From Oxynema aestuarii AP17 (GTDB lineage Bacteria; Cyanobacteriota; Cyanobacteriia; Cyanobacteriales; Laspinemataceae): a stretch of DNA of 64,000 nucleotides. Made by a program: the position numbers and the translations under genes. The notes beneath the pieces were generated by a model that saw nothing but the letters and a program-made list of their open reading frames with translations, did not search any database and was not told the DNA's origin. Where the stretch lies: assembly GCF_012295525.1 (NCBI RefSeq), contig NZ_CP051167.1:1116001-1180000 (forward strand), written 5' to 3'. Of the stretch, positions 1 to 64,000 are shown in pieces; the first letter of the stretch is position 1, and the number at the start of each line of letters is the position of its first letter.

Positions 1-1158
1 CGCGGGTCGATCGCGGGGCGATCGATCGCGTAATGTTTCCCAAGTCGGTAGGGTCGTACCGAGATTTTGATAGAGAGCAGGTAACCAAGTGCAACCGGGT
101 AACTCCCGAAAAGCTTCTAAGCGTTCTTGCGATCGCCGAACGGCTCTCACTAACGAGGTTCCCGTCGCATATTCGGCGAGAAATTCTTTTAAAAAAGCTT
201 GAGCGACTCGATCGGGAACTTCTTCTTGCATGACGATCGCTACGGGAAGATGTAAATCGGCGAGTTTGCGGGTAAATCCCAATCCGTCACAAGAATTAAA
301 AATTGCAATTTTCAACCCTCGGGCGATCGCCTCTTTTAAGGCATTTTTAAACTCATCAATTTCTAAATTTTCGGATTCGTTGAGATAAATACGACCGTCA
401 TCTTTTTCGCTGTCGCTATGTCCGGCAAAAAAGAATACATCCCAGCCTTGAGGATCGCGCAATCGTTCGATAACGGTTTGCGGTCGCGGTGCGTTCAAAA
501 ATTCGACGTTCGCTTCTTTTAATTCTGAAATAAGCTGGCGATCGACCTCTAAATCCAATTCGGAGTCGTCGCCGAAGATCGCCAAAATTCTAACTTTATT
601 TTCTTTTTTATGGGTCGCTAAAATTTGACTGGGGCGATCGAACTCCGGAAACGTGTAACTGATGCCAACGTCTGGATAATCTTCGAGTAAATCCCAAACG
701 TGCCACGGCAGTTTCCAAAGCTTTGGATCTCTAGCGTCGATAGTTAAGTCAATCGGATCGCTACGATTGGCAAATTCACGCAACAATCGTTCTCGAATCT
801 TTTGCCACTGGCCTCGTGCAGAATCTTGCAGCCAGTTTTTCATTTCCCTTTCTAAGGTTTTTGTTAGCTGCTTGCACGCTTCAATCTCGTTGCCGATCGC
901 CCGATTTGTAGGCGTACTTTCATCAATTTCCCAGCCATCCTCGGCAGTTTTAAATTGCCGCGATCGCCGATAAGAACTATTCAGACTTCTAAAACGAGTT
1001 TGCCAACTCACATAAAATCCGTCTAAATTGGGTTGTGGCGGCAAACGCCCTTCAATTTCCGCCAAAAGAGAACCCCCTTGGCGCAAAATTTGTAGCGAAA
1101 CATCGAAACCAACATTGAAGTCACCCGATCGAATTTTAAGAATTGCAATACGGCTCAT
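1..1158 (-). CDS. CHAT-domain (caspase-like) protease, C-terminus beyond window
   Basis: Partial gene: the frame is open from the ATG at 1158 to the window edge (386 codons). The C-terminal part matches the CHAT peptidase family seen often in cyanobacteria. The catalytic His is in FFAGHSDS (H247) and the catalytic Cys in IFNSCDGLG (C290), both after strand-rich hydrophobic segments. The N-terminal ~180 residues hold the motif LWKLPWHVWDLLED, common in cyanobacterial CHAT proteins. It is the last visible gene of a minus-strand run behind a DUF1822 protein and a sigma-like protein, about 100 bp downstream of the former. CHAT proteases are related to separase and caspases and often take part in regulated proteolysis or defence. 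The substrate here is unknown. No Shine-Dalgarno is obvious upstream of the ATG. Confidence 0.85.
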   Translation of the reverse strand, partial: MSRIAILKIRSGDFNVGFDVSLQILRQGGSLLAEIEGRLPPQPNLDGFYVSWQTRFRSLNSSYRRSRQFKTAEDGWEIDESTPTNRAIGNEIEACKQLTKTLEREMKNWLQDSARGQWQKIRERLLREFANRSDPIDLTIDARDPKLWKLPWHVWDLLEDYPDVGISYTFPEFDRPSQILATHKKENKVRILAIFGDDSELDLEVDRQLISELKEANVEFLNAPRPQTVIERLRDPQGWDVFFFAGHSDSEKDDGRIYLNESENLEIDEFKNALKEAIARGLKIAIFNSCDGLGFTRKLADLHLPVAIVMQEEVPDRVAQAFLKEFLAEYATGTSLVRAVRRSQERLEAFRELPGCTWLPALYQNLGTTLPTWETLRDRSPRDRPA

Positions 1159-1261
1159 AAGTGAAAGAGCGAATAAAAAATAGTCACTATTTTGACGATG
1201 AATTATCCGAGATCGGCGTCTAAAACAACTCCTAAAATAACTCCTAAAATGAATGACTCTT

Positions 1262-2725
1262 TTAAACGGAAAACGTTTCCGTCACATTCACTTTTCCTAA
1301 AGCGATACGAATCTGGAACCGACTGCTGGGAGGGGGGCTGAAACGGCGTTGAATGGCGTTGTCGATGCCCCGACCTGCGCTGTCGCTGCGGGCTTGTGCT
1401 TCGAGACGGACTTCGCCCGATTCGGAGAGAACTTGTAACTTGAGACCGGGAGGGAGTTTTGTGAGACTATTAGTTGACTGCACTTGTGCGGATACGGCGA
1501 TCCTGCCGTCGGGTTTGGGAACGATCGCCACGATCGAGGCGATCGCCACTCCTGCTAATTCCAAGCCCAAATCGACCAAACGGGCTTTGCGAACCCCCGA
1601 TCGCGGGTTGCCGGGGTCGATTTTGCCCAAACTGAGGGCCGCTTGCCACCGGGTTTCCTCTTCCCGTGCGGTGTCCAGGAGCTCGGTGAGGGCGGCGATC
1701 GCCTCCGGGGAACCCGTCCCGATTTCGCCCAAAACTCCCGCCGCCTGACAGCGCGTTTCTTCCGGGCGATCGCTCCCTAACAGCCGAATCACGGAGGCGA
1801 TCGCCTCGGGGGCGCTGGTTGCTTCTCCCCGTCCCCCCCGCGCAAAACTCACTTGCGGCGATGCGAATAACGATTCTATACTTTCCCAACCGCTTTCAAA
1901 ATGACCTTGCAACCACTGATTTAAGTTAATAAAAGATTCGGTGACGGCAGCGATCGCCCCTCGTGAGGGTGCTTTGTATATTTTTTGTAACTCCAAATAG
2001 TACAAAGTTATGCTATTGAGATCGCTCAATAACGCCACCCCTCGTTCCCAGGTTAACTGCTGCCACAACGGGCGATCGGGGTTTGCGAGTAAAGGCTGCA
2101 ATTCGGTTTCGGCAAACGCGGCGATCGCCCCGATCTCGATCGCGGGAAGGGCGATCGCCTCCGGACTTAAAAAGCGAGTATAAAATAATAGGCGATCGGG
2201 ATTCACTTCAAAACAAGATAACGGTAAATGATACGTCCAATCTGACTGACTTTGCAACCCTTGCGATTCTCGGTATTTCAACAGGCGATCGCCCCGTACA
2301 ATCCCCCGGACGATCGCAGTTTCACTTTCTTCTAAAACTTCAATAGCAACGTAAAAATGAGCGGCAAATCGAGCAAGATCTACAGCAATCCTGGGTATTT
2401 TTACCGTTTCATCGAGATAACTTTCGGCGACGATCGCGCAAACTTTAAATCCTTGGAGTTCGCAATTACAAACTGCATCAAGAGTTTGCGCATAAGCCGC
2501 TTCAAACACCGAAGCTTTTTCTAAATTGAGACTGAGTTTTGCTCGATCGCCGACCCATCGACTTAACGCCAAAATCCCTAAAACATTGAGATATACTTGC
2601 CATTGTCTTGCTTCGCTAACAACAGACTGGCTGACCTGCACGGCGCGATCGAAATCTTCTGCTTCCAAAGCAATTTCCTCCGGCTCAAATAACCGTAAAT
2701 CTTGTGAGTTTAGAGAAAAATTCAT
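1262..2725 (-). CDS. DUF1822 family protein with internal HEAT-like repeats
   Basis: 487 residues. The N-terminal ~250 residues (FARFAAHFYVAIEVLEES, DRLLKYRESQG) and the C-terminal block ending FQIRIALGKVNVTETFSV fit cyanobacterial DUF1822 proteins. Between them lie two HEAT/PBS-lyase-like units at about 310-375 (AIASVIRLLGSDRPEETRC and AIAALTELLDTAREEETRW). The start is supported by AGGAG about 9 nt upstream. DUF1822 genes commonly sit next to sigma-like and CHAT or TPR protein genes, and that is the arrangement here. No catalytic residues are visible, so a scaffold or sensor role is the most that can be inferred. The HEAT insertion could be a binding surface. Confidence 0.75.
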   Translation of the reverse strand: MNFSLNSQDLRLFEPEEIALEAEDFDRAVQVSQSVVSEARQWQVYLNVLGILALSRWVGDRAKLSLNLEKASVFEAAYAQTLDAVCNCELQGFKVCAIVAESYLDETVKIPRIAVDLARFAAHFYVAIEVLEESETAIVRGIVRGDRLLKYRESQGLQSQSDWTYHLPLSCFEVNPDRLLFYTRFLSPEAIALPAIEIGAIAAFAETELQPLLANPDRPLWQQLTWERGVALLSDLNSITLYYLELQKIYKAPSRGAIAAVTESFINLNQWLQGHFESGWESIESLFASPQVSFARGGRGEATSAPEAIASVIRLLGSDRPEETRCQAAGVLGEIGTGSPEAIAALTELLDTAREEETRWQAALSLGKIDPGNPRSGVRKARLVDLGLELAGVAIASIVAIVPKPDGRIAVSAQVQSTNSLTKLPPGLKLQVLSESGEVRLEAQARSDSAGRGIDNAIQRRFSPPPSSRFQIRIALGKVNVTETFSV

Positions 2726-2866
2726 AGTACAAAACTCCTAAAGTAAGCAAAGAAACAAAATGTCAAAAGGTGGTTTTTGCAGGAATTTGCAGAGACTATC
2801 GATAGATTCGCACCCATAAGACCAATTGAAGCGGAAACACCTAAATTTCATTAAACCGAGCACCAA

Positions 2867-4324
2867 TCATCGGCACTCTTGTAAAAAGAACTGCAAGCGT
2901 TTTGCATATAAACTCTCGAACGATCGATTATTTCCAGCTTTCATTTCCGTAAAAGCTTCCTCAAAAACTTGACGGTCGATAAATTCTTCTAATCCGGCTT
3001 GAATCTTTTCTAATACTTCTGGGGTGAGGCGATCGCCGCCGAGTCCAAATTGTTCTCGAAATTCGAGGATCGCTTCTAACAAGCCTTCGAGGGTTCTAAA
3101 CCGAACCCGAGAAAGTAATTCTTTCGGATTTAACACCCGACTGACTTGAGATTGATTGGTCATGCCCAAGCGACCGACAATCTCCCGTTGCGAAAGTCCT
3201 TCGCAATAGAGTAATTGCCATCCGAGAATGGCTTTATCGGCAAAAATGCGATAATTTCGACTTTTTTGGAGTGCCGCAATCCGATCGCCGATCGCCGAAG
3301 CGATCGCACCGTCTAAAACAACCGCGAGGCGATCGTGCAAACGGGCTAAAAATTCCTGTTCTCGATCGCGTTGTAAATCCGGTGTCGAGTTGGGATCGGC
3401 AAACTCGCGCATTCCATAGTCTCCGGTTTCCGGATCGATCGCCTCCAACGGTTCCGCAAGCGGGGCGCCGCGACAACTCCAGATCTCGTACTGGCGCAGT
3501 TGTTTGGCGATTTGCTTCAAACGGCGGACGATCCCGCGATCGGCTAAGGCGATCGCCCTGCCGGACTCGCGCAAAAGATCGCTCATTTCCTGTAATTGCT
3601 CCTCACTTGGATCGGAACAACGCCCCCCGGATTTGGGCTGTAGGCGGCGATCGCGCCGATAAACCGCGTGAAACACTCCCACCAACAGGCGATCGTCCCC
3701 AGGGAGTAACGCCAACTGCGCCTCCCTCGCCTTGTTCAATAAAGCCCAATCGCTGAGATATTGGAAGCCGCGATCGGCTAGAAACCCTTTCAGCGCTTTA
3801 TTTTGCTTCGTTTGCAAGTAAGCCCAATTGTCCAAACTCAAACGCGAGGTCGATTGAAAATCAAACGTGCGAAGAATATCTACGGTAAATAAAGAATAGC
3901 GCGCCGCATAAATCTGTCCGTCGCGATCGAGGCGTTGTTGTTGCTTCCCGTCACGATCGACGATCGCCATCGCCTCGCCGTCATCGTCGAGGACAAACGG
4001 CAGTAATTCGCGATAGTCGAAGGCGCCGCCACCGCCGAACAAACCCGCCAATTGCCGACACGCGCGCACGATCGGATAGGAAACATAACAGCGCAAACAC
4101 AGTCCTGCCTTGGCTTCCAGCCATCGATCGCCCCGGGCGCGATCGCCGCGAAACAACGCCATCAACCCCTCGTAAATTGCCGTATTTTGGGACGCGGACA
4201 ACCTGTGACGGGCGATCGCTGCGGGAAATTCCCCTTGAAAAAAGCTTTCCGCCACGGGCAGCGATCGCCCGTCATTGAGGGCGTCCAGGCGCAGTAATTT
4301 CCAATATCTGAACGCTGGAATCAT
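2867..4324 (-). CDS. Sigma-70 region-4-like HTH protein, conserved cyanobacterial
   Basis: 485 residues from the ATG at 4324, chosen because AGAGGA lies 8 nt upstream. An in-frame GTG at 4354 is the alternative. The only clear domain is a helix-turn-helix like sigma-70 region 4 (ILGWQLLYCEGLSQREIVG, then RLGMTNQSQVSRVL) in the C-terminal third. A helical tail ends FESLYAKRLQFFLQECR. I see no region 2 motif for -10 recognition, so it may not be a working sigma factor. It is the first gene of the minus-strand run leading into DUF1822 (141 bp downstream) and CHAT. In cyanobacteria such proteins are often annotated sigma-70-like. A regulatory role for the module is inference. Confidence 0.6.
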   Translation of the reverse strand: MIPAFRYWKLLRLDALNDGRSLPVAESFFQGEFPAAIARHRLSASQNTAIYEGLMALFRGDRARGDRWLEAKAGLCLRCYVSYPIVRACRQLAGLFGGGGAFDYRELLPFVLDDDGEAMAIVDRDGKQQQRLDRDGQIYAARYSLFTVDILRTFDFQSTSRLSLDNWAYLQTKQNKALKGFLADRGFQYLSDWALLNKAREAQLALLPGDDRLLVGVFHAVYRRDRRLQPKSGGRCSDPSEEQLQEMSDLLRESGRAIALADRGIVRRLKQIAKQLRQYEIWSCRGAPLAEPLEAIDPETGDYGMREFADPNSTPDLQRDREQEFLARLHDRLAVVLDGAIASAIGDRIAALQKSRNYRIFADKAILGWQLLYCEGLSQREIVGRLGMTNQSQVSRVLNPKELLSRVRFRTLEGLLEAILEFREQFGLGGDRLTPEVLEKIQAGLEEFIDRQVFEEAFTEMKAGNNRSFESLYAKRLQFFLQECR

Positions 4325-4649
4325 CCGTCTCGTCCTCTCGAATTCATAGCTCACATTTTCTCATTCTCTTTTCATTCGCGATCGCGCCTCATTCGGAAAA
4401 CCTCCCGCCTCCGTCCCTATCTTCCTCCATATAGATCTCGCGAAATCGGCGTGATGCAACGATTTACTCCCTCATTTTCCCCCAACTGCATCAGTTCCGT
4501 TCGCCTGCATCTATACCGAAACAGCGCCAGGACAAGGACTTTACCGAACTGCATCAGTCCCAACCGCGCTTCTCTACTCAAGAGTAACGAGCTTTTACGA
4601 TTTCCTCTCCCGTTATTTTGACGATATTTATTCAATTTGGAGCATTATT
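4325..4649. other. Divergent intergenic region
   Basis: About 325 bp between the minus-strand sigma-like gene and the plus-strand PPC/DUF5648 gene. It must hold both promoters, but I cannot identify a convincing -35/-10 pair. A 72-codon minus-strand reading frame inside it has no recognisable motif and is not supported. Confidence 0.4.
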
Positions 4650-5855
4650 ATGACTGGTTTTCGCGTAACCCAAGAATTCTTAACCAACTCGCGACTCGAA
4701 CTGACCAAATCCATCGAATCGACCGACGTAGAATTCAATCAACCTTTAGAAATTACCGCCTATCCACTCAATGACACCCTCGATCTCGAATTGCGTTTGA
4801 CCGGAAACGCCACCGGACTGCCGATTCCCGGCGACGGAACCACCCGCGACACCAATGGTGCAGGCGAACTCGAAACCCTTACCTTCGCCAACCCCCAATG
4901 GGGAACCACCCCTTACACTGTCGGCGTTCTCAACACCGAAGGAACCCGAGGGAAGTTTCTCTTAGAAGCCAATTCCGAAAACCCGGATAATGACAGCGCC
5001 GCCAGCGCCCCTCAAATTGGCAATTTAGTCGGCACTCAAACATATAACGGCTTTGTCGGTCGCAGCGATCGCACCGACTGGTACAACTTCCGCCTGCCCA
5101 GCGATAGCCAAGTGAGTGTACAATTAACGGGATTGGAAGATAACGCCGATCTGGAATTATACGAAAGCAATGGCTCGACATTGATCCTGCGATCGCGCAA
5201 TGGCGGGATCGGCGACGAAAGCATCGACACCACTCTCGACGCGGGGAATTACCTCGTCAAAGTGTCCAGCAACGACCTCACCGCCAACCTCCCCGACAAC
5301 GAAGGGGCTTCCACAAAATACAGCCTCAACCTGACCCAAGAATCCCTCGACGGCGGCGGTGGCGGCGGTGGCGTCGATCCGATTACCGGAGTCCCCGTCT
5401 ATCGCTTCTTCAACACCTTTACCGGAACTCACTTTTATACCGCCAACAATAACGAGGCCGAGTTCGTCCGCGACAACCTGACCGCCTACAATTACGAAGG
5501 TCCCTCATTTGCAGGCGCCAACAACGGAACCCCGGACAGCGACCCGGTATATCGCTTCTACAATACTTTCACCGGAACTCACTTCTACACCATTTCCGAC
5601 ACCGAAGCCGAATTCGTCCGCCAAAATTTACCCGCCTATCGAGACGAAGGCATCGCCTATCAAGCTTTCGATACTCAAGAAGCCGATGCTATCCCGCTTT
5701 ATCGCTTCTACAACACGGTCACGGGAAGCCACTTCTACACTCCCGACGCCACCGAACGCGATGTGGTCGATCGCATGTTACCCGCCTACAATTACGAAGG
5801 AGTCGGCTACTACGTTTACGATCTCGAAGATGTCGGCGATCTGAGTTTGGCGTAA
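4650..5855 (+). CDS. PPC-domain protein with three C-terminal DUF5648 repeats
   Basis: 401 residues. The central part (about 125-230) is a bacterial pre-peptidase C-terminal (PPC) beta-sandwich, with DWYNFRLPSDSQVSVQLTG, then ADLELYESNG and LDAGNYLVKVSS. A Gly-rich linker (GGGGGGG) follows. Then come three repeats starting VYRFFNTFTGTHFYT, VYRFYNTFTGTHFYT and LYRFYNTVTGSHFYT, each followed by Y-x-x-E-G. These fit DUF5648, a repeat often found on secreted bacterial enzymes. There is no enzyme domain and no classical signal peptide, so the role is unknown. An extracellular binding protein is a reasonable guess. A strong intrinsic terminator follows at 5937. Confidence 0.75.
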   Translation: MTGFRVTQEFLTNSRLELTKSIESTDVEFNQPLEITAYPLNDTLDLELRLTGNATGLPIPGDGTTRDTNGAGELETLTFANPQWGTTPYTVGVLNTEGTRGKFLLEANSENPDNDSAASAPQIGNLVGTQTYNGFVGRSDRTDWYNFRLPSDSQVSVQLTGLEDNADLELYESNGSTLILRSRNGGIGDESIDTTLDAGNYLVKVSSNDLTANLPDNEGASTKYSLNLTQESLDGGGGGGGVDPITGVPVYRFFNTFTGTHFYTANNNEAEFVRDNLTAYNYEGPSFAGANNGTPDSDPVYRFYNTFTGTHFYTISDTEAEFVRQNLPAYRDEGIAYQAFDTQEADAIPLYRFYNTVTGSHFYTPDATERDVVDRMLPAYNYEGVGYYVYDLEDVGDLSLA

Positions 5856-5936
5856 GGAACCGCATCGGAGTAGAACAGTCCGAACTCAACCGCTCAACTT
5901 TCTCTGTTCTCCTGGGTTGAATTAAATTGATACTCG

Positions 5937-5975
5937 ATCGGGAATGTACCGGGTTGCATTCCCGATTTTTCTTTA
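5937..5975 (+). terminator. Intrinsic terminator after PPC/DUF5648 gene
   Basis: A perfect 10-bp stem, ATCGGGAATG pairing with CATTCCCGAT around a 10-nt loop, followed by TTTTTCTTT. It lies 80 bp after the stop codon at 5855. Confidence 0.9.
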
Positions 5976-6436
5976 AAGATCTATCTTTAATGTATTTGTA
6001 TCGAAGTTGACAAAAATGCTTTTTTATGTTGAATTAAGAGTAATTTGATGAGAAAGATTTTCAGGTTTGCAAACGGTTGTTAAAATTTCAAACTTCAGAA
6101 ATAAAAAGCAATCGGCATTCAGGGAAAGTTCATCGATATTCACTCAAACGATCTTGAAGTTTGACCGAGGAATTTTAAGCAAGTCTTCAGGGAATTTCGG
6201 GAGAACATGCAGACGGTCGGGCGATCGTAAACGAGCGAGATGTTATCTCCGGGCGATCGGGCGCTTGTATCCTTTTGAAATCGACCAATTTAGGTATATC
6301 TATCATTTCTTCCTTTAGATCGACCGATCCCTTCACAGATTTTAACCTCGTAAAAGGCCCAGAGAGTGAATTTCGCTGTGATTTTGGGAATCTTTCTATT
6401 ATCAAAGGAGTTCGTAAATCACCCCTTGAGATAACT
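5976..6436 (+). other. AT-rich upstream region of the hybrid kinase gene
   Basis: About 460 bp with no supported gene. The kinase frame is open back to 6275, but protein homology to the family begins only at the ATG at 6437. This stretch probably holds the promoter and a long 5' leader. No specific site can be named. Confidence 0.4.
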
Positions 6437-9400
6437 ATGAGTGCCATCACTGCTACCTTTCCCGGTTATGTCTTACGCGAACGGCTCTATCGCAGCGCCA
6501 GAATTGAAGTTTACCGAGGCATCCGCGAATCGGATAACCAACCCGTTATCGTCAAACTGACCCACGGCGAATATCCTACCTTTAACGAATTAGTTCAATT
6601 TCGCAATCAATACGCTCTCGCTAAAAGGCTTCATTTTCCGGGAGTCATCCAAACCTACAGTTTGGAAAATTACCGGAATGGTTATGCGTTAGTGATGGAA
6701 GATATCGGTGCCATATCACTTAAAGAATATGTCGGCGATCGCGCGATCGAGCTGGACGAATTTTTTCCGATCGCGATCGCCTTAGCGAAAACCTTAGACG
6801 GACTTTATCAAGCGAGAGTCATCCATAAAGATATCAAACCCGCCAATATTATCATCGAACCGCAAACAAAAACCGTCAAACTCATTGACTTTAGTATTGC
6901 CTCTTTATTACCCCGAGAAACCCAAGTTATTCACAATCCGAACGTCCTCGAAGGAACCCTCGCTTATCTCGCTCCCGAACAAACCGGACGCATGAATCGG
7001 GGAATCGATTATCGCACGGATTTTTACTCGTTAGGAGTAACTCTTTTCGAGTTATTGAGCGCTCGATTACCCTTCCCTACAGACGACGCGATCGAATTAG
7101 TTCACTGTCACATTGCTCAAACACCACCCTTTCTCAGCGATCTCGATGCTGACATTCCCTTCATGGTATCGGCGATCGTCAATAAATTAATGGCTAAAAA
7201 TGCCGAAGATCGCTACCAAAGTGCGAGTGGATTGCTGTTTGACTTGCAGAAATGTTGGCAACAATGGCAAGAACAAAGAAAAATCGATCCCTTTGAACTG
7301 GGAACACAAGATCGGTGCGATCGCTTCACAATTCCCGAGAAACTCTACGGACGAGAAATACCGATTCAACAGCTCTTAAAAATCTTCGATACTGTAGCTG
7401 AGGGAGCCACAAAACTTGTTAAAATAGAAGGGTTTTCCGGTATTGGTAAAACCGCCGTCGTTAACGAAGTTCACAAACCGATCGTCCGACAACGCGGTTA
7501 TTTTATTAAAGGGAAATTCGATCAATTTCAACGAAATATTCCCTTTTCTGCCTTCGTCCAAGCCTTTCGCGAACTGACCGCCCAACTGCTCAACGAAACC
7601 CCGGAAAACTTAGAAACCTGGAAATCAAAGATCTTAGAGGCTTTAGGGAATAACGGTCAGGCGATCGTCGAAGCGATTCCCGAACTAGCTTTGTTAATTG
7701 GAGAACAACCCGCGATCGCCGAATTGTCCGGAACTGCCGCCCAAAATCGGTTTAATCGATTATTTCACAAATTTATTGAAGTTTTCGCAACAGCAGATCA
7801 TCCTTTAGTTATTTTTCTCGACGATTTACAATGGGCCGATTTAGCATCGCTCAATTTAATGAAATTATTAATGAGCGAAACCAACAGTGGATATTTGCTG
7901 TTAATCGGTGCGTATCGCGATAACGAAGTCTATCCCACTCACCCGTTAATGCTCGCCCTTCAAGAGCTAGAAAAAGCTCAAGCCTCTATTGACTCAATTC
8001 ACTTAGGGCCACTCAGTCCGGAAGATATCAATTGTTTGGTGGCAGATACGCTTAAATGCTCGGTTGAAATTGCCCGTCCCCTCTCTAAATTAGTCGATCG
8101 CAAAACTGAAGGCAATCCCTTTTTTACCACGCAATTTCTCAAAGCTTTACATGAAGCAGGGGCGATCGCCTTTAACTCCACCGCCAATTATTGGGAATGC
8201 GATTTAAACAAAACGCGATCTCTCGCCCTCACCGATGATGTCGTCGATTTCATGGCCGCACAATTGCAAAAACTGCCAGAATCGACCCAAGATGTACTTA
8301 AAAAAGCAGCTTGTATCGGCAATACGTTTGACCTCGAAACCCTCGCGTTAATCTGCGAATCGTCACAAGCTCAAACCGCCGATCGCCTGTGGTTTGCCTT
8401 GCAAGAAGGGGCGATCGTTCCCGTGAGCGAACTGTACAAATTCTTTCAACACACATCGGAAAACGGCAGTTCAAGCGAGGAACTCGCAAGTCAAATTCAC
8501 AACATTACTTACAAGTTTCTGCACGATCGCATTCAACAAGCTGCGTATCGTTTGATTCCGGATTCTCAAAAACCTTTAACCCATCTGAGAATTGGTCAAA
8601 TCCTCTTAGAAAAAATCTCCCCCGAACAGCGAGAGTCAAAAATTTTCGAGTTAGTCAACCAGTTAAATACTGGAGCCGAATTAATTCGAGATTCGCAGAA
8701 AAAAATCGAACTGGCCGAATTAAACTTAATGGCAGGTCAAACCGCTAAAGCGGCTACAGCCTATGCTGCAGCCCTCCAATATTTTCAACAGGGAATTGCT
8801 TTATTAGAAATTGAAGGATGGGATCGTCACTATCCTTTAATGCAGTCTCTCTACCAAGCCGCTACCGAAGCCGCTTATGGAAGTACGGATTTCGAGGCAG
8901 TAGAAACCTTGGGGAACGAGGCGATCGCTCGGGCAGAACATCCCGTAGATATTATTAAAATCTACGAAACTAAAATTCAAGCAAAAGCCGCTCAAAACCA
9001 GCAAATAGATGCGTTAAAAATGGCTTTACTGGTTTTAGATAAATTGGGCATTCCTTTCCCCGAAAATCCGACCCGTACTGACATTCAAGAAGCCCTAGAA
9101 CAGACGAAATCGACCTTGGGCGATCGCCCGCCTAAAAGTTTGGTTAATGCGCCACTGATGCGCGGAGAAAGACAAAGAGCGGCAATGCGAATCCTCTCTA
9201 GTTTAATCGGTACCGCCTATCAAGCTGCCCCTCAATTTTTGCCTTTGTTTGCTTGCCAAATGGTGAAATTATCCATGGAACAGGGAAACGCCCCCGAATC
9301 GGTCTATGGTTATGCAACTTATGGCTTAATGCTCTGTGGCATTTTTGGCGATATCGAAACAGGCTATCAGTTTGGAGAACTGGCCAGTGAGTTATTAAAT

Positions 9401-11902
9401 CGTCTCGATACTGCCCAACTGAAAGGACGAACTTTGATGGTCGTCAATACCAATATCAAACATTGGAAAGACCCCGCTCGCGAAACTTTGCAACCTTTAC
9501 TCCAAGCGTATTCCGCCGCATTGGAAATGGGCGATTTAGAATATGGGGCGACATCTCTTTACGTTTACAACATGGTTTTAGCTACCATTGGTTCGGACTT
9601 ATCCGAAGTCGAACGAGAGATGTTATTTTACGAGCTAGAACTCAAGCGTCTCAAACAAACTTCTTTATTATATTACCATCAAATCGACCTACAAGCCGTC
9701 TTGAATTTGCGCGGAAAAGCCGAACGAGTTTGCGAATTAGTGGGGTCAGTTTATAACGAAATAGAAAGCATACCCCTGCACGAATCTGCCAACGATCGCG
9801 CTGCTTTGGTGAGAGCCTATTTCAAAAAAATGATGCTTTGTTATTTATTTGACGAAGCCGAACGCGCCGAAGTATATGCTACTCAAACCGAAGCTTATTT
9901 AGATGGCATTACCGGAACAATTTTAGTTCCTACCTTCTATTTCTACGATTCTTTGATCCGTTTGGCTTTATGCGAAACGGGCGATCGCCCCCGACGGGAA
10001 GCCCTCTTACAAAAAGTTGCAGAAAATCGGCAAAAATTAGAAAAGTGGGCGGATTTTGCACCGATGAATTACGCCCATAAATGGGAATTGGTTGAAGCTG
10101 AATATTATCGTATTGTTGGCGATCGCATCGCGGCAATGGAGGCTTACGATCGCGCGATCGCCGCCGCCAAACAAAACGAATATCTCAGTGAAGAAGCCCT
10201 CGCCAACGAATTAGCTGCTCGCTTTTATTTAAACTGGCAAAAAGAAAAAATTGCCAAAGTTTATTTAATTGAAGCTTACTACGGTTACAGCCGTTGGGGC
10301 GCTAAAGCAAAAGTGGATCGCTTGGAAAACAAATACGAACAATTACTCAGGCCGATTTTATATCAACTCCAAAGTCATCTCGGTTTTTATCCCGGATTAA
10401 CTAATGCAGATAGCACCTCTATTTCCCTACACCATTTACTCACAAACAGCATTTCGAGCAGCACGAGTTTATCTCAAGCATTAGATTTTTCCTCGATTCT
10501 CAAAGCATCACAAACCCTTTCCGGAGAAATCGAACTGGAGAGTTTGGTCGCTAAATTAATGCAAGTGGTTTTAGAAAATGCAGGAGCATCTAAATCCGCC
10601 CTCCTTTTAGAATCGAAAGGAAGATTACAACTAACTGCAATTGCTTCCACGGTCTCGATGGGAGCGGTGGAAGTGTGCCAAAATTTTTCATCCTCAGACG
10701 ATCTCTCGATTCCGTTCACCTTAATTAATTACGTTTTTCGCACGGGAGAAACCCTCGTTTTCGACTCGGTCAACCATCAAATTCAATTTGCCACCGATCC
10801 CTATTTAATCGAATATCAACCGGAGAGCATTTTATGTGTTTGTTTGATCGATCGCGCTAAATTCATCGGGGTACTGTATTTAGAAAATGAGTGCTGTCGG
10901 AGTGCCTTTACGCGCGATCGCATCGAAGTGTTGAAAGTGTTATGTACTCAAGCGGCCATTTCAATTGAAAATGCTCGCCTTTACGGTCACTTACAGCGAT
11001 CGGAAGCCAGAGAACGGGAGAAAGCGCAAGCGTTAGAACAATCTTTGCAGGAATTGCAACAAGCCCAACTCCAGCTCGTCCAAAGTGAAAAAATGGCAAC
11101 CTTAGGCAATTTAGTGGCGGGGGTCGGACACGAAATTAACAACCCGACGAGCTTTATTGCAGGTAATCTCACCCACGCCCGGGAATATCTCCAAGATCTC
11201 AGCGAGCACTTGCAACTTTATCGGCAACATTTCCCCAATCCGGGGGATGAAATTGCTGAGGATGCCGATAATATCGACATCGATTATTTGCTCGAAGATT
11301 TTCCGCAATTACTCGCTTCGATGCAAGTTGGCGTCGATCGCATTCGCACGATTAGCAGTAGTTTGCGAACCTTTTCTCGGGCCGATACGAGCGATCGCGT
11401 TGACTTTAATATCCATAAAGGAATTGATAGTGCGTTGTTAATTCTCAAATATCGCCTCAAAGGCAATAGCGATCGTCCGGCAATCGACATCGTTCGCGAC
11501 TACGGCAACTTACCCGAACTCAAATGTTTTCCCGGCCAGCTCAATCAAGTATTTATGAATATTCTGGCCAATGCAATCGATGTTTTAGACGAAGCCGTTC
11601 GAGTTCGCGGTCCGGAGAAGTTGGAATTATATCCACCGCAAATCATTATTCGTACTGAAGTGGATGGCGATCGTGAGGCGATCGCCATCCACTTCAAAGA
11701 CAACGGTTTAGGCATGAGCAATGAGGTCAAAGCCCACATTTTCGACCACTTATTTACCACCAAAGAAGTCGGTAAAGGTACCGGATTAGGACTCTCAATT
11801 TCCCGACAAATCATCGAAGAAAAACACGGAGGTCAATTAACCTGTTTCTCGACCCTCGGCGAAGGTACCGAGTTTGTTATCGAACTGCCGCAATTGAACT
11901 AG
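6437..11902 (+). CDS. Ser/Thr kinase - AAA ATPase - GAF - histidine kinase hybrid
   Basis: 1821 residues from the ATG at 6437, chosen because the family starts near IPGY-x-L (here MSAITATFPGYVLRERLY). Domain order: a Hanks-type kinase (about 10-270) with ATP lysine K40, catalytic loop HKDIKPANI (H130, D132) and a DFS rather than DFG triad at D151; an AAA/STAND-like ATPase with Walker A GFSGIGKT near 335 and LVIFLDDLQWAD as Walker B; a long TPR-like helical region; a GAF domain at about 1350-1510; a coiled coil; a HisKA box GHEINNP with phospho-acceptor His near 1565; and HATPase_c with GTGLGLSIS near 1780. These multi-kinases are typical of large-genome cyanobacteria and other multicellular bacteria. 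The signal and the partner regulator are unknown, and no receiver gene is adjacent. Confidence 0.93.
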   Translation: MSAITATFPGYVLRERLYRSARIEVYRGIRESDNQPVIVKLTHGEYPTFNELVQFRNQYALAKRLHFPGVIQTYSLENYRNGYALVMEDIGAISLKEYVGDRAIELDEFFPIAIALAKTLDGLYQARVIHKDIKPANIIIEPQTKTVKLIDFSIASLLPRETQVIHNPNVLEGTLAYLAPEQTGRMNRGIDYRTDFYSLGVTLFELLSARLPFPTDDAIELVHCHIAQTPPFLSDLDADIPFMVSAIVNKLMAKNAEDRYQSASGLLFDLQKCWQQWQEQRKIDPFELGTQDRCDRFTIPEKLYGREIPIQQLLKIFDTVAEGATKLVKIEGFSGIGKTAVVNEVHKPIVRQRGYFIKGKFDQFQRNIPFSAFVQAFRELTAQLLNETPENLETWKSKILEALGNNGQAIVEAIPELALLIGEQPAIAELSGTAAQNRFNRLFHKFIEVFATADHPLVIFLDDLQWADLASLNLMKLLMSETNSGYLLLIGAYRDNEVYPTHPLMLALQELEKAQASIDSIHLGPLSPEDINCLVADTLKCSVEIARPLSKLVDRKTEGNPFFTTQFLKALHEAGAIAFNSTANYWECDLNKTRSLALTDDVVDFMAAQLQKLPESTQDVLKKAACIGNTFDLETLALICESSQAQTADRLWFALQEGAIVPVSELYKFFQHTSENGSSSEELASQIHNITYKFLHDRIQQAAYRLIPDSQKPLTHLRIGQILLEKISPEQRESKIFELVNQLNTGAELIRDSQKKIELAELNLMAGQTAKAATAYAAALQYFQQGIALLEIEGWDRHYPLMQSLYQAATEAAYGSTDFEAVETLGNEAIARAEHPVDIIKIYETKIQAKAAQNQQIDALKMALLVLDKLGIPFPENPTRTDIQEALEQTKSTLGDRPPKSLVNAPLMRGERQRAAMRILSSLIGTAYQAAPQFLPLFACQMVKLSMEQGNAPESVYGYATYGLMLCGIFGDIETGYQFGELASELLNRLDTAQLKGRTLMVVNTNIKHWKDPARETLQPLLQAYSAALEMGDLEYGATSLYVYNMVLATIGSDLSEVEREMLFYELELKRLKQTSLLYYHQIDLQAVLNLRGKAERVCELVGSVYNEIESIPLHESANDRAALVRAYFKKMMLCYLFDEAERAEVYATQTEAYLDGITGTILVPTFYFYDSLIRLALCETGDRPRREALLQKVAENRQKLEKWADFAPMNYAHKWELVEAEYYRIVGDRIAAMEAYDRAIAAAKQNEYLSEEALANELAARFYLNWQKEKIAKVYLIEAYYGYSRWGAKAKVDRLENKYEQLLRPILYQLQSHLGFYPGLTNADSTSISLHHLLTNSISSSTSLSQALDFSSILKASQTLSGEIELESLVAKLMQVVLENAGASKSALLLESKGRLQLTAIASTVSMGAVEVCQNFSSSDDLSIPFTLINYVFRTGETLVFDSVNHQIQFATDPYLIEYQPESILCVCLIDRAKFIGVLYLENECCRSAFTRDRIEVLKVLCTQAAISIENARLYGHLQRSEAREREKAQALEQSLQELQQAQLQLVQSEKMATLGNLVAGVGHEINNPTSFIAGNLTHAREYLQDLSEHLQLYRQHFPNPGDEIAEDADNIDIDYLLEDFPQLLASMQVGVDRIRTISSSLRTFSRADTSDRVDFNIHKGIDSALLILKYRLKGNSDRPAIDIVRDYGNLPELKCFPGQLNQVFMNILANAIDVLDEAVRVRGPEKLELYPPQIIIRTEVDGDREAIAIHFKDNGLGMSNEVKAHIFDHLFTTKEVGKGTGLGLSISRQIIEEKHGGQLTCFSTLGEGTEFVIELPQLN

Positions 11903-11917
11903 CAAGTCAATTCCCAA

Positions 11918-11950
11918 TAAAAAAGCGCCCTCTAAAGGGGGCGCTTTTTA
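11918..11950. terminator. Bidirectional terminator between hybrid kinase and psbA
   Basis: AAAAAGCGCCC, TCTAAA loop, then GGGGGCGCTTTTT. A-run and T-run on the two sides suit termination of both the plus-strand kinase gene and the convergent minus-strand psbA. Confidence 0.9.
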
Positions 11951-11978
11951 TTTAGCTTTTCAGCTTAGCTAAAAAGAA

Positions 11979-13061
11979 TTAGCCGTTGATTTGAGGAGCC
12001 GTCAAAGCAACCGGAGTGGCATCGGTGCTCGCCAAATCTAAGGGGAAGTTGTGAGCGTTGCGCTCGTGCATGACTTCCATACCCAAGTTGGCACGGTTGA
12101 TGACATCAGCCCAGGTACCAATCGCGCGACCTTGAGAGTCAACAATCGACTGGTTGAAGTTGAAGCCATTGAGGTTGAACGCCATCGTGGAAATACCCAG
12201 AGCGGTAAACCAGATGCCAACCACGGGCCAAGCCGCTAAGAAGAAGTGGAGAGAGCGGCTGTTGTTGAACGAGGCATATTGGAAGATCAAACGACCGAAG
12301 TAGCCGTGAGCGGCAACGATGTTGTAGGTTTCTTCCTCTTGACCGAATTTGTAACCGTAGTTTTGAGACTCGGTTTCGGTGGTTTCACGAACCAAGGAGC
12401 TGGTGACCAAGGAACCGTGCATGGCACTGAACAGCGCACCGCCGAAGACCCCGGCAACACCGAGTTGGTGGAAGGGGTGCATCAAAATGTTGTGTTCGGC
12501 TTGGAACACCAACATGAAGTTGAAGGTGCCACTGATGCCCAAGGGCATTCCGTCGGAGAAGCTGCCTTGACCCAAAGGATAGATCAAGAACACGGCGGTA
12601 GCGGCGGCGACGGGAGCGCTGTAAGCGACGCAGATCCAAGGACGCATCCCCAGACGGTAGCTCAGTTCCCATTCGCGGCCCATGTAGCAGAACACGCCGA
12701 TCAGGAAGTGGAAGATCACTAACTGATAGGGGCCGCCGTTGTAGAGCCATTCATCCAAGCTCGCCGCTTCCCAAATCGGGTAGAAGTGCAACCCGATCGC
12801 GTTGGAAGAAGGAACCACAGCACCAGAGATGATGTTGTTCCCGTAGAGCAAGGACCCGGCAACGGGTTCGCGGATCCCGTCGATGTCAACGGGAGGAGCC
12901 GCGATGAAGGCAATGATGAAGCAGGTCGTGGCGGTCAAGAGGGTGGGGATCATCAACACGCCGAACCAGCCGATGTAAAGGCGGTTTTCGGTGCTGGCAA
13001 CCCACTCGCAGAACCGATCCCACAGGGAGGCGCTTTCGCGCTGCTGTAAGGTAGTCGTCAT
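11979..13061 (-). CDS. psbA: Photosystem II reaction-centre protein D1
   Basis: 360 residues and near-invariant across cyanobacteria. D1 binds P680 chlorophylls, pheophytin, QB and most Mn4CaO5 ligands in the thylakoid membrane. Visible key residues: TyrZ Y161, D170, and the C-terminal ligands in [14 protein letters not shown] (H332, E333, H337, D342, A344). The 16-residue extension [16 protein letters not shown] would be removed by CtpA after A344. Residue 130, by direct counting, is Glu (MGRE), the form usually linked with high-light D1 variants; Gln130 is typical of low-light copies. Most cyanobacteria carry several psbA genes, and only this one is in the window. The 5' leader holds a stem-loop (listed separately). 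Confidence 0.99.
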
Positions 13062-13097
13062 ATTGCGTATGATTGCTATTGATTTTTCAAGGTAGTC

Positions 13098-13115
13098 GGT
13101 AGAGGAATCTCTACC
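13098..13115 (-). promoter_or_regulatory. Stem-loop at the start of the psbA mRNA
   Basis: GGTAGAG and CTCTACC form a perfect 7-bp stem with a 4-nt loop. It falls within the first ~20 nt of the predicted transcript. A 5'-terminal hairpin could protect the mRNA from RNase E entry. The function is inferred. Confidence 0.6.
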
Positions 13116-13124
13116 TTGTTTTAC

Positions 13125-13153
13125 AGATTACAGGGTTTATAGAGTTTTGTAAA
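13125..13153 (-). promoter_or_regulatory. psbA promoter, -35 TTTACA / -10 TAATCT
   Basis: Reading the minus strand, TTTACA (13153-13148) is followed after exactly 17 bp by TAATCT (13130-13125). That is a near-consensus sigma-70-type promoter. Predicted transcription start is near 13117, giving a leader of about 55 nt. Confidence 0.8.
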
Positions 13154-13186
13154 GCATTATTAATCTTTTTTCAATTTCTAAAACTA

Positions 13187-14185
13187 ATGAATAATATAAG
13201 TTCAGCTTATAACAGCCGCCGTCTTCTGACCTACTCTCCGGCTTATACGGTGGTGCCGACTTACGAGTGTTTCAACCGTTGCAGTTACTGTAATTTTCGC
13301 CGCAACCCCGGGGAGAGTCCGTGGTTGAGCTTGGAGGAGGCGAGAGTTCGATTGGAGGCGATCGCCGATCGCGGAGTCATCGAAATTCTGATTCTCAGTG
13401 GGGAAGTTCACCCGGGCAGTTCGCGGCGATCGCCGTGGATTCGCCACCTCCACGATTTAGGTCAATTGGCGTTAGATCTGGGCTTTTTACCCCACACCAA
13501 CGCCGGACCGCTCAGTTATGAAGAAATGGCACAACTTAAACAAGTCAATGTTTCGATGGGATTGATGCTCGAACAAGTGACGCCGCAATTGCTCGAAACC
13601 GTACATCGCCACGCACCGAGTAAGGTGCCGACCCTGCGGCTACAACAACTCGAATGGGCGGGTGAGTTGAGGATTCCCTTGACCACGGGGTTATTGTTGG
13701 GAATTGGCGAAAGTCCGGGCGATCGCCGCCAAACCTTAGAGGCGATCGCCCGCGTGCAACAACGATGGGGTCACATTCAAGAAGTTATTTTGCAACCGCA
13801 CCGTCCCGGAAGTCGGCAACAGGAAGCACTTCCCGGCTTTGACGATCGCGCCTTACCCGACGTCGTGGCGATGGCGCGCGCCATTCTCCCAGAAAACATC
13901 CGCTTGCAAATCCCCCCGAATTTAGTCGCCCAACCGGACATTCTACTCGCCTGTATCGAAGCAGGCGCCCGGGATTTAGGCGGAATCGGCCCTCACGATG
14001 AAGTCAATCCCGACTATCCCCATCCGGCGATCGCCCAACTCTCGGAAATTGTAGAACCTCTCGGATGGCACCTCGATCGCCGCCTACCCGTCTATCCCGC
14101 ATACTATCGTTGGCTGACGCCGAGTTTAAAACGGGCCGTCGATCGCTGGAACGGCGAAATCGGTTCTGCCCTCCCCGTCAACTAA
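13187..14185 (+). CDS. cofG: F0 synthase subunit CofG (radical SAM)
   Basis: 332 residues. The radical SAM cluster motif C-x3-C-x2-C is seen as CFNRCSYC near residue 30 (TYECFNRCSYCNFRR), matching 7,8-didemethyl-8-hydroxy-5-deazariboflavin synthase subunit CofG. With CofH it makes the deazaflavin F0 from a tyrosine-derived intermediate and a flavin precursor. In cyanobacteria F0 serves mainly as the antenna chromophore of DNA photolyase. Family motifs include LSGEVHPGS, HTNAGPLSYEEM and GIGPHDEVNPDYPHP. CofH is not in the window. It is divergent from psbA with only 125 bp between, so its promoter overlaps the psbA control region. Its 3' end overlaps that of the convergent phosphodiesterase gene by 8 bp. 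Confidence 0.93.
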   Translation: MNNISSAYNSRRLLTYSPAYTVVPTYECFNRCSYCNFRRNPGESPWLSLEEARVRLEAIADRGVIEILILSGEVHPGSSRRSPWIRHLHDLGQLALDLGFLPHTNAGPLSYEEMAQLKQVNVSMGLMLEQVTPQLLETVHRHAPSKVPTLRLQQLEWAGELRIPLTTGLLLGIGESPGDRRQTLEAIARVQQRWGHIQEVILQPHRPGSRQQEALPGFDDRALPDVVAMARAILPENIRLQIPPNLVAQPDILLACIEAGARDLGGIGPHDEVNPDYPHPAIAQLSEIVEPLGWHLDRRLPVYPAYYRWLTPSLKRAVDRWNGEIGSALPVN

Positions 14186-14939
14186 CTCGCATCACCTTCG
14201 TTTCCCAAGTGCCATCGGGATATAAATTGAACAACCGCAAACCCGGTTGAGCGGAATCCACCGCAAACTCAGCACTTCCCGGCTTGAACTGCACGCAGGT
14301 CGAAGGGGTGGTAAAACAGCGCAAGTATTTTTGTTGGTGGCAGAAATTTTGATGGACGTGACCGCACAACACCAGCTTGACCTGGGGGTGACCCTTGACG
14401 ATCGCAAAAAAATCGTCGGGATTTTGCAAAGCAATACTGTCGATCCATTCAGAATTGACCGCAAACGGGGGATGGTGGAGACCGATCAGGGTGGGGCGAT
14501 CGCGCGATCGTTCCAACTGCCACTCCAGCCAATCCAACGACGACGGCGATAACTGTCCGCTTACCCACCCCGTCACGGTCGAATCGAGCAAAATCAACGA
14601 CCAATTGCCCGCTTCCACCACCTTATCCGTGAAAAATGGAGGAGTCTTTAAAATTTGCTCCATTAACGAGGGATCGTCGTGATTTCCAGGAATCCAATAG
14701 CTGGGGATGTCCCAAGGACTGAGTAAATCGACGAGCAATTCGTAAGATTCCGGTGTTTCATCTTGGGATAAATCTCCCGTGAGTAACAACAAATCTTGAG
14801 GATGTCGCAACTGTCGCAAGCAACTGAGAACCTTTTGTAACGATGCAGCCGTATCGATTCCCATCAACCGCTTGTTGCGATCGCTAAATAAATGTAAATC
14901 CGTGATTTGAGCCACGTGCAGGGGAAGAGTTTGAATCAC
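14178..14939 (-). CDS. cpdA: CpdA-like calcineurin-type phosphodiesterase
   Basis: 253 residues from the GTG at 14939. The frame stays open to 15092, but that would run into tRNA-Cys, and homology starts at LHVAQITDLHLF. Metallophosphoesterase motifs are in order: D-x-H (ITDLHLF), GDLSQDE, GNHDD, and GHVH near the C-terminus. Together they form the di-metal site. The best fit is the 3',5'-cAMP phosphodiesterase CpdA/Icc family, which in cyanobacteria would limit cAMP. Activity on cAMP is inferred from family only. It is convergent with cofG and overlaps it by 8 bp. Confidence 0.8.
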   Translation of the reverse strand: MIQTLPLHVAQITDLHLFSDRNKRLMGIDTAASLQKVLSCLRQLRHPQDLLLLTGDLSQDETPESYELLVDLLSPWDIPSYWIPGNHDDPSLMEQILKTPPFFTDKVVEAGNWSLILLDSTVTGWVSGQLSPSSLDWLEWQLERSRDRPTLIGLHHPPFAVNSEWIDSIALQNPDDFFAIVKGHPQVKLVLCGHVHQNFCHQQKYLRCFTTPSTCVQFKPGSAEFAVDSAQPGLRLFNLYPDGTWETKVMRVS

Positions 14940-15078
14940 GATTGCTACGCCAGAGCTGAACTTGTACCTGCGATCCAGTTTCCCCCGACACGACGCGATC
15001 GCCAAACCCCACGAAAAAATTTTTCCCAACTCTTGTGTCAGTTCGCTAGAATTTGATATAGTGAACACCTGGAAACGC

Positions 15079-15150
15079 GGCGGCATAGCCAAGTGGTAAG
15101 GCAGAGGACTGCAAATCCTTTATCCCCCAGTTCGAATCTGGGTGCCGCCT
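15079..15150 (+). tRNA. trnC: tRNA-Cys (GCA)
   Basis: 72 nt. Acceptor stem GGCGGCA (15079-15085) pairs with TGCCGCC (15143-15149), with U as discriminator, as expected for tRNA-Cys. The anticodon loop CTGCAAA gives GCA. The T-loop is TTCGAAT. CCA is not encoded. Confidence 0.97.
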
Positions 15151-15441
15151 TCTTCAAATCCCCATCTCCCGAACCCCCTCCTCATCAAGGGTTCGGCTTC
15201 CCACAATTCCCTACTTCTACCCCCTTGATTGGCCGATCCATTCTCTTTTTTGGTGAATTTTTCGTCACTCGACAGAATCCGGGTTCGGCGTTTAATGACT
15301 CTAAGTAACGGGAAAATTTAGGTCAAATTTAGCCAAATCCGCAATTCATCTCACCCTTCAAATCTCTGATTGAAGCGCAACGTCGAAGAATTGCGGCAGT
15401 AACTTATGGTAGAGTGTTTATGGTGAATCTAATTTGCCTTA

Positions 15442-15708
15442 ATGCTCAAAGTTGTCACGATCGGACTATACCCAAATAAGCAGCAGAAGCAATCGCTGGA
15501 GCAATCCTTCGGCAATTGCAGATGGCTGTGGAACTATGGTCTGAACTTGATGAATCAAACCTACAAAGAGACTGGGAAGGGACTATTTAGTTACGACATC
15601 AAGAAAAAGATTCCCAGCCTCAAACAAGAGCATGAGTGGTTAAAGCTGACCTACTCGCAGTGCCTTCAACAGGTTTGTATTAACCTGGGAACAGCTTTTA
15701 ACTTTTGA
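15442..15708 (+). pseudogene. Truncated tnpB (IS200/IS605 family), N-terminal 88 residues
   Basis: Codes for an N-terminal TnpB piece: LKVVTIGLYPNKQQKQSLEQ, then FGNCRWLWNYGLNLMNQTY. The reading frame ends after 88 residues, with all RuvC and zinc motifs missing. Directly after it, at 15730-15760, is a right-end type hairpin matching that of the next tnpB copy. It therefore looks like an internally deleted element that kept both its ends. Confidence 0.8.
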
Positions 15709-15729
15709 GGGGTTCGGGGAGCTATAAGT

Positions 15730-15760
15730 CCCGCGCTGTATGCGAAGCATCAGCGTCGGG
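15730..15760 (+). repeat. IS605-type right-end hairpin of the truncated element
   Basis: CCCGCGCTG pairs with CAGCGTCGGG (one bulged T), around the loop TATGCGAAGCAT. The arms are identical to those at 17165-17195, and the loop differs. Confidence 0.7.
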
Positions 15761-15874
15761 ATCCATGGACTCCCCTTGAAAAGTCTCATCCCCACCCTGC
15801 GGGAAGAGCCAAGCCCTACGATGGGGATGAGACCAGCATTTACAGGCAGCTATAGCCTTTGGTAAACTCCGGCC

Positions 15875-17176
15875 ATGCTGACCATGAACTACACTTACCG
15901 AATCTATCCAGATGCCTTGCAGCAGACTGAACTGCGGTCGTGGCTTGAGACGTGCCGAGGCATATATAACTACGCGTTGCGCGAACTCAAAGACTGGATT
16001 GCTTCGCGTAAGTGTTCGGTAGACCGATGCTCGCTGGAAAAGGAATACATCATTCCCGCCAATGAGCCATTCCCGTCCTACCACCGTCAGCAGAACAACC
16101 TGCCCAAAGCAAAGAAGCAATTCCCGCATCTGGGTAAGGTACATTCTCAGGTGTTGCAGACCACGATTCGCAGACTGCACGATACCTGGGAAGCCTTTAA
16201 GAAACGGGGACATGGATTCCCTCGTTTCAAAAAGTTCGGTCAATTCAAATCCTTTGTGTTTCCCCAGTTCAAGAACAATCCCATCAATGGCTTCACAATC
16301 AAGTTGCCAAAGTTAGGGGCAGTACCCATCAACCTGCATCCCCCCTTCGCCCCCCTTTGAAAGGGGGGCGAAGGGGGGATGCAGGTAAGGGTACTGTCCA
16401 GGGTACGGGGGACGCAATGGTATGTTGTCGTCACCCTTGAATCGGATATATCGGTTCCCGATGTCCCGGTTCATGGTCGGGCGATCGGGATTGACCTGGG
16501 ATTGCAGCGATTCTTGACCGCTTCCGATCGCTCTTTCCAAGAACGCCCTAAGTTTTTCAAGTCGATGCAACGCAAGCTGAAATTGCTGCAACGCAGAGCG
16601 GCACGAAAACAGAAGGGTTCTCAAAATTGGGAGAAAGCACAAGTCGAAGTGGCTAGAATGCACCACCGAATTGCGAACCGTCGTAAAGATTTCCATCTGA
16701 AAACGGCTCATCAGCTTTGCGACCGGGCGCAAACTATCTTTGCAGAAGACCTCAACGTCAAAGGCTTGACGCGAGGAATGCTGCGAAAAGATTGTGTTGA
16801 TGCTGCTTTCGGGCAGTTCTTGTCTCTGACGGAATGGGTGTGCTGGAAGCGTGGGGTCTACTTTGCTAAAGTCAATCCCAACGGCACCAGTCAAACCTGC
16901 CCCAACTGTTTTGCTACGGTGAGCAAAGGGTTGGAAGTCAGAGAGCATCATTGTCCTGAGTGTGGGTATCGAACGCATCGCGATACGCCTTCGGCGTCGC
17001 TACGCGAACGTGCTGCAGCCGAGATGGTTTTGCATCGTGGACTAGAAAACGTAGTAACCCAGGGACTCTGGGGAATGGAAACCGCCTGTCAAGTCGGTCT
17101 GTCGGGGGTCTATGACCTAGATAAGTGGCGTGGGGCCCGAATACCCAATCGTGAGGCTGGGAAGCCCGCGCTGTAA
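15875..17176 (+). pseudogene. tnpB: tnpB interrupted by a hairpin insertion (in-frame stop)
   Basis: Two same-frame segments, 15875-16360 (161 codons) and 16379-17176, make one TnpB broken by a TGA at 16358-16360. The stop lies inside a perfect palindrome at 16332-16386. Core motifs survive: RuvC-I D in AIGIDLGLQRFL, RuvC-II E in IFAEDLN, zinc ribbon CPNC/CPEC. RuvC-III (THRD...AAAEMVLHRG) is split by a 27-bp in-frame insertion near 16983-17011. TnpB is the RNA-guided nuclease of IS200/IS605 elements. Here it is probably inactive unless the downstream part is restarted. Its 3' end runs into the right-end hairpin at 17165. It is related to the copy at 27325-28602. Confidence 0.85.
16320..16396. 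repeat. Long palindromic element inside tnpB
   Basis: The core 16332-16386 is a perfect inverted repeat with 27-nt arms around a single central G; arms are ACCTGCATCCCCCC, then TTCGCCCCCCTTT. Pairing continues outward through CAGTACCC (16320-16327) and GGGTACTG (16389-16396) past a small internal loop. It introduces the stop codon that breaks the gene. A related C/G-rich palindrome sits in another tnpB at 28154-28194. Confidence 0.9.
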
Positions 17177-17204
17177 TCTTTGATTCAGCGTCGGGAGGAT
17201 GTCA
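17165..17204 (+). repeat. Right-end hairpin of tnpB element (omega-RNA 3' region)
   Basis: CCCGCGCTG (17165-17173) pairs with CAGCGTCGGG (17186-17195) around the loop TAATCTTTGATT, then AGGATGTCA. The tnpB stop codon TAA is in the loop. The same loop and tail occur at 27305-27343 with different stem bases. Confidence 0.75.
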
Positions 17205-17451
17205 CCTTCTGGACTGTAGGGAGGTTGAAAGATTGAACCCTTTGCCAACGATCGCGGCATCGAACCCCTCAAGCTCCCTCGTTCCGATAAAACTGGCGAT
17301 CGCTCGATCCGGGGCATCGATCGCCCAAACCCGTCAAATCGTCAGCTTACTCTACCCATAGTGCAACTCGTGCGTTTTGGCAAGCTTTGATCGCTACATC
17401 TGTTCTGAGTTAAGATGCAGCATCTATCGATCTATCCGGACATGACGACCT
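17177..17451 (+). other. Gap between tnpB and nrdJ
   Basis: 275 bp holding the IS right end, then the upstream region of nrdJ. No further gene is seen, and I find no clear promoter or B12 riboswitch. Confidence 0.4.
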
Positions 17452-20400
17452 ATGGTTCGAGAACTGGAACGAACACGCCATAATAGCGATTTTCCAGAAA
17501 ACGCCCCTACCGCTAACCCGGTATTTTTCAGAACGTACAGCCGCCGTCGCCAAGATGGCACCCGCGAAACCTGGCAGCAGGTCTGCGATCGCACGATCGC
17601 CGGACTGGGGAAACTCGGCAAGCTTTCCGAGGGCGAACTGAGCCTTTTACATCGGATGCAGGGTCAGTTAAAATCGCTCTCTTCCGGACGATGGCTCTGG
17701 GTGGGAGGCACCGAGTGGATCGAACAGCCACAAAATTTCTCCGGGGCTTATAATTGCTCCTCGACCAATATTTCTGACTGGCGCGCCTTCGGCTTACTCA
17801 TGGACCTCGCCATGATGGGTTGTGGTACGGGCGCCGTCCTCGAACCGCGCTATATCGAGCAGTTGCCGCCGATTCGCAACCGTCTCGACGTCAGAATCGT
17901 GGGAACGGTCGGCACGACCCCGAAAGAAAACCGCCGCGAAGAAACAGAAGTCATCGTAGACGGATCCCGAGTCACGATCGCCGTCGGCGACTCGCGCCAA
18001 GGCTGGGTGAAGTCCTACCAAAGTTTACTCGAACTCTCCAGCGACGATCGCTTTGATGGAGAAATTGACATCTGCGTCGATCTCAATGACATTCGTCCCG
18101 CCGGAGAAACCCTCAAAGGCTTTGGGGGCGTCGCCAATCCGGTGAAGTTGCCGCAATTGTACCAACGCTGTGCGGCCATTTTGAATAAAGCCGTAGGACG
18201 GAAATTAAATTCGGTCGAGTGCTGTTTGTTAATTGATGAAGCAGCAACAACGATCGTAGCCGGCAATATTCGGCGCTGTATCGCTTATGGGGAAAGGGTT
18301 TCAGCGATTTCAGGCATGAAGCCAATCCAAGATATTGCCATCGGCGAACTGGTACTGACTTCTTCTGGACAGTACAAGCCTGTTACGAATAAATTCGTAC
18401 AAGGCGTACAAAATGTCGTCGAGATTCGGACTCGCGAAACTGCGATTCGCTGTACGGCTAACCATCGCGTTGCCGTTTACAATGGCTTGCAGTCCTATAC
18501 TTGGAAGTATGCAGGCGAACTGCAACCGGGCGATCGCCTGATTTCTGTCCCTCACCGGAAAGGAATGCCCTGCTCGACCACTGACTATGCTTGGCTGGTC
18601 GGCTTCTTTATCGGTGACGGTCATGCAGATATCGCTTCTGCAAAACGTCGTAATGGTGGTGGCGGATGCGTCACTTTTGCCTTTTCTCGCGAGCGATTGA
18701 ACGGCCCCCTGGGGCAAAAATGCCTTCGCATTCTCAAAAGCCTGGGTTATACCCCTGCAATTAGTTTTCGCGAGAACCAGTCCTACATTAAAGTTCACCG
18801 CAAAGACTTAGCGGACGAACTCGTTCAGTACAAACAGCCTTGGGAAACTCCCATTATTCCAGAGTTTGTTTGGCTAGGTACTGAAGACATTCGCGGTGCA
18901 TTTCTAGCGGGTTTAGCGGATGCTGATGCCGGGCCGTCGCGGAATGTTTTGTTACATTCGACCAAAATCGAGTTTCTGCGGCAAGTGCAACGTTTGTCCT
19001 TGTCTTTAGGCATTGCAACAACGTTACACGAACGCAGTCCGAAAACGCTTAAAAACCGCGATACAGTTTACGAAGGCTGTCATTGGCTGAAAATTCGCGG
19101 CATTCAATCTCAAGTCAATGCAGTCGCTCTCGTAAATCCGCATATGGGACGCGAGGGATTCCGTATTTGCGGACAGAAGAAAAACGGTTTGAGTTTGCCC
19201 CATCAATTCATTGAAGAAGCCATGACTGCGGGTTGGCGAGCCAAAACCGTTAACAACACTAAGAGCATTATCAACCCGAGCAAAAAGGGCGGATCGATGC
19301 GCGATGCCAATTGGGATACCCTGCTTGCTGAAGGGGTAGTTCATCCTCATTGGCTGCCTTTAGAGGTGCAATTAGTTGTACCCGCCGGACAAGCTGAAAC
19401 CTTCGATATTGAAGTGGAAAGCGATCGCGAATTTATTGCCAGTGGCTTGCTCGTTCACAACTCTGCCGGAATGCGTCAGTTCGACAGCAACGACGAACTG
19501 GCGGGCGTAGCCAAAGAAAACCTCTGGCAACAAACCCCCGAGGGCAACTGGCGGATCGACCCCGAACGCGACGCCTTGCGCATGGCCAATCATACCCGGG
19601 TGTTTCATCGCAAACCCTCTCGGCAAGAATGTATCGACGCCGTCCGCAAGCAGTATTATTCCGGGGAAGGGGCGATTCAATGGGCGCCGGAGGCGATCGC
19701 CCGTGCCAATTGCGACTTACTCGCCGACGATACCCTCAAACGCGACTTCATCGCCGCCTACAGTGAAGGCAACGGCGCGGACTGGTTCCAGAATGCCTTT
19801 CCTAACCTGGACGAATCCGAACGCCAACATCGTCTCGCCCGCTTCGGACTCAACCCGTGTGGTAAGTAATTTTGCCTCACGTTAAACACCGGGGAAAATC
19901 GGTGAACCCTGAGAAGGGAATACCGAGGTAAGCATAAGGGTTAAAACCCTTTGCCACCGTAGAGCGCAGGAGGTGACCCTCTCCCGTTTCTCCTTTCTCC
20001 TTTGGAGATGCTGTAAAAGGTAACGGTCTTTAGAGAATATAACCCTCCCACGAGTCTCCGGCAGCGTCGAACTGCTGAAAATGTGCGCCGAGCTTACTCG
20101 AAATCAAGAGTAAGAACTAAAGGATAAAAAGCCTTTAGGGTAACAAAACTGGAAATTATCGGTTGTGACTTTCACTGCAACTTAAGTGAGATCCATCTCA
20201 ATCAAATCGATCCCCAAGACCACAAAACCCAAGACGACGCCTTCCGAGCTGGGGCGCTCTCCGTCGCGGTACTGCTCAACCACGAGTTTGTAGAACCGCG
20301 TTATCGTTACAGTCGCCAACTCGATCCGATTGTCGGCGTCTCGTTTACCGGACTGTTCGATTTCTTCGTCCACGCTTTCGGTGCCGAATGGTTGCATTGG

Positions 20401-21240
20401 TGGAAAGAAGGGCGCCCGGATACGCCTGTCGGACGGGAGTTTAAACGCCAAGAACGCGAGTATTTATCGCGCTGGAATCGGGTCGTACATGAAACGGTCT
20501 GGGATTACTGCGATCGCCACGGCCTCAAGCGCCCCAATCGTTGCACCACCGTGCAACCCAGTGGCACCAAATCCCTGCTCACTGGCGCTTCTCCCGGCTG
20601 GCATCCTCCCAAAGCCCAACGGTTCGTGCGTCGCATCACCTTCCGCAAATACGACCCCGTGGCGATGGCTTGCATCGATTACGGCTACAACGTGGTACCG
20701 TCTCAATCCGATAAAGACGAAAATGACAACTTGTTAGACGATCCCTTCGACGATCGCTGTACGGAGTGGCTGGTCGAGCTTCCCGTCGAGGTGTCCTGGG
20801 CGAATTTACCGGGTACTGATGGCATTGACGTGTCTAAATTCTCGGCACTGGCACAGTTCGACTTTTACATGCAAGTGCAGCGTTACTGGACGACCCACAA
20901 CACCTCGGCAACGATCGAGTTGACCAACGAAGAAGTCGAACCCCTAGGGAGAAGGATTTACGAAGCGATTCGCGACGATGAAGGTTATATTTCGGCGGCG
21001 CTGCTAGCTCGTTTTGAGGACTTGCAAACCTTCCCGCGCTTGCCGTTCGAACCGATTTCTAAAGAGGTTTACGAGCAACTTAACCGAGAGGTTGTCAAGC
21101 GTCGCAAGGTCGAGGATTTTCATCAAGCCATGAGCTTGTACGATTCCGGTTATTCTGAAGAATCGGGCCCGGCGGGTTGCGACTCGGATAAATGTTTGTT
21201 TTCCGATCCGAAGGATGTAAAAGAGTCGGAAAATTATTAA
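17452..21240 (+). CDS. nrdJ: Class II (adenosylcobalamin) ribonucleotide reductase, with intein and intron
   Basis: Makes deoxyribonucleotides from ribonucleotides using adenosylcobalamin as radical source. Exon 1 is 17452-19863 and exon 2 is 20152-21240 (frame continues at Glu). Motifs: FSGAYNCSSTNI (redox Cys), GNIRR/SAGMRQFDS, active-site NPCG/EIIGCDFHCNLSEIHLNQ, TVQPSGTKSLLTGASPGWHP, and C-terminal CDSDKC for thioredoxin-type re-reduction. An intein (18277-19461, 395 residues) splits GNIRR from SAGMRQ. A 288-nt intron splits the catalytic NPCG from EII. Without both, the protein would be about 771 residues, a usual size. The uninterrupted frame ends at 19869, so calling two separate genes here would be wrong. 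Confidence 0.95.
18277..19461 (+). mobile_element. Intein with LAGLIDADG-type homing endonuclease in nrdJ
   Basis: 395 residues in frame with nrdJ. It begins with Cys (CIAYGERVSAI) and ends VHN followed by extein Ser (SAGMRQ). Block B is seen as CTANHRVAVY. The homing endonuclease has two dodecapeptide-like motifs, LVGFFIGDGHAD and FLAGLADADAG, each with its acidic residue. Block F is ETFDIEVESDREFIASGLLVHN-like, ending His-Asn. All residues for self-splicing are present, so splicing is expected. Inteins at this RNR site are known in cyanobacteria. Confidence 0.95.
19864..20151 (+). other. Group I intron in nrdJ (288 nt, no ORF)
   Basis: The coding sequence for NPCG breaks at 19863 and resumes in frame with EIIGCDFHCN at 20152. 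The 5' exon ends in U and the intron ends in G, the group I rule. P1: exon CGTGTGGT pairs with intron GCCTCACG (19874-19881) with one T-T mismatch and a U-G wobble at the splice site. P10: intron GTAATTTT (19866-19873) pairs over 8 positions with 3' exon GAAATTAT. Inside are further hairpins, e.g. CGGT/ACCG enclosing CCC/GGG near 19900-19925, CTTACTC/GAGTAAG and CTAAAGG/CCTTTAG. I could not place P7 with certainty, so the subgroup is open. Confidence 0.88.
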
Positions 21241-21247
21241 GCTACAT

Positions 21248-21274
21248 GGGCGCTCTATCAAGCGCCCTTTTTTT
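21248..21274 (+). terminator. Terminator of nrdJ
   Basis: GGGCGCT and AGCGCCC stem with a 6-nt loop, followed by seven T. It starts 8 bp after the nrdJ stop. Confidence 0.92.
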
Positions 21275-21301
21275 GGGTTGATGAGAGACCTTAAAATCTA
21301 A

Positions 21302-21333
21302 AATAAAAAATCACCCGACCCATCGGATCGGGT
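21302..21333 (-). terminator. Terminator of the HEAT-repeat gene
   Basis: On the minus strand ACCCGA and TCGGGT form a stem followed by GATTTTTTATT. It lies about 27 bp past the stop at 21360. Confidence 0.75.
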
Positions 21334-21359
21334 TCGAGTCAAGAAAAGAGGGGTTGAAG

Positions 21360-22103
21360 TTATAACAACCCTTCAAATTCTAAATCTTCAATGATTTGTA
21401 AACCACGCGGATCGCCGACGCGCAATAAGGAAGATTTCGCGTCTTCGCGGACGCCCATATCTTCGTCATTTTCTAATGCTTCGATCAGCGAATCGATCGC
21501 CCCGGCGTAAACGACATTGGACGGGAGTTCGCGGCAGAGTTGTCCGAGAGCCCAAGCACAATTACTCCGCACTGCGGGCACCGGATCTTTGAGTAATGCC
21601 TCGATTAAGGAGGGTACGGCAGCGACGACGATATCGTAACCGACGGTCGCGAGTTGTCCGAGGGAACTGGCGGCCCACAGGCGGACGGCGGCGATGTCGG
21701 TTTTGAGGGCGTCGATCAGGGGGGCTAAGGAACGGCGATCGTGACAGTTCCCCAAGGCCCAGACTAACCCTTTGCGGACGTATCCGTTCCACTCTCGCCC
21801 GAGTTGTGCGATCGCGGGTTCGACGACCTCGGGACTGGCGTTGCGTCCCAAGGCATAAGCCGCACTGACCCGCACTAAAGGGCAAGCATCTTGCAGCAGA
21901 CGAATGAGCGCGGGGATGGCTCTGGCGTCTTGGAGTTCGCAAAATGCCCGCGCGGCGATCGTGCGCTGTTGGGGATTGGACGATTCCAATAGGGGAAGCA
22001 TTTCCTCTGGATCGGGTTTGGGGGCTTCGGTTTCCTCCCACCGATCTAGGGGACTTTCAAATTCATCCTCTGTATTGAGTGCGCTTAGGTCATCATCATG
22101 CAT
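21360..22103 (-). CDS. HEAT-repeat protein
   Basis: 247 residues from the ATG at 22103; an in-frame GTG at 22112 is possible. After an acidic N-terminus (~40 residues) come about five HEAT/PBS-lyase-type helical repeats, e.g. RAIPALIRLLQDACPLVRVS and AAYALGR, SLAPLIDALKTDIAAVRLWA, SLIEALENDEDMGVRED. Such repeats form a curved protein-binding surface. Relatives include phycobilin lyases (CpcE type), but no phycobiliprotein gene is nearby and no lyase-specific motif is seen. A general scaffold role is safer. It is followed by its own terminator. Confidence 0.75.
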   Translation of the reverse strand: MHDDDLSALNTEDEFESPLDRWEETEAPKPDPEEMLPLLESSNPQQRTIAARAFCELQDARAIPALIRLLQDACPLVRVSAAYALGRNASPEVVEPAIAQLGREWNGYVRKGLVWALGNCHDRRSLAPLIDALKTDIAAVRLWAASSLGQLATVGYDIVVAAVPSLIEALLKDPVPAVRSNCAWALGQLCRELPSNVVYAGAIDSLIEALENDEDMGVREDAKSSLLRVGDPRGLQIIEDLEFEGLL

Positions 22104-22187
22104 AACAGTCACTTTACCCTACTGGGGGGGGATCTGGGCAAGTTCTCTCGATGGGACGATGGGGGGTGGAGGAGGGCGGCGACCGGG

Positions 22188-22733
22188 CTAGCAATCGCCC
22201 TGGGAAGATCGATCTGTGGGGTGGGGGGTGGATGCTTCGGGGCGATCGAGGGGTTTGAGCATCCATAAGGATTGGGATCGATATCCCAATTTGCGGTAGA
22301 GGTTCAAGGCGGGGGGATTGTCGATAAAAACTTGCAACCCAATTTGACGATCGCCGCGCTGGCGAGCCCAGTGTTCCGCATGGCGGATTAAGGCGGAACC
22401 GATACCGCGTTGGCGGTGCGTCTCGACGACGTAAACCAAGAAAATATGGGCGTAACGATCGCCCGTCACCTGATCGAGGGCATTCCCCAACCACAACCCC
22501 GCCACGATCGCGTTATCGGGACGATCGCCCTCCCTGGAGCGATCTCGGGGGCTTTCGACCCACCACACCGGAGTTTGCGGCGACCAATATTGTTCCACCG
22601 TTTGGCGCAGGTGGGACAGGTCGCGATCGCCGAACAGTTCCCGATAACTACTTTTCAGGAATTGGAGCAGTTGCGGGCGATCGTGGCGTCCTCCCTCTCT
22701 TAACCAATAGCCTTGAGGTAATTGTTGGCTCAC
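22188..22733 (-). CDS. GNAT family N-acetyltransferase
   Basis: 181 residues, GTG start (GTGAGCCAACAA) with AGAGG just upstream. The acetyl-CoA binding loop is RQRGIGSALIRHAEHWARQR (about 117-136), after the strand AHIFLVYVVETH. The later block LQVFIDNPPALNLYRKLGY is typical of GNAT motif B. The substrate is unknown. It lies 9 bp after the small membrane-protein gene, so the two are likely co-transcribed. Confidence 0.85.
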   Translation of the reverse strand: MSQQLPQGYWLREGGRHDRPQLLQFLKSSYRELFGDRDLSHLRQTVEQYWSPQTPVWWVESPRDRSREGDRPDNAIVAGLWLGNALDQVTGDRYAHIFLVYVVETHRQRGIGSALIRHAEHWARQRGDRQIGLQVFIDNPPALNLYRKLGYRSQSLWMLKPLDRPEASTPHPTDRSSQGDC

Positions 22734-22742
22734 GCCTCTGGC

Positions 22743-23000
22743 TTAATTGACACTCCACTCCATCCCAGAAGGCTCTTCCGGTAGCCCTTTGACCAAAGCG
22801 GACAGCGAAGGGGGCAAGTCCGCCAGGGAATCCGAGCGCGAAACGGACGATTGTGCCTCGTCGGGCACTACCTCTTCTTCAATCGGTGCGGGCGCCATCA
22901 TGTCTGCAGGTAAAAAGATGCGGGCGCTCACCGCCAACAGCGCCACCAAAAACACCAACACGATTAACAAAGGGGCAATGTATTCGCGGAAAATCGCCAT
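22743..23000 (-). CDS. Small single-pass membrane protein
   Basis: 85 residues with one N-terminal hydrophobic segment (IAPLLIVLVFLVALLAVSA, about 8-26), then an acidic, Ser/Pro-rich soluble tail. No family is recognised. It sits directly upstream of the GNAT gene on the same strand (9-bp gap). Confidence 0.6.
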   Translation of the reverse strand: MAIFREYIAPLLIVLVFLVALLAVSARIFLPADMMAPAPIEEEVVPDEAQSSVSRSDSLADLPPSLSALVKGLPEEPSGMEWSVN

Positions 23001-23207
23001 AGGTCTAGAGATTGGATCGGGCTTACGGTAACAAAGCTATTGTCATCCGAGAAAGGAGCGGCGATCGCCAGTCAACGGCAAAACCATTAACCCGCTTCGC
23101 CCTCAAAACTTCTCAACATCCTCAAGATTTGTAAAGCTCTCTTTACTCTATCTCAGAATCGCCCCGGCGCGATCCCCTTGTCTGCAAATGAGATCGACCC
23201 GTCGCCT

Positions 23208-24128
23208 TCAAACCGCCCCTAAAACACTGGCTAATAATGCTTTCTGAGCGTGCATCCGGTTTTCCGCCTGATCCCATACCCGCGACTGCGATCCCTCAAT
23301 CGCCCCGTCCGTAATCTCCTCGCCGCGATGAGCGGGCAAACAGTGCAGCACGATCGCCTCGTCCTCCGCGTGACTCAACAGCGCTTCACTCACCTGATAG
23401 GGCATAAAAATCGGGATCCGACGGTCCGCCTGATCTTCCTGACCCATACTCGCCCATACGTCCGTGTACAGCACCTGGGAACCCTCGACCGCCGCCACCG
23501 CATCCCGAGTCACCACCACCTCGCTCTTTCCTTGCGCCAAGGCTTCTGCTTGCGCCACAATGGTGCGATCGGGTAAATAATTTTCCGGCGTCGCCACCCG
23601 AACGTTCACCCCAGTCATCGCGCACGCCAACAGGAGCGAATGGGCGACATTATTGCCATCGCCGAGATAGGTCAACGTCACCCCTTCGAGTTGGCCGAAG
23701 GTTTCGCGAATCGTCAGTAAATCCGCCAATGCCTGACACGGGTGTTCGAGATCGGTCAAGGCGTTAATCACCGGAATCTTGGCATAATCCGCATATCCGC
23801 GCAAGGTCTCTTGAGCAAACGTTCGGATCGCGAGTACGTCGAGATAACGGTCCAACACCCGCGCCGTATCCGGTAGCGGTTCCCCCCGGCTCACCTGAGT
23901 CACGTTCGGGTTGAGATCGATGACCTGACCGCCGAGTTGGTAAATCGCGACCGAAAAACTCACCCGCGTCCGCGTCGAAGCTTTATCGAACAGCAACCCC
24001 AGCACCTTTTCGCAACGAGGAGCGATCGTTCCATCTTTCATCTGCGCCGCCAGATCGAGCAAGCTGTGGAGTTCGGCTCGCGACAGATCGGCTACGCTCA
24101 AAAAATCTCGTCCTTGTAAAGGGTTCAT
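23208..24128 (-). CDS. argF: Ornithine carbamoyltransferase
   Basis: 306 residues. Transfers the carbamoyl group from carbamoyl phosphate to ornithine, giving citrulline in arginine synthesis. Motifs: STRTRVSF (S51-T54) for carbamoyl phosphate, HPCQ (129-132), DVWASMGQ near 223-230, and HCLPAHRGEEI (H262-P265) for ornithine. The start is the ATG at 24128 because AGGAG lies 5 nt before it; the GTG 12 bp upstream would put the ribosome site inside the gene. No other arg genes are in the window, as is usual in cyanobacteria. Confidence 0.97.
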   Translation of the reverse strand: MNPLQGRDFLSVADLSRAELHSLLDLAAQMKDGTIAPRCEKVLGLLFDKASTRTRVSFSVAIYQLGGQVIDLNPNVTQVSRGEPLPDTARVLDRYLDVLAIRTFAQETLRGYADYAKIPVINALTDLEHPCQALADLLTIRETFGQLEGVTLTYLGDGNNVAHSLLLACAMTGVNVRVATPENYLPDRTIVAQAEALAQGKSEVVVTRDAVAAVEGSQVLYTDVWASMGQEDQADRRIPIFMPYQVSEALLSHAEDEAIVLHCLPAHRGEEITDGAIEGSQSRVWDQAENRMHAQKALLASVLGAV

Positions 24129-24467
24129 GTGGCTCCTCACAACTGCCCCATAATGTACGCGCGATTACATCAAAACAGTAGCAGATTCTGAAGGCTGGAG
24201 AAACGCCGTCCTCAACCCTGTTGAGAATCTTTGACAATTGCACGCGATCGCGAAGCGCCACACAACCCCGAGACCGCCGTCTGCATCCAGTCTCGCCGAA
24301 GGGGAATAGACCGCGCAGGCGATCGCCATCCAAAATCTAAGAGATTGTCGATCGAGAAAATATCAAAAAATCCTGTAGGGGTTTGCTCTCCAAACCTCTA
24401 TAGGACACTCCTTTCAAACAGATCCGTTAATGTTTGTTTGATGAACAGTCTCTAAACTCTAAAATCC
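24129..24467. other. Intergenic region upstream of argF
   Basis: 339 bp between the argF start and the ATPase gene's 3' end, both minus strand. It holds the ATPase terminator (24364-24404). The argF promoter should be in the remaining part, but no clear boxes are seen. Confidence 0.4.
24364..24404 (-). terminator. Terminator of the AAA ATPase gene
   Basis: Minus strand: CCTATAG-AGGTTTG pairs with CAAACCCCTACAGG, then ATTTTTTG. It lies about 64 bp after the stop at 24468. Confidence 0.75.
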
Positions 24468-26456
24468 CTAAACCCAGCCGCGCACTTCCGAATCTGTCAG
24501 GGTTTTTTCCATTTTTACGTATTCACTTTGCGCCGCTTTGAGAATGTGTTTCATGGCGATCGCCTCCCCGGCATCCGCCGCTAAAAAGGCCGCATTTAAA
24601 GCAATATTGCGGATATTTCCCCCAGCAACACTCAGTTTTCCCAATTTTTTAAAATCTAATTCGTTCGTCGGTGTTTGAGGCGGAAAAATACGCTGCCAAA
24701 TCTCACTGCGCGCCTGGGCGTCGGGGAAAGGAAAGGGAATTGCAAAGCGAATCCGCCGCAAGAAAGCTTGGTCGATCGCATTTTTTAAGTTCGTCGTTAA
24801 AATCGCCAAGCCGCGATACGCTTCCATCCGTTGTAATAAGTAACTGACTTCGACATTGGCATGGCGATCGTGGCTATCTTTAACATCCGTTCGTTTGCCA
24901 AATAAGGCATCGGCTTCGTCGAATAACAAGACCGCGCCTCCAGTTTCGGCAGCATCGAAAATTCGCCGTAAATTTTTCTCGGTTTCGCCGATATATTTGC
25001 TAACCACCGCACTTAAATCGATCCGATAGAGATCTAAGTTAAATTCTCGGGCTAAAACTTCAGCCGCCATTGTTTTTCCGGTTCCACTTTGACCGGAAAA
25101 TAGGGCGCTAATTCCCAACCCGCGCGAACTTTTGGCAGCAAATCCCCAGGTTTCGTAAACCGTCGCCCGTTGTTTGACGTGGGCGGCAATATCGGCCAAA
25201 ACTGCTTTTTCTTTTTCCGGTAAAATCAAATCGTCCCAAGTGGCGTTACAGTCGATGCGTTGGGCGAGGTCGTCGAGGTGGGGACGGGCTTGCAAGCGGC
25301 AGAAGTCCCACAGTTGTTCGACTATGCGATCGTGAGGATGGTGAGTTTCGAGTTGTAATGAGGCGGTGTGAATGATGGCGGGGTTGAGGTTAAATTGACT
25401 GACGAGGCGATCGAGGCGACCGTTGAGTTCGACGCCGACTTGAGTGAGTTGTTGTTGCCAAACGGCGAGTTGTTCTTGGTGGGAGAGCTTGGGAACGTCG
25501 AAGCTGACGAGGGAAGCAGGGGCGCCGTGCAGGCGATCGCCCGTCAGCAGAATTAAGGGAGTTTGGGTGTCTTCAATCAGTTGAAGCAGGTTCTGGGTTT
25601 GGGGGAGATCCCCGACAATGAGGCGATCGCCATCGACTAATAAGAGGCTTTGATTCAAAACCACTTCCCGTTCCCAACGGCGCATCACCTGGCTTAATTC
25701 CTGGAGGTTGTCCGGTAAACGGGCTACCGCGATCGCCTTGAGGGGGCATTGCATGGCACGCGCGGCAGCACGGGCGATCGCCCATTTTTCCACGGGCGAA
25801 GTCCCGCACAGTTGCACCACGGGAACCACACCGGAACCCGTCGGCGCACTCAAGACGGCGGTCACTCGTTCCGCAATTTGGCGGTGGGACGGTTGTAGGG
25901 AGCTGATTTCGCTCTCGATGGGGTCGAACCCTCGCACGATTCCCGCGAGGCGATCGTCTTGATAGGGTTCTCCCATCAAGTAGTGCAGAATACTCTCGTC
26001 TATTTGTAAGGGACACAAGGTGACGACTTGAGCGCTTCCCAGTTGCAACAGTTGCCACCGTCGCAAGGGACCTTGGGGAGTAAAGGCGCTCCAATGCGCC
26101 TCTGGAAAGACTTCCCAGGCTAAGGTAAAGGTGGGGTAGGGCATTTGGGGCGAGCCGTGGGCGTTCGCGCACAACCCGCGAAAACTCGGAAATAATCCCA
26201 TCGCCATGCAGGCGATCGCAATTTGGCGCTCGAAGGCGGACAGTCCAAACTTTTGACAGAGGGTTTCTAACCGTGGCGGCGGGTTCATTTCCCGTCCTAA
26301 GTTCTCGTATAAACTGTTATCGAGAGGAGGAAGATCGACACTTAAATTCTGTTTGCGGGCGACATATTGTTCTAAGAGGCGATGAATATGCGCCGCTACA
26401 GCGATTGTATATTGGGAGTTGGCGCGTTCCCAAGTGGCGATCGATGCACGATTCAT
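24468..26456 (-). CDS. AAA ATPase of the eCIS (contractile injection) type
   Basis: 662 residues. The C-terminal AAA+ module has Walker A SGQSGTGKTMAAEVLA (near 450), Walker B AVLLFDEADALFGKRTDVKD (near 510), sensor AILTTNLKNAIDQAFLRR and GNIRNIALNAAF in the lid. The N-terminal half (LCQKFGLSAFERQIAIACMA, LHYLMGEP) is the winged-helix-containing region found on ATPases of extracellular contractile injection clusters (Afp15-like). No sheath, tube or baseplate gene is in the window, so this is an orphan copy or part of a dispersed system. It ends with its own terminator and begins 75 bp from the trailer end of the CRISPR array, on the strand from which the array is transcribed. Confidence 0.8.
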   Translation of the reverse strand: MNRASIATWERANSQYTIAVAAHIHRLLEQYVARKQNLSVDLPPLDNSLYENLGREMNPPPRLETLCQKFGLSAFERQIAIACMAMGLFPSFRGLCANAHGSPQMPYPTFTLAWEVFPEAHWSAFTPQGPLRRWQLLQLGSAQVVTLCPLQIDESILHYLMGEPYQDDRLAGIVRGFDPIESEISSLQPSHRQIAERVTAVLSAPTGSGVVPVVQLCGTSPVEKWAIARAAARAMQCPLKAIAVARLPDNLQELSQVMRRWEREVVLNQSLLLVDGDRLIVGDLPQTQNLLQLIEDTQTPLILLTGDRLHGAPASLVSFDVPKLSHQEQLAVWQQQLTQVGVELNGRLDRLVSQFNLNPAIIHTASLQLETHHPHDRIVEQLWDFCRLQARPHLDDLAQRIDCNATWDDLILPEKEKAVLADIAAHVKQRATVYETWGFAAKSSRGLGISALFSGQSGTGKTMAAEVLAREFNLDLYRIDLSAVVSKYIGETEKNLRRIFDAAETGGAVLLFDEADALFGKRTDVKDSHDRHANVEVSYLLQRMEAYRGLAILTTNLKNAIDQAFLRRIRFAIPFPFPDAQARSEIWQRIFPPQTPTNELDFKKLGKLSVAGGNIRNIALNAAFLAADAGEAIAMKHILKAAQSEYVKMEKTLTDSEVRGWV

Positions 26457-26531
26457 GGCTAAAATTTTATGAATTTTACTAAAATGGTGCGGGGAAAAGC
26501 TATTTGAAAAAGAAATCGATGATTAAATTAT

Positions 26532-27136
26532 AAAACAATCCCTAAAAGGGATTTGAGTGAATTTCAACCCGAAACCGGACTTTTCGGTGCAACCGCAGGC
26601 GATCGAACAAGCCCGTTTCAATCCCTAAAAGGGATTTGAGTGAATTTCAACAGATGATTACTGTGAATGAAAGTGATTCAAAATATCTAGAGTTTCAATC
26701 CCTAAAAGGGATTTGAGTGAATTTCAAGCTTAAAAATCACCTATTCCCATCCTTTTCTGGGGTTCCCGTTTCAATCCCTAAAAGGGATTTGAGTGAATTT
26801 CAACGGGTTGTGGTGCGCCAACTGCCAGTCCTGTTGCTGTTTCAATCCCTAAAAGGGATTTGAGTGAATTTCAACGTCTCCTGTCTCGGCATAGTTGCCG
26901 AAGCTCGGCGTTTCAATCCCTAAAAGGGATTTGAGTGAATTTCAACAAAAAATCGCACGCTCCCCCTGGAATAGCCATTAGTTTCAATCCCTAAAAGGGA
27001 TTTGAGTGAATTTCAACAATTCCGTTGGCGCCCGATCCGCTAATGAGCCAGGTTTCAATCCCTAAAAGGGATTTGAGTGAATTTCAACTTGCTTGGCGGT
27101 ATTGATGGTCGCCGTCTTCTTTTTGTTTCAATCCCT
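26532..27136 (-). CRISPR. Subtype I-D CRISPR array, 8 repeats plus a truncated ninth
   Basis: The 37-nt repeat reads GTTTCAATCCCTAAAAGGG, ATTTGAGTGAATTTCAAC on the plus strand. The reverse complement ends ...GGGATTGAAAC, giving the usual ATTGAAAC crRNA handle, so transcription is on the minus strand. Repeats start at 26532, 26615, 26692, 26768, 26839, 26910, 26981 and 27052; a 12-nt stub is at 27125-27136. The copy at 26532 is degenerate (AAAA for GTTT), marking the trailer end. Spacer lengths from trailer: 46, 40, 39, 34, 34, 34, 34, 36. No leader is left at the cas-proximal end: the stub runs directly into a cas2 fragment. Confidence 0.97.
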
Positions 27137-27304
27137 GGGGGACAGCCAATGCGCTCGACGGTACCTTGATTCTTCCCTCGCAAAAAATAAAACAGGATAT
27201 TGTCCGTCTCCGGTCGAATCAACTTCTGCAACCGTTGCCGCAAACGGGCGTACTGCGTATCCGTTAAATCGCACTCGAACACACTGTACTGCATCCACTC
27301 CCCT
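27137..27304 (-). pseudogene. cas2: cas2 remnant, both ends lost
   Basis: Codes in frame for WMQYSVFECDLTDTQY, then RLRQRLQKLIRPETDNILFYF and GTVERIG, the middle and later part of Cas2. The N-terminal strand with the catalytic Asp is missing, cut off by the right end of the tnpB element (27305). At the other side the frame runs straight into the truncated CRISPR repeat, so the native C-terminus is gone as well. It cannot form the Cas1-Cas2 integrase. Confidence 0.88.
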
Positions 27305-27343
27305 TGACATCCTCTCCACGCAAATCAAAGATTATGCGTGGAG
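27305..27343 (-). repeat. Right-end hairpin of the tnpB element in cas2
   Basis: Perfect 9-bp stem, CTCCACGCA (27314-27322) with TGCGTGGAG (27335-27343), loop related to AATCTTTGATT, then GAGGATGTCA on the minus strand. It matches 17165-17204 in loop and tail but not in stem sequence. The tnpB stop codon is inside the hairpin. Confidence 0.75.
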
Positions 27344-28602
27344 ATTCCTTGGGTCGCCCCAAAGATTTCCTGCTTCACAGCCAGCCAACTAGAATCAGTG
27401 ACCCGATCCCCCGTCGCCTCGACTCCACAGGCATTTTTGATTCCCCGTTGCCCACGGGTACAGATAACTTGTCCACTGGCTACGTCACGGGGTTTGATTG
27501 ACCCGCAGTTATGGCAGTAATGAATCCGGGTTGAGAGGTCTTTGCGTACCTCAGCCCCACAATCCGGGCATTCCTGAGACGTACCACGAGCATCCACCTT
27601 GCCGTAATATACATCCCGCTTCCAGCACACCCACGGCAAGATTTGATTGACAAACTGCCCCAACCCAGCGTCCAGGGTGTGCTTACCCAGCATCCCTTTT
27701 GCCATGATGCGGAAGTCCAAATCTTCCACAAATATCATCCCTGCACTATCGCAGAGGCGGTGAGCCAACTTGAAGTGCCAGTCCTTTCGCGTATCGGCAA
27801 TGCGTTGATGAACTCTCGCAATCTTCCTCTGGAGCTTCAGCCAGTTAGCAGACCCCTTCTGCTTGTTCTTCAATCTGCGTTGCAGCAATTTCAGCTTGCG
27901 GTGTAGATTATCGAAAAAGCGGGGTCGCTTGACCTGTTCCCCATCGGAAGTCGAAAGAAAATACTCCAGACCAACATCAATCCCAACCGGATGCCCGTGA
28001 GGGGCAACATCGGGAATATCAACATCAGCCTGAAGGCTCAACATGACAAAATAGCCCGATGCCTTACGAACAATTCGAGCTTGTTTTGCCTGAAATAAAT
28101 TAGGAATTTTCCGTGACCACCGAACCCGAACCCATCCCAGTTGCGACAGCTTAATCCCCCCTTCGCCCCCCTTCCCAAGGGGGGTTGGGGGGATACAGTT
28201 TTTGAGCATCTGGGGGAAGACGAACGACCGCATCCGGTTGGGTTTTTTAAACCGTGGAAGACCAGACCGCTTCAATCGCCAGGACTCCCAGGAGGCTTCC
28301 AGTTTTTGGAGAACCTGTTGAAGTACCTGAGCGTTAACAGTCTTTAATCGGGGGTATTTCGACTTCGCCACCGTTAGCCGCTTGGACTGAACGTGATAGC
28401 TGGGAAATGGCTCGTCCGCTGGCAAGATAAACTCCTGCCGGATCGAACAGGCATTTACTGGGGACTTGCGGGAACTCAGCCAATCCTTACGTTCCCGCAG
28501 GGCAAAGTTCCAGACATCGCGACACACATCTAAAATGTGTTCGATCTCACAAACCTGCTCCGCCGTTGGTTCTAGCTTGAATTCCCAGGTCATGTTCAGC
28601 AT
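27325..28602 (-). CDS. tnpB: TnpB, RNA-guided nuclease of an IS200/IS605-type element
   Basis: 425 residues and full length. RuvC-I D in PVGIDVGLEYFLS, RuvC-II E in IFVEDLDFR, zinc ribbon CPDC/CHNC, RuvC-III D in KPRDVASGQ. N-terminal motif WEFKLEPTAEQVCEIEHIL. No tnpA is next to it. TnpB cleaves DNA guided by an RNA from the element's right end, which favours element retention. It sits inside the cas locus between the cas1 and cas2 remnants, on the cas strand. A 41-bp palindrome (28154-28194) is inserted in frame, adding about 14 residues (IPPTPLGKGGEGG). This is usual for such hairpins in surface loops and probably tolerated. Confidence 0.92.
   Translation of the reverse strand: MLNMTWEFKLEPTAEQVCEIEHILDVCRDVWNFALRERKDWLSSRKSPVNACSIRQEFILPADEPFPSYHVQSKRLTVAKSKYPRLKTVNAQVLQQVLQKLEASWESWRLKRSGLPRFKKPNRMRSFVFPQMLKNCIPPTPLGKGGEGGIKLSQLGWVRVRWSRKIPNLFQAKQARIVRKASGYFVMLSLQADVDIPDVAPHGHPVGIDVGLEYFLSTSDGEQVKRPRFFDNLHRKLKLLQRRLKNKQKGSANWLKLQRKIARVHQRIADTRKDWHFKLAHRLCDSAGMIFVEDLDFRIMAKGMLGKHTLDAGLGQFVNQILPWVCWKRDVYYGKVDARGTSQECPDCGAEVRKDLSTRIHYCHNCGSIKPRDVASGQVICTRGQRGIKNACGVEATGDRVTDSSWLAVKQEIFGATQGISTHNL
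28154..28194. repeat. C/G-rich palindrome inserted in frame in tnpB
   Basis: ATCCCCCCTTCGCCCCCCTT, CCC centre, AAGGGGGGTTGGGGGGAT. Same family as 16332-16386 but at another position of the protein (after FPQMLKNC rather than after VPINLH). Confidence 0.85.
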
Positions 28603-28663
28603 GAAACTATCTTAGCTTAGAAAATAAATATTTGTTCCCTAGGCTTAAGCGAACAACTCCCTC

Positions 28664-28716
28664 CCGTCGCTTCACCACCCCCCAAGCCTTCGGCTATGGG
28701 CGGAGTACTGCGACGG
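28664..28716 (-). repeat. Leftover IS right-end hairpin next to cas1 remnant
   Basis: CCGTCGC and GCGACGG form a 7-bp stem around a long loop; on the minus strand it is followed by GAGGGAGTTG, like the GGGAGG-type tails of the other right ends. It abuts the cas1 remnant, suggesting that a second element hit cas1. Confidence 0.55.
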
Positions 28717-28810
28717 ATCTTGATAGGCGATCGCGCTGATATTTCACGCTCAACCGCTCGTCTACTTTCCCCAAAAACGCATCTTCTTGGGTAATATATA
28801 CCGTTCCCAT
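28694..28810 (-). pseudogene. cas1: cas1 remnant, N-terminal ~26 residues
   Basis: The ATG at 28810, with GAGGA upstream, opens a frame starting MGTVYITQEDAFLGKVDERL, then SVKYQ. This is the typical Cas1 N-terminus of I-D/III loci. Homology stops there and the frame ends 12 codons later in IS-derived sequence. The integrase active site (Glu, His, Glu/Asp) is entirely missing. It follows cas4 in the usual cas4-cas1-cas2 order. Confidence 0.85.
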
Positions 28811-28912
28811 TTTGGGTTCCTCTTATATATAATGTGTTGATTTGAGGGAGAAAGAAGGGAGATAAGGAGATGAGGAGAGATTGCGAACTTTCCTCCTCTG
28901 GCGACCTTCTCT

Positions 28913-29512
28913 TCACCCTATCTCTTGATATCGCTCGACTTTCGACGCGGCTTGAGGCAAACAGCCGCCGTACAAACTGCACCCGCGACAGCTGGTCGTA
29001 TAGTATAGGGCTGGGGGCATTTCTCCGGTTTGCAACATCTGACGAACGGACTCGATGGTGGCGATGGTTTCTCGACGCAATTTGTCATCGAGGACGATGT
29101 CCTGTCGTTGGTGAGATTGCAAGGAATAAACGTAACCTGTGGGAATCGAACGGCCCGTTAATTCTTCTAAACATAACGCCTGGCCGCAGACTTGTAAGGC
29201 GTCGTTTTCCCAGGGATTTTTCCGCCCTCGTTTGTATTCTACGGGGTAGATTTCTCCGGCTTTGGATTCGACGAGATCGGCTTTTCCGACTAAGCCGTAT
29301 TTTTGCGATTTGAGCCAGATCGATCGCACTTGCCAGGTGTCTTCGCGAAATCCTTCTCCGAGGGTATGGACGCGATCGTGTAGCGTACTTCCTTCAACGG
29401 TGTAAGCGTTTTCAACAAACTCTCCCGCACAAAACATTCGCCAACACCGATGAGGACAGTAAGTGAAATGGTTCAGCGAGGCGATCGCCACTTCTGTTAA
29501 CATTTCTGTCAT
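28913..29512 (-). CDS. cas4: CRISPR-associated exonuclease Cas4
   Basis: 199 residues. RecB-type nuclease: H45, D79 in VGKADLVE, E92 and K94 in PVEYKRG. Iron-sulphur cysteines are C19 or C23 near the N-terminus and C175, C178, C184 (SCRGCSLYGGC). Cas4 trims prespacers and selects PAMs for Cas1-Cas2. GGAGA lies 8 nt before the ATG. Since cas1 and cas2 are broken just downstream, this intact Cas4 has no local integrase partner. It lies 25 bp after cas6. Confidence 0.95.
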   Translation of the reverse strand: MTEMLTEVAIASLNHFTYCPHRCWRMFCAGEFVENAYTVEGSTLHDRVHTLGEGFREDTWQVRSIWLKSQKYGLVGKADLVESKAGEIYPVEYKRGRKNPWENDALQVCGQALCLEELTGRSIPTGYVYSLQSHQRQDIVLDDKLRRETIATIESVRQMLQTGEMPPALYYTTSCRGCSLYGGCLPQAASKVERYQEIG

Positions 29513-29537
29513 GGTTCGTTCTCCTATTTTTTAGGGA

Positions 29538-30395
29538 TTATCGATCCATTTTTCGCGCCATTCCCATCCCCATCGTGGTTTTCCGTCCGATACCTGAATA
29601 TAAGGCGTAGTCTGCCAAGGTATTCAAGGTTTGAATTGTGGCGGTAGAGACATCGCCTAAAATGCGGTAGTCGATACTTCCTACGGCTCCAATAAATTTG
29701 CCCGACTTCCCTTTTTTACGAAATTCAAATTCGGCGATTTCTGTGTTAAGCTTAAAGAAGCATGGAAAAATGGATTCTGTTGAAAATTCGGGCAGTTCGA
29801 TAGTGCTGTATTTCTTCCAAGAATTCAACAAGCTTTTAAAAACAGATTCCGGAGAGGGAAGAGCGGTATCGTATTTTTGCTGTCGAAAGGCTACGGGTGT
29901 GGAAAACTGAAACGATATTCGACGGTTGCGATCGGACGCGTTTTCGTAAAGTTCGGCATAAGATGCTGCGTTCGCCCAAGGTTGCGTTGATTGTGGAGTT
30001 CCGAGAATACTGGTAACGTGCAAATTGGCTGCGCCTAAATGCCAAGGTTGTCCTGAATTTAAGTTCAACCAAAGATGGCTGAGTTTTCTGAAAAGGCTGT
30101 CGTCGAGGAGAGAAACACGCCACCAACAGGGGGTTTCGGGTTGGATGGGATAGCGATGTTGGAATTGCAAAATCGGGGGAACGGAGGCGCGTTGGTTTCG
30201 GCGAGGATGGCGCACTACTTGCAACGGTGAAAGGGCGAAGGCTTTTTCGGTTTTGGTTTCGTGGAGGTGAGTCGCCAGTTGCGAGTCTACGGCGTTGACG
30301 GCGGTGAGAAATAGGGCGTGAAGATGTCTTCCGGTGGCGTATTCGGGATAGATGGGGTTTTCGGGAAGGAAGTTGAAAACAAGACTGTGAGGCAT
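29538..30395 (-). CDS. cas6: CRISPR repeat endoribonuclease Cas6
   Basis: 285 residues. Two RAMP-like halves; the C-terminal Gly-rich loop is GIGRKTTMGMGMAR, the family signature. Cuts the pre-crRNA 8 nt upstream of the repeat end, leaving the AUUGAAAC handle seen in this array. The catalytic His is probably in the N-terminal region (GRHLHALFL). It starts 3 bp after the cas3' stop, which implies coupled translation. Confidence 0.92.
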   Translation of the reverse strand: MPHSLVFNFLPENPIYPEYATGRHLHALFLTAVNAVDSQLATHLHETKTEKAFALSPLQVVRHPRRNQRASVPPILQFQHRYPIQPETPCWWRVSLLDDSLFRKLSHLWLNLNSGQPWHLGAANLHVTSILGTPQSTQPWANAASYAELYENASDRNRRISFQFSTPVAFRQQKYDTALPSPESVFKSLLNSWKKYSTIELPEFSTESIFPCFFKLNTEIAEFEFRKKGKSGKFIGAVGSIDYRILGDVSTATIQTLNTLADYALYSGIGRKTTMGMGMARKMDR

Positions 30396-30398
30396 GGT

Positions 30399-32699
30399 TT
30401 AAACGCACCAAAATTCTTCGTTGTCGGGACATTTTAAGGCAAATCCTGCGGTTGCGATCGCTAAAATTCCTGAAAGACTCGGAAAGAAAGTATATTTTTC
30501 TTCTCGCCCAAAATTGTCGCAGACTGTGATGGGATAACAGTCTAATCCTTGTTTTTTGAGTTTAAAAATTGCCCAGCGATTATTTAGATGTTCTTTAACG
30601 ATGACACCGGGTAAGAGGGGTGGGGTGAGTTCGGCAATGATTGCAGTCGATCGCATCATTTCACCAATACCTCGCTGGATTTGACAGTTTTGAAAAGCAT
30701 AGAGTTTCGACAGTTGAGTGTTGGCAAATTCATCGAGATCGATATTGAGATTGGTAAGATTCAGAGAAAAACTTAGATTGTAGGGCTGTTTGGCGCGTTC
30801 GGTGACGAGAATGCGATCGCCGTCGGAAACAAATTCGTAAAATCGCAATAGATGCAGAGGATCGAGATTCGTTTCGCCACAATTATCGAGAAGAAATCCT
30901 TTTGGATCTTCAATTTTGACGTTTTCAAATAAGCTATCACGGAAGCGAAATAAGGGAGCGTAGCTGATTTGTAAAATCCTGGCATAGTGTTTGAGTTTTT
31001 CGGTGTAATATCGCTGGCTTAAAATCTCTTGTTCTAGTTGTTCGATCGCAACTCGTCCAGATTTCACATCTTCCCAGTCTTCAGAACAATAAGCCTTGAG
31101 GAAACTCTTGACGCAATTTTGACCGCCTTTGATATACTTCCAATCTTTTGGGATTTTCTCAATTTTGGTTTTGGCAATGTTTTCTGCTCCTTGTAAAATC
31201 TTCATTCGTTGTCGATACTCTTTCCAAGGTCGGTTTCCACCGAGTACACTTTGCAAGGTTTGATAGAGTTGAGAAATGAGGTGTTCTCCTGGGGTATTGA
31301 TGAGACTGGTTTCGAGTTCTAGTAACGGACGAGCAATTTCTAAAAAGGCTTCGGAACGCCAGTAAATATTGAGAAAGGGTCGTTGCATACACTCCAAGCT
31401 TTCCAGGGTTTTTTGGAGTGCTTCTCGTCCGCCAGAACCGTCGAGATTTTGCAGTCCTTGTTGCCAAACTTCTTGGGGTAAATAGACGATCGCATGAGAA
31501 GAAATATCGGTTTTAACTTTCCCTAAAACCCGTCCCACTCGTCCGATTCGCTGCCAAAATGAGAAGCGATCGCGCGAGGAGAAAATTAACCAGTCGAGGT
31601 TTTGGCGATCGCGTTCGATTTCACGCTCGAAGTTGAATCCGACATCAACGGTACTGGTGGCGAGAATGACTTGTTTTTGAGCCGCTTTGGGACGGTCTTC
31701 TTTTGGTGTATCTCCGGTAATGCGTCCGCAATAATGTTCGTAACCGCGATCGCGCAATTCTGTTGAAATGGCATTGAGGGTATCTTTGGAGTCCAAAATC
31801 ACTGCGCCGTTGTCGTCGGGTCGATTTTGAATGCGATCGCAAACTTCTCCGACGATTTCTCGAATAATTTCGTCTTTTTCGGGATACGATCGCACTTCGA
31901 GATTGACTGCAGTTTGCGAGGGAATGAGATGTCCAGTTTTCCCATTCCCGTCAATTAGAGCGACCCGAACGCCGTCTGTTTCTAGCGTTTTTAAGGCTTC
32001 TTCACAAGCGGGTTCGGGAGTGGCTGTGAGCAAGACGACTTTACGGTTATTTTGGAAATAGCCAAAAACGTGAGAAACGGCTAAATAAAATAACAAACTC
32101 ACCAATTGTTTGGCATCGTACAGATGAAACTCATCGAAAATGACGGTCGCGAAACTTTTGTAAAAAATGCTAGCGATGTTGGAGCGATCGCGCCGATTGT
32201 ATTGAAAAAAAGCAGCGTAGTAAAAAATATCGGGATTCGTCACCAGTAAAACAGGACGACCGCCGCCACATTCAGGAAATAGCGTTGAAGGATCTTGCAG
32301 AACGTTGTAGATTTTTTCACCCGCACGCCGTCCGACGCGATCGTTTGGCCAAGAATTCACGTGCTTGGCTGAAGCCGCTTTCACAACGTGGGGTAAACCT
32401 GCTGCTTTGACAAATTTTTCGGCGGCGATCGTTTGTTGTTCGACGAGGGCATTCGTAGGAGCAACGTAAACCACATTTCGCGTCGGATTTTCCAAAACCA
32501 CACTGAATCCGGCTTTCGTTTTTCCCGTTCCGGTTGCAGAGAGGTCGAGAATTAAATCGTGGTCTTTGGCTGCGTTATAAACATCCACTTGATGCTGTAA
32601 AGCCTTGCCTCCAAAGACTTTTTTGAGAGCGTCGGGTAAATCGGTTTCAGTACAAGCGGCAATTTGGGCGGGTTCGAGGGTGATGTGGAGATTATTCAC
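30399..32699 (-). CDS. cas3: Type I-D CRISPR helicase Cas3'
   Basis: 766 residues, GTG start with AGGAGG 8 nt upstream. Superfamily 2 helicase: Walker A ATGTGKT (55-61), Walker B DEFH (189-192), motif III LLTATPE, motif VI QRIGRVGR. There is no HD nuclease domain; in subtype I-D that is carried by Cas10d. It unwinds target DNA after Cascade binding. Its start overlaps the end of csc1 by 8 bp. Confidence 0.95.
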   Translation of the reverse strand: MNNLHITLEPAQIAACTETDLPDALKKVFGGKALQHQVDVYNAAKDHDLILDLSATGTGKTKAGFSVVLENPTRNVVYVAPTNALVEQQTIAAEKFVKAAGLPHVVKAASAKHVNSWPNDRVGRRAGEKIYNVLQDPSTLFPECGGGRPVLLVTNPDIFYYAAFFQYNRRDRSNIASIFYKSFATVIFDEFHLYDAKQLVSLLFYLAVSHVFGYFQNNRKVVLLTATPEPACEEALKTLETDGVRVALIDGNGKTGHLIPSQTAVNLEVRSYPEKDEIIREIVGEVCDRIQNRPDDNGAVILDSKDTLNAISTELRDRGYEHYCGRITGDTPKEDRPKAAQKQVILATSTVDVGFNFEREIERDRQNLDWLIFSSRDRFSFWQRIGRVGRVLGKVKTDISSHAIVYLPQEVWQQGLQNLDGSGGREALQKTLESLECMQRPFLNIYWRSEAFLEIARPLLELETSLINTPGEHLISQLYQTLQSVLGGNRPWKEYRQRMKILQGAENIAKTKIEKIPKDWKYIKGGQNCVKSFLKAYCSEDWEDVKSGRVAIEQLEQEILSQRYYTEKLKHYARILQISYAPLFRFRDSLFENVKIEDPKGFLLDNCGETNLDPLHLLRFYEFVSDGDRILVTERAKQPYNLSFSLNLTNLNIDLDEFANTQLSKLYAFQNCQIQRGIGEMMRSTAIIAELTPPLLPGVIVKEHLNNRWAIFKLKKQGLDCYPITVCDNFGREEKYTFFPSLSGILAIATAGFALKCPDNEEFWCV

Positions 32700-33474
32700 G
32701 GGAGTTTCCTCCTAAAAATTCTAGATTTGCAGGAATTAGGAAGTTTCCAATTTGCCATGCTTCACCATGAAATTGAAGGTTTTTCAACAGAGAGGCTGGC
32801 GGAATGGCAATTAAATCGAACGCGAACGGTTCGAGGTCGGGTGGCAAATCGGCTGAGTTGAGATAGGTGTTGCAACGATAGGTATCGGCGGGCAATTGTC
32901 GAACGGGTAATGCTTCCCCCACGTCAACGCGCACTTTGCTCGTAAATTTGCCCACGCGGATGTATTCAGGAAGTTCGCCTTCGCCAAAAACGAGGGTTTG
33001 AAAGCGATTTCCGCGATCGATAATTCGCAATCGTCCGGTTTGGGGAAAGTTACTCGGACGGTAAGTGTTGGGTTTTTTTCCAGTTCGTTTGAGCGGTAAA
33101 TCTTCCCTGGCGGTGGCGACGCGATTGTTCGTCATGGCGTACCAGTAGGCATCGGAGAGGGCGTTAAACCGCTCAAAACGATAGGAGGGACTGTTTTCAA
33201 CTGGCCAGGCGGGGAGAATGTAATGTTGTCCCGCAAGCGGCGTGAGGTCTTCTCGATACCGAGGTCGTCCGGTGTCTTTCCCCGTCAGGCGATAGGGCGC
33301 CCTCGCCCAACCGAGGGCGTAGGCGAGGGCGTAGTTTCCGATCGCTCCTTCGGTATAGTAGGTGTCGGAGAGTTCTCGGGAGGCGAAAAACACCGGTTCA
33401 GCACACCACAATTCGACGAGGCGGGCGGTGGTAAAGGTCGGGGAATCGCTTAGGTTGAGTTCTGATTGTGGCAT
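32692..33474 (-). CDS. csc1: Type I-D Cascade subunit Cas5 (Csc1)
   Basis: 260 residues, RAMP-fold protein that caps the 5' handle of the crRNA. Csc1-like blocks: VELWCAEPVFFASRELSDTY, GNYALAYALGWARAPYRLTG, GEGELPEYIRVGKFTSKVRV. GAGGA precedes the ATG. 12 bp after csc2 and overlapping cas3' by 8 bp, so these belong to one operon. Confidence 0.92.
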   Translation of the reverse strand: MPQSELNLSDSPTFTTARLVELWCAEPVFFASRELSDTYYTEGAIGNYALAYALGWARAPYRLTGKDTGRPRYREDLTPLAGQHYILPAWPVENSPSYRFERFNALSDAYWYAMTNNRVATAREDLPLKRTGKKPNTYRPSNFPQTGRLRIIDRGNRFQTLVFGEGELPEYIRVGKFTSKVRVDVGEALPVRQLPADTYRCNTYLNSADLPPDLEPFAFDLIAIPPASLLKNLQFHGEAWQIGNFLIPANLEFLGGNSRE

Positions 33475-33486
33475 GAGGTGTTCCTC

Positions 33487-34491
33487 TTATTTGTTTTTGC
33501 GCCCTTTCTTGGTCGATTGTTGTTTGATTTGGCGATAGGGTTGATAGGATTCGTCCAATCGTTTGAGAAAGGTTTCTTGTTCGTCGAGCGACCAATGGCG
33601 ATCGATATCCTCGATGAGTGCGTCGAGTTCTTCGGATGACAGTTGCATGGAAATCCCCCGTTTGTTCGTCCAAGTGTTGATGACAGATTGGGTGGCTTCG
33701 ATGAGAGCGTTTGTGTTTAAGGGATGTTCGAGGGCGACGTTTTCGGCAATGAGGCGATCGTAAACGCCTTGCACGAGTTCGAGGGAACTGGGCAGTTCGG
33801 AAATGCCGCCAAATACGCCGAGAATTTGGTTTTCCATGCGTCCGACTCGGCTGGAAACGGCGCCGTAACGAGTGGTGAGAAGTAGGTTGCCCAAGGCGTA
33901 GCGTAATTCGTCGGCGGTGACGTCTTTTAAGGTGGCGATATCGAGAAAGTGAACGCCGGGTTTGATGTATTCGCTGGTTTTGAGAGCGGTGGAGGCGTTG
34001 CCTTTTTCGTCCCGCATGGTTCCGGTTTCAAATACAGCGTTGATGGTGCGATCGCCAATGAGTTCAGTTGAGGGCAATACGCTAAATGCATCTTCTGTCC
34101 AAATGCGGCTTTTTTGTGCGCCTTCTCCACCCGCTGCAAATCCGTAAAGGAAACAATCGACGCACATTTCACAAGGCGCGTTGGTGTTGAGGGAGCAAGG
34201 TGAATCGCTTTTTGGGGCAGTATAAAGCAACTCGTGATTTCGTAAAAATTCCCGTCCCCGCCGCCGTTCGGGGGCGACTTGTTTGCGTTTGGTCATGACT
34301 AAACGCAGAATCGATTCGGTGTTTTGAACTCCGGCTTGTACGGATTCGCGACACATGGGTTCGCCCGTTCCTTCGGTTCGGAAAATGGTTTCTGATTGGG
34401 TCGTCCGAAGTACGACTACGCCAATAGTTCGACCTTTGGGAAAGTTTTCGTAGTTGGGGGCGAGGAAGGATTGTAATTTCTCGATCGACAT
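33487..34491 (-). CDS. csc2: Type I-D Cascade backbone Cas7 (Csc2)
   Basis: 334 residues from the ATG at 34491, with GGAG 9 nt upstream (a TTG 6 bp earlier is in frame). Csc2 coats the crRNA as the backbone. Recognisable blocks: GRTIGVVVLRTTQSETIFRT, PCEMCVDCFLYGFAAGGEG, RTINAVFETGTMRDEKGNAS, TTRYGAVSSRVGRMENQILG. Four Cys in the CxxC region may hold zinc. The C-terminus is Lys-rich (TKKGRKNK). It lies about 58 bp after cas10d. Confidence 0.95.
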   Translation of the reverse strand: MSIEKLQSFLAPNYENFPKGRTIGVVVLRTTQSETIFRTEGTGEPMCRESVQAGVQNTESILRLVMTKRKQVAPERRRGREFLRNHELLYTAPKSDSPCSLNTNAPCEMCVDCFLYGFAAGGEGAQKSRIWTEDAFSVLPSTELIGDRTINAVFETGTMRDEKGNASTALKTSEYIKPGVHFLDIATLKDVTADELRYALGNLLLTTRYGAVSSRVGRMENQILGVFGGISELPSSLELVQGVYDRLIAENVALEHPLNTNALIEATQSVINTWTNKRGISMQLSSEELDALIEDIDRHWSLDEQETFLKRLDESYQPYRQIKQQSTKKGRKNK

Positions 34492-34549
34492 TTTCAATTT
34501 CTCCGGTATTTTTCGGTGGTGGGTTAAATGAATTCGCGAATTTTAAAGA

Positions 34550-37258
34550 CTATTTCGCTTCAGGTTGAACCTCGGAAGATTCCTCGTTTTTTGCTTTAAG
34601 CTCTTGACGAGCTTCCTGCAAGAAAAAGAGATAGGCGGCTTCGAGGGTTTTGCTGTCGGTCAGCAGACGTTCGGGACGAGAGTTATACACTTCTTCAAAC
34701 AGCTTTTTTAAAACCTCGTAAAACTGTTTGACCTGTTCGTATTTGGTCGCGCCTACCCCATGCTCTCGAATGCGATCGAGCCGGGTGTGATATTGCTGAA
34801 CCAGTGCAGCAAAGACGGTATCCCAGTCCATGTGTGATTTTTTCGATCGCACCGCTTTAATAAATTCAGAAAACGGTTCGGATTGAGCAGTTCGACGAAA
34901 CGAACTTCCGCGAAGTTTTCCGGTTTCGGCAATTTTTGCCGCTTGTTTGAGATAATCGGAAATCCGAGTATGTTCGTCTGACATAAGATTCTCCAGTAAT
35001 TGATGTAATGGCTCTCGAATACGTCGCCAAACGGCTTCTAAATTCGGGTCGTCCTGCTCTCGTAAAACCCAACGCAGTAGAACGTAATACAGATTGAGGG
35101 GGCGAGTGGTAGCACGGGCTAAATCGTAAAGACAATCATCTTTTTTCTGAAGACTAGCAACAGAAATCGCTAGTTCTCCCACGCAACGCAACCGCTCTAA
35201 AACATCCTCGGCGGTGAGTGTTTTTTGACGCTCTTTTTCGGCAAGATGACCGTCTCGAAGATATTGACCGCTTCCCAGCAATGGCTGTAAGGAAGAGGGA
35301 ATTCCTTCGACTTGTCCGAAATCGTTCCAAGTGGGTTTAATTTCTAAGTTGGAACTGAGAATAAAGGGAAATCCCATCTCGAACGATAAACTGAGTTCTA
35401 ATGCCAGTCGTAAAGACTTGAGTAGAGCCACTGAATTATTGACATCTCCCCAAAGAACGGGAATTGTAACGGTGGAATTGACGAAATCCGGACGTTTGGG
35501 AAAGGCAAAGCCGACCACTTTATTAGCTTTAAAGATCGTCTCGTTTTTGCGATACAGTTCCAGTTCGTCAACTGTTACCGTTCCATCTTCGTTGATTTGG
35601 GCAGTCTTTTTCAGGAACTCTCGCCAAATTCGCCGCAGTTCCACATTAGAACCCGAGGGAAGTGCAAAGTGTAAATAAACAGGTTCTTGTTTGACGCTTT
35701 TAGGGAAATTTGCACCCACTGCCATTAACTGATAAGCTAAGGCTGAAAGGGTATCGCCTCGCCGTTTGGGTTCTGCACTCATTCCGCCCGGAAGACGATT
35801 GGAAAATGCCTGAACTTTGGTTTCGGGCGGCATTTTGCTCGAAATCAGTTCTTCAATCTGATTGGATGTGGTTCCTAGCGAACATCGCTTGCGAGGATTA
35901 GCATCAATGTATGCAGTTAATTCCTGAATCCCTGGTAATGGTTTGGTTGTGGGAAAATTGAGCAGTTGTCGAACGGCGTCGATGAGTTCTTGTGAGGCTT
36001 CTACTTCGTCAGTTGTACGAAGTTGGAAGGACTCTTTTAATGCTTCGTAGATGGTGGGCAATCCTCCTGAAACGACTTTGGCGGCGAACAAACCCCGTCC
36101 GTATTGGGGGTTAAAGGGTTCGAGAGCGGTTCGCTGTTCGGGAGAAATTCCAACTTGTTCGGCGATGCGATTCCATGCTTCTTTGGGGTTGATTTCTGCT
36201 TCTCGATAGCTGAGATAGAGAGATTTTAAGCCTTCGGAGATGGCAAATTCTTCGGCATTGGAAACGGGTTGCAATCCGAGTTGTGCGGCGGCGGTGAGGG
36301 CATCTTCTCCGGCGTCGTTACCGTATTTTTCGATGGTTTCGCGAACTTTGTCGGCTTTGTAACTGCTGGCTTTTTTGACGAGTAGTTCGTCAACGGCATC
36401 GAGAGCCGCATCGGGGTTTTGTTGGACGGCTTGCGTGTCGATTTTAATGCCATCTTTGCTGGGTTTGACTAGCTGTTTGACGTTAGAACCGAAGGTACGA
36501 TCGATCTGTTTTTGCCAGTGTCGAGCGATGTCAGGGGCGATGTCTGCTTCGGGAAAGGTTTCGCCGAGGAAAATTTGACCGTTGGGTTCGATCGCCAACG
36601 TCGTTAAACCGCGATCGCACAAGACTTTTTCGCAAGCGGACAACAACAGCGAGGTAAAGTAACCGCGATCTTCTGCTAAACTGATGCGAAACAAACGACA
36701 GGGACGTTGAAGGGCAATGGTGAGTTTATTTTCAACTTTGCGAATTCGTAAGTTGTCGTCAATTCCTAAGTCGAATAAGTCCGCCGCCACCACCATCGCC
36801 GACCAGCGATCGATTTCGGGATCTTCGGGTAAAAATCGCATTCCATCGCTAACGTTGTGGTCTGAATGACGTTCGATAAGGCGACGAACCCGTTCGAGAT
36901 CTGCGTCGTTTTTTACCAAGTCGGCGACATAGGCGCGATCGAGTTGTTCTCGGAGAAAGGTGCGATCGCGTGCCAAGGTTTTGACGTTGCGTCCCTTTTC
37001 GTCAAATTTGTTCAAGTCGTGAACAGCAGTTGCCGCGAGAATTTGCGATCGCTTGTCCTCGGGAACTCCGGCAATTTTGCTGACCGTGAGGACGAACTGA
37101 CAGGCGGAGTCGAGATGTTCGGCAAGACTGCGACCTCGGCGAGTACCGTGTTGAGCGTGTTTGCCGTGGTGTTGGTACAGCTTGGGACGAATTTCGCTGA
37201 AATACCGTTCGTCGAGGGATTTAGGTTGACCTGGAAGCAGGTCGGCCAGGCGAGCCAT
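34550..37258 (-). CDS. cas10d: Type I-D large subunit Cas10d (Csc3) with HD nuclease
   Basis: 902 residues. N-terminal HD nuclease: H48 (AEHLDSAC), H80-D81 (AVHDLNKF), H131 and H134 (ERHSDHNVSDG). In subtype I-D this domain does the DNA cutting and works with Cas3'. A Palm-like region follows, but no GGDD cyclase motif is seen, as expected for Cas10d. The C-terminal part is helical. First gene of the operon; GGGGAGA precedes the ATG. The stretch to the divergent WYL regulator is about 120 bp. Confidence 0.95.
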   Translation of the reverse strand: MARLADLLPGQPKSLDERYFSEIRPKLYQHHGKHAQHGTRRGRSLAEHLDSACQFVLTVSKIAGVPEDKRSQILAATAVHDLNKFDEKGRNVKTLARDRTFLREQLDRAYVADLVKNDADLERVRRLIERHSDHNVSDGMRFLPEDPEIDRWSAMVVAADLFDLGIDDNLRIRKVENKLTIALQRPCRLFRISLAEDRGYFTSLLLSACEKVLCDRGLTTLAIEPNGQIFLGETFPEADIAPDIARHWQKQIDRTFGSNVKQLVKPSKDGIKIDTQAVQQNPDAALDAVDELLVKKASSYKADKVRETIEKYGNDAGEDALTAAAQLGLQPVSNAEEFAISEGLKSLYLSYREAEINPKEAWNRIAEQVGISPEQRTALEPFNPQYGRGLFAAKVVSGGLPTIYEALKESFQLRTTDEVEASQELIDAVRQLLNFPTTKPLPGIQELTAYIDANPRKRCSLGTTSNQIEELISSKMPPETKVQAFSNRLPGGMSAEPKRRGDTLSALAYQLMAVGANFPKSVKQEPVYLHFALPSGSNVELRRIWREFLKKTAQINEDGTVTVDELELYRKNETIFKANKVVGFAFPKRPDFVNSTVTIPVLWGDVNNSVALLKSLRLALELSLSFEMGFPFILSSNLEIKPTWNDFGQVEGIPSSLQPLLGSGQYLRDGHLAEKERQKTLTAEDVLERLRCVGELAISVASLQKKDDCLYDLARATTRPLNLYYVLLRWVLREQDDPNLEAVWRRIREPLHQLLENLMSDEHTRISDYLKQAAKIAETGKLRGSSFRRTAQSEPFSEFIKAVRSKKSHMDWDTVFAALVQQYHTRLDRIREHGVGATKYEQVKQFYEVLKKLFEEVYNSRPERLLTDSKTLEAAYLFFLQEARQELKAKNEESSEVQPEAK

Positions 37259-37310
37259 TGGTGATTCTCCCCAGTGAAAAACACTGCGATTTGCAGTTAT
37301 GCGCTTTATT

Positions 37311-37376
37311 TGTAATTACACTAAAACTATAATTGCATTCACGACCCAGAATGTCAATAGTACAATTACACTTTTG
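37311..37376. promoter_or_regulatory. Candidate operator in the cas / WYL regulator divergent region
   Basis: TGTAATTACA (37311-37320) is a perfect palindrome. AATTACACT occurs twice in direct repeat (37314 and 37364), 50 bp apart, the second just upstream of the regulator ATG. The position suits control of both the cas operon and the regulator. Assignment to the regulator is inferred. Confidence 0.5.
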
Positions 37377-37380
37377 GTAA

Positions 37381-38231
37381 TGGCACGTAAAAAAGAGACA
37401 ATCACACTGTCAATCCCCCCAGGGACGAAGGCGCGACTGGAGGCGATCGCCCGTCGTCTGGGCATCATGTGGGGCAAATCCCCCAGTATCTCCGGCTTAA
37501 TCGTCGCGATCGCCGAAGAAGAGTACGAACTCGGTGAAACTTTTGTACTTACACCTCGGCAATTAGCTGTATTGCAACAGGCCACAGATCTCCTCATCGA
37601 CACGGGATTTGTGGATAAAGCGCAAACCCTATTGCAACTCATGCTCGATCGCGGCGACCTAGACCCCTCTTTCCATCAGGAACTCATGCGAACCATCGGT
37701 CAAACCGGGCAACCTTGGCGCGTTGTCGTGGAAGAACATCGGAAAAACCGCCAACCGTTCCGGGTTCTCTATCGCAACAGCCAAGGAGAAGAGTATACGT
37801 ACACTGTCCGTTACGCGCAGTTCGACTTTCACGAAAAACGCTACTACCTGCATGTTTGGTGCGACGAAACAGAGGACGTGCAAGACAGCCAGTTTCCCGA
37901 ACTCCGTCACAATCGCTGTCTGCGGCTCGATCGCATTCAGTCCATCGTCCCCACAGACGCCTCTTGGCGAGAGGAAGGCTTGGATACGATAAAAGTACAC
38001 TTACACTTTTATAGCGGCATGGTCAAAGCCTACGAACCCAAAAAGGACATCGATATCGAAGATCGAGAGGTGAATGGCGTGCGCCAGGTGGTGCGTCGCG
38101 TCGCCAATCCCTTCTGGTTAGCCAGAGACATTCGACGCTATGGCGAAGATTGCGAAGTTATCGCTCCCGATAGCCTGCGTCAACTGATGATGCAAGAATA
38201 TCGAAAAATGCTCGATCGCTATTCTTCTTAA
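37381..38231 (+). CDS. RHH/WYL-domain transcriptional regulator of the cas operon
   Basis: 283 residues from the ATG at 37381 (MARKKETITLSIPPGTK); the frame is open further upstream but runs into the operator region. The N-terminal ~45 residues look like a ribbon-helix-helix DNA-binding domain. The middle has WYL features (YRNSQGEEYTYTVRYAQFDF, HEKRYYLHVWC). A C-terminal WCX-like part (NPFWLARDIRRYGEDCEVIAP) follows. WYL proteins sense nucleotides or nucleic acids, and a WYL regulator controls a I-D array in Synechocystis. Divergent from cas10d, so probably the local repressor. Confidence 0.88.
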
Positions 38232-38312
38232 TATGGGTTGATGAGTCGGAACCCCAGCCTCTTAAAAATTCCGGGGTTCTGGAACGATTCAGAAAGCGAT
38301 CGAGCCAATTAT

Positions 38313-38344
38313 CAAAAAAAAGGTGGCAATATTACCACCTTTTC
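38313..38344. terminator. Bidirectional terminator
   Basis: AAAAAAAGGTGG, CAATATT, CCACCTTTT-type hairpin. On the minus strand it is followed by seven T and ends the 38368 gene; on the plus strand it may end the WYL gene. Confidence 0.8.
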
Positions 38345-38367
38345 CGTTACGTTTCGATGAATTGTAT

Positions 38368-38865
38368 TTATTGCTTTCCGAAAAACAAGCGAATAATAAT
38401 TCTAATTTCTTCGCGAATGGCTTCGATATCCGATTGAGAATCCATTAAAATTCGATAAAGGGTTTCTTGCTCTTTATTGTTGAGTAAAGCATCGAGCAAC
38501 GGTGGTTTTTTCAAATCTTTGCGTTTTTTCTCCAACCGCTCGATCGCTTCTTCCTTCGTCAAAATCCCCAAATCGATCGAGTCGTCGAGAACTTTTTTAA
38601 CTTGGTTCAATTCCCGCTCTATCGAGGCTTCTTTCTCAACGTGAGCCCATTGAACGACAATGGCAATCAGATCTTCTGGCTTAGAGAGTCCGAGTTCGTC
38701 ACACAAATCGTGTAACTTTTCACCGAGCCAGTCGCTATCTTTTTCAAGACCTTGAGTTGATAATAAAGTGGTTTGGTCGATCGGTCGTTCTTCCCCCGAT
38801 TGTAAGTCGGACGGGTTGGATTCGGGCGTCGGGGAGCTGGGTAAGGATGCAGAAGGAGTCATCAT
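38368..38865 (-). CDS. Hypothetical protein, helical
   Basis: 165 residues. A Ser/Pro-rich N-terminus (~45 residues) is followed by charged, predicted helical sequence (ELNQVKKVLDDSIDLGILTK, EEAIERLEKKRKDL). No domain or membrane segment is recognised. The start could be the first or second Met. It has its own terminator. No link to the CRISPR locus beyond position is visible. Confidence 0.6.
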   Translation of the reverse strand: MMTPSASLPSSPTPESNPSDLQSGEERPIDQTTLLSTQGLEKDSDWLGEKLHDLCDELGLSKPEDLIAIVVQWAHVEKEASIERELNQVKKVLDDSIDLGILTKEEAIERLEKKRKDLKKPPLLDALLNNKEQETLYRILMDSQSDIEAIREEIRIIIRLFFGKQ

Positions 38866-39027
38866 AGCAAATCATCGCGAGCGATCGCGCCTTGGCTAAT
38901 TTGGCGTTATATGTGTTTTTCGAGCCTGTTTTCGCCATTCCGGAAGCCTCAAAAATAAATCGACGACCGAAGCTAAACGAGCGATCGTCGATTCGTTGAG
39001 TTTCTCTCCTTCTCGCCTTCAGTTGAT

Positions 39028-39516
39028 TTACCGTCTTAATCCGATCGCTCCTTCTAAATTTGCTCCCAATAAATTGACTTCGTCAAGATCGGCATCGGTG
39101 AGGTTGGCTCCGCGTAAATCGGCGCCATACAGATTAGCTTGACTCAAATCTGCCGAATCTAAATTTGCCTCAATTAAATTGCTACCCAAGAGATTCGCCG
39201 TACTCAAATTGGTCGTACTCAAATTAGCGCGACTCAGATCGGCCATTTGGAAATTTGCCCCAGTGGTATCGGCTCCCCTCATATTGGCGGTACTTAAATT
39301 TGACCGACTGAAATCGGCGCCAATCAAATTGGCATAGGTCAAATCCACCCCTCTCAAATCAATCCCACTTAAATCGGCCCCGTTGAGGTTGCAACGCTGA
39401 CACGCTTTAGTTTGGATTAATTTTTCAACATCGGCAGAACTGGGTTGGGCCCAGGCTGATGTCACTAAGGTTAGGGGAGCCAGCAAACTGAGAGTTGGAA
39501 TCGCGTAGATTTTCAT
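39028..39516 (-). CDS. Secreted pentapeptide-repeat protein
   Basis: 162 residues from the ATG at 39516, chosen for AGGAG 7 nt upstream. Signal peptide MKIYAIPTLSLLAPLTLVTS, then AWA before the likely cleavage site. A CQRC pair precedes about 20 pentapeptide units A(D/N)LXX (e.g. ANLIGADFSRSNLSTANMRG), which form a right-handed four-sided helix. Export means periplasm or thylakoid lumen, where several cyanobacterial pentapeptide proteins occur. Function unknown. Confidence 0.88.
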   Translation of the reverse strand: MKIYAIPTLSLLAPLTLVTSAWAQPSSADVEKLIQTKACQRCNLNGADLSGIDLRGVDLTYANLIGADFSRSNLSTANMRGADTTGANFQMADLSRANLSTTNLSTANLLGSNLIEANLDSADLSQANLYGADLRGANLTDADLDEVNLLGANLEGAIGLRR

Positions 39517-39584
39517 GGCAACTCCTGCCATTGCAATTAAGATCTAGTCTGAAGACGATGTATCGGAGTTCCGCTAGATAAAAC

Positions 39585-40799
39585 CTACCCAAACTTACCC
39601 ATCAAGTCTGAAAGCTTGATGAACAATACGTTTGAGTCGATTTTACTTCCTGCTTCTACCAAGGGAGTCTGCTCGCTCTTGTCCACAGGCGTTAATTTGG
39701 CCGTAGCTCGACCTATTTTTTCCAGATTTTTGGCTGCGTTTAAATCTCTGTCTATTTTGAGATGACAATGGTCGCAACCAAACAGTCTTTCTGATAAGAG
39801 TAATGAGTCTTTAATGCTTCCACAATTAGAACAGATTTTACTAGATGGATAAAATCTGTCTACGATTATTAATTGTGACCCATATATTTGGCTCTTATAT
39901 TCCATCTGTCGTCGGAATTCATAAAACCCCATATCGGCGATAGATTTAGCTAGTTTATGATTGGCCATCATGCCCGATCCGTTTAAGTTTTCTATCACAT
40001 TAACGGCGTGGTTCTTGCATGATTGTAAGGTCAACTTATGTAACGTATCTTTTCTGAGATTAGCGATTTTCCGATGGAGTTTTTGGACTTGAAGCTGGGA
40101 CTTTTTTCGATTGGCAGAGCCGAGACTTTTTCGGCTAACTTGTCTTTGGAGTCTAGCTAGTTTATTTGAATGCTTTTTATATGCTTTTATTCCTTCTATA
40201 CTTACTCCCGTTGATAAGGTGGCAAGCGCTTTTATCCCCAAATCTATCCCCACTACATCTGTTTTCTTCTCGGTGGGGGTCACGTTGACATCTATTTTAA
40301 ACGAAATAAACCAGCGATCTGCCTCTCGACTAATCGTCACATTTTTGGGTTGATAATTTCCCGACAGTCTTTCATAAGTTTTCAGAATTTCAATAACAGG
40401 AACCTGAATTTTATTTTCAGATAATATTTTTATGGTTCCATCTAGAGTAAAGCTGTCTTGTCTACCTTTTTTCTTAAATTTAGGTCTAGATTTCTTTTTT
40501 TTAAAGCAATCTTGCCACGCCTGGGCGAGATGTCTGAGAGCGTATTGAGGGGCACACTTAGAAACTTCGTAATACCACAGATTCTCTAGTTTTACTAACT
40601 TATTTAACCATTTATGTAAGTCAATTGCTGTGGGAAATTTAATTTTTTCATCGGGACGACAAGCGGCATTATGTGATAAAATTCCTAAACACAACCCGTG
40701 ACCCCAATTGTAAGCATGACGCGCCACTCCCGCATGACGAGCAAGTTTTTGTCGTTGGGTCAGATTAACTTTAAGTTGTGTTTTAAACCCTAATAACAT
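39585..40799 (-). CDS. tnpB: TnpB, intact, of a different IS200/IS605-type lineage
   Basis: 404 residues. RuvC-I D in VVGIDLGIKALATLS, RuvC-II E in NVIENLNGSGM, zinc ribbon CSNC/CDHC, RuvC-III D in KIDRDLNAAKN. N-terminus FKTQLKVNLTQRQKLARHAG. It is clearly divergent from the copies at 15875 and 27325 and lacks their palindrome insertions. No tnpA is adjacent. A hairpin CATCAAG/CTTGATG at 39600-39621 lies inside its 3' coding end and may be part of the guide-RNA scaffold. All catalytic residues are present, so it may be active. Confidence 0.92.
   Translation of the reverse strand: MLLGFKTQLKVNLTQRQKLARHAGVARHAYNWGHGLCLGILSHNAACRPDEKIKFPTAIDLHKWLNKLVKLENLWYYEVSKCAPQYALRHLAQAWQDCFKKKKSRPKFKKKGRQDSFTLDGTIKILSENKIQVPVIEILKTYERLSGNYQPKNVTISREADRWFISFKIDVNVTPTEKKTDVVGIDLGIKALATLSTGVSIEGIKAYKKHSNKLARLQRQVSRKSLGSANRKKSQLQVQKLHRKIANLRKDTLHKLTLQSCKNHAVNVIENLNGSGMMANHKLAKSIADMGFYEFRRQMEYKSQIYGSQLIIVDRFYPSSKICSNCGSIKDSLLLSERLFGCDHCHLKIDRDLNAAKNLEKIGRATAKLTPVDKSEQTPLVEAGSKIDSNVLFIKLSDLMGKFG
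39600..39621 (-). repeat. Hairpin at the 3' end of tnpB
   Basis: Perfect 7-bp stem CATCAAG / CTTGATG with an 8-nt loop, within the last codons of the gene. Likely right-end structure of this element. Confidence 0.5.
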
Positions 40800-41530
40800 G
40801 GAGTTAAATGCTCTACGCTAGCAATGGCGCCTAATTAGTGCTAATTTTACCACCACTGATGACTTTATTAACAATTCAGTTTCTAGAAATATTGGTCAAT
40901 GCTCCGGGAATTTCTCACGATTTGAGTAAGATTGAGTAAGATTGGGTAATTTTTTGGCTTCTGTAGTTAACCCTCAACGATCGCCCGATCGAACAATTTA
41001 CATCTAACTCGGTCAGGATCGCCACTTTCAAGTTAGGGATCGCGATGCACCGTCATGTTTTGGATTTAATGAAAGTTTTTTCAATCTGGCTAACTGGGCT
41101 TTTTGGAAAGCTTCGATCTCCCCTCAATAATTATACTGGAATCTTCGTCAACGGACGAGTTCGCCAAAATGAAGGATTTTTAGTATTAAAAGTTACAGTT
41201 TACTAACCGTTTACCGTCATCGAGCGAGGGCGATCGCGATCTTCCCAGGCTGAACTCGGGATGGTTGGCTGGAGAAAAAACAGCGAATGGGCAACAAAAA
41301 TGAGAGACGTAATCAGAGATGTTCAAGAATCGTTCTTTTTTGTTGAAAAATGCAATCTTTTTCGATCGAATTTTGATAATTTTTTATCAAAAATAAAGAT
41401 TTCCCGGAGGGATCCCGATGCGAATAGTTGAAGTCGGCGATCGAGGGGATTGACCCCCCAAGCCAGATTTTGAGATATAATTGCAATGAGAATTCGACCA
41501 CAGAGGCGCCGCACGACGATCGCCCCTGGC
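40800..41530. other. Gene-poor stretch with IS left end
   Basis: 731 bp, AT-rich. The first ~100 bp should hold the left end of the tnpB element. Near 40924-40945 GAGTAAGATT is repeated twice. A 53-codon frame at 41045-41206 has no recognisable motif. Near 41390, GATAATTTTTTATC is a small T-rich hairpin. No gene can be supported. Confidence 0.4.
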
Positions 41531-42016
41531 TCAAGGGCGAAGGGCGATCGCGTCAAAGAAGCCCTCGTCGAGTTCGTAGCCGAGCATTTGTGCCAGGCCC
41601 ATTAACTTAGACTGGCTCGAAATACCTCGGTGTTGCAGCCAAGTGGCGATCGCGAAAATCTTGTGCATCAAGAAAATCTCCAACGCTTGGGGATTATATT
41701 GAATCCCCTCCGTGCGGTGAAACTCGTGAGGAACCAACATCGCCGTGTAGCGGGCCAGTTCGCCGCCGCGCCAGTCGAGGACGATCGGCAACCAGGGATA
41801 GAGAGCATCGAGACGGATAAACCAGAGTCGAACCTCGGGAATCTCGGAAAGTTCGCGGGGGTCTTCGGGTTCGCGGGGGTAGTCGATCTCAAAGCGCAAT
41901 TCTGGTTCGAGTGGCGGCGTAGTCCCCTCACCCAAGATCTGTTCGATCTTCGTTTGGGCCGCAGAGACATCCAGTTTTTGTATGGCTTGAGCAGAGACAG
42001 AGATAATAATGGCCAT
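41531..42016 (-). CDS. CRR6-family protein, NDH-1 (NdhI) assembly factor
   Basis: 161 residues from the ATG at 42016 (MAIIISVSAQAIQKLDVSA); an ATG 24 bp upstream is possible. The core PREPEDPRELSEIPEVRLWF, then IRLDALYPWLPIVLDWRGGE, RYTAMLVPHEFHRTEGIQ and EIFLMHKIFAIATWL fits the CRR6/DUF1817 family, limited to cyanobacteria and chloroplasts. In plants CRR6 is needed to place NdhI in NDH-1. By inference it does the same for the thylakoid NDH-1 complex used in cyclic electron flow and CO2 uptake. No ndh gene is adjacent. Confidence 0.8.
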   Translation of the reverse strand: MAIIISVSAQAIQKLDVSAAQTKIEQILGEGTTPPLEPELRFEIDYPREPEDPRELSEIPEVRLWFIRLDALYPWLPIVLDWRGGELARYTAMLVPHEFHRTEGIQYNPQALEIFLMHKIFAIATWLQHRGISSQSKLMGLAQMLGYELDEGFFDAIALRP

Positions 42017-42358
42017 TGATAAGACGAATAACAATAACAAATGAGAAAACTAAGAGAATCGACGCCCTAGAACCCGAAATCGGCGACGGCGATCGCGCTC
42101 ATCGTCTCCAAAGGAGAATCGCCCCAGGGTTTTGACAAAGTGAAATTTTAGCGTCAATCCCGACGCGGTGGCTAGGAGAAAAATTCCCTCAAACCGCACC
42201 CGGGCGATCGCCAAGCGTCAATTCTCTCCAGATTTGGCCATCGGGGGGCGATCGCGGGCGCAACCGAGGAACCTACGATAAAATAAAGCACTACAGTCTC
42301 AAGCGAGCGCCCCTTTCCTTGCATCGGATCGTGGAAATAAAGCTATGAAAAATTGATT
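42017..42358. other. Divergent region between the CRR6 and Fur genes
   Basis: About 340 bp. The plus-strand side has GATAAAATAAAG near 42276, a possible -10 for the Fur gene. A three-codon frame ATGAAAAATTGA at 42344 ends just before the Fur start. No other feature is clear. Confidence 0.4.
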
Positions 42359-42922
42359 ATGAAAAAAGAGACCACGAGCGCGAAACCGATCCGTTCCTTA
42401 GACGACGCCCTGCATCGGTGTCAGTCCTTGGGAATGCGACTGAGTCGCCAACGAAGATATATCCTAGAACTGCTCTGGCAAGCACAGGAACATCTCTCGG
42501 CCAGAGAGATTTACGATCGCCTCAATCAAGCGGGCAAAGCCATCGGCCATACCTCCGTCTACCAAAACCTCGAAGCCTTATCCAGCCAAGGAATTATCGA
42601 ATGCATCGAGCGATCGGACGGTCGCCTGTACGGCAATATCAGCGATTCTCACAGTCACGTGAACTGTCTGCAGAGCAATCGACTGTTAGACGTTTACGTC
42701 GAACTGCCTCCAGAAATTATCGAGCGCGTCGAACGAGAAACCGGGGTTCGCATTGTTGACTATCGGATTAACTTCTACGGTTACTCCGTAGAAGACGGGC
42801 AAACCAACGACCAACAGGGAACCGACTCCCCCGACGAGGGCGCCTGGATGGGCGACAATCCGGCGGCTGACCCTGAGGAGCGCCCAGGTGCGGAGATCGA
42901 CGCCAATGGTGCTGCCGTGTAA
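42359..42922 (+). CDS. Fur-family transcriptional regulator
   Basis: 187 residues from the ATG at 42359 (a TTG 6 bp upstream is in frame). The winged helix shows LGMRLSRQRRYILELLWQAQ, AREIYDRLNQAGKAIGHTSV and YQNLEALSSQGIIECIE. The metal region has HSHVNC but no paired CxxC zinc sites, unlike FurA and Zur. This fits the cyanobacterial Fur-like branch without structural zinc cysteines, to which FurC/PerR-type proteins may belong. The C-terminal ~45 residues are acidic, Gly/Pro-rich and unusual for the family. The regulon is not visible. A hairpin that may end the transcript is at 43068. Confidence 0.88.
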   Translation: MKKETTSAKPIRSLDDALHRCQSLGMRLSRQRRYILELLWQAQEHLSAREIYDRLNQAGKAIGHTSVYQNLEALSSQGIIECIERSDGRLYGNISDSHSHVNCLQSNRLLDVYVELPPEIIERVERETGVRIVDYRINFYGYSVEDGQTNDQQGTDSPDEGAWMGDNPAADPEERPGAEIDANGAAV

Positions 42923-43628
42923 GCAGCGATCCCGATCGGCTCTCGATGGGGTCGGTTCGAGTTCTCCTGGTGCGATCGACATTTTCGCTTCTCCTCACGC
43001 CCAAACCGAACCGTGCGATCGCCCGTTCGAGGGCTTGCTCGACCCTCGACGGTCAACGAAAAGGATCGACGGGACTCCCCCTCGGAGGATCCCGTCTTTC
43101 CCGTAGGAACCGAAGTGGTTTAGTCAAGACATTTCGGAACCCCCGTGCGACCCGTACCCCCCAGACTCGCCAGCCAACGCCAAGGGAGATCGAAGGAAAC
43201 GGAACTGGGGAATGAGAGTTACTCAGCCCTCACCGTAAATTCCCTTGAAGCGCTTGAAGAATGGAATGTCAGGGGATAAGTACCGACCGCTCCGGCAGGG
43301 GTGGCGATCGACAAACGACGATTGACATACCCAGTACAATTGCCTGCAAGGACAATGATGAGATGCGATCGCCCCTTCCAAACGGGCCGAGTCGAGGTAC
43401 TCCACCTTCAGATAGACTCCCGAGGAGTTGGGAGAGTCACTCAAAATGGAATAGTTTTATAGTCAAAACAGGTTTTAAATCGGTGTCGGCCAGTATTTTA
43501 TTTTTAGATCGATTGAACTCGCTCAACTCCGGGCGGATGCGAGCAGGCGCTCGCCTTCGTGAGGGGTGGGCGATCGCGGTGACGACGTGCGGTTCGACGT
43601 CTGTAAAAGTAGGGACAGCTCAGTTGCA
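42923..43628. other. Long gap without a supported gene
   Basis: 706 bp. Contains the hairpin at 43068-43096. Several overlapping frames exist on both strands but none has a family motif or a good ribosome site. It may hold a long leader for the next gene. Confidence 0.4.
43068..43099 (+). terminator. Probable terminator hairpin after the Fur gene
   Basis: GACGGGACTCC pairs with GGAGGATCCCGTC (two bulged bases) around CCCTC, followed by TTT only. The weak T-run lowers confidence. Confidence 0.45.
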
Positions 43629-45881
43629 ATGGTGAAAAAAGAATTTGACCAATCTAGCATACCAGCAGCCCCACGGATTCGTAGGCGGCGGGAAAAGCGT
43701 ATCCGAACGGCAACCAGTGACTCCCTGTCCAAAAGTAATCGTTCGGGCTCGGCGAACGCCAAATCCCTCCAGGGAATACTCGCCCGGATCGATTTGCCCC
43801 TGGGAGAATGGTTCAGCCGGGAAAAGGTACGAGAGCAGTGGGAACGAAGCCGCCAATTCTTTTGGGGCTGGCACCTGGTTTGGATGAGCCTGCTCGTGGT
43901 CTGTACGGGACTCGGGGGGGTCGCCTTGCAGTGGTTGTTAACGATGCCACCGCCGATCGATTGCGATACGATCGCCAAAACGGCACCGGAACGAGACCAG
44001 CTCTACTGCGCCCGGGAAGCCGCCAAGTCAGGGGAGATCGAGAAATTAGTCGCGGCGATCGCCCTGGTCGAAAGTTGGCCGCCGGATCACCCCTTACAAA
44101 ACCAAGGTCGGCAACTGGTGGGCGAGTGGTCTTTAGCCCTGCTGGATAAAGCCCGACAGCAGTTTCTCGGGGGGGACTTAGACGGGGCGATGGCGATCGT
44201 GGCCAAAATTCCCGAAGACAATCCCGAATCGGGGTTTATCGCCGCCGAAGTGAACAGTTGGCAGGGGGACTGGCAAGAGGGCAAACTGATTTACGACAAA
44301 GCCCAACAAGCTATCCAGGGTCAAGCTTGGCAAAAAGCGGAAGACTACACCCGCGACTTGCTCAAAGTTGACAATATTTATTGGAAAACTGAAAAATATA
44401 CCCAACTCAAGCAACAGATTAACCTCGAACGCCAAGCGTGGAACAAGTTGCTCGACGCGCGCTATATTGCCGGATTCCAAACTGCAGAAGACTTCGTGCG
44501 GGCGATCGACTTGGTACGCCAACTCAACCCGAGTACCCACGCCCGTAAAGTGGGGGAGACGGAGGTGGCGAAATGGAGTCGGGAATTACTCAAAATCGCC
44601 AAAGGACTCGCCGACGAGGAGCGCTACGATCGCGCCCTGGCTTTAGCGAAATGGGTGCCTGCCGATTCGGAAGTCTACGCCGAAAGTCAGGACTTTATCA
44701 AACTCAATACCGCCAAGTCTCTCATTCAAGAGGATTCCCAAATGGGAGACAAGCTCGGCGATCGCCTGTTTGCTTTCCTGGAAGCGAAAGCTGTCGCCAG
44801 CGAAATTGAAGCCGACAGTCCCCTCTACGCTCAAGCGCAGGAAAATGTATCGACTTGGGAGCAATCGTTAGAAGATTTAGTGACCTTGCAACTCGCCAGT
44901 GCAGTATCGAGTTTGCAACAACCACTGGCTCTCAAAATGGCGATCGACCAAGCTAGCACGATCGGTAAAGAGCGACCCCGACGGATTCACGCTCAAACCC
45001 TGATCGCTCAATGGCGGCAGCAGATGCAGGCGATCGAAGACCGCCGTCATCTCGCTGCCGCCCGCGCGATCGCCGCCTCCGACAATATCGAAGGGTTCAA
45101 AGCGGCGATCGCCACGGCCCGTCAAGTCGAACTGGGACGACCCTTGCGCGTCGAAGCCCAAACTGAGATCGCCCATTGGACGAACCAAATCGAAAAAATC
45201 GAAGATCGTCCGATTCTTGCCAAAGCTGAAAACTTGGCAAAAGCAGGCAAACTGGAAGAAGCGATCGCCGTGGCCAAACAAATTGAAAGCGGACGGGCGC
45301 TTTACTCAGACGCTCAAGCCCAGATCGACGAATGGGTCGCCGAAGTCCAAATCGCTCAAGACCGACCGATTCTCGATCGCGCCAAAGCGTTAGCCGCCGA
45401 AGGTCGTCTCGGAGAGGCGATCGATACTGCCGCACAGATTGGCTACGGACGAGCCTTGTATTACGATGCTCAAAGTGCGATCGGCCAGTGGTCCGCCCAA
45501 CTCGATGCCATTTATGCCGCCCGCCAAGCGGAAGCCCGACGCGCATCGTATCAGGAACCCGCCCCGGCTCCGGTGTATCGGGAACCCGCCCCGGCTCCGG
45601 TGTATCGGGAACCCGCCCCGGCTCCGGTATATCGGGAACCCGCCCCGGTATATCAGGAACCCGCCCCGGTATATCAGGAACCCGCCCCGGTATACCAGGA
45701 ACCCGCCCCGGTATATCAGGAACCCGCCCCGGTATACCAGGAACCCGCCCCGGTATATCAGGAACCCGCCCCGGTATATCAGGAACCCGCCCCGGTATAT
45801 CAGGAACCCGCTCCCGAACCTGCCCCACCTGCGGAAGAGTCCTATAATGACGCTCCCTTGCCCATTGATGGGATCGAATAG
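43629..45881 (+). CDS. Membrane protein with helical repeats and an EPAPVYQ tandem tail
   Basis: 750 residues from the ATG at 43629. A basic N-terminus (RIRRRREKRIR) precedes one membrane segment (LVWMSLLVVCTGLGGVALQW). Then come repeated helical units of about 60-70 residues with AxxIAxW-type ends (QTLIAQWRQQMQAIEDRRHL; QTEIAHWTNQIEKIEDRPIL; QAQIDEWVAEVQIAQDRPIL; QSAIGQWSAQLDAIYAARQ). The tail has three EPAPAPVYR and eight EPAPVYQ units, then an acidic end. Cyanobacterial relatives are often labelled chromosome segregation ATPase, but no ATPase motif is seen. Likely an envelope or thylakoid scaffold; function unknown. Confidence 0.75.
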   Translation: MVKKEFDQSSIPAAPRIRRRREKRIRTATSDSLSKSNRSGSANAKSLQGILARIDLPLGEWFSREKVREQWERSRQFFWGWHLVWMSLLVVCTGLGGVALQWLLTMPPPIDCDTIAKTAPERDQLYCAREAAKSGEIEKLVAAIALVESWPPDHPLQNQGRQLVGEWSLALLDKARQQFLGGDLDGAMAIVAKIPEDNPESGFIAAEVNSWQGDWQEGKLIYDKAQQAIQGQAWQKAEDYTRDLLKVDNIYWKTEKYTQLKQQINLERQAWNKLLDARYIAGFQTAEDFVRAIDLVRQLNPSTHARKVGETEVAKWSRELLKIAKGLADEERYDRALALAKWVPADSEVYAESQDFIKLNTAKSLIQEDSQMGDKLGDRLFAFLEAKAVASEIEADSPLYAQAQENVSTWEQSLEDLVTLQLASAVSSLQQPLALKMAIDQASTIGKERPRRIHAQTLIAQWRQQMQAIEDRRHLAAARAIAASDNIEGFKAAIATARQVELGRPLRVEAQTEIAHWTNQIEKIEDRPILAKAENLAKAGKLEEAIAVAKQIESGRALYSDAQAQIDEWVAEVQIAQDRPILDRAKALAAEGRLGEAIDTAAQIGYGRALYYDAQSAIGQWSAQLDAIYAARQAEARRASYQEPAPAPVYREPAPAPVYREPAPAPVYREPAPVYQEPAPVYQEPAPVYQEPAPVYQEPAPVYQEPAPVYQEPAPVYQEPAPVYQEPAPEPAPPAEESYNDAPLPIDGIE
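45555..45803 (+). repeat. In-frame tandem repeat, 3 x 27 bp then 8 x 21 bp
   Basis: Units GAACCCGCCCCGGCTCCG plus GTGTATCGG (27 bp, last base set variable) followed by GAACCCGCCCCGGTATATCA plus G (21 bp). The 21-bp units differ almost only by TATATC versus TATACC, which points to recent copy-number change. Confidence 0.97.
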
Positions 45882-46064
45882 GGAGGCGCGATCGAGGGTA
45901 TCCTAGGAACAGGACTCGGCATTCTCCCCAACCCATCCCCAACGATGGGAGAGGCGATCGCCTGCGATCTGGGGGCGATCGCCTCCCGGGCGGCTTTCCT
46001 GTAGGCAGTCGGGCAGTGGGTCGTAGAGATCGCAGTGTTCCGTTCCTTTATGCGTTGAATTGCC

Positions 46065-47921
46065 GTGAGTCAAACAGCCCTCAAACTCATCCTCGTCGAT
46101 CGCGACCCAATTTTCTTGTTGGGGTTGCAAACCGTGTGTCAAGCGTGTCCCGCATTTGAGATCGTCGGCGAGGCGCAAACGGCAAGAGCGACCCTCGAAT
46201 TACTTCAGAATCAAAATGGCGATGCGGATCTTCCCGACGCGATCGTTGCCGATGGAGACTTGTTGGGCGATCGCCTCGATGCCGATACCGCCGACACCCT
46301 GCTCGATCGCCTCCATCGCGACTTTGGCCGCGTTCCCCTCCTCGCCTTGAGTTCGAGACCGCCCGATCGCCAGACCCTCGAAGCCCTCGGCGTTCGCGGC
46401 AGTTGTCCCAAAGGCATTCCCGGTTCGGAATTGATCGCCGCCATCCGCGAAGTGGCCGAAGGTCGCAGCTACTGGCACCCATCGCTCTCCGGCAGCGCTT
46501 CCCTGGCGATCGCCGCCCATCGCGGCGGCTTGTTGGGCAATCTCTGGCAGGACTTCCATCGCCTCGGCTTACACCAAATCGACCGCCAACTCGCCGAAAT
46601 TACCACTCAATTACAACATTCCTCCTTGCCAAATGTCGATCGCTGGTTTCTGGAAGGACGCCAACGGGAACTGATCGCCGCACGCTGGATGGTCGATCGG
46701 ATCTTAGCCCCCCCGGCACCATCATCCGCCGCAATGGGGGAACGCCGCCCGTCACCGAACCGCCCTACCCCTGCCACCAATGCGCCCCAGTCCGCCCCGC
46801 CAAGCGCGGCAGGAGCTTTGACCCTCAGCGACCCGAATCACGAAGCCCTCGTCGAGTTTGTCCCCGCCTCCTTATTCGAGTTGACCTTAGCCAAAATCCC
46901 CCAGGTGAAGCGCAACAACACCGGGAGACCGATGGAAATCGATATTTTACGTCCGCCGAAAAAACAACAATTATTGGCGATCGTCGTCGGTCAACTCGAA
47001 GCCGTTCTCGACCAACTGCGGTTTTCACAAGTCCAACTGACCCAATTGGGATCCAAGCGATCGCAGATCTTAGAGGATATTTGGGAAGGGGCGATCGCCG
47101 AATTTTTCGGTCAATATTACTCCCTCTGGATCGGCGAAGTCCCCGGCGCCGTGCAGGAAGTGTGGTTGAACGGGGACAATCCTTACACCGTTCCCCAAGA
47201 ACTGCGCCCGACTTTGGCGCCCGAGACCCTGGGAATGCGCGAAATTGAATTGGTTCCCGCCTTATTGCAAGACGTGGCGATCGTGCGTCGGGACATCCTC
47301 GATCGCATTCCTTTCGTGGTCGATTTGTGCGCCTATTGCTTATTTAAAATTCCCTTAGCGATCGACAATCGCGCCCATGCTTGGGATAGCCCCGCCGCGC
47401 GAGAACGCGCTCAAGCGATTCTAGAAAATCTGACGATCGAAATTGCCAACGCGGCGATCCAACCCTTGCTCAATCAATTTGCCGATGTCGAAGCGATCAA
47501 GCAGAATTTTTACGAGCGCTGCTGGATGCCGAGTCGCGAAATCGAGCGCCTGCGTAACGATCTGTCCTGGCAATATCGGCGTCAACAATATTGGCAAGAA
47601 CCGAAAGATATTTTTGAAAGTCAATATCGTCTGTTCGTCCTCGGCGCCACCGCGATCGAGTGTCAGTCGGTTTATGCCTCGCGTACTCAAGAATTGCAGC
47701 AGTTGCAGGGTCTGCGCCTGGGAGCCACCTTGCTCTTAGAAACTCGCGATGCGATCGCCCCGAGATTGCGAGCCTTGTTGGTCTCCATCGGCAATGGCGC
47801 CCGTTATCTGTTGATTCAAATCGGACGCGGTATCGGTTTGGTCGGTCGCGGGATCCTTCAAGGGATTGGCAATTCGTTGCAAGAAACCCGTTACAGCAAG
47901 AATCGCGAACAGTCAAAATAA
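46065..47921 (+). CDS. DUF3685 protein with N-terminal pseudo-receiver domain
   Basis: 618 residues, GTG start. Residues ~5-130 look like a response-regulator receiver: LKLILVDRDPIFLLGLQTVC, then AIVADGDLLGDRL at the phospho-Asp strand and PLLALSSRPP, SCPKGIPG (the conserved Lys). The rest is the cyanobacterial DUF3685 domain, helical, with a hydrophobic C-terminal part. No HTH output domain is present. It may be a phospho-switch or signalling scaffold; the function is unknown. Confidence 0.75.
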   Translation: MSQTALKLILVDRDPIFLLGLQTVCQACPAFEIVGEAQTARATLELLQNQNGDADLPDAIVADGDLLGDRLDADTADTLLDRLHRDFGRVPLLALSSRPPDRQTLEALGVRGSCPKGIPGSELIAAIREVAEGRSYWHPSLSGSASLAIAAHRGGLLGNLWQDFHRLGLHQIDRQLAEITTQLQHSSLPNVDRWFLEGRQRELIAARWMVDRILAPPAPSSAAMGERRPSPNRPTPATNAPQSAPPSAAGALTLSDPNHEALVEFVPASLFELTLAKIPQVKRNNTGRPMEIDILRPPKKQQLLAIVVGQLEAVLDQLRFSQVQLTQLGSKRSQILEDIWEGAIAEFFGQYYSLWIGEVPGAVQEVWLNGDNPYTVPQELRPTLAPETLGMREIELVPALLQDVAIVRRDILDRIPFVVDLCAYCLFKIPLAIDNRAHAWDSPAARERAQAILENLTIEIANAAIQPLLNQFADVEAIKQNFYERCWMPSREIERLRNDLSWQYRRQQYWQEPKDIFESQYRLFVLGATAIECQSVYASRTQELQQLQGLRLGATLLLETRDAIAPRLRALLVSIGNGARYLLIQIGRGIGLVGRGILQGIGNSLQETRYSKNREQSK

Positions 47922-48342
47922 ACTGCAATCGATCGACGTTCCTGCCTCGATGACGACAGAGGCGATCGCCGCCGTGTCCAACTGACGGATCCGACCCGTC
48001 CGGCAGGCGCCCCATGGCGATCGCGTCGTGGCGATGCCCGCAATCGACCTTGAGAAAAAATTTTTTCTAAAAAATTCACAACATCTAGTTTGCATATTTT
48101 TCCAATAAATAAAAAACGCCCTCGATCCCTCGAACCGCGAAATTTGATGGCGACATACGGGCGATCGCCCCCATTCTATAACTTTTTTAGCCCCTATTTC
48201 CTCCTTTTAACCCCGATCGTCATGCCTGCCCTGACTGACTTGACGGGATTTAGAACAACTAAAAATAAATAATTTTATGCAAATTAAACTAACAAAACCC
48301 CCGATTACCCCCCGAAATTCCAAAAAAATTGCGGGGTGGGGG

Positions 48343-48371
48343 GTGACACCCCTCATCAAGGATGCTATATT
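48343..48371 (+). promoter_or_regulatory. Promoter of candidate sRNA
   Basis: GTGACA (48343-48348), 17 bp, TATATT (48366-48371). One mismatch from consensus -35 and one from -10, with optimal spacing. Confidence 0.6.
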
Positions 48372-48377
48372 ACTGTT

Positions 48378-48428
48378 TAGTAGATGCACCCTGATGGCAA
48401 ACGCCCAAACTTTTGGGCGTTTTTTTTT
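48378..48428 (+). ncRNA. Candidate ~50-nt small RNA
   Basis: Bounded by the promoter at 48343-48371 and the terminator at 48401-48428. It has no start codon with a useful frame. The unpaired 5' part includes TAGATGCACCCTGATGG. It does not show the Yfr1 core ACUCCUCAC. Size and layout suit a trans-acting small RNA. Prediction only. Confidence 0.5.
48401..48428 (+). terminator. Strong intrinsic terminator
   Basis: ACGCCCAA and TTGGGCGT stem with a 4-nt loop followed by eight T. It lies 480 bp after the DUF3685 stop, so it more likely serves the short RNA. Confidence 0.92.
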
Positions 48429-48513
48429 ATCTAAAAAACGCCGCCGTCGGTATTGCGTAGCAGACGAGTTCGCGGGCAGAACCCGTGACGATTGAGCGGC
48501 GATCGCGGCGATC

Positions 48514-50943
48514 CTAATCTACCGTGACGACCGATTCGGGAAAATGTTTGGCCAACGCGGCAAACACCGGACAAGGCTTTTGTTGTTGTAAATTTTCCGG
48601 CTTACTCCAAGTAAACGGAGCTTGCACCGCCGCCGACATCCACAACAGGCGCCGGGCGCGAGTCATAGCGACATAGAGCAAGCGATATTCTTCCGCCATT
48701 TTCAAAGCTGCCGCTTGCTGCCATGACTCGCGAACCGAAGGAATGGCCGTCGTCGGGTCGAAATCGCCCAAACGGCGGGAATAAAACTGTTTTTGACCGT
48801 GCAAACTGGCACGAATTTGGGCGCGGGCGACCTCCGAGAGGGTAAACTCGCCGAGAAACTGAGCTTGGGGCGGCACCCAGGACTGACCGGGAATCGTGTT
48901 TTCGTGCAGGAAAGGGATAAAAACGTAATCCCAATCTAACCCTTTAGCTTTGTGCATGGTCACGATCGTCACTTGACCCGATCGCGTATAGATCGATTCT
49001 GTATCTCGGTCGGCGTCTACCCCTTCAAAACTTTCCGACGCCACAATTTCGTTGAGGACTTCTAAAATCGACGCCATCGATCGCGATCGCGCCGTTTGTC
49101 GCGAGACCCGTTCCCCCAATTTATCCGCCGTCGCCAATTCCGACGGGTTGTAATCCAATTCGACGGCGATAAACGAAATAAGCTGGTAGATAGGTAAAGC
49201 GATGCGGGCGTCGAGCAAGCGCGTGCAGAACCCCCGGGCGTCCAGTTCCGACGGGGATTGTGTGGGAGCGAGCGGTCCGGGATAGAGAAACTGTTCCGGA
49301 CGACTGGCGAGGCGGTCGAGATCTTGGGCCTGAATGCGTTGACGTTTGACGAGGACGCGCAAAGCTTCTTTGAGATACTGGGGCGAGTGGGGGCGATCGA
49401 TAAAATTGAGTAAAGCGAGGATTTCGCCGGGAACGTGAGAGAGACGTTCGTTCGCGGCGACATCGTAAACGGGAATACCGCGATCGAGGAGTTCGCAGTC
49501 GAGACCGTAGGCTTTGGGATTGCTGAAAATCTCTTGAATCAGGCGTCCTTGTCGGTTTTCGCGCACTAAAATCGCCGCCGATCGCGGTTCGGAGGTATGG
49601 GAGAATAGTTCGACAATCCGACGGGCGATCGCCCCGACCGTAGCATAGATATCCCGGGGGGCGCACAGTTCCAAACCCAACCCCGTCGGCGCCGGATTGG
49701 CTCCCTTTTGCGGGTCTCCCGGATCCACCGGATGAATATGCTGGGCGCGAAACGGTAACGCTTCTTCAACGATCGCCGTTCCCAACCCCTGTAACGCGCG
49801 CGGATAATGCTCGTTCACCCAATCCAGGGTAAAATTAGCCGCTTCAATAATCATCGGACTACTGCGTCCGGCGCGGTCCATGGTCGCCAACAGTCCGCGA
49901 CTTTCGCAATGCTGACAAAAACGGCGAAAGTAAATCGGATCGGCGGGGGTGAACGTCGAGTTAATCGCTTGATTGGGGTCGCCGACGCGAATCAAGTTCG
50001 GGGGGGCGTCGCGGTTGTTGGCGTCGGTGGCGAGCAATTCGAGCAGTTGGGATTGTAAGGGGGAAGAATCTTGCGCTTCGTCTTCAAACACGGCGTAAAC
50101 GCGCTCTTGCCAAATCTGACAGGTACTCGGTTCGCGCAGGACGCGCAAGGCGGCGAGAATCATGTCGTCGTAGTCGATCAGTTGGCGCGATCGCAGAAAC
50201 TGTTGATATTCGCGATACAATCCGACGGCGATCGCCAAAATTTCGTAATCGTCATCGGGAACCCGCGTTTGGGAGGCTTCGGCGAGGGCGAGTAAATCTT
50301 CCGGTAACAGTCCGGAGGATTTCGATTCGTGAATCACCGTGTGCGCCAGTGCGGGAAGCACGTCGGTTCGTAAGACCGACTGACGGCGCAGGCGTTCGGT
50401 TTCTTCGCCGTCGAAGGATTGCCCTTCGATTAACTGCTGGTAACGATAGGGATGCTCGGCGATCCAGCGTTCGACGCAATGGGCGATCGCCCGGTGGCTT
50501 TGATTGGGGGCGATTAAGGTCGCTTCTTCCAAACTCAGCCCCGACTGTTCCGGGTGTTGGGTGGCGATATTGAGGGCGAGTCCGTGCAAGGTATTGACGT
50601 TGAAACCGTAAGCCGGAAGCCCCAAGGTTTCTAAAGCTTGGCGGATTCTCACTTTAATATTGGCGGCTGCCGATCGCGTGAACGTGACCACGACGAGCTG
50701 ACGACGATGATTTAACTGCGATCGGGCGATCGTCAGGGCTGCCGCATCTGCCATTCCTTTCGATTTTCCCGCGCCGGGAACCGCCGAAACGGCCAGGGAT
50801 CCGCCCTGCCAATCCGCCATTTGCCGTTGTCCCGGGCGCAAACCACGACGAATGCGTTCCCAGGGGCTCTCTCTCCCATTGTCCGGTGTTGCAGTGACTT
50901 CGGGGGTAGTGCGGGTCTCGCTGAGGTCGGAATTTTGAGGCAT
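48514..50943 (-). CDS. UvrD/Rep-type superfamily 1 DNA helicase
   Basis: 809 residues. Walker A VSAVPGAGKSKGMADAAA, motif Ia VVTFTRSAAANIKVRI, Walker B YAVFEDEAQDSSPLQ, motif III RVGDPNQAINSTF, motif V TIVTMHKAKGLDWDYVFIPF, motif VI LLYVAMTRARRLLWM. It unwinds DNA 3'-5' in repair or replication restart. No C-terminal nuclease motif is seen, so it is unlike AddA. It is not exactly PcrA, and a housekeeping or accessory role cannot be told apart from sequence alone. Single gene, no operon partner. Confidence 0.93.
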   Translation of the reverse strand: MPQNSDLSETRTTPEVTATPDNGRESPWERIRRGLRPGQRQMADWQGGSLAVSAVPGAGKSKGMADAAALTIARSQLNHRRQLVVVTFTRSAAANIKVRIRQALETLGLPAYGFNVNTLHGLALNIATQHPEQSGLSLEEATLIAPNQSHRAIAHCVERWIAEHPYRYQQLIEGQSFDGEETERLRRQSVLRTDVLPALAHTVIHESKSSGLLPEDLLALAEASQTRVPDDDYEILAIAVGLYREYQQFLRSRQLIDYDDMILAALRVLREPSTCQIWQERVYAVFEDEAQDSSPLQSQLLELLATDANNRDAPPNLIRVGDPNQAINSTFTPADPIYFRRFCQHCESRGLLATMDRAGRSSPMIIEAANFTLDWVNEHYPRALQGLGTAIVEEALPFRAQHIHPVDPGDPQKGANPAPTGLGLELCAPRDIYATVGAIARRIVELFSHTSEPRSAAILVRENRQGRLIQEIFSNPKAYGLDCELLDRGIPVYDVAANERLSHVPGEILALLNFIDRPHSPQYLKEALRVLVKRQRIQAQDLDRLASRPEQFLYPGPLAPTQSPSELDARGFCTRLLDARIALPIYQLISFIAVELDYNPSELATADKLGERVSRQTARSRSMASILEVLNEIVASESFEGVDADRDTESIYTRSGQVTIVTMHKAKGLDWDYVFIPFLHENTIPGQSWVPPQAQFLGEFTLSEVARAQIRASLHGQKQFYSRRLGDFDPTTAIPSVRESWQQAAALKMAEEYRLLYVAMTRARRLLWMSAAVQAPFTWSKPENLQQQKPCPVFAALAKHFPESVVTVD

Positions 50944-51017
50944 TTTGGGCTTGAAAATTTCGATAAGGAAAGCTTTTTTGAGTGTATCGGTTTCTGTTCG
51001 AGGGGGTTAAGATTTGG

Positions 51018-51052
51018 GATTTTAGATTTTAGATTTTAGATTTTAGATTTTA
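51018..51052. repeat. Heptanucleotide microsatellite (GATTTTA)5
   Basis: Five perfect units, with a degenerate sixth (GATTTGG) just before. It lies between the divergent helicase and DUF4349 genes. Confidence 0.97.
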
Positions 51053-51173
51053 GAGGGTTGGCGGGGAGGTGACTGGAAACGGGTTCGTTTCAATTTTTGT
51101 ATCGCCCCCGGAGAAAGCGAGAATCGGAAGTTAGCTTGGAATTGAACTTCGCGCTTCAGGGAGATCCGTTCTC

Positions 51174-52157
51174 ATGTCTCTTTCCCATCACGTCTCAGAC
51201 TCTCGAGATCGCTCCTATACTCAAGGCTGGAAATGGCCGATCGCCGCGATTCTTTTGGGGGCGATCGCCCTGTCCGGGTGCGCCCAAGCCAATAAAGCCA
51301 AAATGACGATGGGTGCGGCCCCGGAAGCAGACGCCTACCGAGGGGACGAAATGCAAATAGCCCAAGGCAATCAGGTCCAAAGTGAAGCCCCCGCCGCCGT
51401 CGAAGCGGCTGAAGCGGCGGCGATCGCGCAAACGCCGCCCCAACTGATTAAAACCGCCGCCATGACGGTAAAAGTAGAGAAAATTGACGGGGCGATCGAA
51501 GCCATTTCGCAAATTATCCGGCAACAACGCGGTGATATTTTAAATTTTGAAGACAACAAGCCCGTCAGTAGCAATACCTCTCATTTGGCTTCGATGCAAC
51601 TGCGCGTCCCGCAACAGCAATTAGAAAATACAATTAACGCGATCGCCGAACTCGGAACGGTTCTCAATCGTTCCATTAGCGCCGAAGATGTTTCCAACCA
51701 ACTGATCGACAATGACGCCCGGTTGCGAAATTTGCGCAAACAAGAAGAAATGGTTTTAAAAATCATGGACCGATCCGGTTCGGTCGGCGACGTTCTCAAT
51801 GCAGCCCGGGAATTGGGCAACATTCGCGAACAAATCGAGCGCCTGGATGCAGTGCAGAAAAACTTACGCAATCAAGTCGCTTACTCGACTATTTATTTGA
51901 ACTTGCAAGCTCCAGTTTCTGTCGCCGAAGTCGTCGAACCGTCTTTAGGGTCGCAGTTACAAGAAACATGGACCGATGCAACCGATGCTTTTCAAGGTTT
52001 CGGGGTTGGTTTACTGAAATTGACCATTTATTTGTTAGTTTTCAGTCCATTTTTATTCCTCTTCGTCTTTGGTGGCGTCTGGGGATATCGCCACTGGCGA
52101 CGAGGGCGCGATCGCCAGCCCCCGGCAACTGGGGGGACGGCAGAAGAATCGCGATAA
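51174..52157 (+). CDS. DUF4349 lipoprotein
   Basis: 327 residues. Signal with lipobox: WPIAAILLGAIALSGC, so it is lipid-anchored. The DUF4349 core contains LIKTAAMTVKVEKIDGAIEA, LRVPQQQLENTINAIAELG and NAARELGNIREQIERLDAVQ, partly coiled coil. A C-terminal membrane segment (LLKLTIYLLVFSPFLFLFVF) is followed by a basic tail. Function unknown in any species. 65 bp before recJ on the same strand, so co-transcription is possible. Confidence 0.88.
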   Translation: MSLSHHVSDSRDRSYTQGWKWPIAAILLGAIALSGCAQANKAKMTMGAAPEADAYRGDEMQIAQGNQVQSEAPAAVEAAEAAAIAQTPPQLIKTAAMTVKVEKIDGAIEAISQIIRQQRGDILNFEDNKPVSSNTSHLASMQLRVPQQQLENTINAIAELGTVLNRSISAEDVSNQLIDNDARLRNLRKQEEMVLKIMDRSGSVGDVLNAARELGNIREQIERLDAVQKNLRNQVAYSTIYLNLQAPVSVAEVVEPSLGSQLQETWTDATDAFQGFGVGLLKLTIYLLVFSPFLFLFVFGGVWGYRHWRRGRDRQPPATGGTAEESR

Positions 52158-52222
52158 CTCTATAATGGGAACATTCGCAACTGCCGAATTGACCTCACTT
52201 ACATCTAAGCGCTCAAAAGATC

Positions 52223-54604
52223 GTGTCTCAGTCCGATCGCCCCTGGCAAATCGAATCCCCGGTCGAAGTGCCGGATCGATTTCTCGATGCCGTCCGCAAG
52301 TACGTTCCGGGATGTTCGGGACGCTACGCGGCTCAACTGCTGTGGCAACGCGGGATTCGCGACTTGCCCGCCTTGGCTCAATTTCTCGACCCCAAACAGT
52401 ACGCCCCGTCCGATCCATTTGCCTTTGGCGAGGAAATGCACCGGGCGATCGATCGCCTCCAGCTTGCCCGAGAACGGGGTGAAAAGGTCGCCATTTGGGG
52501 GGATTTCGACGCCGACGGGGTGACGGCGACCAGCGTGTTATGGGACGGTTTGGGTCAGTTTTTCGATCGCCCTTCCCAGCTTTCCTACTACATCCCCAAC
52601 CGTTTGAGCGAATCTCACGGTCTCAACGAAGCGGGGATCGAGCGCTTGGCGCGATCGGGGGTGACACTGATCGTCACGTGCGATACGGGCAGTACCAACC
52701 TCGCCGAAATTGAACGGGGGAACGAACGGGGAATCGATACGATCGTCACTGACCATCACACGTTGTTGCCCGATCGCCCGCCCGTCGTCGCCCTGATCAA
52801 TCCGCGATCGCTCCCGGCGGACAGTCCACTCGCCACCCTCTCCGGTGTCGCCGTCGCCTATAAGTTGGTCGAAGCACTTTATCTAACTCTGCCGGAAGTC
52901 CCCCAAGATTCGTTAGAAACGTTGTTAGATTTAGTGGCGATCGGATTGATTGCGGATTTGGTCGAATTGCGCGGCGATTGCCGTTATCTGGCGCAAGTGG
53001 GCATCGAACGGCTGCACCGAGAGTATAAAAAACCGGAAGGCGATCGCCACCGTCCGGGAATCGGTTATTTACTGGACTTGTGCAACCGCAACGGCGATCG
53101 CCCCACGGATATTTCTTTCGGAATCGGTCCGCGCATCAATGCGGTCAGTCGCATTCGAGGGGATGCGTCGTTTTGCGTGGAACTGCTCACCAGTCGCGAC
53201 CGCCAACGCACTCGCGAACTGGCGGAAGAAACGGAGTTAGCCAATACGCGGCGCAAGCAATTGCAGCAAGATACCCTCAAGCAGGTCTCGAAAAAACTCG
53301 AACGGGTGGATTTGTCTACGACGACGGCGATCGCGATCGCGGACGAACAATGGCCCGCCGGGGTGCTCGGATTGGTGGCGGGACAGGTGGCCCAAGAATA
53401 CGGCAAACCGACGATTTTACTGCGCGTCGATCCGGACCGGGGCGATCGGGCGGTGAGATTTGCCCGAGGGTCGGCGCGATCGGTCGATCGCATCGACCTT
53501 TACGAATTGGTTCGCAAACAAGCGCATCTATTGCATCGTTTTGGCGGTCATCCCTACGCGGCGGGGTTGAGTTTGGCGGTGGAAAATTTTCCGTTATTTC
53601 AAGAAGGGATCGATCGCGAACTACGGGAGCAGTTTGGGAAGAATGAGGCGATCGCCGCCTCGGGAATTCCGGTGGATTTAATCTGTACCGTGGCGGAGTT
53701 GGGGAAAGATTTATTTCAAGAACTGAGACTGTTGGAACCCTGCGGGATGGGCAATCCCGTCCCGCAATTACTGATCGAAAATTGTTGGTTTAAACATGTT
53801 TGGAATAAAAATATTAAAGATTTAAAAGGGAATAAAATTAAATATATCAAGACTGAGTTTAAAATTTGCGACGAAACGGCGCCGCAGGGCTTTCCGGGGC
53901 TATGGTGGGGACATTACAAAGAGGAAATTCCGGAAACGCGCTGCGACGCGATCGTCGAACTCGATTTCAATGCTTATAAGAAAGAATATCAAGTGAGAAT
54001 CGTAGCCTTGCGCGCGGCGCGAGCGGGATCGTCCGGCGGCGCTACGACCAGGAATTTGAAGATCCTGGACTGGCGCGATCGCCCGCAAGGGGAACGAGAC
54101 GCACAGGGCGATCGCGCCGTGGTTTTGCGCGAGTGTCCCAAAAGTTGGGACGAGGTGCAATTCTGGTGTCACGAGGCGTGGCGGTCGGGCCGACCGTTGG
54201 CGATCGCCTACGACCCGCCGGATTTACTCGACGCGATCGAGGTCTGGACTGAGGCGATCGACCGGGCTGAGGATCTCAGTCGCACCGGGGAACGGGTCGG
54301 ACGCAAAGACTTGTGTGAGATACTAGGGATCGGCGATCGGACGATTGATTTATACTTAGAAGCTCTCCGTCACCTGGGGTTCGAGATCGTCTCTCAACAT
54401 CCCCAGGTGCAGTTACGGCGGAGTTTGCGCCCGATCTCGGATGCCGTCGGCGATCTGGAGCGGACTCGGGCTCGTTTTCTCGCCGCCGTTCGCGAAGAAC
54501 AGTTTCATCGGCAGTATTTTTATTCGGTTTCGGTCGCTACATTGCAAGCCCATGGGGCGGCGATCGTCGCCTCGGCGGAGGAGGGCTTGGAAACGAACCT
54601 GTAG
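52223..54604 (+). CDS. recJ: Single-stranded-DNA-specific exonuclease RecJ
   Basis: 793 residues, GTG start. DHH phosphoesterase: WGDFDADGVTA (D94, D96, D98), VTCDTGS, VTDHHTLL, and the DHHA1 block HRFGGHPYAAGLSL. It degrades 5' ends of ssDNA in recombination and mismatch repair. The length is above the usual ~570 residues because of a C-terminal extension of ~200 residues typical of cyanobacterial RecJ (RVGRKDLCEILGIGDRTIDL, HTH-like). A Lys/Asn-rich stretch near 53810-53850 is locally AT-rich. Confidence 0.95.
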   Translation: MSQSDRPWQIESPVEVPDRFLDAVRKYVPGCSGRYAAQLLWQRGIRDLPALAQFLDPKQYAPSDPFAFGEEMHRAIDRLQLARERGEKVAIWGDFDADGVTATSVLWDGLGQFFDRPSQLSYYIPNRLSESHGLNEAGIERLARSGVTLIVTCDTGSTNLAEIERGNERGIDTIVTDHHTLLPDRPPVVALINPRSLPADSPLATLSGVAVAYKLVEALYLTLPEVPQDSLETLLDLVAIGLIADLVELRGDCRYLAQVGIERLHREYKKPEGDRHRPGIGYLLDLCNRNGDRPTDISFGIGPRINAVSRIRGDASFCVELLTSRDRQRTRELAEETELANTRRKQLQQDTLKQVSKKLERVDLSTTTAIAIADEQWPAGVLGLVAGQVAQEYGKPTILLRVDPDRGDRAVRFARGSARSVDRIDLYELVRKQAHLLHRFGGHPYAAGLSLAVENFPLFQEGIDRELREQFGKNEAIAASGIPVDLICTVAELGKDLFQELRLLEPCGMGNPVPQLLIENCWFKHVWNKNIKDLKGNKIKYIKTEFKICDETAPQGFPGLWWGHYKEEIPETRCDAIVELDFNAYKKEYQVRIVALRAARAGSSGGATTRNLKILDWRDRPQGERDAQGDRAVVLRECPKSWDEVQFWCHEAWRSGRPLAIAYDPPDLLDAIEVWTEAIDRAEDLSRTGERVGRKDLCEILGIGDRTIDLYLEALRHLGFEIVSQHPQVQLRRSLRPISDAVGDLERTRARFLAAVREEQFHRQYFYSVSVATLQAHGAAIVASAEEGLETNL

Positions 54605-54684
54605 GCAGGTTCGATGCCCCGATCGTTGGCAAATGCTTTAACCTTTTAGACAAAAATGCTGCTCATGTAAGTTATCTTGTCTTC

Positions 54685-54858
54685 ATGCTAACCATGACTT
54701 ACGAATACAAATTACAACCCACCGCCGAACAGATGGCCGCGATCGAGAAAACTCTAGACATGTGCCGTTCGGTTTGGAACTTTGCGCTCGGACAGCGTAA
54801 AGATTGGTGTAACTCTCGTAAGTCTCCCATTCATGCTGGCTCGATTCAGTCTGAATAA
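54685..54858 (+). pseudogene. tnpB remnant, N-terminal 57 residues
   Basis: MLTMTYEYKLQPTAEQMAAI, then CRSVWNFALGQRKDWCNSRK and SPIHAGSIQSE before TAA. It lines up with the N-terminus of the 27325-28602 copy (SRKSPVNACSIRQEFILPAD). After the stop a few codons still match (MIAADEAE versus FILPADEP). The rest of the gene is gone and the right-end hairpin follows within 50 bp. Confidence 0.88.
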
Positions 54859-54908
54859 ATGATTGCGGCTGACGAAGCAGAAAACCAGTATTGCGAGGGA
54901 CCTCGAAT

Positions 54909-54964
54909 CCCCCACTTGAAAGACATCAAGCGTAGCGAGATGACTAAAGTGAGGGAGGGTGTCA
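54909..54964 (+). repeat. Right-end hairpin of the deleted element
   Basis: CCCCCACTT and AAGTGAGGG (one mismatch) followed by AGGGTGTCA, matching the AGGATGTCA tails of the intact elements. Its last three bases are the stop codon of the next gene read on the minus strand. Confidence 0.7.
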
Positions 54965-56677
54965 ATCGATCGGCAAAACGGTGCCTGTAAAGCCGTTTTT
55001 CTTCAATAATGAGAGCATTTCATCGACTTTATCTTGGGTGGCGAAAGCCCCCACTTGCATGACCAAACGACCGTTAATCCGGGTACGGAAGGCATCGGGA
55101 ACGATCCGTCGGATGCGGGCGTGGTCGCGATCGCTGGTCGTATTGACGATCACCCGGTAACGCAATCCCAAGGCGGCGGCGCGATCGGGCGGCGGCGGCG
55201 GACTGCCAGAACCCTGGGGATTTTGGGAAACTACGACTTGGGGAACCCCACCCCCTCCATTACCCAACGGGGCATTCGGATCCGGGACGGGCAACAGAAC
55301 GGGTAAGGTATCCCCCGGTTGGTTGCCAATGCGTGGGTTAGAGGTCGAAGCAGACTGCCCAGTAGGCGCGGGCGATTCTCCTCTGGAAACGCTTGGCGAT
55401 CGCCCGTCCGGCGGCGGAACCGGGATCTCGATGGGCGCACCGGGACGGGGAACCGGGATCTCTCGGGTCGGTTCGGGCTCCGGTGCGGGGGTATTGGTTG
55501 TTGTCGGCGACGGAAACGGACGAGTTGCGGGCTTCACCGTGTTCGCACTGCCGCGATTTAACGGCGGTAGGCGGCGCTGAGGATTGCTAGCGACAGTCTG
55601 AGGGTTCGGATCGACGACACCGCGTAAATCTAACCGTCCGACGGTGCGATCGCTCGCCAATTGATTGCCAAAGGCAGGAATAATCTGTTTTGAAGCTTCC
55701 GCATTAATATCGTACTGCCCGTTATTGCGAAACACGTTGCCCCCCGGTTCTTCGGCAGTTCCTAAATCCGGCAGGGCATTGGAAATCGTCACCACCCCAC
55801 TTTGCTGGTTGCGTTCGAGTTCGTTATTTCGCAAAATCGGTCGCGCTTCCCCCTGTACCAAGATGCCATCCCGATTCCACACCAAGCGATTGCCAATTAA
55901 AATCGGAGCCGATTTTTGAGCGACGTTAATCCCAAATCCGGTTCTTTCAAATAAATTATCTCGAATCTCCGGTCTGGCGCTTCCGTAGATCGTTATTCCA
56001 TTCGCCCCATTGCGGATAAAATGATTGTCTTCAATCTTTCCCCGCCCGTCTCCCACGACGGAAATCCCATCGTGGGTACTTTCCGTAAACGTATTGCGGG
56101 TCACCGTCGGCGCCGTCGATTCGATCCACACCCCATATCCCCGGCGGTTGGGATTGGTCACCGTTACCCCCGTCAGCGTTGACCCATCCCCCGCTAAAAT
56201 CGTCGCATCCTGGCGCGCGAAACTCGGACTGAGAAAATCCCCGCCCCCGCGAATGACGATCCCGCGACCTCGATTGTCGGGATTGCCTTGTAAGGTCATT
56301 CCCGGTTTGAGCATCAGGGGAAAACTTTCGCCTGTCTCGGCGCTGTAGGTTCCCGGGGCGAGGACGATCGCGCTATTGGTTTTCGCCACCCGCAAAGCGC
56401 GCGTAATCGTTTTAAACGGTTGACTCTCGCTCCCGTTTCCGGTGCTGTCATTGCCGTCGGTCGCGCTGACAAAGATTCTCTGAGCCTCGGTGTTTTGCTT
56501 GATTCGATCGTTTTGGGCCAGGGATGGCGCACTGGGTTCGGCGAGGGTCGCCGGGGTATAAAGACTGCTGGCGAGGGCTGCACTCAGAACGACCAGGGTG
56601 GCGATTCTCCCGTGCAGACGCTTCGCGAACGCGCTTTGGGAATGACGGGGCTGTTGGGGGGTGGATGTGGAATACAT
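54962..56677 (-). CDS. Secreted DUF1565 beta-helix protein with SPOR-like C-terminus
   Basis: 571 residues; AAGGAG lies 8 nt before the ATG. N-terminal hydrophobic signal (RIATLVVLSAALASSLYTPA). DUF1565 region (VSATDGNDSTGNGSESQPFK, TITRALRVAK) starts a right-handed parallel beta-helix with repeated NxF/NxI rungs (RDNLFERTGFGINV, GNRLVWNRDGILVQG). A long Pro-rich linker leads to a C-terminal SPOR-like domain (LVMQVGAFATQDKVDEMLSL) that may bind denuded peptidoglycan. Probably a cell-surface protein. Its stop codon lies in the right end of an IS remnant, so the native C-terminus may have been slightly changed. Confidence 0.88.
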   Translation of the reverse strand: MYSTSTPQQPRHSQSAFAKRLHGRIATLVVLSAALASSLYTPATLAEPSAPSLAQNDRIKQNTEAQRIFVSATDGNDSTGNGSESQPFKTITRALRVAKTNSAIVLAPGTYSAETGESFPLMLKPGMTLQGNPDNRGRGIVIRGGGDFLSPSFARQDATILAGDGSTLTGVTVTNPNRRGYGVWIESTAPTVTRNTFTESTHDGISVVGDGRGKIEDNHFIRNGANGITIYGSARPEIRDNLFERTGFGINVAQKSAPILIGNRLVWNRDGILVQGEARPILRNNELERNQQSGVVTISNALPDLGTAEEPGGNVFRNNGQYDINAEASKQIIPAFGNQLASDRTVGRLDLRGVVDPNPQTVASNPQRRLPPLNRGSANTVKPATRPFPSPTTTNTPAPEPEPTREIPVPRPGAPIEIPVPPPDGRSPSVSRGESPAPTGQSASTSNPRIGNQPGDTLPVLLPVPDPNAPLGNGGGGVPQVVVSQNPQGSGSPPPPPDRAAALGLRYRVIVNTTSDRDHARIRRIVPDAFRTRINGRLVMQVGAFATQDKVDEMLSLLKKNGFTGTVLPID

Positions 56678-57601
56678 GACCTTTGCTCCTTGGGGCTTTA
56701 GGCGCTATTCGATTTCCAATTTTAGTGGTTGGCTACTCCCTGCGGAAACTCCCCGATCGCTTCCCCGAGTTAGGATTTCGGAGGAACAGAAGGCGATCGG
56801 GGTAGATTCAATGCTGGAGAATTGCTCTACAAACGGGTTTGGGGAAAGCGGATCGGTCTGTTTAATATCTTTTTTAGATCGTTTTTACAAAGAATTTTAC
56901 GATTGAGGTCGAACATTTTCTATCTTTTCGATGGCTGGACAGAGCAGCGATCGCCGATGTTGTTAAGGTTGAAGTTAGGGAGGCGCGATCGGTCAATTCC
57001 CCCTGGGTGAAGAATTTGAGCGATTTTGTTTGCAGTCGTTCCTGGCTTTTCAGGGTCGTCATTCCACAAACCGGAAGAAGTTTCGCCGATTTGAAAGGGA
57101 TTGTTTTCAACCGTCCAAAGAATTTGTAGATCCCTAATCTTCTAGAAAATTGATGCCTTGGACCGGAACCCATCCGTTTTTTGCCAACTTGTAAAATTCC
57201 TTTCCAACTGACACGACTCTATACATTTTCCGTCGATTTGCGATTTCAAAGGCGATTTTTGTGAGACTTTGTCGATCTTCAATGATTTATACTTGTGTTC
57301 GGTCGATGCTCTCCTCAGCCATCGCCCGGATCGGACGGCGATCGATCGAGAATCCACCCACAGCTTAAGAACCGATGGATAGAGAATCGCGATCGACTGC
57401 GAACTCTCAAAAAAAATCTAAAAATCCTCAACCGCAATTCAACAAGAAGCGCAGGATTCCCCGCTTGAATCAAAGATTGGAAGCGAGGGAGGAATGCACG
57501 GCAGATTGAGGGGGACTCTACGAGAAGCCACTTCGCGTCTACGACGCCCTCAAAGCTGCCAATCTGCTATAATCAGAGCTGAAAAACAGCACTTTCTGGC
57601 A
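56678..57601. other. Gene-free stretch with IS debris
   Basis: 924 bp upstream of the DUF1565 gene. The first 750 bp show no supported gene. From 57459 there is a right-end type hairpin, then a small inverted repeat resembling a left end (GCAGATTGAGGG and CCCTCA, near 57502-57560). Confidence 0.45.
57459..57498 (+). repeat. IS605-type right-end hairpin remnant
   Basis: CCCCGCTT and AAGCGAGGG with loop containing AATCAAAGATT, followed by AGGAATGCA. The layout matches the other right ends. No tnpB is left upstream. Confidence 0.6.
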
Positions 57602-57706
57602 ATGCCCCAAGTTCTCACAGTCTCTTGCAAGTTGGATCTGTCGCCGCAACAGGTTGAAAAACTCGATGCGGTGCTTTCCGCAACTCGCCTAGAGGCTCCG
57701 AGATGA
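57602..57706 (+). pseudogene. tnpB remnant, N-terminal 34 residues
   Basis: MPQVLTVSCKLDLSPQQVEK and LDAVLSATRLEAPR, then TGA. The TVSCKL...SPQQVEKLDA pattern is a typical TnpB N-terminus of another lineage. A hairpin right end follows at 57750. Confidence 0.75.
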
Positions 57707-57749
57707 TGTCTTACTCTTTGCACGATGTTGTCTTGCGGGCTACCTAAAC

Positions 57750-57781
57750 CCCCTCATCATTGCTAAGCAATAGATGAGGGG
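57750..57781 (+). repeat. Right-end hairpin of second remnant
   Basis: CCCCTCATC and GATGAGGGG, perfect 9 bp, with an inner ATTGC/GCAAT stem and a TAA loop. Confidence 0.65.
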
Positions 57782-57831
57782 TAGTTTACTTAAGATTCAG
57801 AGGCGGGAGTATCGAGCTTACAGAATTTGGA

Positions 57832-58965
57832 ATGAGTGACAAAGATAGTGGTCTCGAAAAACAATCGGCGCTGGTTTCGCTGAAAGCCCAGCCCGCCGTT
57901 CGCCGCATTTTAGATGCCAATTTAGACCGCGCTCGCGAAGGTCTGAGAATTATTGAGGAATGGTGCCGTTTTGGCTTAGAGAGCCAATCTCTGGCATCAG
58001 AATGCAAGCAATTGCGCCAAGAATTGGGCAGTTGGCACAGTCCGGAGTTACGCTCGGCCCGCAATACGTCCGGGGATCCCGGGACTAGCTTAACTCACGA
58101 ACAGGAAGAGGAGCGCGACAATCTCGCCGATGTTCTGACGGCGAATTTCTGCCGCATCGAAGAAGCGCTCAGGGTTTTGGAAGAGTACGGCAAGATCTAC
58201 AACCGTCAAATGGGGGCGTCGTTCAAGCAAATGCGCTATCGGGTCTACCAACTCGAAAGTGCTTTGCTCGCCTACGAACGGCAGCAGTTGTTAAAACAAG
58301 CGCGGCTGTATTTGGTGACTTCGCCGTCGGAGAATATTTATGCGATTGTCGAGGCGGCGCTGCAAGGGGGATTGACCTTGGTGCAGTATCGGGATAAGGA
58401 CTCGAACGATTGCGATCGCCTGCGGATGGCTCAAAAGCTCTGCCGACTCTGCCACGATTACAAGGCGTTGTTTATTATTAACGATCGCGTCGATCTGGCC
58501 CTGGCGGTGGAAGCGGACGGCGTGCATTTGGGACAGCAAGACGTTCCCCTGGCGCTGGCGCGCGAACTCCTCGGCCCCCATCGCATTATCGGGCGATCGA
58601 CGACCAATTCCGAGGAACTGCAGCGCGCGTTACTCGAAGGGGCGGACTATATCGGCGTCGGTCCGGTCTATCAAACGCCGACGAAAGCCGGAAAAACCCC
58701 GGCGGGTCTCGATTACGTCCGCTATGCGGCGGAAAATTCACCGATTCCGTGGTTTGCGATTGGCGGAATTGATATGAGCAATCTCAATGAGGTGATTTCC
58801 GGGGGAGCGGAACGGGTGGCGGTGGTGCGGGCGATCTGCGATGCGGAACAGCCGACTTTGGTCACTCAGTATTTTTTATCCCAACTCAATCGCATCGATA
58901 CACTGCGTGCTTACCAACAACGACATTCTCAATCCCATGGCCGATCGAATTACCTTGCAACTTAA
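57832..58965 (+). CDS. thiE: Thiamine-phosphate synthase, cyanobacterial long form
   Basis: 377 residues. It joins HMP-pyrophosphate and THZ-phosphate to thiamine phosphate. The C-terminal ~210 residues are the TIM-barrel ThiE: LTLVQYRDKDSND, LFIINDRVDLALAVEADGVH, LGQQDVPLALAR, GRSTTNSEELQRALLEGADY, IGVGPVYQTPTKAGKTPAGL and WFAIGGIDMSN. The N-terminal ~150 residues (ILDANLDRAREGLRIIEEWC) are the extra helical domain usual in cyanobacterial ThiE. It overlaps thiS by 29 bp, so the two are translated together. No TPP riboswitch is seen upstream, only IS debris. Confidence 0.96.
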   Translation: MSDKDSGLEKQSALVSLKAQPAVRRILDANLDRAREGLRIIEEWCRFGLESQSLASECKQLRQELGSWHSPELRSARNTSGDPGTSLTHEQEEERDNLADVLTANFCRIEEALRVLEEYGKIYNRQMGASFKQMRYRVYQLESALLAYERQQLLKQARLYLVTSPSENIYAIVEAALQGGLTLVQYRDKDSNDCDRLRMAQKLCRLCHDYKALFIINDRVDLALAVEADGVHLGQQDVPLALARELLGPHRIIGRSTTNSEELQRALLEGADYIGVGPVYQTPTKAGKTPAGLDYVRYAAENSPIPWFAIGGIDMSNLNEVISGGAERVAVVRAICDAEQPTLVTQYFLSQLNRIDTLRAYQQRHSQSHGRSNYLAT

Positions 58966-59149
58966 TGGTGAAAGCCACACCTGTCCGGCAGGTTTGAACG
59001 TGCCGCAATGCCTAGAACATCTCGGGTTCAATCCCCGCTTGGTGGCGTTGGAGTACAACGGCGAAATTCTCCACCGTCAGTTTTGGACGACGACGGAAAT
59101 CCGAGGGGGCGATCGCCTGGAAGTGGTTACGATTGTCGGGGGCGGTTGA
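58937..59149 (+). CDS. thiS: Sulphur carrier protein ThiS
   Basis: 70 residues, beta-grasp fold ending in the required Gly-Gly (VTIVGGG). The C-terminal Gly becomes a thiocarboxylate that gives sulphur for the thiazole ring. LNGESHTCPAGLNVPQCLEH and RGGDRLEVVTIVGGG are typical. The start codon is inside the end of thiE (29-bp overlap), in another frame. thiG is not in the window. Confidence 0.95.
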   Translation: MADRITLQLNGESHTCPAGLNVPQCLEHLGFNPRLVALEYNGEILHRQFWTTTEIRGGDRLEVVTIVGGG

Positions 59150-59373
59150 CGAGGGTTAAAAACAGGTTAGCTTTTGATCTGGGGGCGATCGCCCGTTTTT
59201 ACCCCCGTTTTTGAGGGAAGTACGGCTATCCCAACTCGATGGGCGATCCCCCTCGGGGGAGAGTGGCTTGAGAAAGCGATACATTAAAAGAAGGAGCGCA
59301 AAAGCTCGTGCAGATGCTCGGGCGATCCGCTCGCAGCCTGTCAATCTCTCGCCAATCAACTCATTGGTTTTGT

Positions 59374-60336
59374 ATGTATAGAAAATTCCGTTCGTCAATC
59401 AAACCCTTTTTCAAAACTCTCGCCGTCGTGTTTCTGGCGATCGTCCTGGTCTTCAGCCAAGTGGACGGCGCCCTAGCCGCACGGACGGGCGGTCGCATCG
59501 GGGGCGGTTCGTTCAGAGCACCCGGTCGCAGCTTTTCACCGCCGACTCGCACTTACCAACGTCCCGGCGGTGGCGGCTATTATCCCGGTGGTGGCTTTGG
59601 CTTCCCCTTCCTGCTGCCGTTCTTCGGTTTTGGCGGCGGGTTCGGCGGACTGTTTACGATTTTGATTTTTATCGCGATCGCCAATTTCCTCGTCCGCAGT
59701 TTCCGTCAAATCGGTGAGGAACGCGAAGTCGAAAACAATACCAATCCCACCGTTTCCGTCGCCGAAGTCCAAGTCGGATTGCTCGCCGAAGCGCGCGAGT
59801 TGCAAGAAGAACTCGACAACCTCGCCGCTACGGCGGACACGTCGAGCGATCGCGGACGAGCCCAAGTCCTGCAAGAAGCGACTCTCGCCCTCTTGCGCCA
59901 TCCGGAATATTGGGTTTACGGCGCTTCTACCTCGGACAAAACCCGCTTGAATGCGGCGGAAGCTAAATTTAACCAACTAGCCCTCGCAGAGCGATCGAAA
60001 GTCCAGGAAGAAACGCTCTCGAACGTCAACAACCAACGGCGCGATACTCAAAGTTCCAGTCTGGCGAATCGTCAGAAGGGCGAACTCGCAGAAAATAACT
60101 TGATGGACGGCCCGGGAGAGTATATCGTCGTTACCCTGATTGTCGGTACTCTCGGCGATCTGTCCCTGCCGAAAATTCAAGGCAGCGACGACTTGCGCCA
60201 AGCCTTGCGTCAAATCGGTGGAATTTCGAGCGAGCAACTGCTGGCATTTGAGGTGCTGTGGGCGCCGCAAGCGAAAGGGGATACCCTCACTTCCGATGAC
60301 GTGATGGCGGTTTATCCTAATTTGAGTTTGGTTTAA
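59374..60336 (+). CDS. DUF1517 membrane protein
   Basis: 320 residues from the ATG at 59374 (MYRKFRSSIKPFFKTLAVVF). A signal-like segment is followed by a Gly/Arg/Tyr-rich stretch, then a second membrane segment (LFTILIFIAIANFLVRSF). The soluble C-terminal DUF1517 domain has VQVGLLAEARELQEELDNLA, EATLALLRHPEYWVYGAST and GEYIVVTLIVGTLGDLSLP. The family is common to cyanobacteria and chloroplasts and of unknown function. Membrane-anchored, probably thylakoid or plasma membrane. Confidence 0.88.
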   Translation: MYRKFRSSIKPFFKTLAVVFLAIVLVFSQVDGALAARTGGRIGGGSFRAPGRSFSPPTRTYQRPGGGGYYPGGGFGFPFLLPFFGFGGGFGGLFTILIFIAIANFLVRSFRQIGEEREVENNTNPTVSVAEVQVGLLAEARELQEELDNLAATADTSSDRGRAQVLQEATLALLRHPEYWVYGASTSDKTRLNAAEAKFNQLALAERSKVQEETLSNVNNQRRDTQSSSLANRQKGELAENNLMDGPGEYIVVTLIVGTLGDLSLPKIQGSDDLRQALRQIGGISSEQLLAFEVLWAPQAKGDTLTSDDVMAVYPNLSLV

Positions 60337-60495
60337 CTACATGGGAGCTTCGGGGGGCGTTCCGCGTGGAATGCCTCTCGGGCGATCGAAGGGGATTGTA
60401 TTTCACTGTTGAATTGGGGATTTAGATTCCTTCCCTATTTCTCTCATTTTCTCTTACTCTTTATCAAAAAAAAGATCGAGTCAACCGAATTTAGG

Positions 60496-61056
60496 ATGAC
60501 AAGCACTCAACCCGTTCGTTGGACGATCGCCGATCTCGAACTCTTTCCAGAGGATGGGAAACGCTATGAAATTATTGATGGAGACCTCATTGTGACCAGA
60601 GCACCACACTGGAAACATCAAGAGGTTGTCGGCAATGTTTATGCTCAGTTAAAAGCTTGGTCTCGTCAGACAGGTTTGGGAAGAACGGCGATCGCCCCCG
60701 GAATTATTTTTTCAGCAACAGATAGTGTAATTCCCGATGTAGTTTGGGCCAGCGATCGGCGATTGGAAAACTGCCTAGATGAATTGGGCCACTTAACTGA
60801 TGCCCCCGAGTTAGTCGTTGAGGTACTATCAAAAAGCCCTAAAGATCGACAACGGGATTTAGAATTAAAGCTAAAACTGTATTCAACCCAAGGCGTGCAG
60901 GAATATTGGATTTGCGATTATCAAAACATCGAAATTAAAGTTTATCGGCGCGAAGGGGGAATGCTCAAATTAGTCGTGACCTTGTTTGAACAAGATACGC
61001 TGACCACTCCTCTTTTGTCTGGATTTAGTTGTTTGGTGGTGGATGTATTTAGTTAA
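60496..61056 (+). CDS. Uma2-family (DUF820) restriction-like endonuclease
   Basis: 186 residues from the ATG at 60496. PD-(D/E)XK fold: WTIADLELFPEDGKRYEIID, DSVIPDVVWAS (Asp), PELVVEVLSKSPKDRQRDLE (E-x-L, then K in LELKLKLY). The family is massively expanded in cyanobacteria and often linked to mobile elements. The biological role is not settled. The stop codon directly abuts a MITE. Confidence 0.93.
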   Translation: MTSTQPVRWTIADLELFPEDGKRYEIIDGDLIVTRAPHWKHQEVVGNVYAQLKAWSRQTGLGRTAIAPGIIFSATDSVIPDVVWASDRRLENCLDELGHLTDAPELVVEVLSKSPKDRQRDLELKLKLYSTQGVQEYWICDYQNIEIKVYRREGGMLKLVVTLFEQDTLTTPLLSGFSCLVVDVFS

Positions 61057-61164
61057 CTATAGCATTCCTAAATCAGTCGAGTCAGGGCGATCCACCTGAA
61101 ACCCCTGGGAGTGGGAGCATCTTGCTCCCTACATAGGTTACAAATCATTTAGGATTGCTATAGT
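61056..61164. mobile_element. MITE-like element, ~109 bp
   Basis: Imperfect terminal inverted repeats, ACTATAGCATTCCTAAAT (left) and ATTTAGGATTGCTATAGT (right, 61147-61164). Inside is a small hairpin, GGGAGCATCTTGCTCCC. No coding capacity. It begins at the last base of the Uma2 stop codon. Confidence 0.8.
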
Positions 61165-61376
61165 AGGGTAGGCAAAAAATTGCCCGCCCTAACCGCGATC
61201 GAGGATAGCGGAAGGCCGATCGCCTCGACTGGCATTACCTTGTATCCCAACTCCCCTAAATTGGAAAAAGCGATCGCGGCGACACGCGAATGAGCCTCGG
61301 GTACGTTAAAATTATTAAGTTATTTGAAACGAACGCCCAATCTCAATCAACATCTGGTATTTAACCTCCACGCAAT

Positions 61377-63173
61377 ATGAGTCTTCCCATTCGCAACGTC
61401 GCTATCATCGCCCACGTCGATCACGGCAAAACCACCCTCGTTGACGCCCTCCTCAAACAATCGGGCATCTTCCGCGAAGGGGAAGACGTTCCCGATTGCG
61501 TCATGGACTCCAACCCCCTCGAACGCGAACGCGGGATCACCATCCTCTCCAAAAATACCGCCGTTCGCTATAAAGACACCTTAATCAACATCGTCGATAC
61601 CCCCGGACACGCCGACTTTGGCGGCGAAGTCGAACGAGTCCTCGGCATGGTCGATGGCTGTTTGCTGATTGTAGACGCCAACGAAGGCCCGATGCCGCAA
61701 ACGCGCTTCGTCCTCAAGAAAGCCTTAGAAAAAGGCTTGCGCCCGATCGTGATCGTCAACAAGATCGATCGCCCGCAAGCCGACCCCTACGGCGCCGTCG
61801 ATAAAGTCCTCGACCTGTTCATCGAACTCGGCGCCGATGACGACCAGTGCGAATTTCCTTACCTGTTCGCCTCCGGTCTCGACGGGTACGCTAAAAAAGA
61901 CCTCGACGAAGACGGTCAGGACATGCAACCCCTGTTTGAGGAAATCCTCGAACACGTTCCGCCGCCGATTGGCGATGCGACCAAACCGCTACAACTGCAA
62001 GTCACCACCCTCGACTACTCCGAATATCTCGGACGTATCGTCATCGGACGCATCCACAACGGCACGATTAAAGCCGGACAGCAAGCCGCTTTAGTCAAAG
62101 AAGACGGCAGCATCGTCAAAGCCAAAATCTCCAAATTAATGGGGTTTGAAGGCTTGAGTCGGGTGGAAATCGAGGAAGCCTCCGCCGGAAACTTGGTCGC
62201 CGTCGCCGGATTTGGAGATGCCAATATCGGCGAGACGATTACTTGTCCGGAAGAACCCCAAGCTTTACCCCTGATTAAAGTAGACGAACCGACCTTACAA
62301 ATGACCTTCTGGGTCAACGATTCGCCATTTGCGGGTTTGGAAGGCAGTTACGTGACCTCCCGGCAATTGCGCGATCGCCTCATGCGCGAACTCGAAACCA
62401 ACGTCGCCTTACGGGTCGAAGAAGCGGACACCCCGGATAAATTCCTCGTCTCCGGTCGCGGCGAACTGCACCTGGGGATCCTGATCGAAACCATGCGCCG
62501 GGAAGGCTACGAGTTCCAAGTCTCCCAACCGCAGGTCATTTACCGAGAAATCAACGGTCAACCCTGCGAACCTTACGAATGTCTGGTGCTCGATATCCCG
62601 GAAGAAGCCGTCGGCGGTTGTATCGAACGTCTCGGTCAGCGACGCGGAGAAATGCTCGATATGCGCGTCGGCGTCAACGGTCGGACTCAACTCGAATTCG
62701 CGATTCCGGCGCGGGGGTTGATCGGGTTCCGGGGTGAGTTCTTGCGCCTTTCTCGCGGGGAAGGGATCATGAATCACAGTTTCCTCGATTATCGTTCGTT
62801 AGCCGGAGATGTGGAAACCCGCCGCAATGGGGTGATTATCTCGTTTGAGGAAGGAACGGCGACTTTCTACGCTTTGAAAAATGCGGAAGACCGGGGCGTG
62901 TTTTTCATCACGCCGGGGACGAAGGTGTATAAGGGGATGATCGTCGGCGAACACAATCGTCCGCAGGATTTGGATTTGAACGTCTGCAAGACCAAGCAGT
63001 TGACTAACGTCCGGTCTTCGACGGGGGATGAGTTGGTGCAGTTGCAGGCGCCTGTGGAGATGAGTTTGGAACGGGCGTTAGAGTATATCGGGCCGGATGA
63101 GTTGCTGGAAGTGACGCCGGAATCGATTCGCTTGCGGAAGATGGCGAATAATAAGAAGTTGGCGAAACGCTAA
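61377..63173 (+). CDS. typA: Ribosome-associated GTPase TypA/BipA
   Basis: 598 residues. GTPase motifs: G1 AHVDHGKTT (12-20), G2 region [15 protein letters not shown]3 [13 protein letters not shown]4 [13 protein letters not shown]-like domains follow and the BipA-specific C-terminal domain ends the protein ([36 protein letters not shown]). It aids ribosome assembly and translation under stress. Standalone gene followed by a terminator-like hairpin. Confidence 0.97.
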
Positions 63174-63205
63174 ACGTCGCTGTCTGAAAGCGGAATAAGA
63201 AATAG

Positions 63206-63237
63206 GGGCGTTCGGGCGATCGGACGCTCTTATTTTG
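63206..63237 (+). terminator. Probable terminator of typA
   Basis: GGCGTTCG and CGGACGCT (two G-U pairs) around GGCGAT, then CTTATTTTG. It lies 33 bp after the stop. Confidence 0.65.
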
Positions 63238-63416
63238 TGCGCCAATCGCCGCCTCATTCAACGTGCGATCGCGCAAGCGCGTGGTTAACATCTCCGGCGT
63301 CGTACTTTTTTCTAAATCCTCATTAAAAACTTGATAAGATATTAGATATTTAGACTTAGAACTTAGAACCAAAATCAAACATACAGTCATTAAGATTGCA
63401 GGAGAATTCAGCAAAG

Positions 63417-64000
63417 ATGAAAAGCCTCAATCAGAATCAGCTTTGGCGATGGTTTGGCGTATTGGGAATCGTAGCAGTGAGTACGATCGCCTTGGACTTG
63501 AATCAATTCAGTGCAATTGCTCAACCCCAACTCAATTGCAACAATCCCCGAACTCAACGCGAACTAAATGCTTGTGAGCAACAACGTTGGGAAGCGGCAG
63601 ATCTCGAACTCAATCAAATCTATCAATCTCTAATCCCACAACTGTCCAATAACCGACGGCAACAATTAGTCAAAGCACAACGCGCCTGGATTGCATTTCG
63701 GGATTCTGAATGCGCCTTTCACAGCAGTGTAGCAGAAGGTGGAACCATGCAACCGATGCTGTATTACGGCTGTTTGGCGAATTTAACCGACATTAGAAAT
63801 GCCGAACTTTATCGGTATGAAAGAGGACAAATCCCGCCTGCTCTAGGAGAAAATTATCAAATTGCAGACAGGCAGTTGAATGCCGTTTATCAGCAGTTGA
63901 TGGATCGACTGCCCAGTAAGCGAAAAAATCTGTTAAAAACAGCAGAATTGGATTGGATCGAATATCGCGATGCGCTCTGTGAATTTGAACGCAGTGGAGG
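63417..64000 (+). CDS. Secreted protein with two LprI-like (DUF1311) domains, 3' end beyond window
   Basis: Partial, 194 codons visible; GGAG lies 13 nt before the ATG. A signal peptide (WFGVLGIVAVSTIALDLNQF) leads into the first domain: CNNPRTQRELNACEQQRWEA, DLELNQIYQSLIPQL, QRAWIAFRDSECAF, YYGCLANLTDIRNAEL. A second copy begins near residue 143 (QIADRQLNAVYQQLMDRLP, ELDWIEYRDALCEFERS). The four-Cys pattern is that of LprI-type lysozyme inhibitors, although most members have unknown function. Confidence 0.88.
   Translation, partial: MKSLNQNQLWRWFGVLGIVAVSTIALDLNQFSAIAQPQLNCNNPRTQRELNACEQQRWEAADLELNQIYQSLIPQLSNNRRQQLVKAQRAWIAFRDSECAFHSSVAEGGTMQPMLYYGCLANLTDIRNAELYRYERGQIPPALGENYQIADRQLNAVYQQLMDRLPSKRKNLLKTAELDWIEYRDALCEFERSG

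What the first reader, a model, noticed from the sequence alone, without database searches (positions are those of the whole stretch)
27125..28810. Type I-D CRISPR locus with a destroyed adaptation module
Seen: cas1 stops after ~26 residues, cas2 has lost both ends, and the cas2 remnant reads directly into a 12-nt truncated CRISPR repeat, so the leader is gone too. All interference genes, Cas6 and Cas4 are intact. The locus can probably still interfere but cannot gain spacers on its own, unless another Cas1-Cas2 in the genome helps. The cas2-repeat fusion records a single deletion joint.
Basis: partly seen in the sequence, partly recalled or inferred. Interest (0 to 1): 0.75.

Follow-up and report, generated by a model that had tools for sequence, protein, structure and literature searches.

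The report
Jumping gene wrecked CRISPR memory module
A cyanobacterial CRISPR immune locus can no longer record new infections because a small jumping gene (TnpB type) sits where most of its two memory genes, cas1 and cas2, used to be, and the RNA guide that the element should make happens to match the intact cas2 gene of related bacteria.

Summary
Between the cas1 and cas2 stumps lies a complete 1,419-bp TnpB-only insertion sequence (27304-28722, minus strand; intact 425-aa tnpB). About 20 relatives fix its ends, and three empty sites show that it inserts after 5'-CTAY. It replaces cas1 from codon 29 and cas2 codons 1-25 (about 1.0-1.1 kb). The cas2 flank is a proper insertion site: a relative (G089) keeps intact cas2 reading ..TCCTAT|GGGGAGTGGATGCAG... 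The cas1 flank also reads CTAT and fits conserved Leu28. Best model: IS-mediated deletion between two CTAY sites, most simply two insertions followed by recombination. A separate deletion fused cas2 codon 80 to 12 nt of a repeat and removed the leader (about 270 nt in relatives). Cas10d, Csc2, Csc1, Cas3', Cas6 and Cas4 are full length, so interference may persist, but no promoter was found near the array. Four other intact cas1-cas2 sets exist, serving arrays with different repeats. The predicted TnpB guide equals the cas2 flank: TAM plus 16 nt match intact cas2 in G089 exactly, near matches occur in about 35 further genomes, and the own genome has none. Possible consequence, untested: a gene drive that fixes the broken allele.

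The parts
28724..28810 (-). cas1 N-terminal remnant, residues 1-28 (the last codon CTA overlaps the TAM)
   Evidence: aligns with L127 Cas1 through Leu28
28723..28726 (-). target/transposon-adjacent motif CTAT at the left end of the IS
   Evidence: CTAY at the left end of 29 distinct insertions and present in three empty sites
27304..28722 (-). complete TnpB-only insertion sequence, 1419 bp (starts CAAGATCC, ends GATGTCAA)
   Evidence: ends fixed by relatives in other genomes with unrelated flanks
27325..28602 (-). tnpB, 425 aa; RuvC motifs GIDVG (207), VEDL (292), RDVAS (372); zinc ribbon CPDC/CHNC
27304..27443 (-). predicted reRNA/omegaRNA scaffold at the right end of the IS
   Evidence: 26 of 41 consensus pairs show both-side changes; this copy folds at z = -5.0
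27284..27303 (-). predicted TnpB guide GGGGAGTGGATGCAGTACAG = cas2 codons 26-32
   Evidence: position next to the IS right end; inference from the ISDra2 rule (PMC8612924)
28154..28198 (.). 45-nt G/C-rich palindromic repeat in frame inside tnpB (PPTPLGKGGEGG), about 40 similar copies in the genome
27137..27303 (-). cas2 remnant, codons 26-80 of 90
27125..27136 (-). 12-nt truncated CRISPR repeat fused to cas2
26532..27088 (-). CRISPR array: 8 repeats (CRISPR-DR5; the leader-distal one degenerate), 7 spacers between them plus one between 27088 and the truncated repeat
28913..29512 (-). cas4, intact
29538..30395 (-). cas6, intact
30399..32699 (-). cas3' (I-D helicase), intact
32692..33474 (-). 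csc1/cas5d, intact
33487..34497 (-). csc2/cas7d, intact
34550..37258 (-). cas10d, divergent I-D variant, intact
   Evidence: PADLOC Cas10_Id over residues 6-896, 65-72% aa to four relatives; no NCBIfam or PDB match

Best explanation
A TnpB-only element of the IS200/IS605 (IS1341-like) kind invaded the cas1-cas2 adaptation module of a variant type I-D locus. One end lies at a CTAT in cas1 (codons 28-29), the other at a CTAT in cas2 (codons 24-25, Ser-Tyr). The simplest route is two insertions in the same orientation about 1 kb apart, then recombination between the copies, which deleted the segment and left one IS. A separate deletion joined cas2 codon 80 to the inside of a CRISPR repeat and removed the leader. 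The locus can probably still interfere with the spacers it holds if the array is still transcribed, but it cannot adapt. The TnpB guide RNA, read off the right flank, should address intact cas2 next to its CTAT motif, so TnpB would be expected to cut uninserted chromosome copies or incoming intact cas2 and so help fix and keep the broken allele. Shown: IS ends, TAM, empty sites, target match, remnants, intact effector genes. Inferred: the two-insertion route, TnpB activity, the drive, remaining interference.
For: Left and right ends agree in about 20 relatives with unrelated flanks. CTAY stands beside all 29 distinct left ends and in three empty sites, one of them inferred from the reading frame. 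G089 intact cas2 reads TCCTAT|GGGGAGTGGATGCAG, the exact empty site for the right flank. Window cas1 reads CGC CTA T, in frame with conserved Leu28. Only 6-14 CTAY sites occur per 1.3-1.4 kb of intact cas1-cas2, so a random breakpoint lands just after one about 1% of the time or less. The segment missing relative to intact loci is 995-1130 bp. The same IS right end is 99% identical at five places in G121, so the family was active recently. The reRNA scaffold covaries. The RuvC triad is present. TAM plus 16-nt guide: exact in G089, no match in the own genome even with 2 mismatches.
Against: No relative examined has CTAY at the cas1 site; the cas1 TAM rests on the reading frame and the Leu codon only. 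A single insertion in cas2 followed by a deletion that happened to stop at the TAM is not excluded. The own genome holds no second copy of this IS above 71% identity, so the second copy and the donor are gone or lay elsewhere. tnpB carries a 45-nt in-frame insert that may impair it; activity is unproven.
Confidence: 0.75

Rival explanations
1. Single insertion: the IS entered cas2 at CTAT, and an ordinary deletion later removed cas2 codons 1-24 and most of cas1, ending by chance at the left edge of the TAM.
For: Needs one IS only; the cas2 site is a verified empty site in G089; no CTAY at the cas1 site in relatives.
Against: The deletion would have to end within about one nucleotide of the TAM and also leave a codon (CTA) that fits conserved Leu28 in frame.
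Confidence: 0.2
2. One reading: plain erosion of the adaptation module by one deletion, with no mobile element.
For: The cas2-repeat fusion is a simple deletion joint.
Against: A complete IS with defined ends fills the cas1-cas2 gap.
Confidence: 0.03
3. TnpB has been recruited as a new effector that uses the array, a nascent type V system.
For: tnpB now lies directly upstream of the array on the same strand; [quoted passage not shown]
Against: The scaffold next to tnpB is the ordinary IS right end shared with copies that have no array; the repeats are I-D type (RF01318), with Cas6 and the whole I-D effector retained.
Confidence: 0.03
4. The array still gains spacers with Cas1-Cas2 supplied in trans, as in Flavobacterium columnare, where a type VI-B array uses II-C Cas1 (PMC8092290).
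For: Four intact cas1-cas2 sets elsewhere, one in a second, canonical I-D locus.
Against: No leader left; this repeat is found only here; the other arrays have different repeats.
Confidence: 0.05
5. Assembly or sequencing error.
For: Reads were not available to check it.
Against: One complete contig; the IS ends and target motif follow the family's rule exactly, which a misjoin would not give.
Confidence: 0.02

Closest known systems
Type I-D CRISPR-Cas, variant with a divergent Cas10d (PADLOC Cas10_Id)
   Same: Full cas10d-csc2-csc1-cas3'-cas6-cas4 operon and an array in the usual order
   Different: cas1 and cas2 are stumps, the leader is gone, and a tnpB IS lies between the stumps
IS200/IS605-family TnpB-only elements (IS1341-like); ISDra2 TnpB as the studied model
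   Same: TnpB with RuvC triad and zinc ribbon, structured right-end RNA, insertion 3' of a short motif without duplication, right end ..TCAA
   Different: TAM here is CTAY (ISDra2: TTGAT); no tnpA in the element; this copy replaces about 1 kb of host DNA
TnpB gene drive of insertion sequences in plasmids (PMC11870625)
   Same: The guide records the insertion site and would cut uninserted copies
   Different: Here the site is a chromosomal CRISPR adaptation gene and the activity is untested
CRISPR loci without adaptation modules (e.g. VI-B of F. columnare, PMC8092290; type VII, III-G, PMC12669027)
   Same: Interference genes without cas1-cas2
   Different: Here the loss is recent and the cause is visible; the stumps are 90-97% identical in protein to intact relatives

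Membership tests
Type I-D CRISPR-Cas | Csc1, Csc2 and I-D helicase Cas3' | tested here: met
   TIGR03159, TIGR03157 and TIGR03158 all above cut-off
Type I-D CRISPR-Cas | Cas10d large subunit | tested here: met
   PADLOC Cas10_Id, 1528 bits over residues 6-896; NCBIfam TIGR03174 not matched, so a divergent variant
Type I-D CRISPR-Cas | Functional cas4-cas1-cas2 and leader-array | tested here: not met
   Only cas4 intact; cas1 and cas2 are stumps and the leader is absent. It is a degenerate I-D locus
IS200/IS605-family TnpB element (TnpB-only, IS1341-like) | TnpB with D-E-D RuvC motif and zinc ribbon | tested here: met
   (NF040570 guided_TnpB)
IS200/IS605-family TnpB element (TnpB-only, IS1341-like) | Insertion 3' of a conserved short motif, no target duplication | tested here: met
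   CTAY, three empty sites
IS200/IS605-family TnpB element (TnpB-only, IS1341-like) | Right-end guide RNA scaffold | tested here: met
   RNA expression itself not testable here
Complete IS605 element | tnpA (Y1/HUH) in the element | tested here: not met
   Only tnpB in 1419 bp; five Y1_Tnp genes lie elsewhere in the genome
Type V CRISPR-Cas (TnpB recruited by an array) | Guide RNA made from the array repeat | tested here: not met
   By sequence only: repeats match CRISPR-DR5; the scaffold is the IS right end
TnpB gene drive | RNA-guided cutting of the uninserted allele | not testable with these tools
   Only the sequence prerequisites were shown

The most novel reading that the evidence does not exclude
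The TnpB element is an active chromosomal gene drive against CRISPR adaptation: its guide matches a conserved segment of type I-D cas2 (YG[QE]WMQ), so it spreads the cas1-cas2-null allele through all chromosome copies of a polyploid cyanobacterium and destroys incoming intact I-D adaptation modules, locking the lineage into a fixed spacer memory.
Probability: 0.2. Interest if true: 0.75.

Novelty: new member of a known kind. Interest (0 to 1): 0.5.

Why it matters
Many CRISPR loci lack adaptation genes, and the cause is rarely visible. Here it can be read to the base: a TnpB element, its target motif, and an intact relative that still has the empty site. TnpB carries an RNA address copied from its flank, so the same event may have created a nuclease aimed at cas2. 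That makes a concrete question testable: can a selfish RNA-guided nuclease actively keep CRISPR adaptation off and block its repair by gene transfer?

Tried and rejected
At first the conserved CTAYC was taken as the IS left end with no target motif; empty sites showed CTAY to be the target motif. Target-site duplication: not seen except one CTGCC repeat beside one Baaleninema copy, explained by the reading frame with the TAM. Cas10d as a non-Cas10 protein: rejected, PADLOC gives a full-length match. Spacer targets: nothing significant in phages (best E 0.7). A resemblance of the spacer next to the joint to an inverted cas2 end was judged chance: one 10-base match with an indel. The same IS in other cas1-cas2 loci: none among the TnpB loci fetched (L156 has a CRISPR array and another cas2 about 2 kb from its tnpB, not inside it). 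Promoter scan near the array: no excess over shuffles.

Full report
What is in the sequence. On the minus strand the order is cas10d, csc2, csc1, cas3', cas6, cas4, a cas1 stump, tnpB, a cas2 stump, and a CRISPR array. The cas1 stump keeps residues 1-28 and the cas2 stump codons 26-80 of 90. The cas2 stump runs directly into the last 12 nt of a repeat (AGGGATTGAAAC on the minus strand), with at most 1 nt shared at the joint.

The intact state. Thirteen type I-D loci among relatives carry recognisable intact cas1 and cas2. The closest by sequence are L127 (genome G121: cas1 stump 92% aa, cas2 87% nt), L129 (G089) and L085 (G049). They have 14 to about 130 bp between cas1 and cas2, and about 270 nt of leader between the cas2 stop and the first repeat. 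Relative to five intact loci, 995-1130 bp are missing between the window's cas1 and cas2 stumps.

The insertion sequence. DNA searches found relatives of the tnpB region at 77-83% identity in other genomes. Their similarity to the window starts and stops at the same two points although their flanks are unrelated. Baaleninema simplex PCC 7105 has more than 15 copies. The right end is GATGTCAA| throughout. At the left, 29 distinct insertions begin CTA[CT]C. Three empty sites show that CTAY belongs to the target: G137 is contiguous CTAC|AGGAGT where two sister species carry the IS, G089 and G021 read CTAT at the site occupied in G162 and G105, and one Baaleninema site regains its reading frame only with CTAT restored. 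So the element is 27304-28722 (1,419 bp), preceded by the TAM CTAT (28723-28726), and inserts without duplication. Five right ends 99% identical to this one exist in G121, mostly at contig breaks as expected of a multicopy element. The own genome has no second copy; its nearest tnpB relatives are four copies at 71%. Five Y1 transposase genes lie elsewhere in the genome and could act in trans.

How the lesion arose. The right flank of the IS is GGGGAGTGGATGCAG (cas2 Gly26-Glu-Trp-Met-Gln). In G089 the intact cas2 reads TCC TAT|GGG GAG TGG ATG CAG, so CTAT stands exactly where the family's target motif should be. That flank is a proper insertion site. At the left flank the window reads CGC GAT CGC CTA T|, in frame with RDRL of L127 Cas1, so the CTAT there can be cas1's own codons 28-29. 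No relative examined has CTAY at that place, so this half is inferred. With only 6-14 CTAY sites in 1.3-1.4 kb, a random breakpoint would land directly behind one about 1% of the time or less. Two IS insertions followed by recombination, or a direct TAM-to-TAM replacement, therefore explain the junctions better than one insertion plus a chance deletion. I put this at roughly four to one. The cas2-leader-repeat deletion is a second event; its order relative to the first is unknown.

What the locus can still do. Cas10d is not recognised by NCBIfam or PDB sequence searches, but PADLOC matches it full length as a Cas10_Id variant, and four relatives share 65-72% identity. Csc2, Csc1, Cas3', Cas6 and Cas4 align end to end. 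Seven repeats are identical or nearly so, and one leader-distal repeat is degenerate. Interference is therefore plausible. The promoter normally expected in the leader is gone, and no promoter-like site stands out between tnpB and the array, so crRNA would depend on read-through from the cas operon or tnpB (inference). Adaptation in cis is impossible. In trans it is unlikely: four other intact cas1-cas2 sets exist, one in a canonical I-D locus at 1.04 Mb, but their arrays use different repeats, this repeat occurs nowhere else, and there is no leader.

The guide. TnpB proteins use an RNA from the right end of the element whose last nucleotides are copied from the flank (ISDra2, PMC8612924). The right 140 nt of this family form a conserved structure in which 26 of 41 pairs show changes on both sides, and the window copy folds 5 SD better than shuffles. 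Its guide would be GGGGAGTGGATGCAGTACAG. TAM plus the first 16 nt occur exactly in the intact cas2 of G089; with up to two mismatches 43 of 391 genomes match, most of them reading like cas2 YG[QE]WMQ, against about 10 for the reversed control; the own genome has none. The RuvC motifs and zinc ribbon are present. A 45-nt G/C-rich palindrome is inserted in frame in tnpB (28154-28198), so activity is open. TnpB is reported to act as a gene drive for IS elements in multicopy plasmids (PMC11870625). The same logic in a multicopy chromosome would fix the broken cas allele and cut incoming intact cas2. This is a prediction, not a result; that cyanobacteria of this kind are polyploid is general knowledge, not tested here.

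Known or new. IS disruption of cas genes and loss of adaptation modules are known kinds of event; the 2025 classification describes subtypes without adaptation modules and many TnpB-CRISPR associations (PMC12669027). My literature searches found no description of a TnpB element whose guide addresses a CRISPR adaptation gene, but most subscription papers are not in the library. I score it as a new member of a known kind with a testable twist.

Noticed in passing
window 28154-28198 and 16323-16393: A G/C-rich palindromic repeat sits inside two different tnpB genes of the window at about the same loop (in frame in one; at the break between two ORFs in the other). The genome has about 40 similar copies, many a few hundred bp from another tnpB segment; a Baaleninema tnpB (L136) also has such an in-frame insert there.
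   Followed up: partly
window 17452-21240: Class II ribonucleotide reductase gene with a LAGLIDADG intein and, directly after NPCG, a roughly 250-nt intron-like gap (about 19862-20130) before EIIGCDFHCNLSE; no Rfam intron match at E 0.1.
   Followed up: partly
L127, L129 versus window 28913-37258: The window's cas6-cas4-cas1-cas2 module is closest to loci whose effector genes are canonical I-D (csc2 only 32-36% identical): effector and adaptation modules have been swapped.
   Followed up: partly
L088 and L091 (genomes G008, G004): Two related I-D loci show no cas4, cas1, cas2 or array within about 10 kb downstream of cas6: independent loss or relocation.
   Followed up: no
L078, L253 (own genome 1034500-1050000): A second, complete canonical type I-D locus with 72 repeats lies about 100 kb from the degenerate one.
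   Followed up: partly
L080 (own genome 4262000-4280000): A locus with a 679-aa open frame holding a C-terminal Cas1, a second Cas1-like gene, cas2 and three arrays; probably a reverse transcriptase-Cas1 type III module (fusion not tested).
   Followed up: no
window 27089-27124: The spacer nearest the joint weakly resembles the reverse complement of a cas2 3' end (10-nt match with an indel); probably chance.
   Followed up: partly
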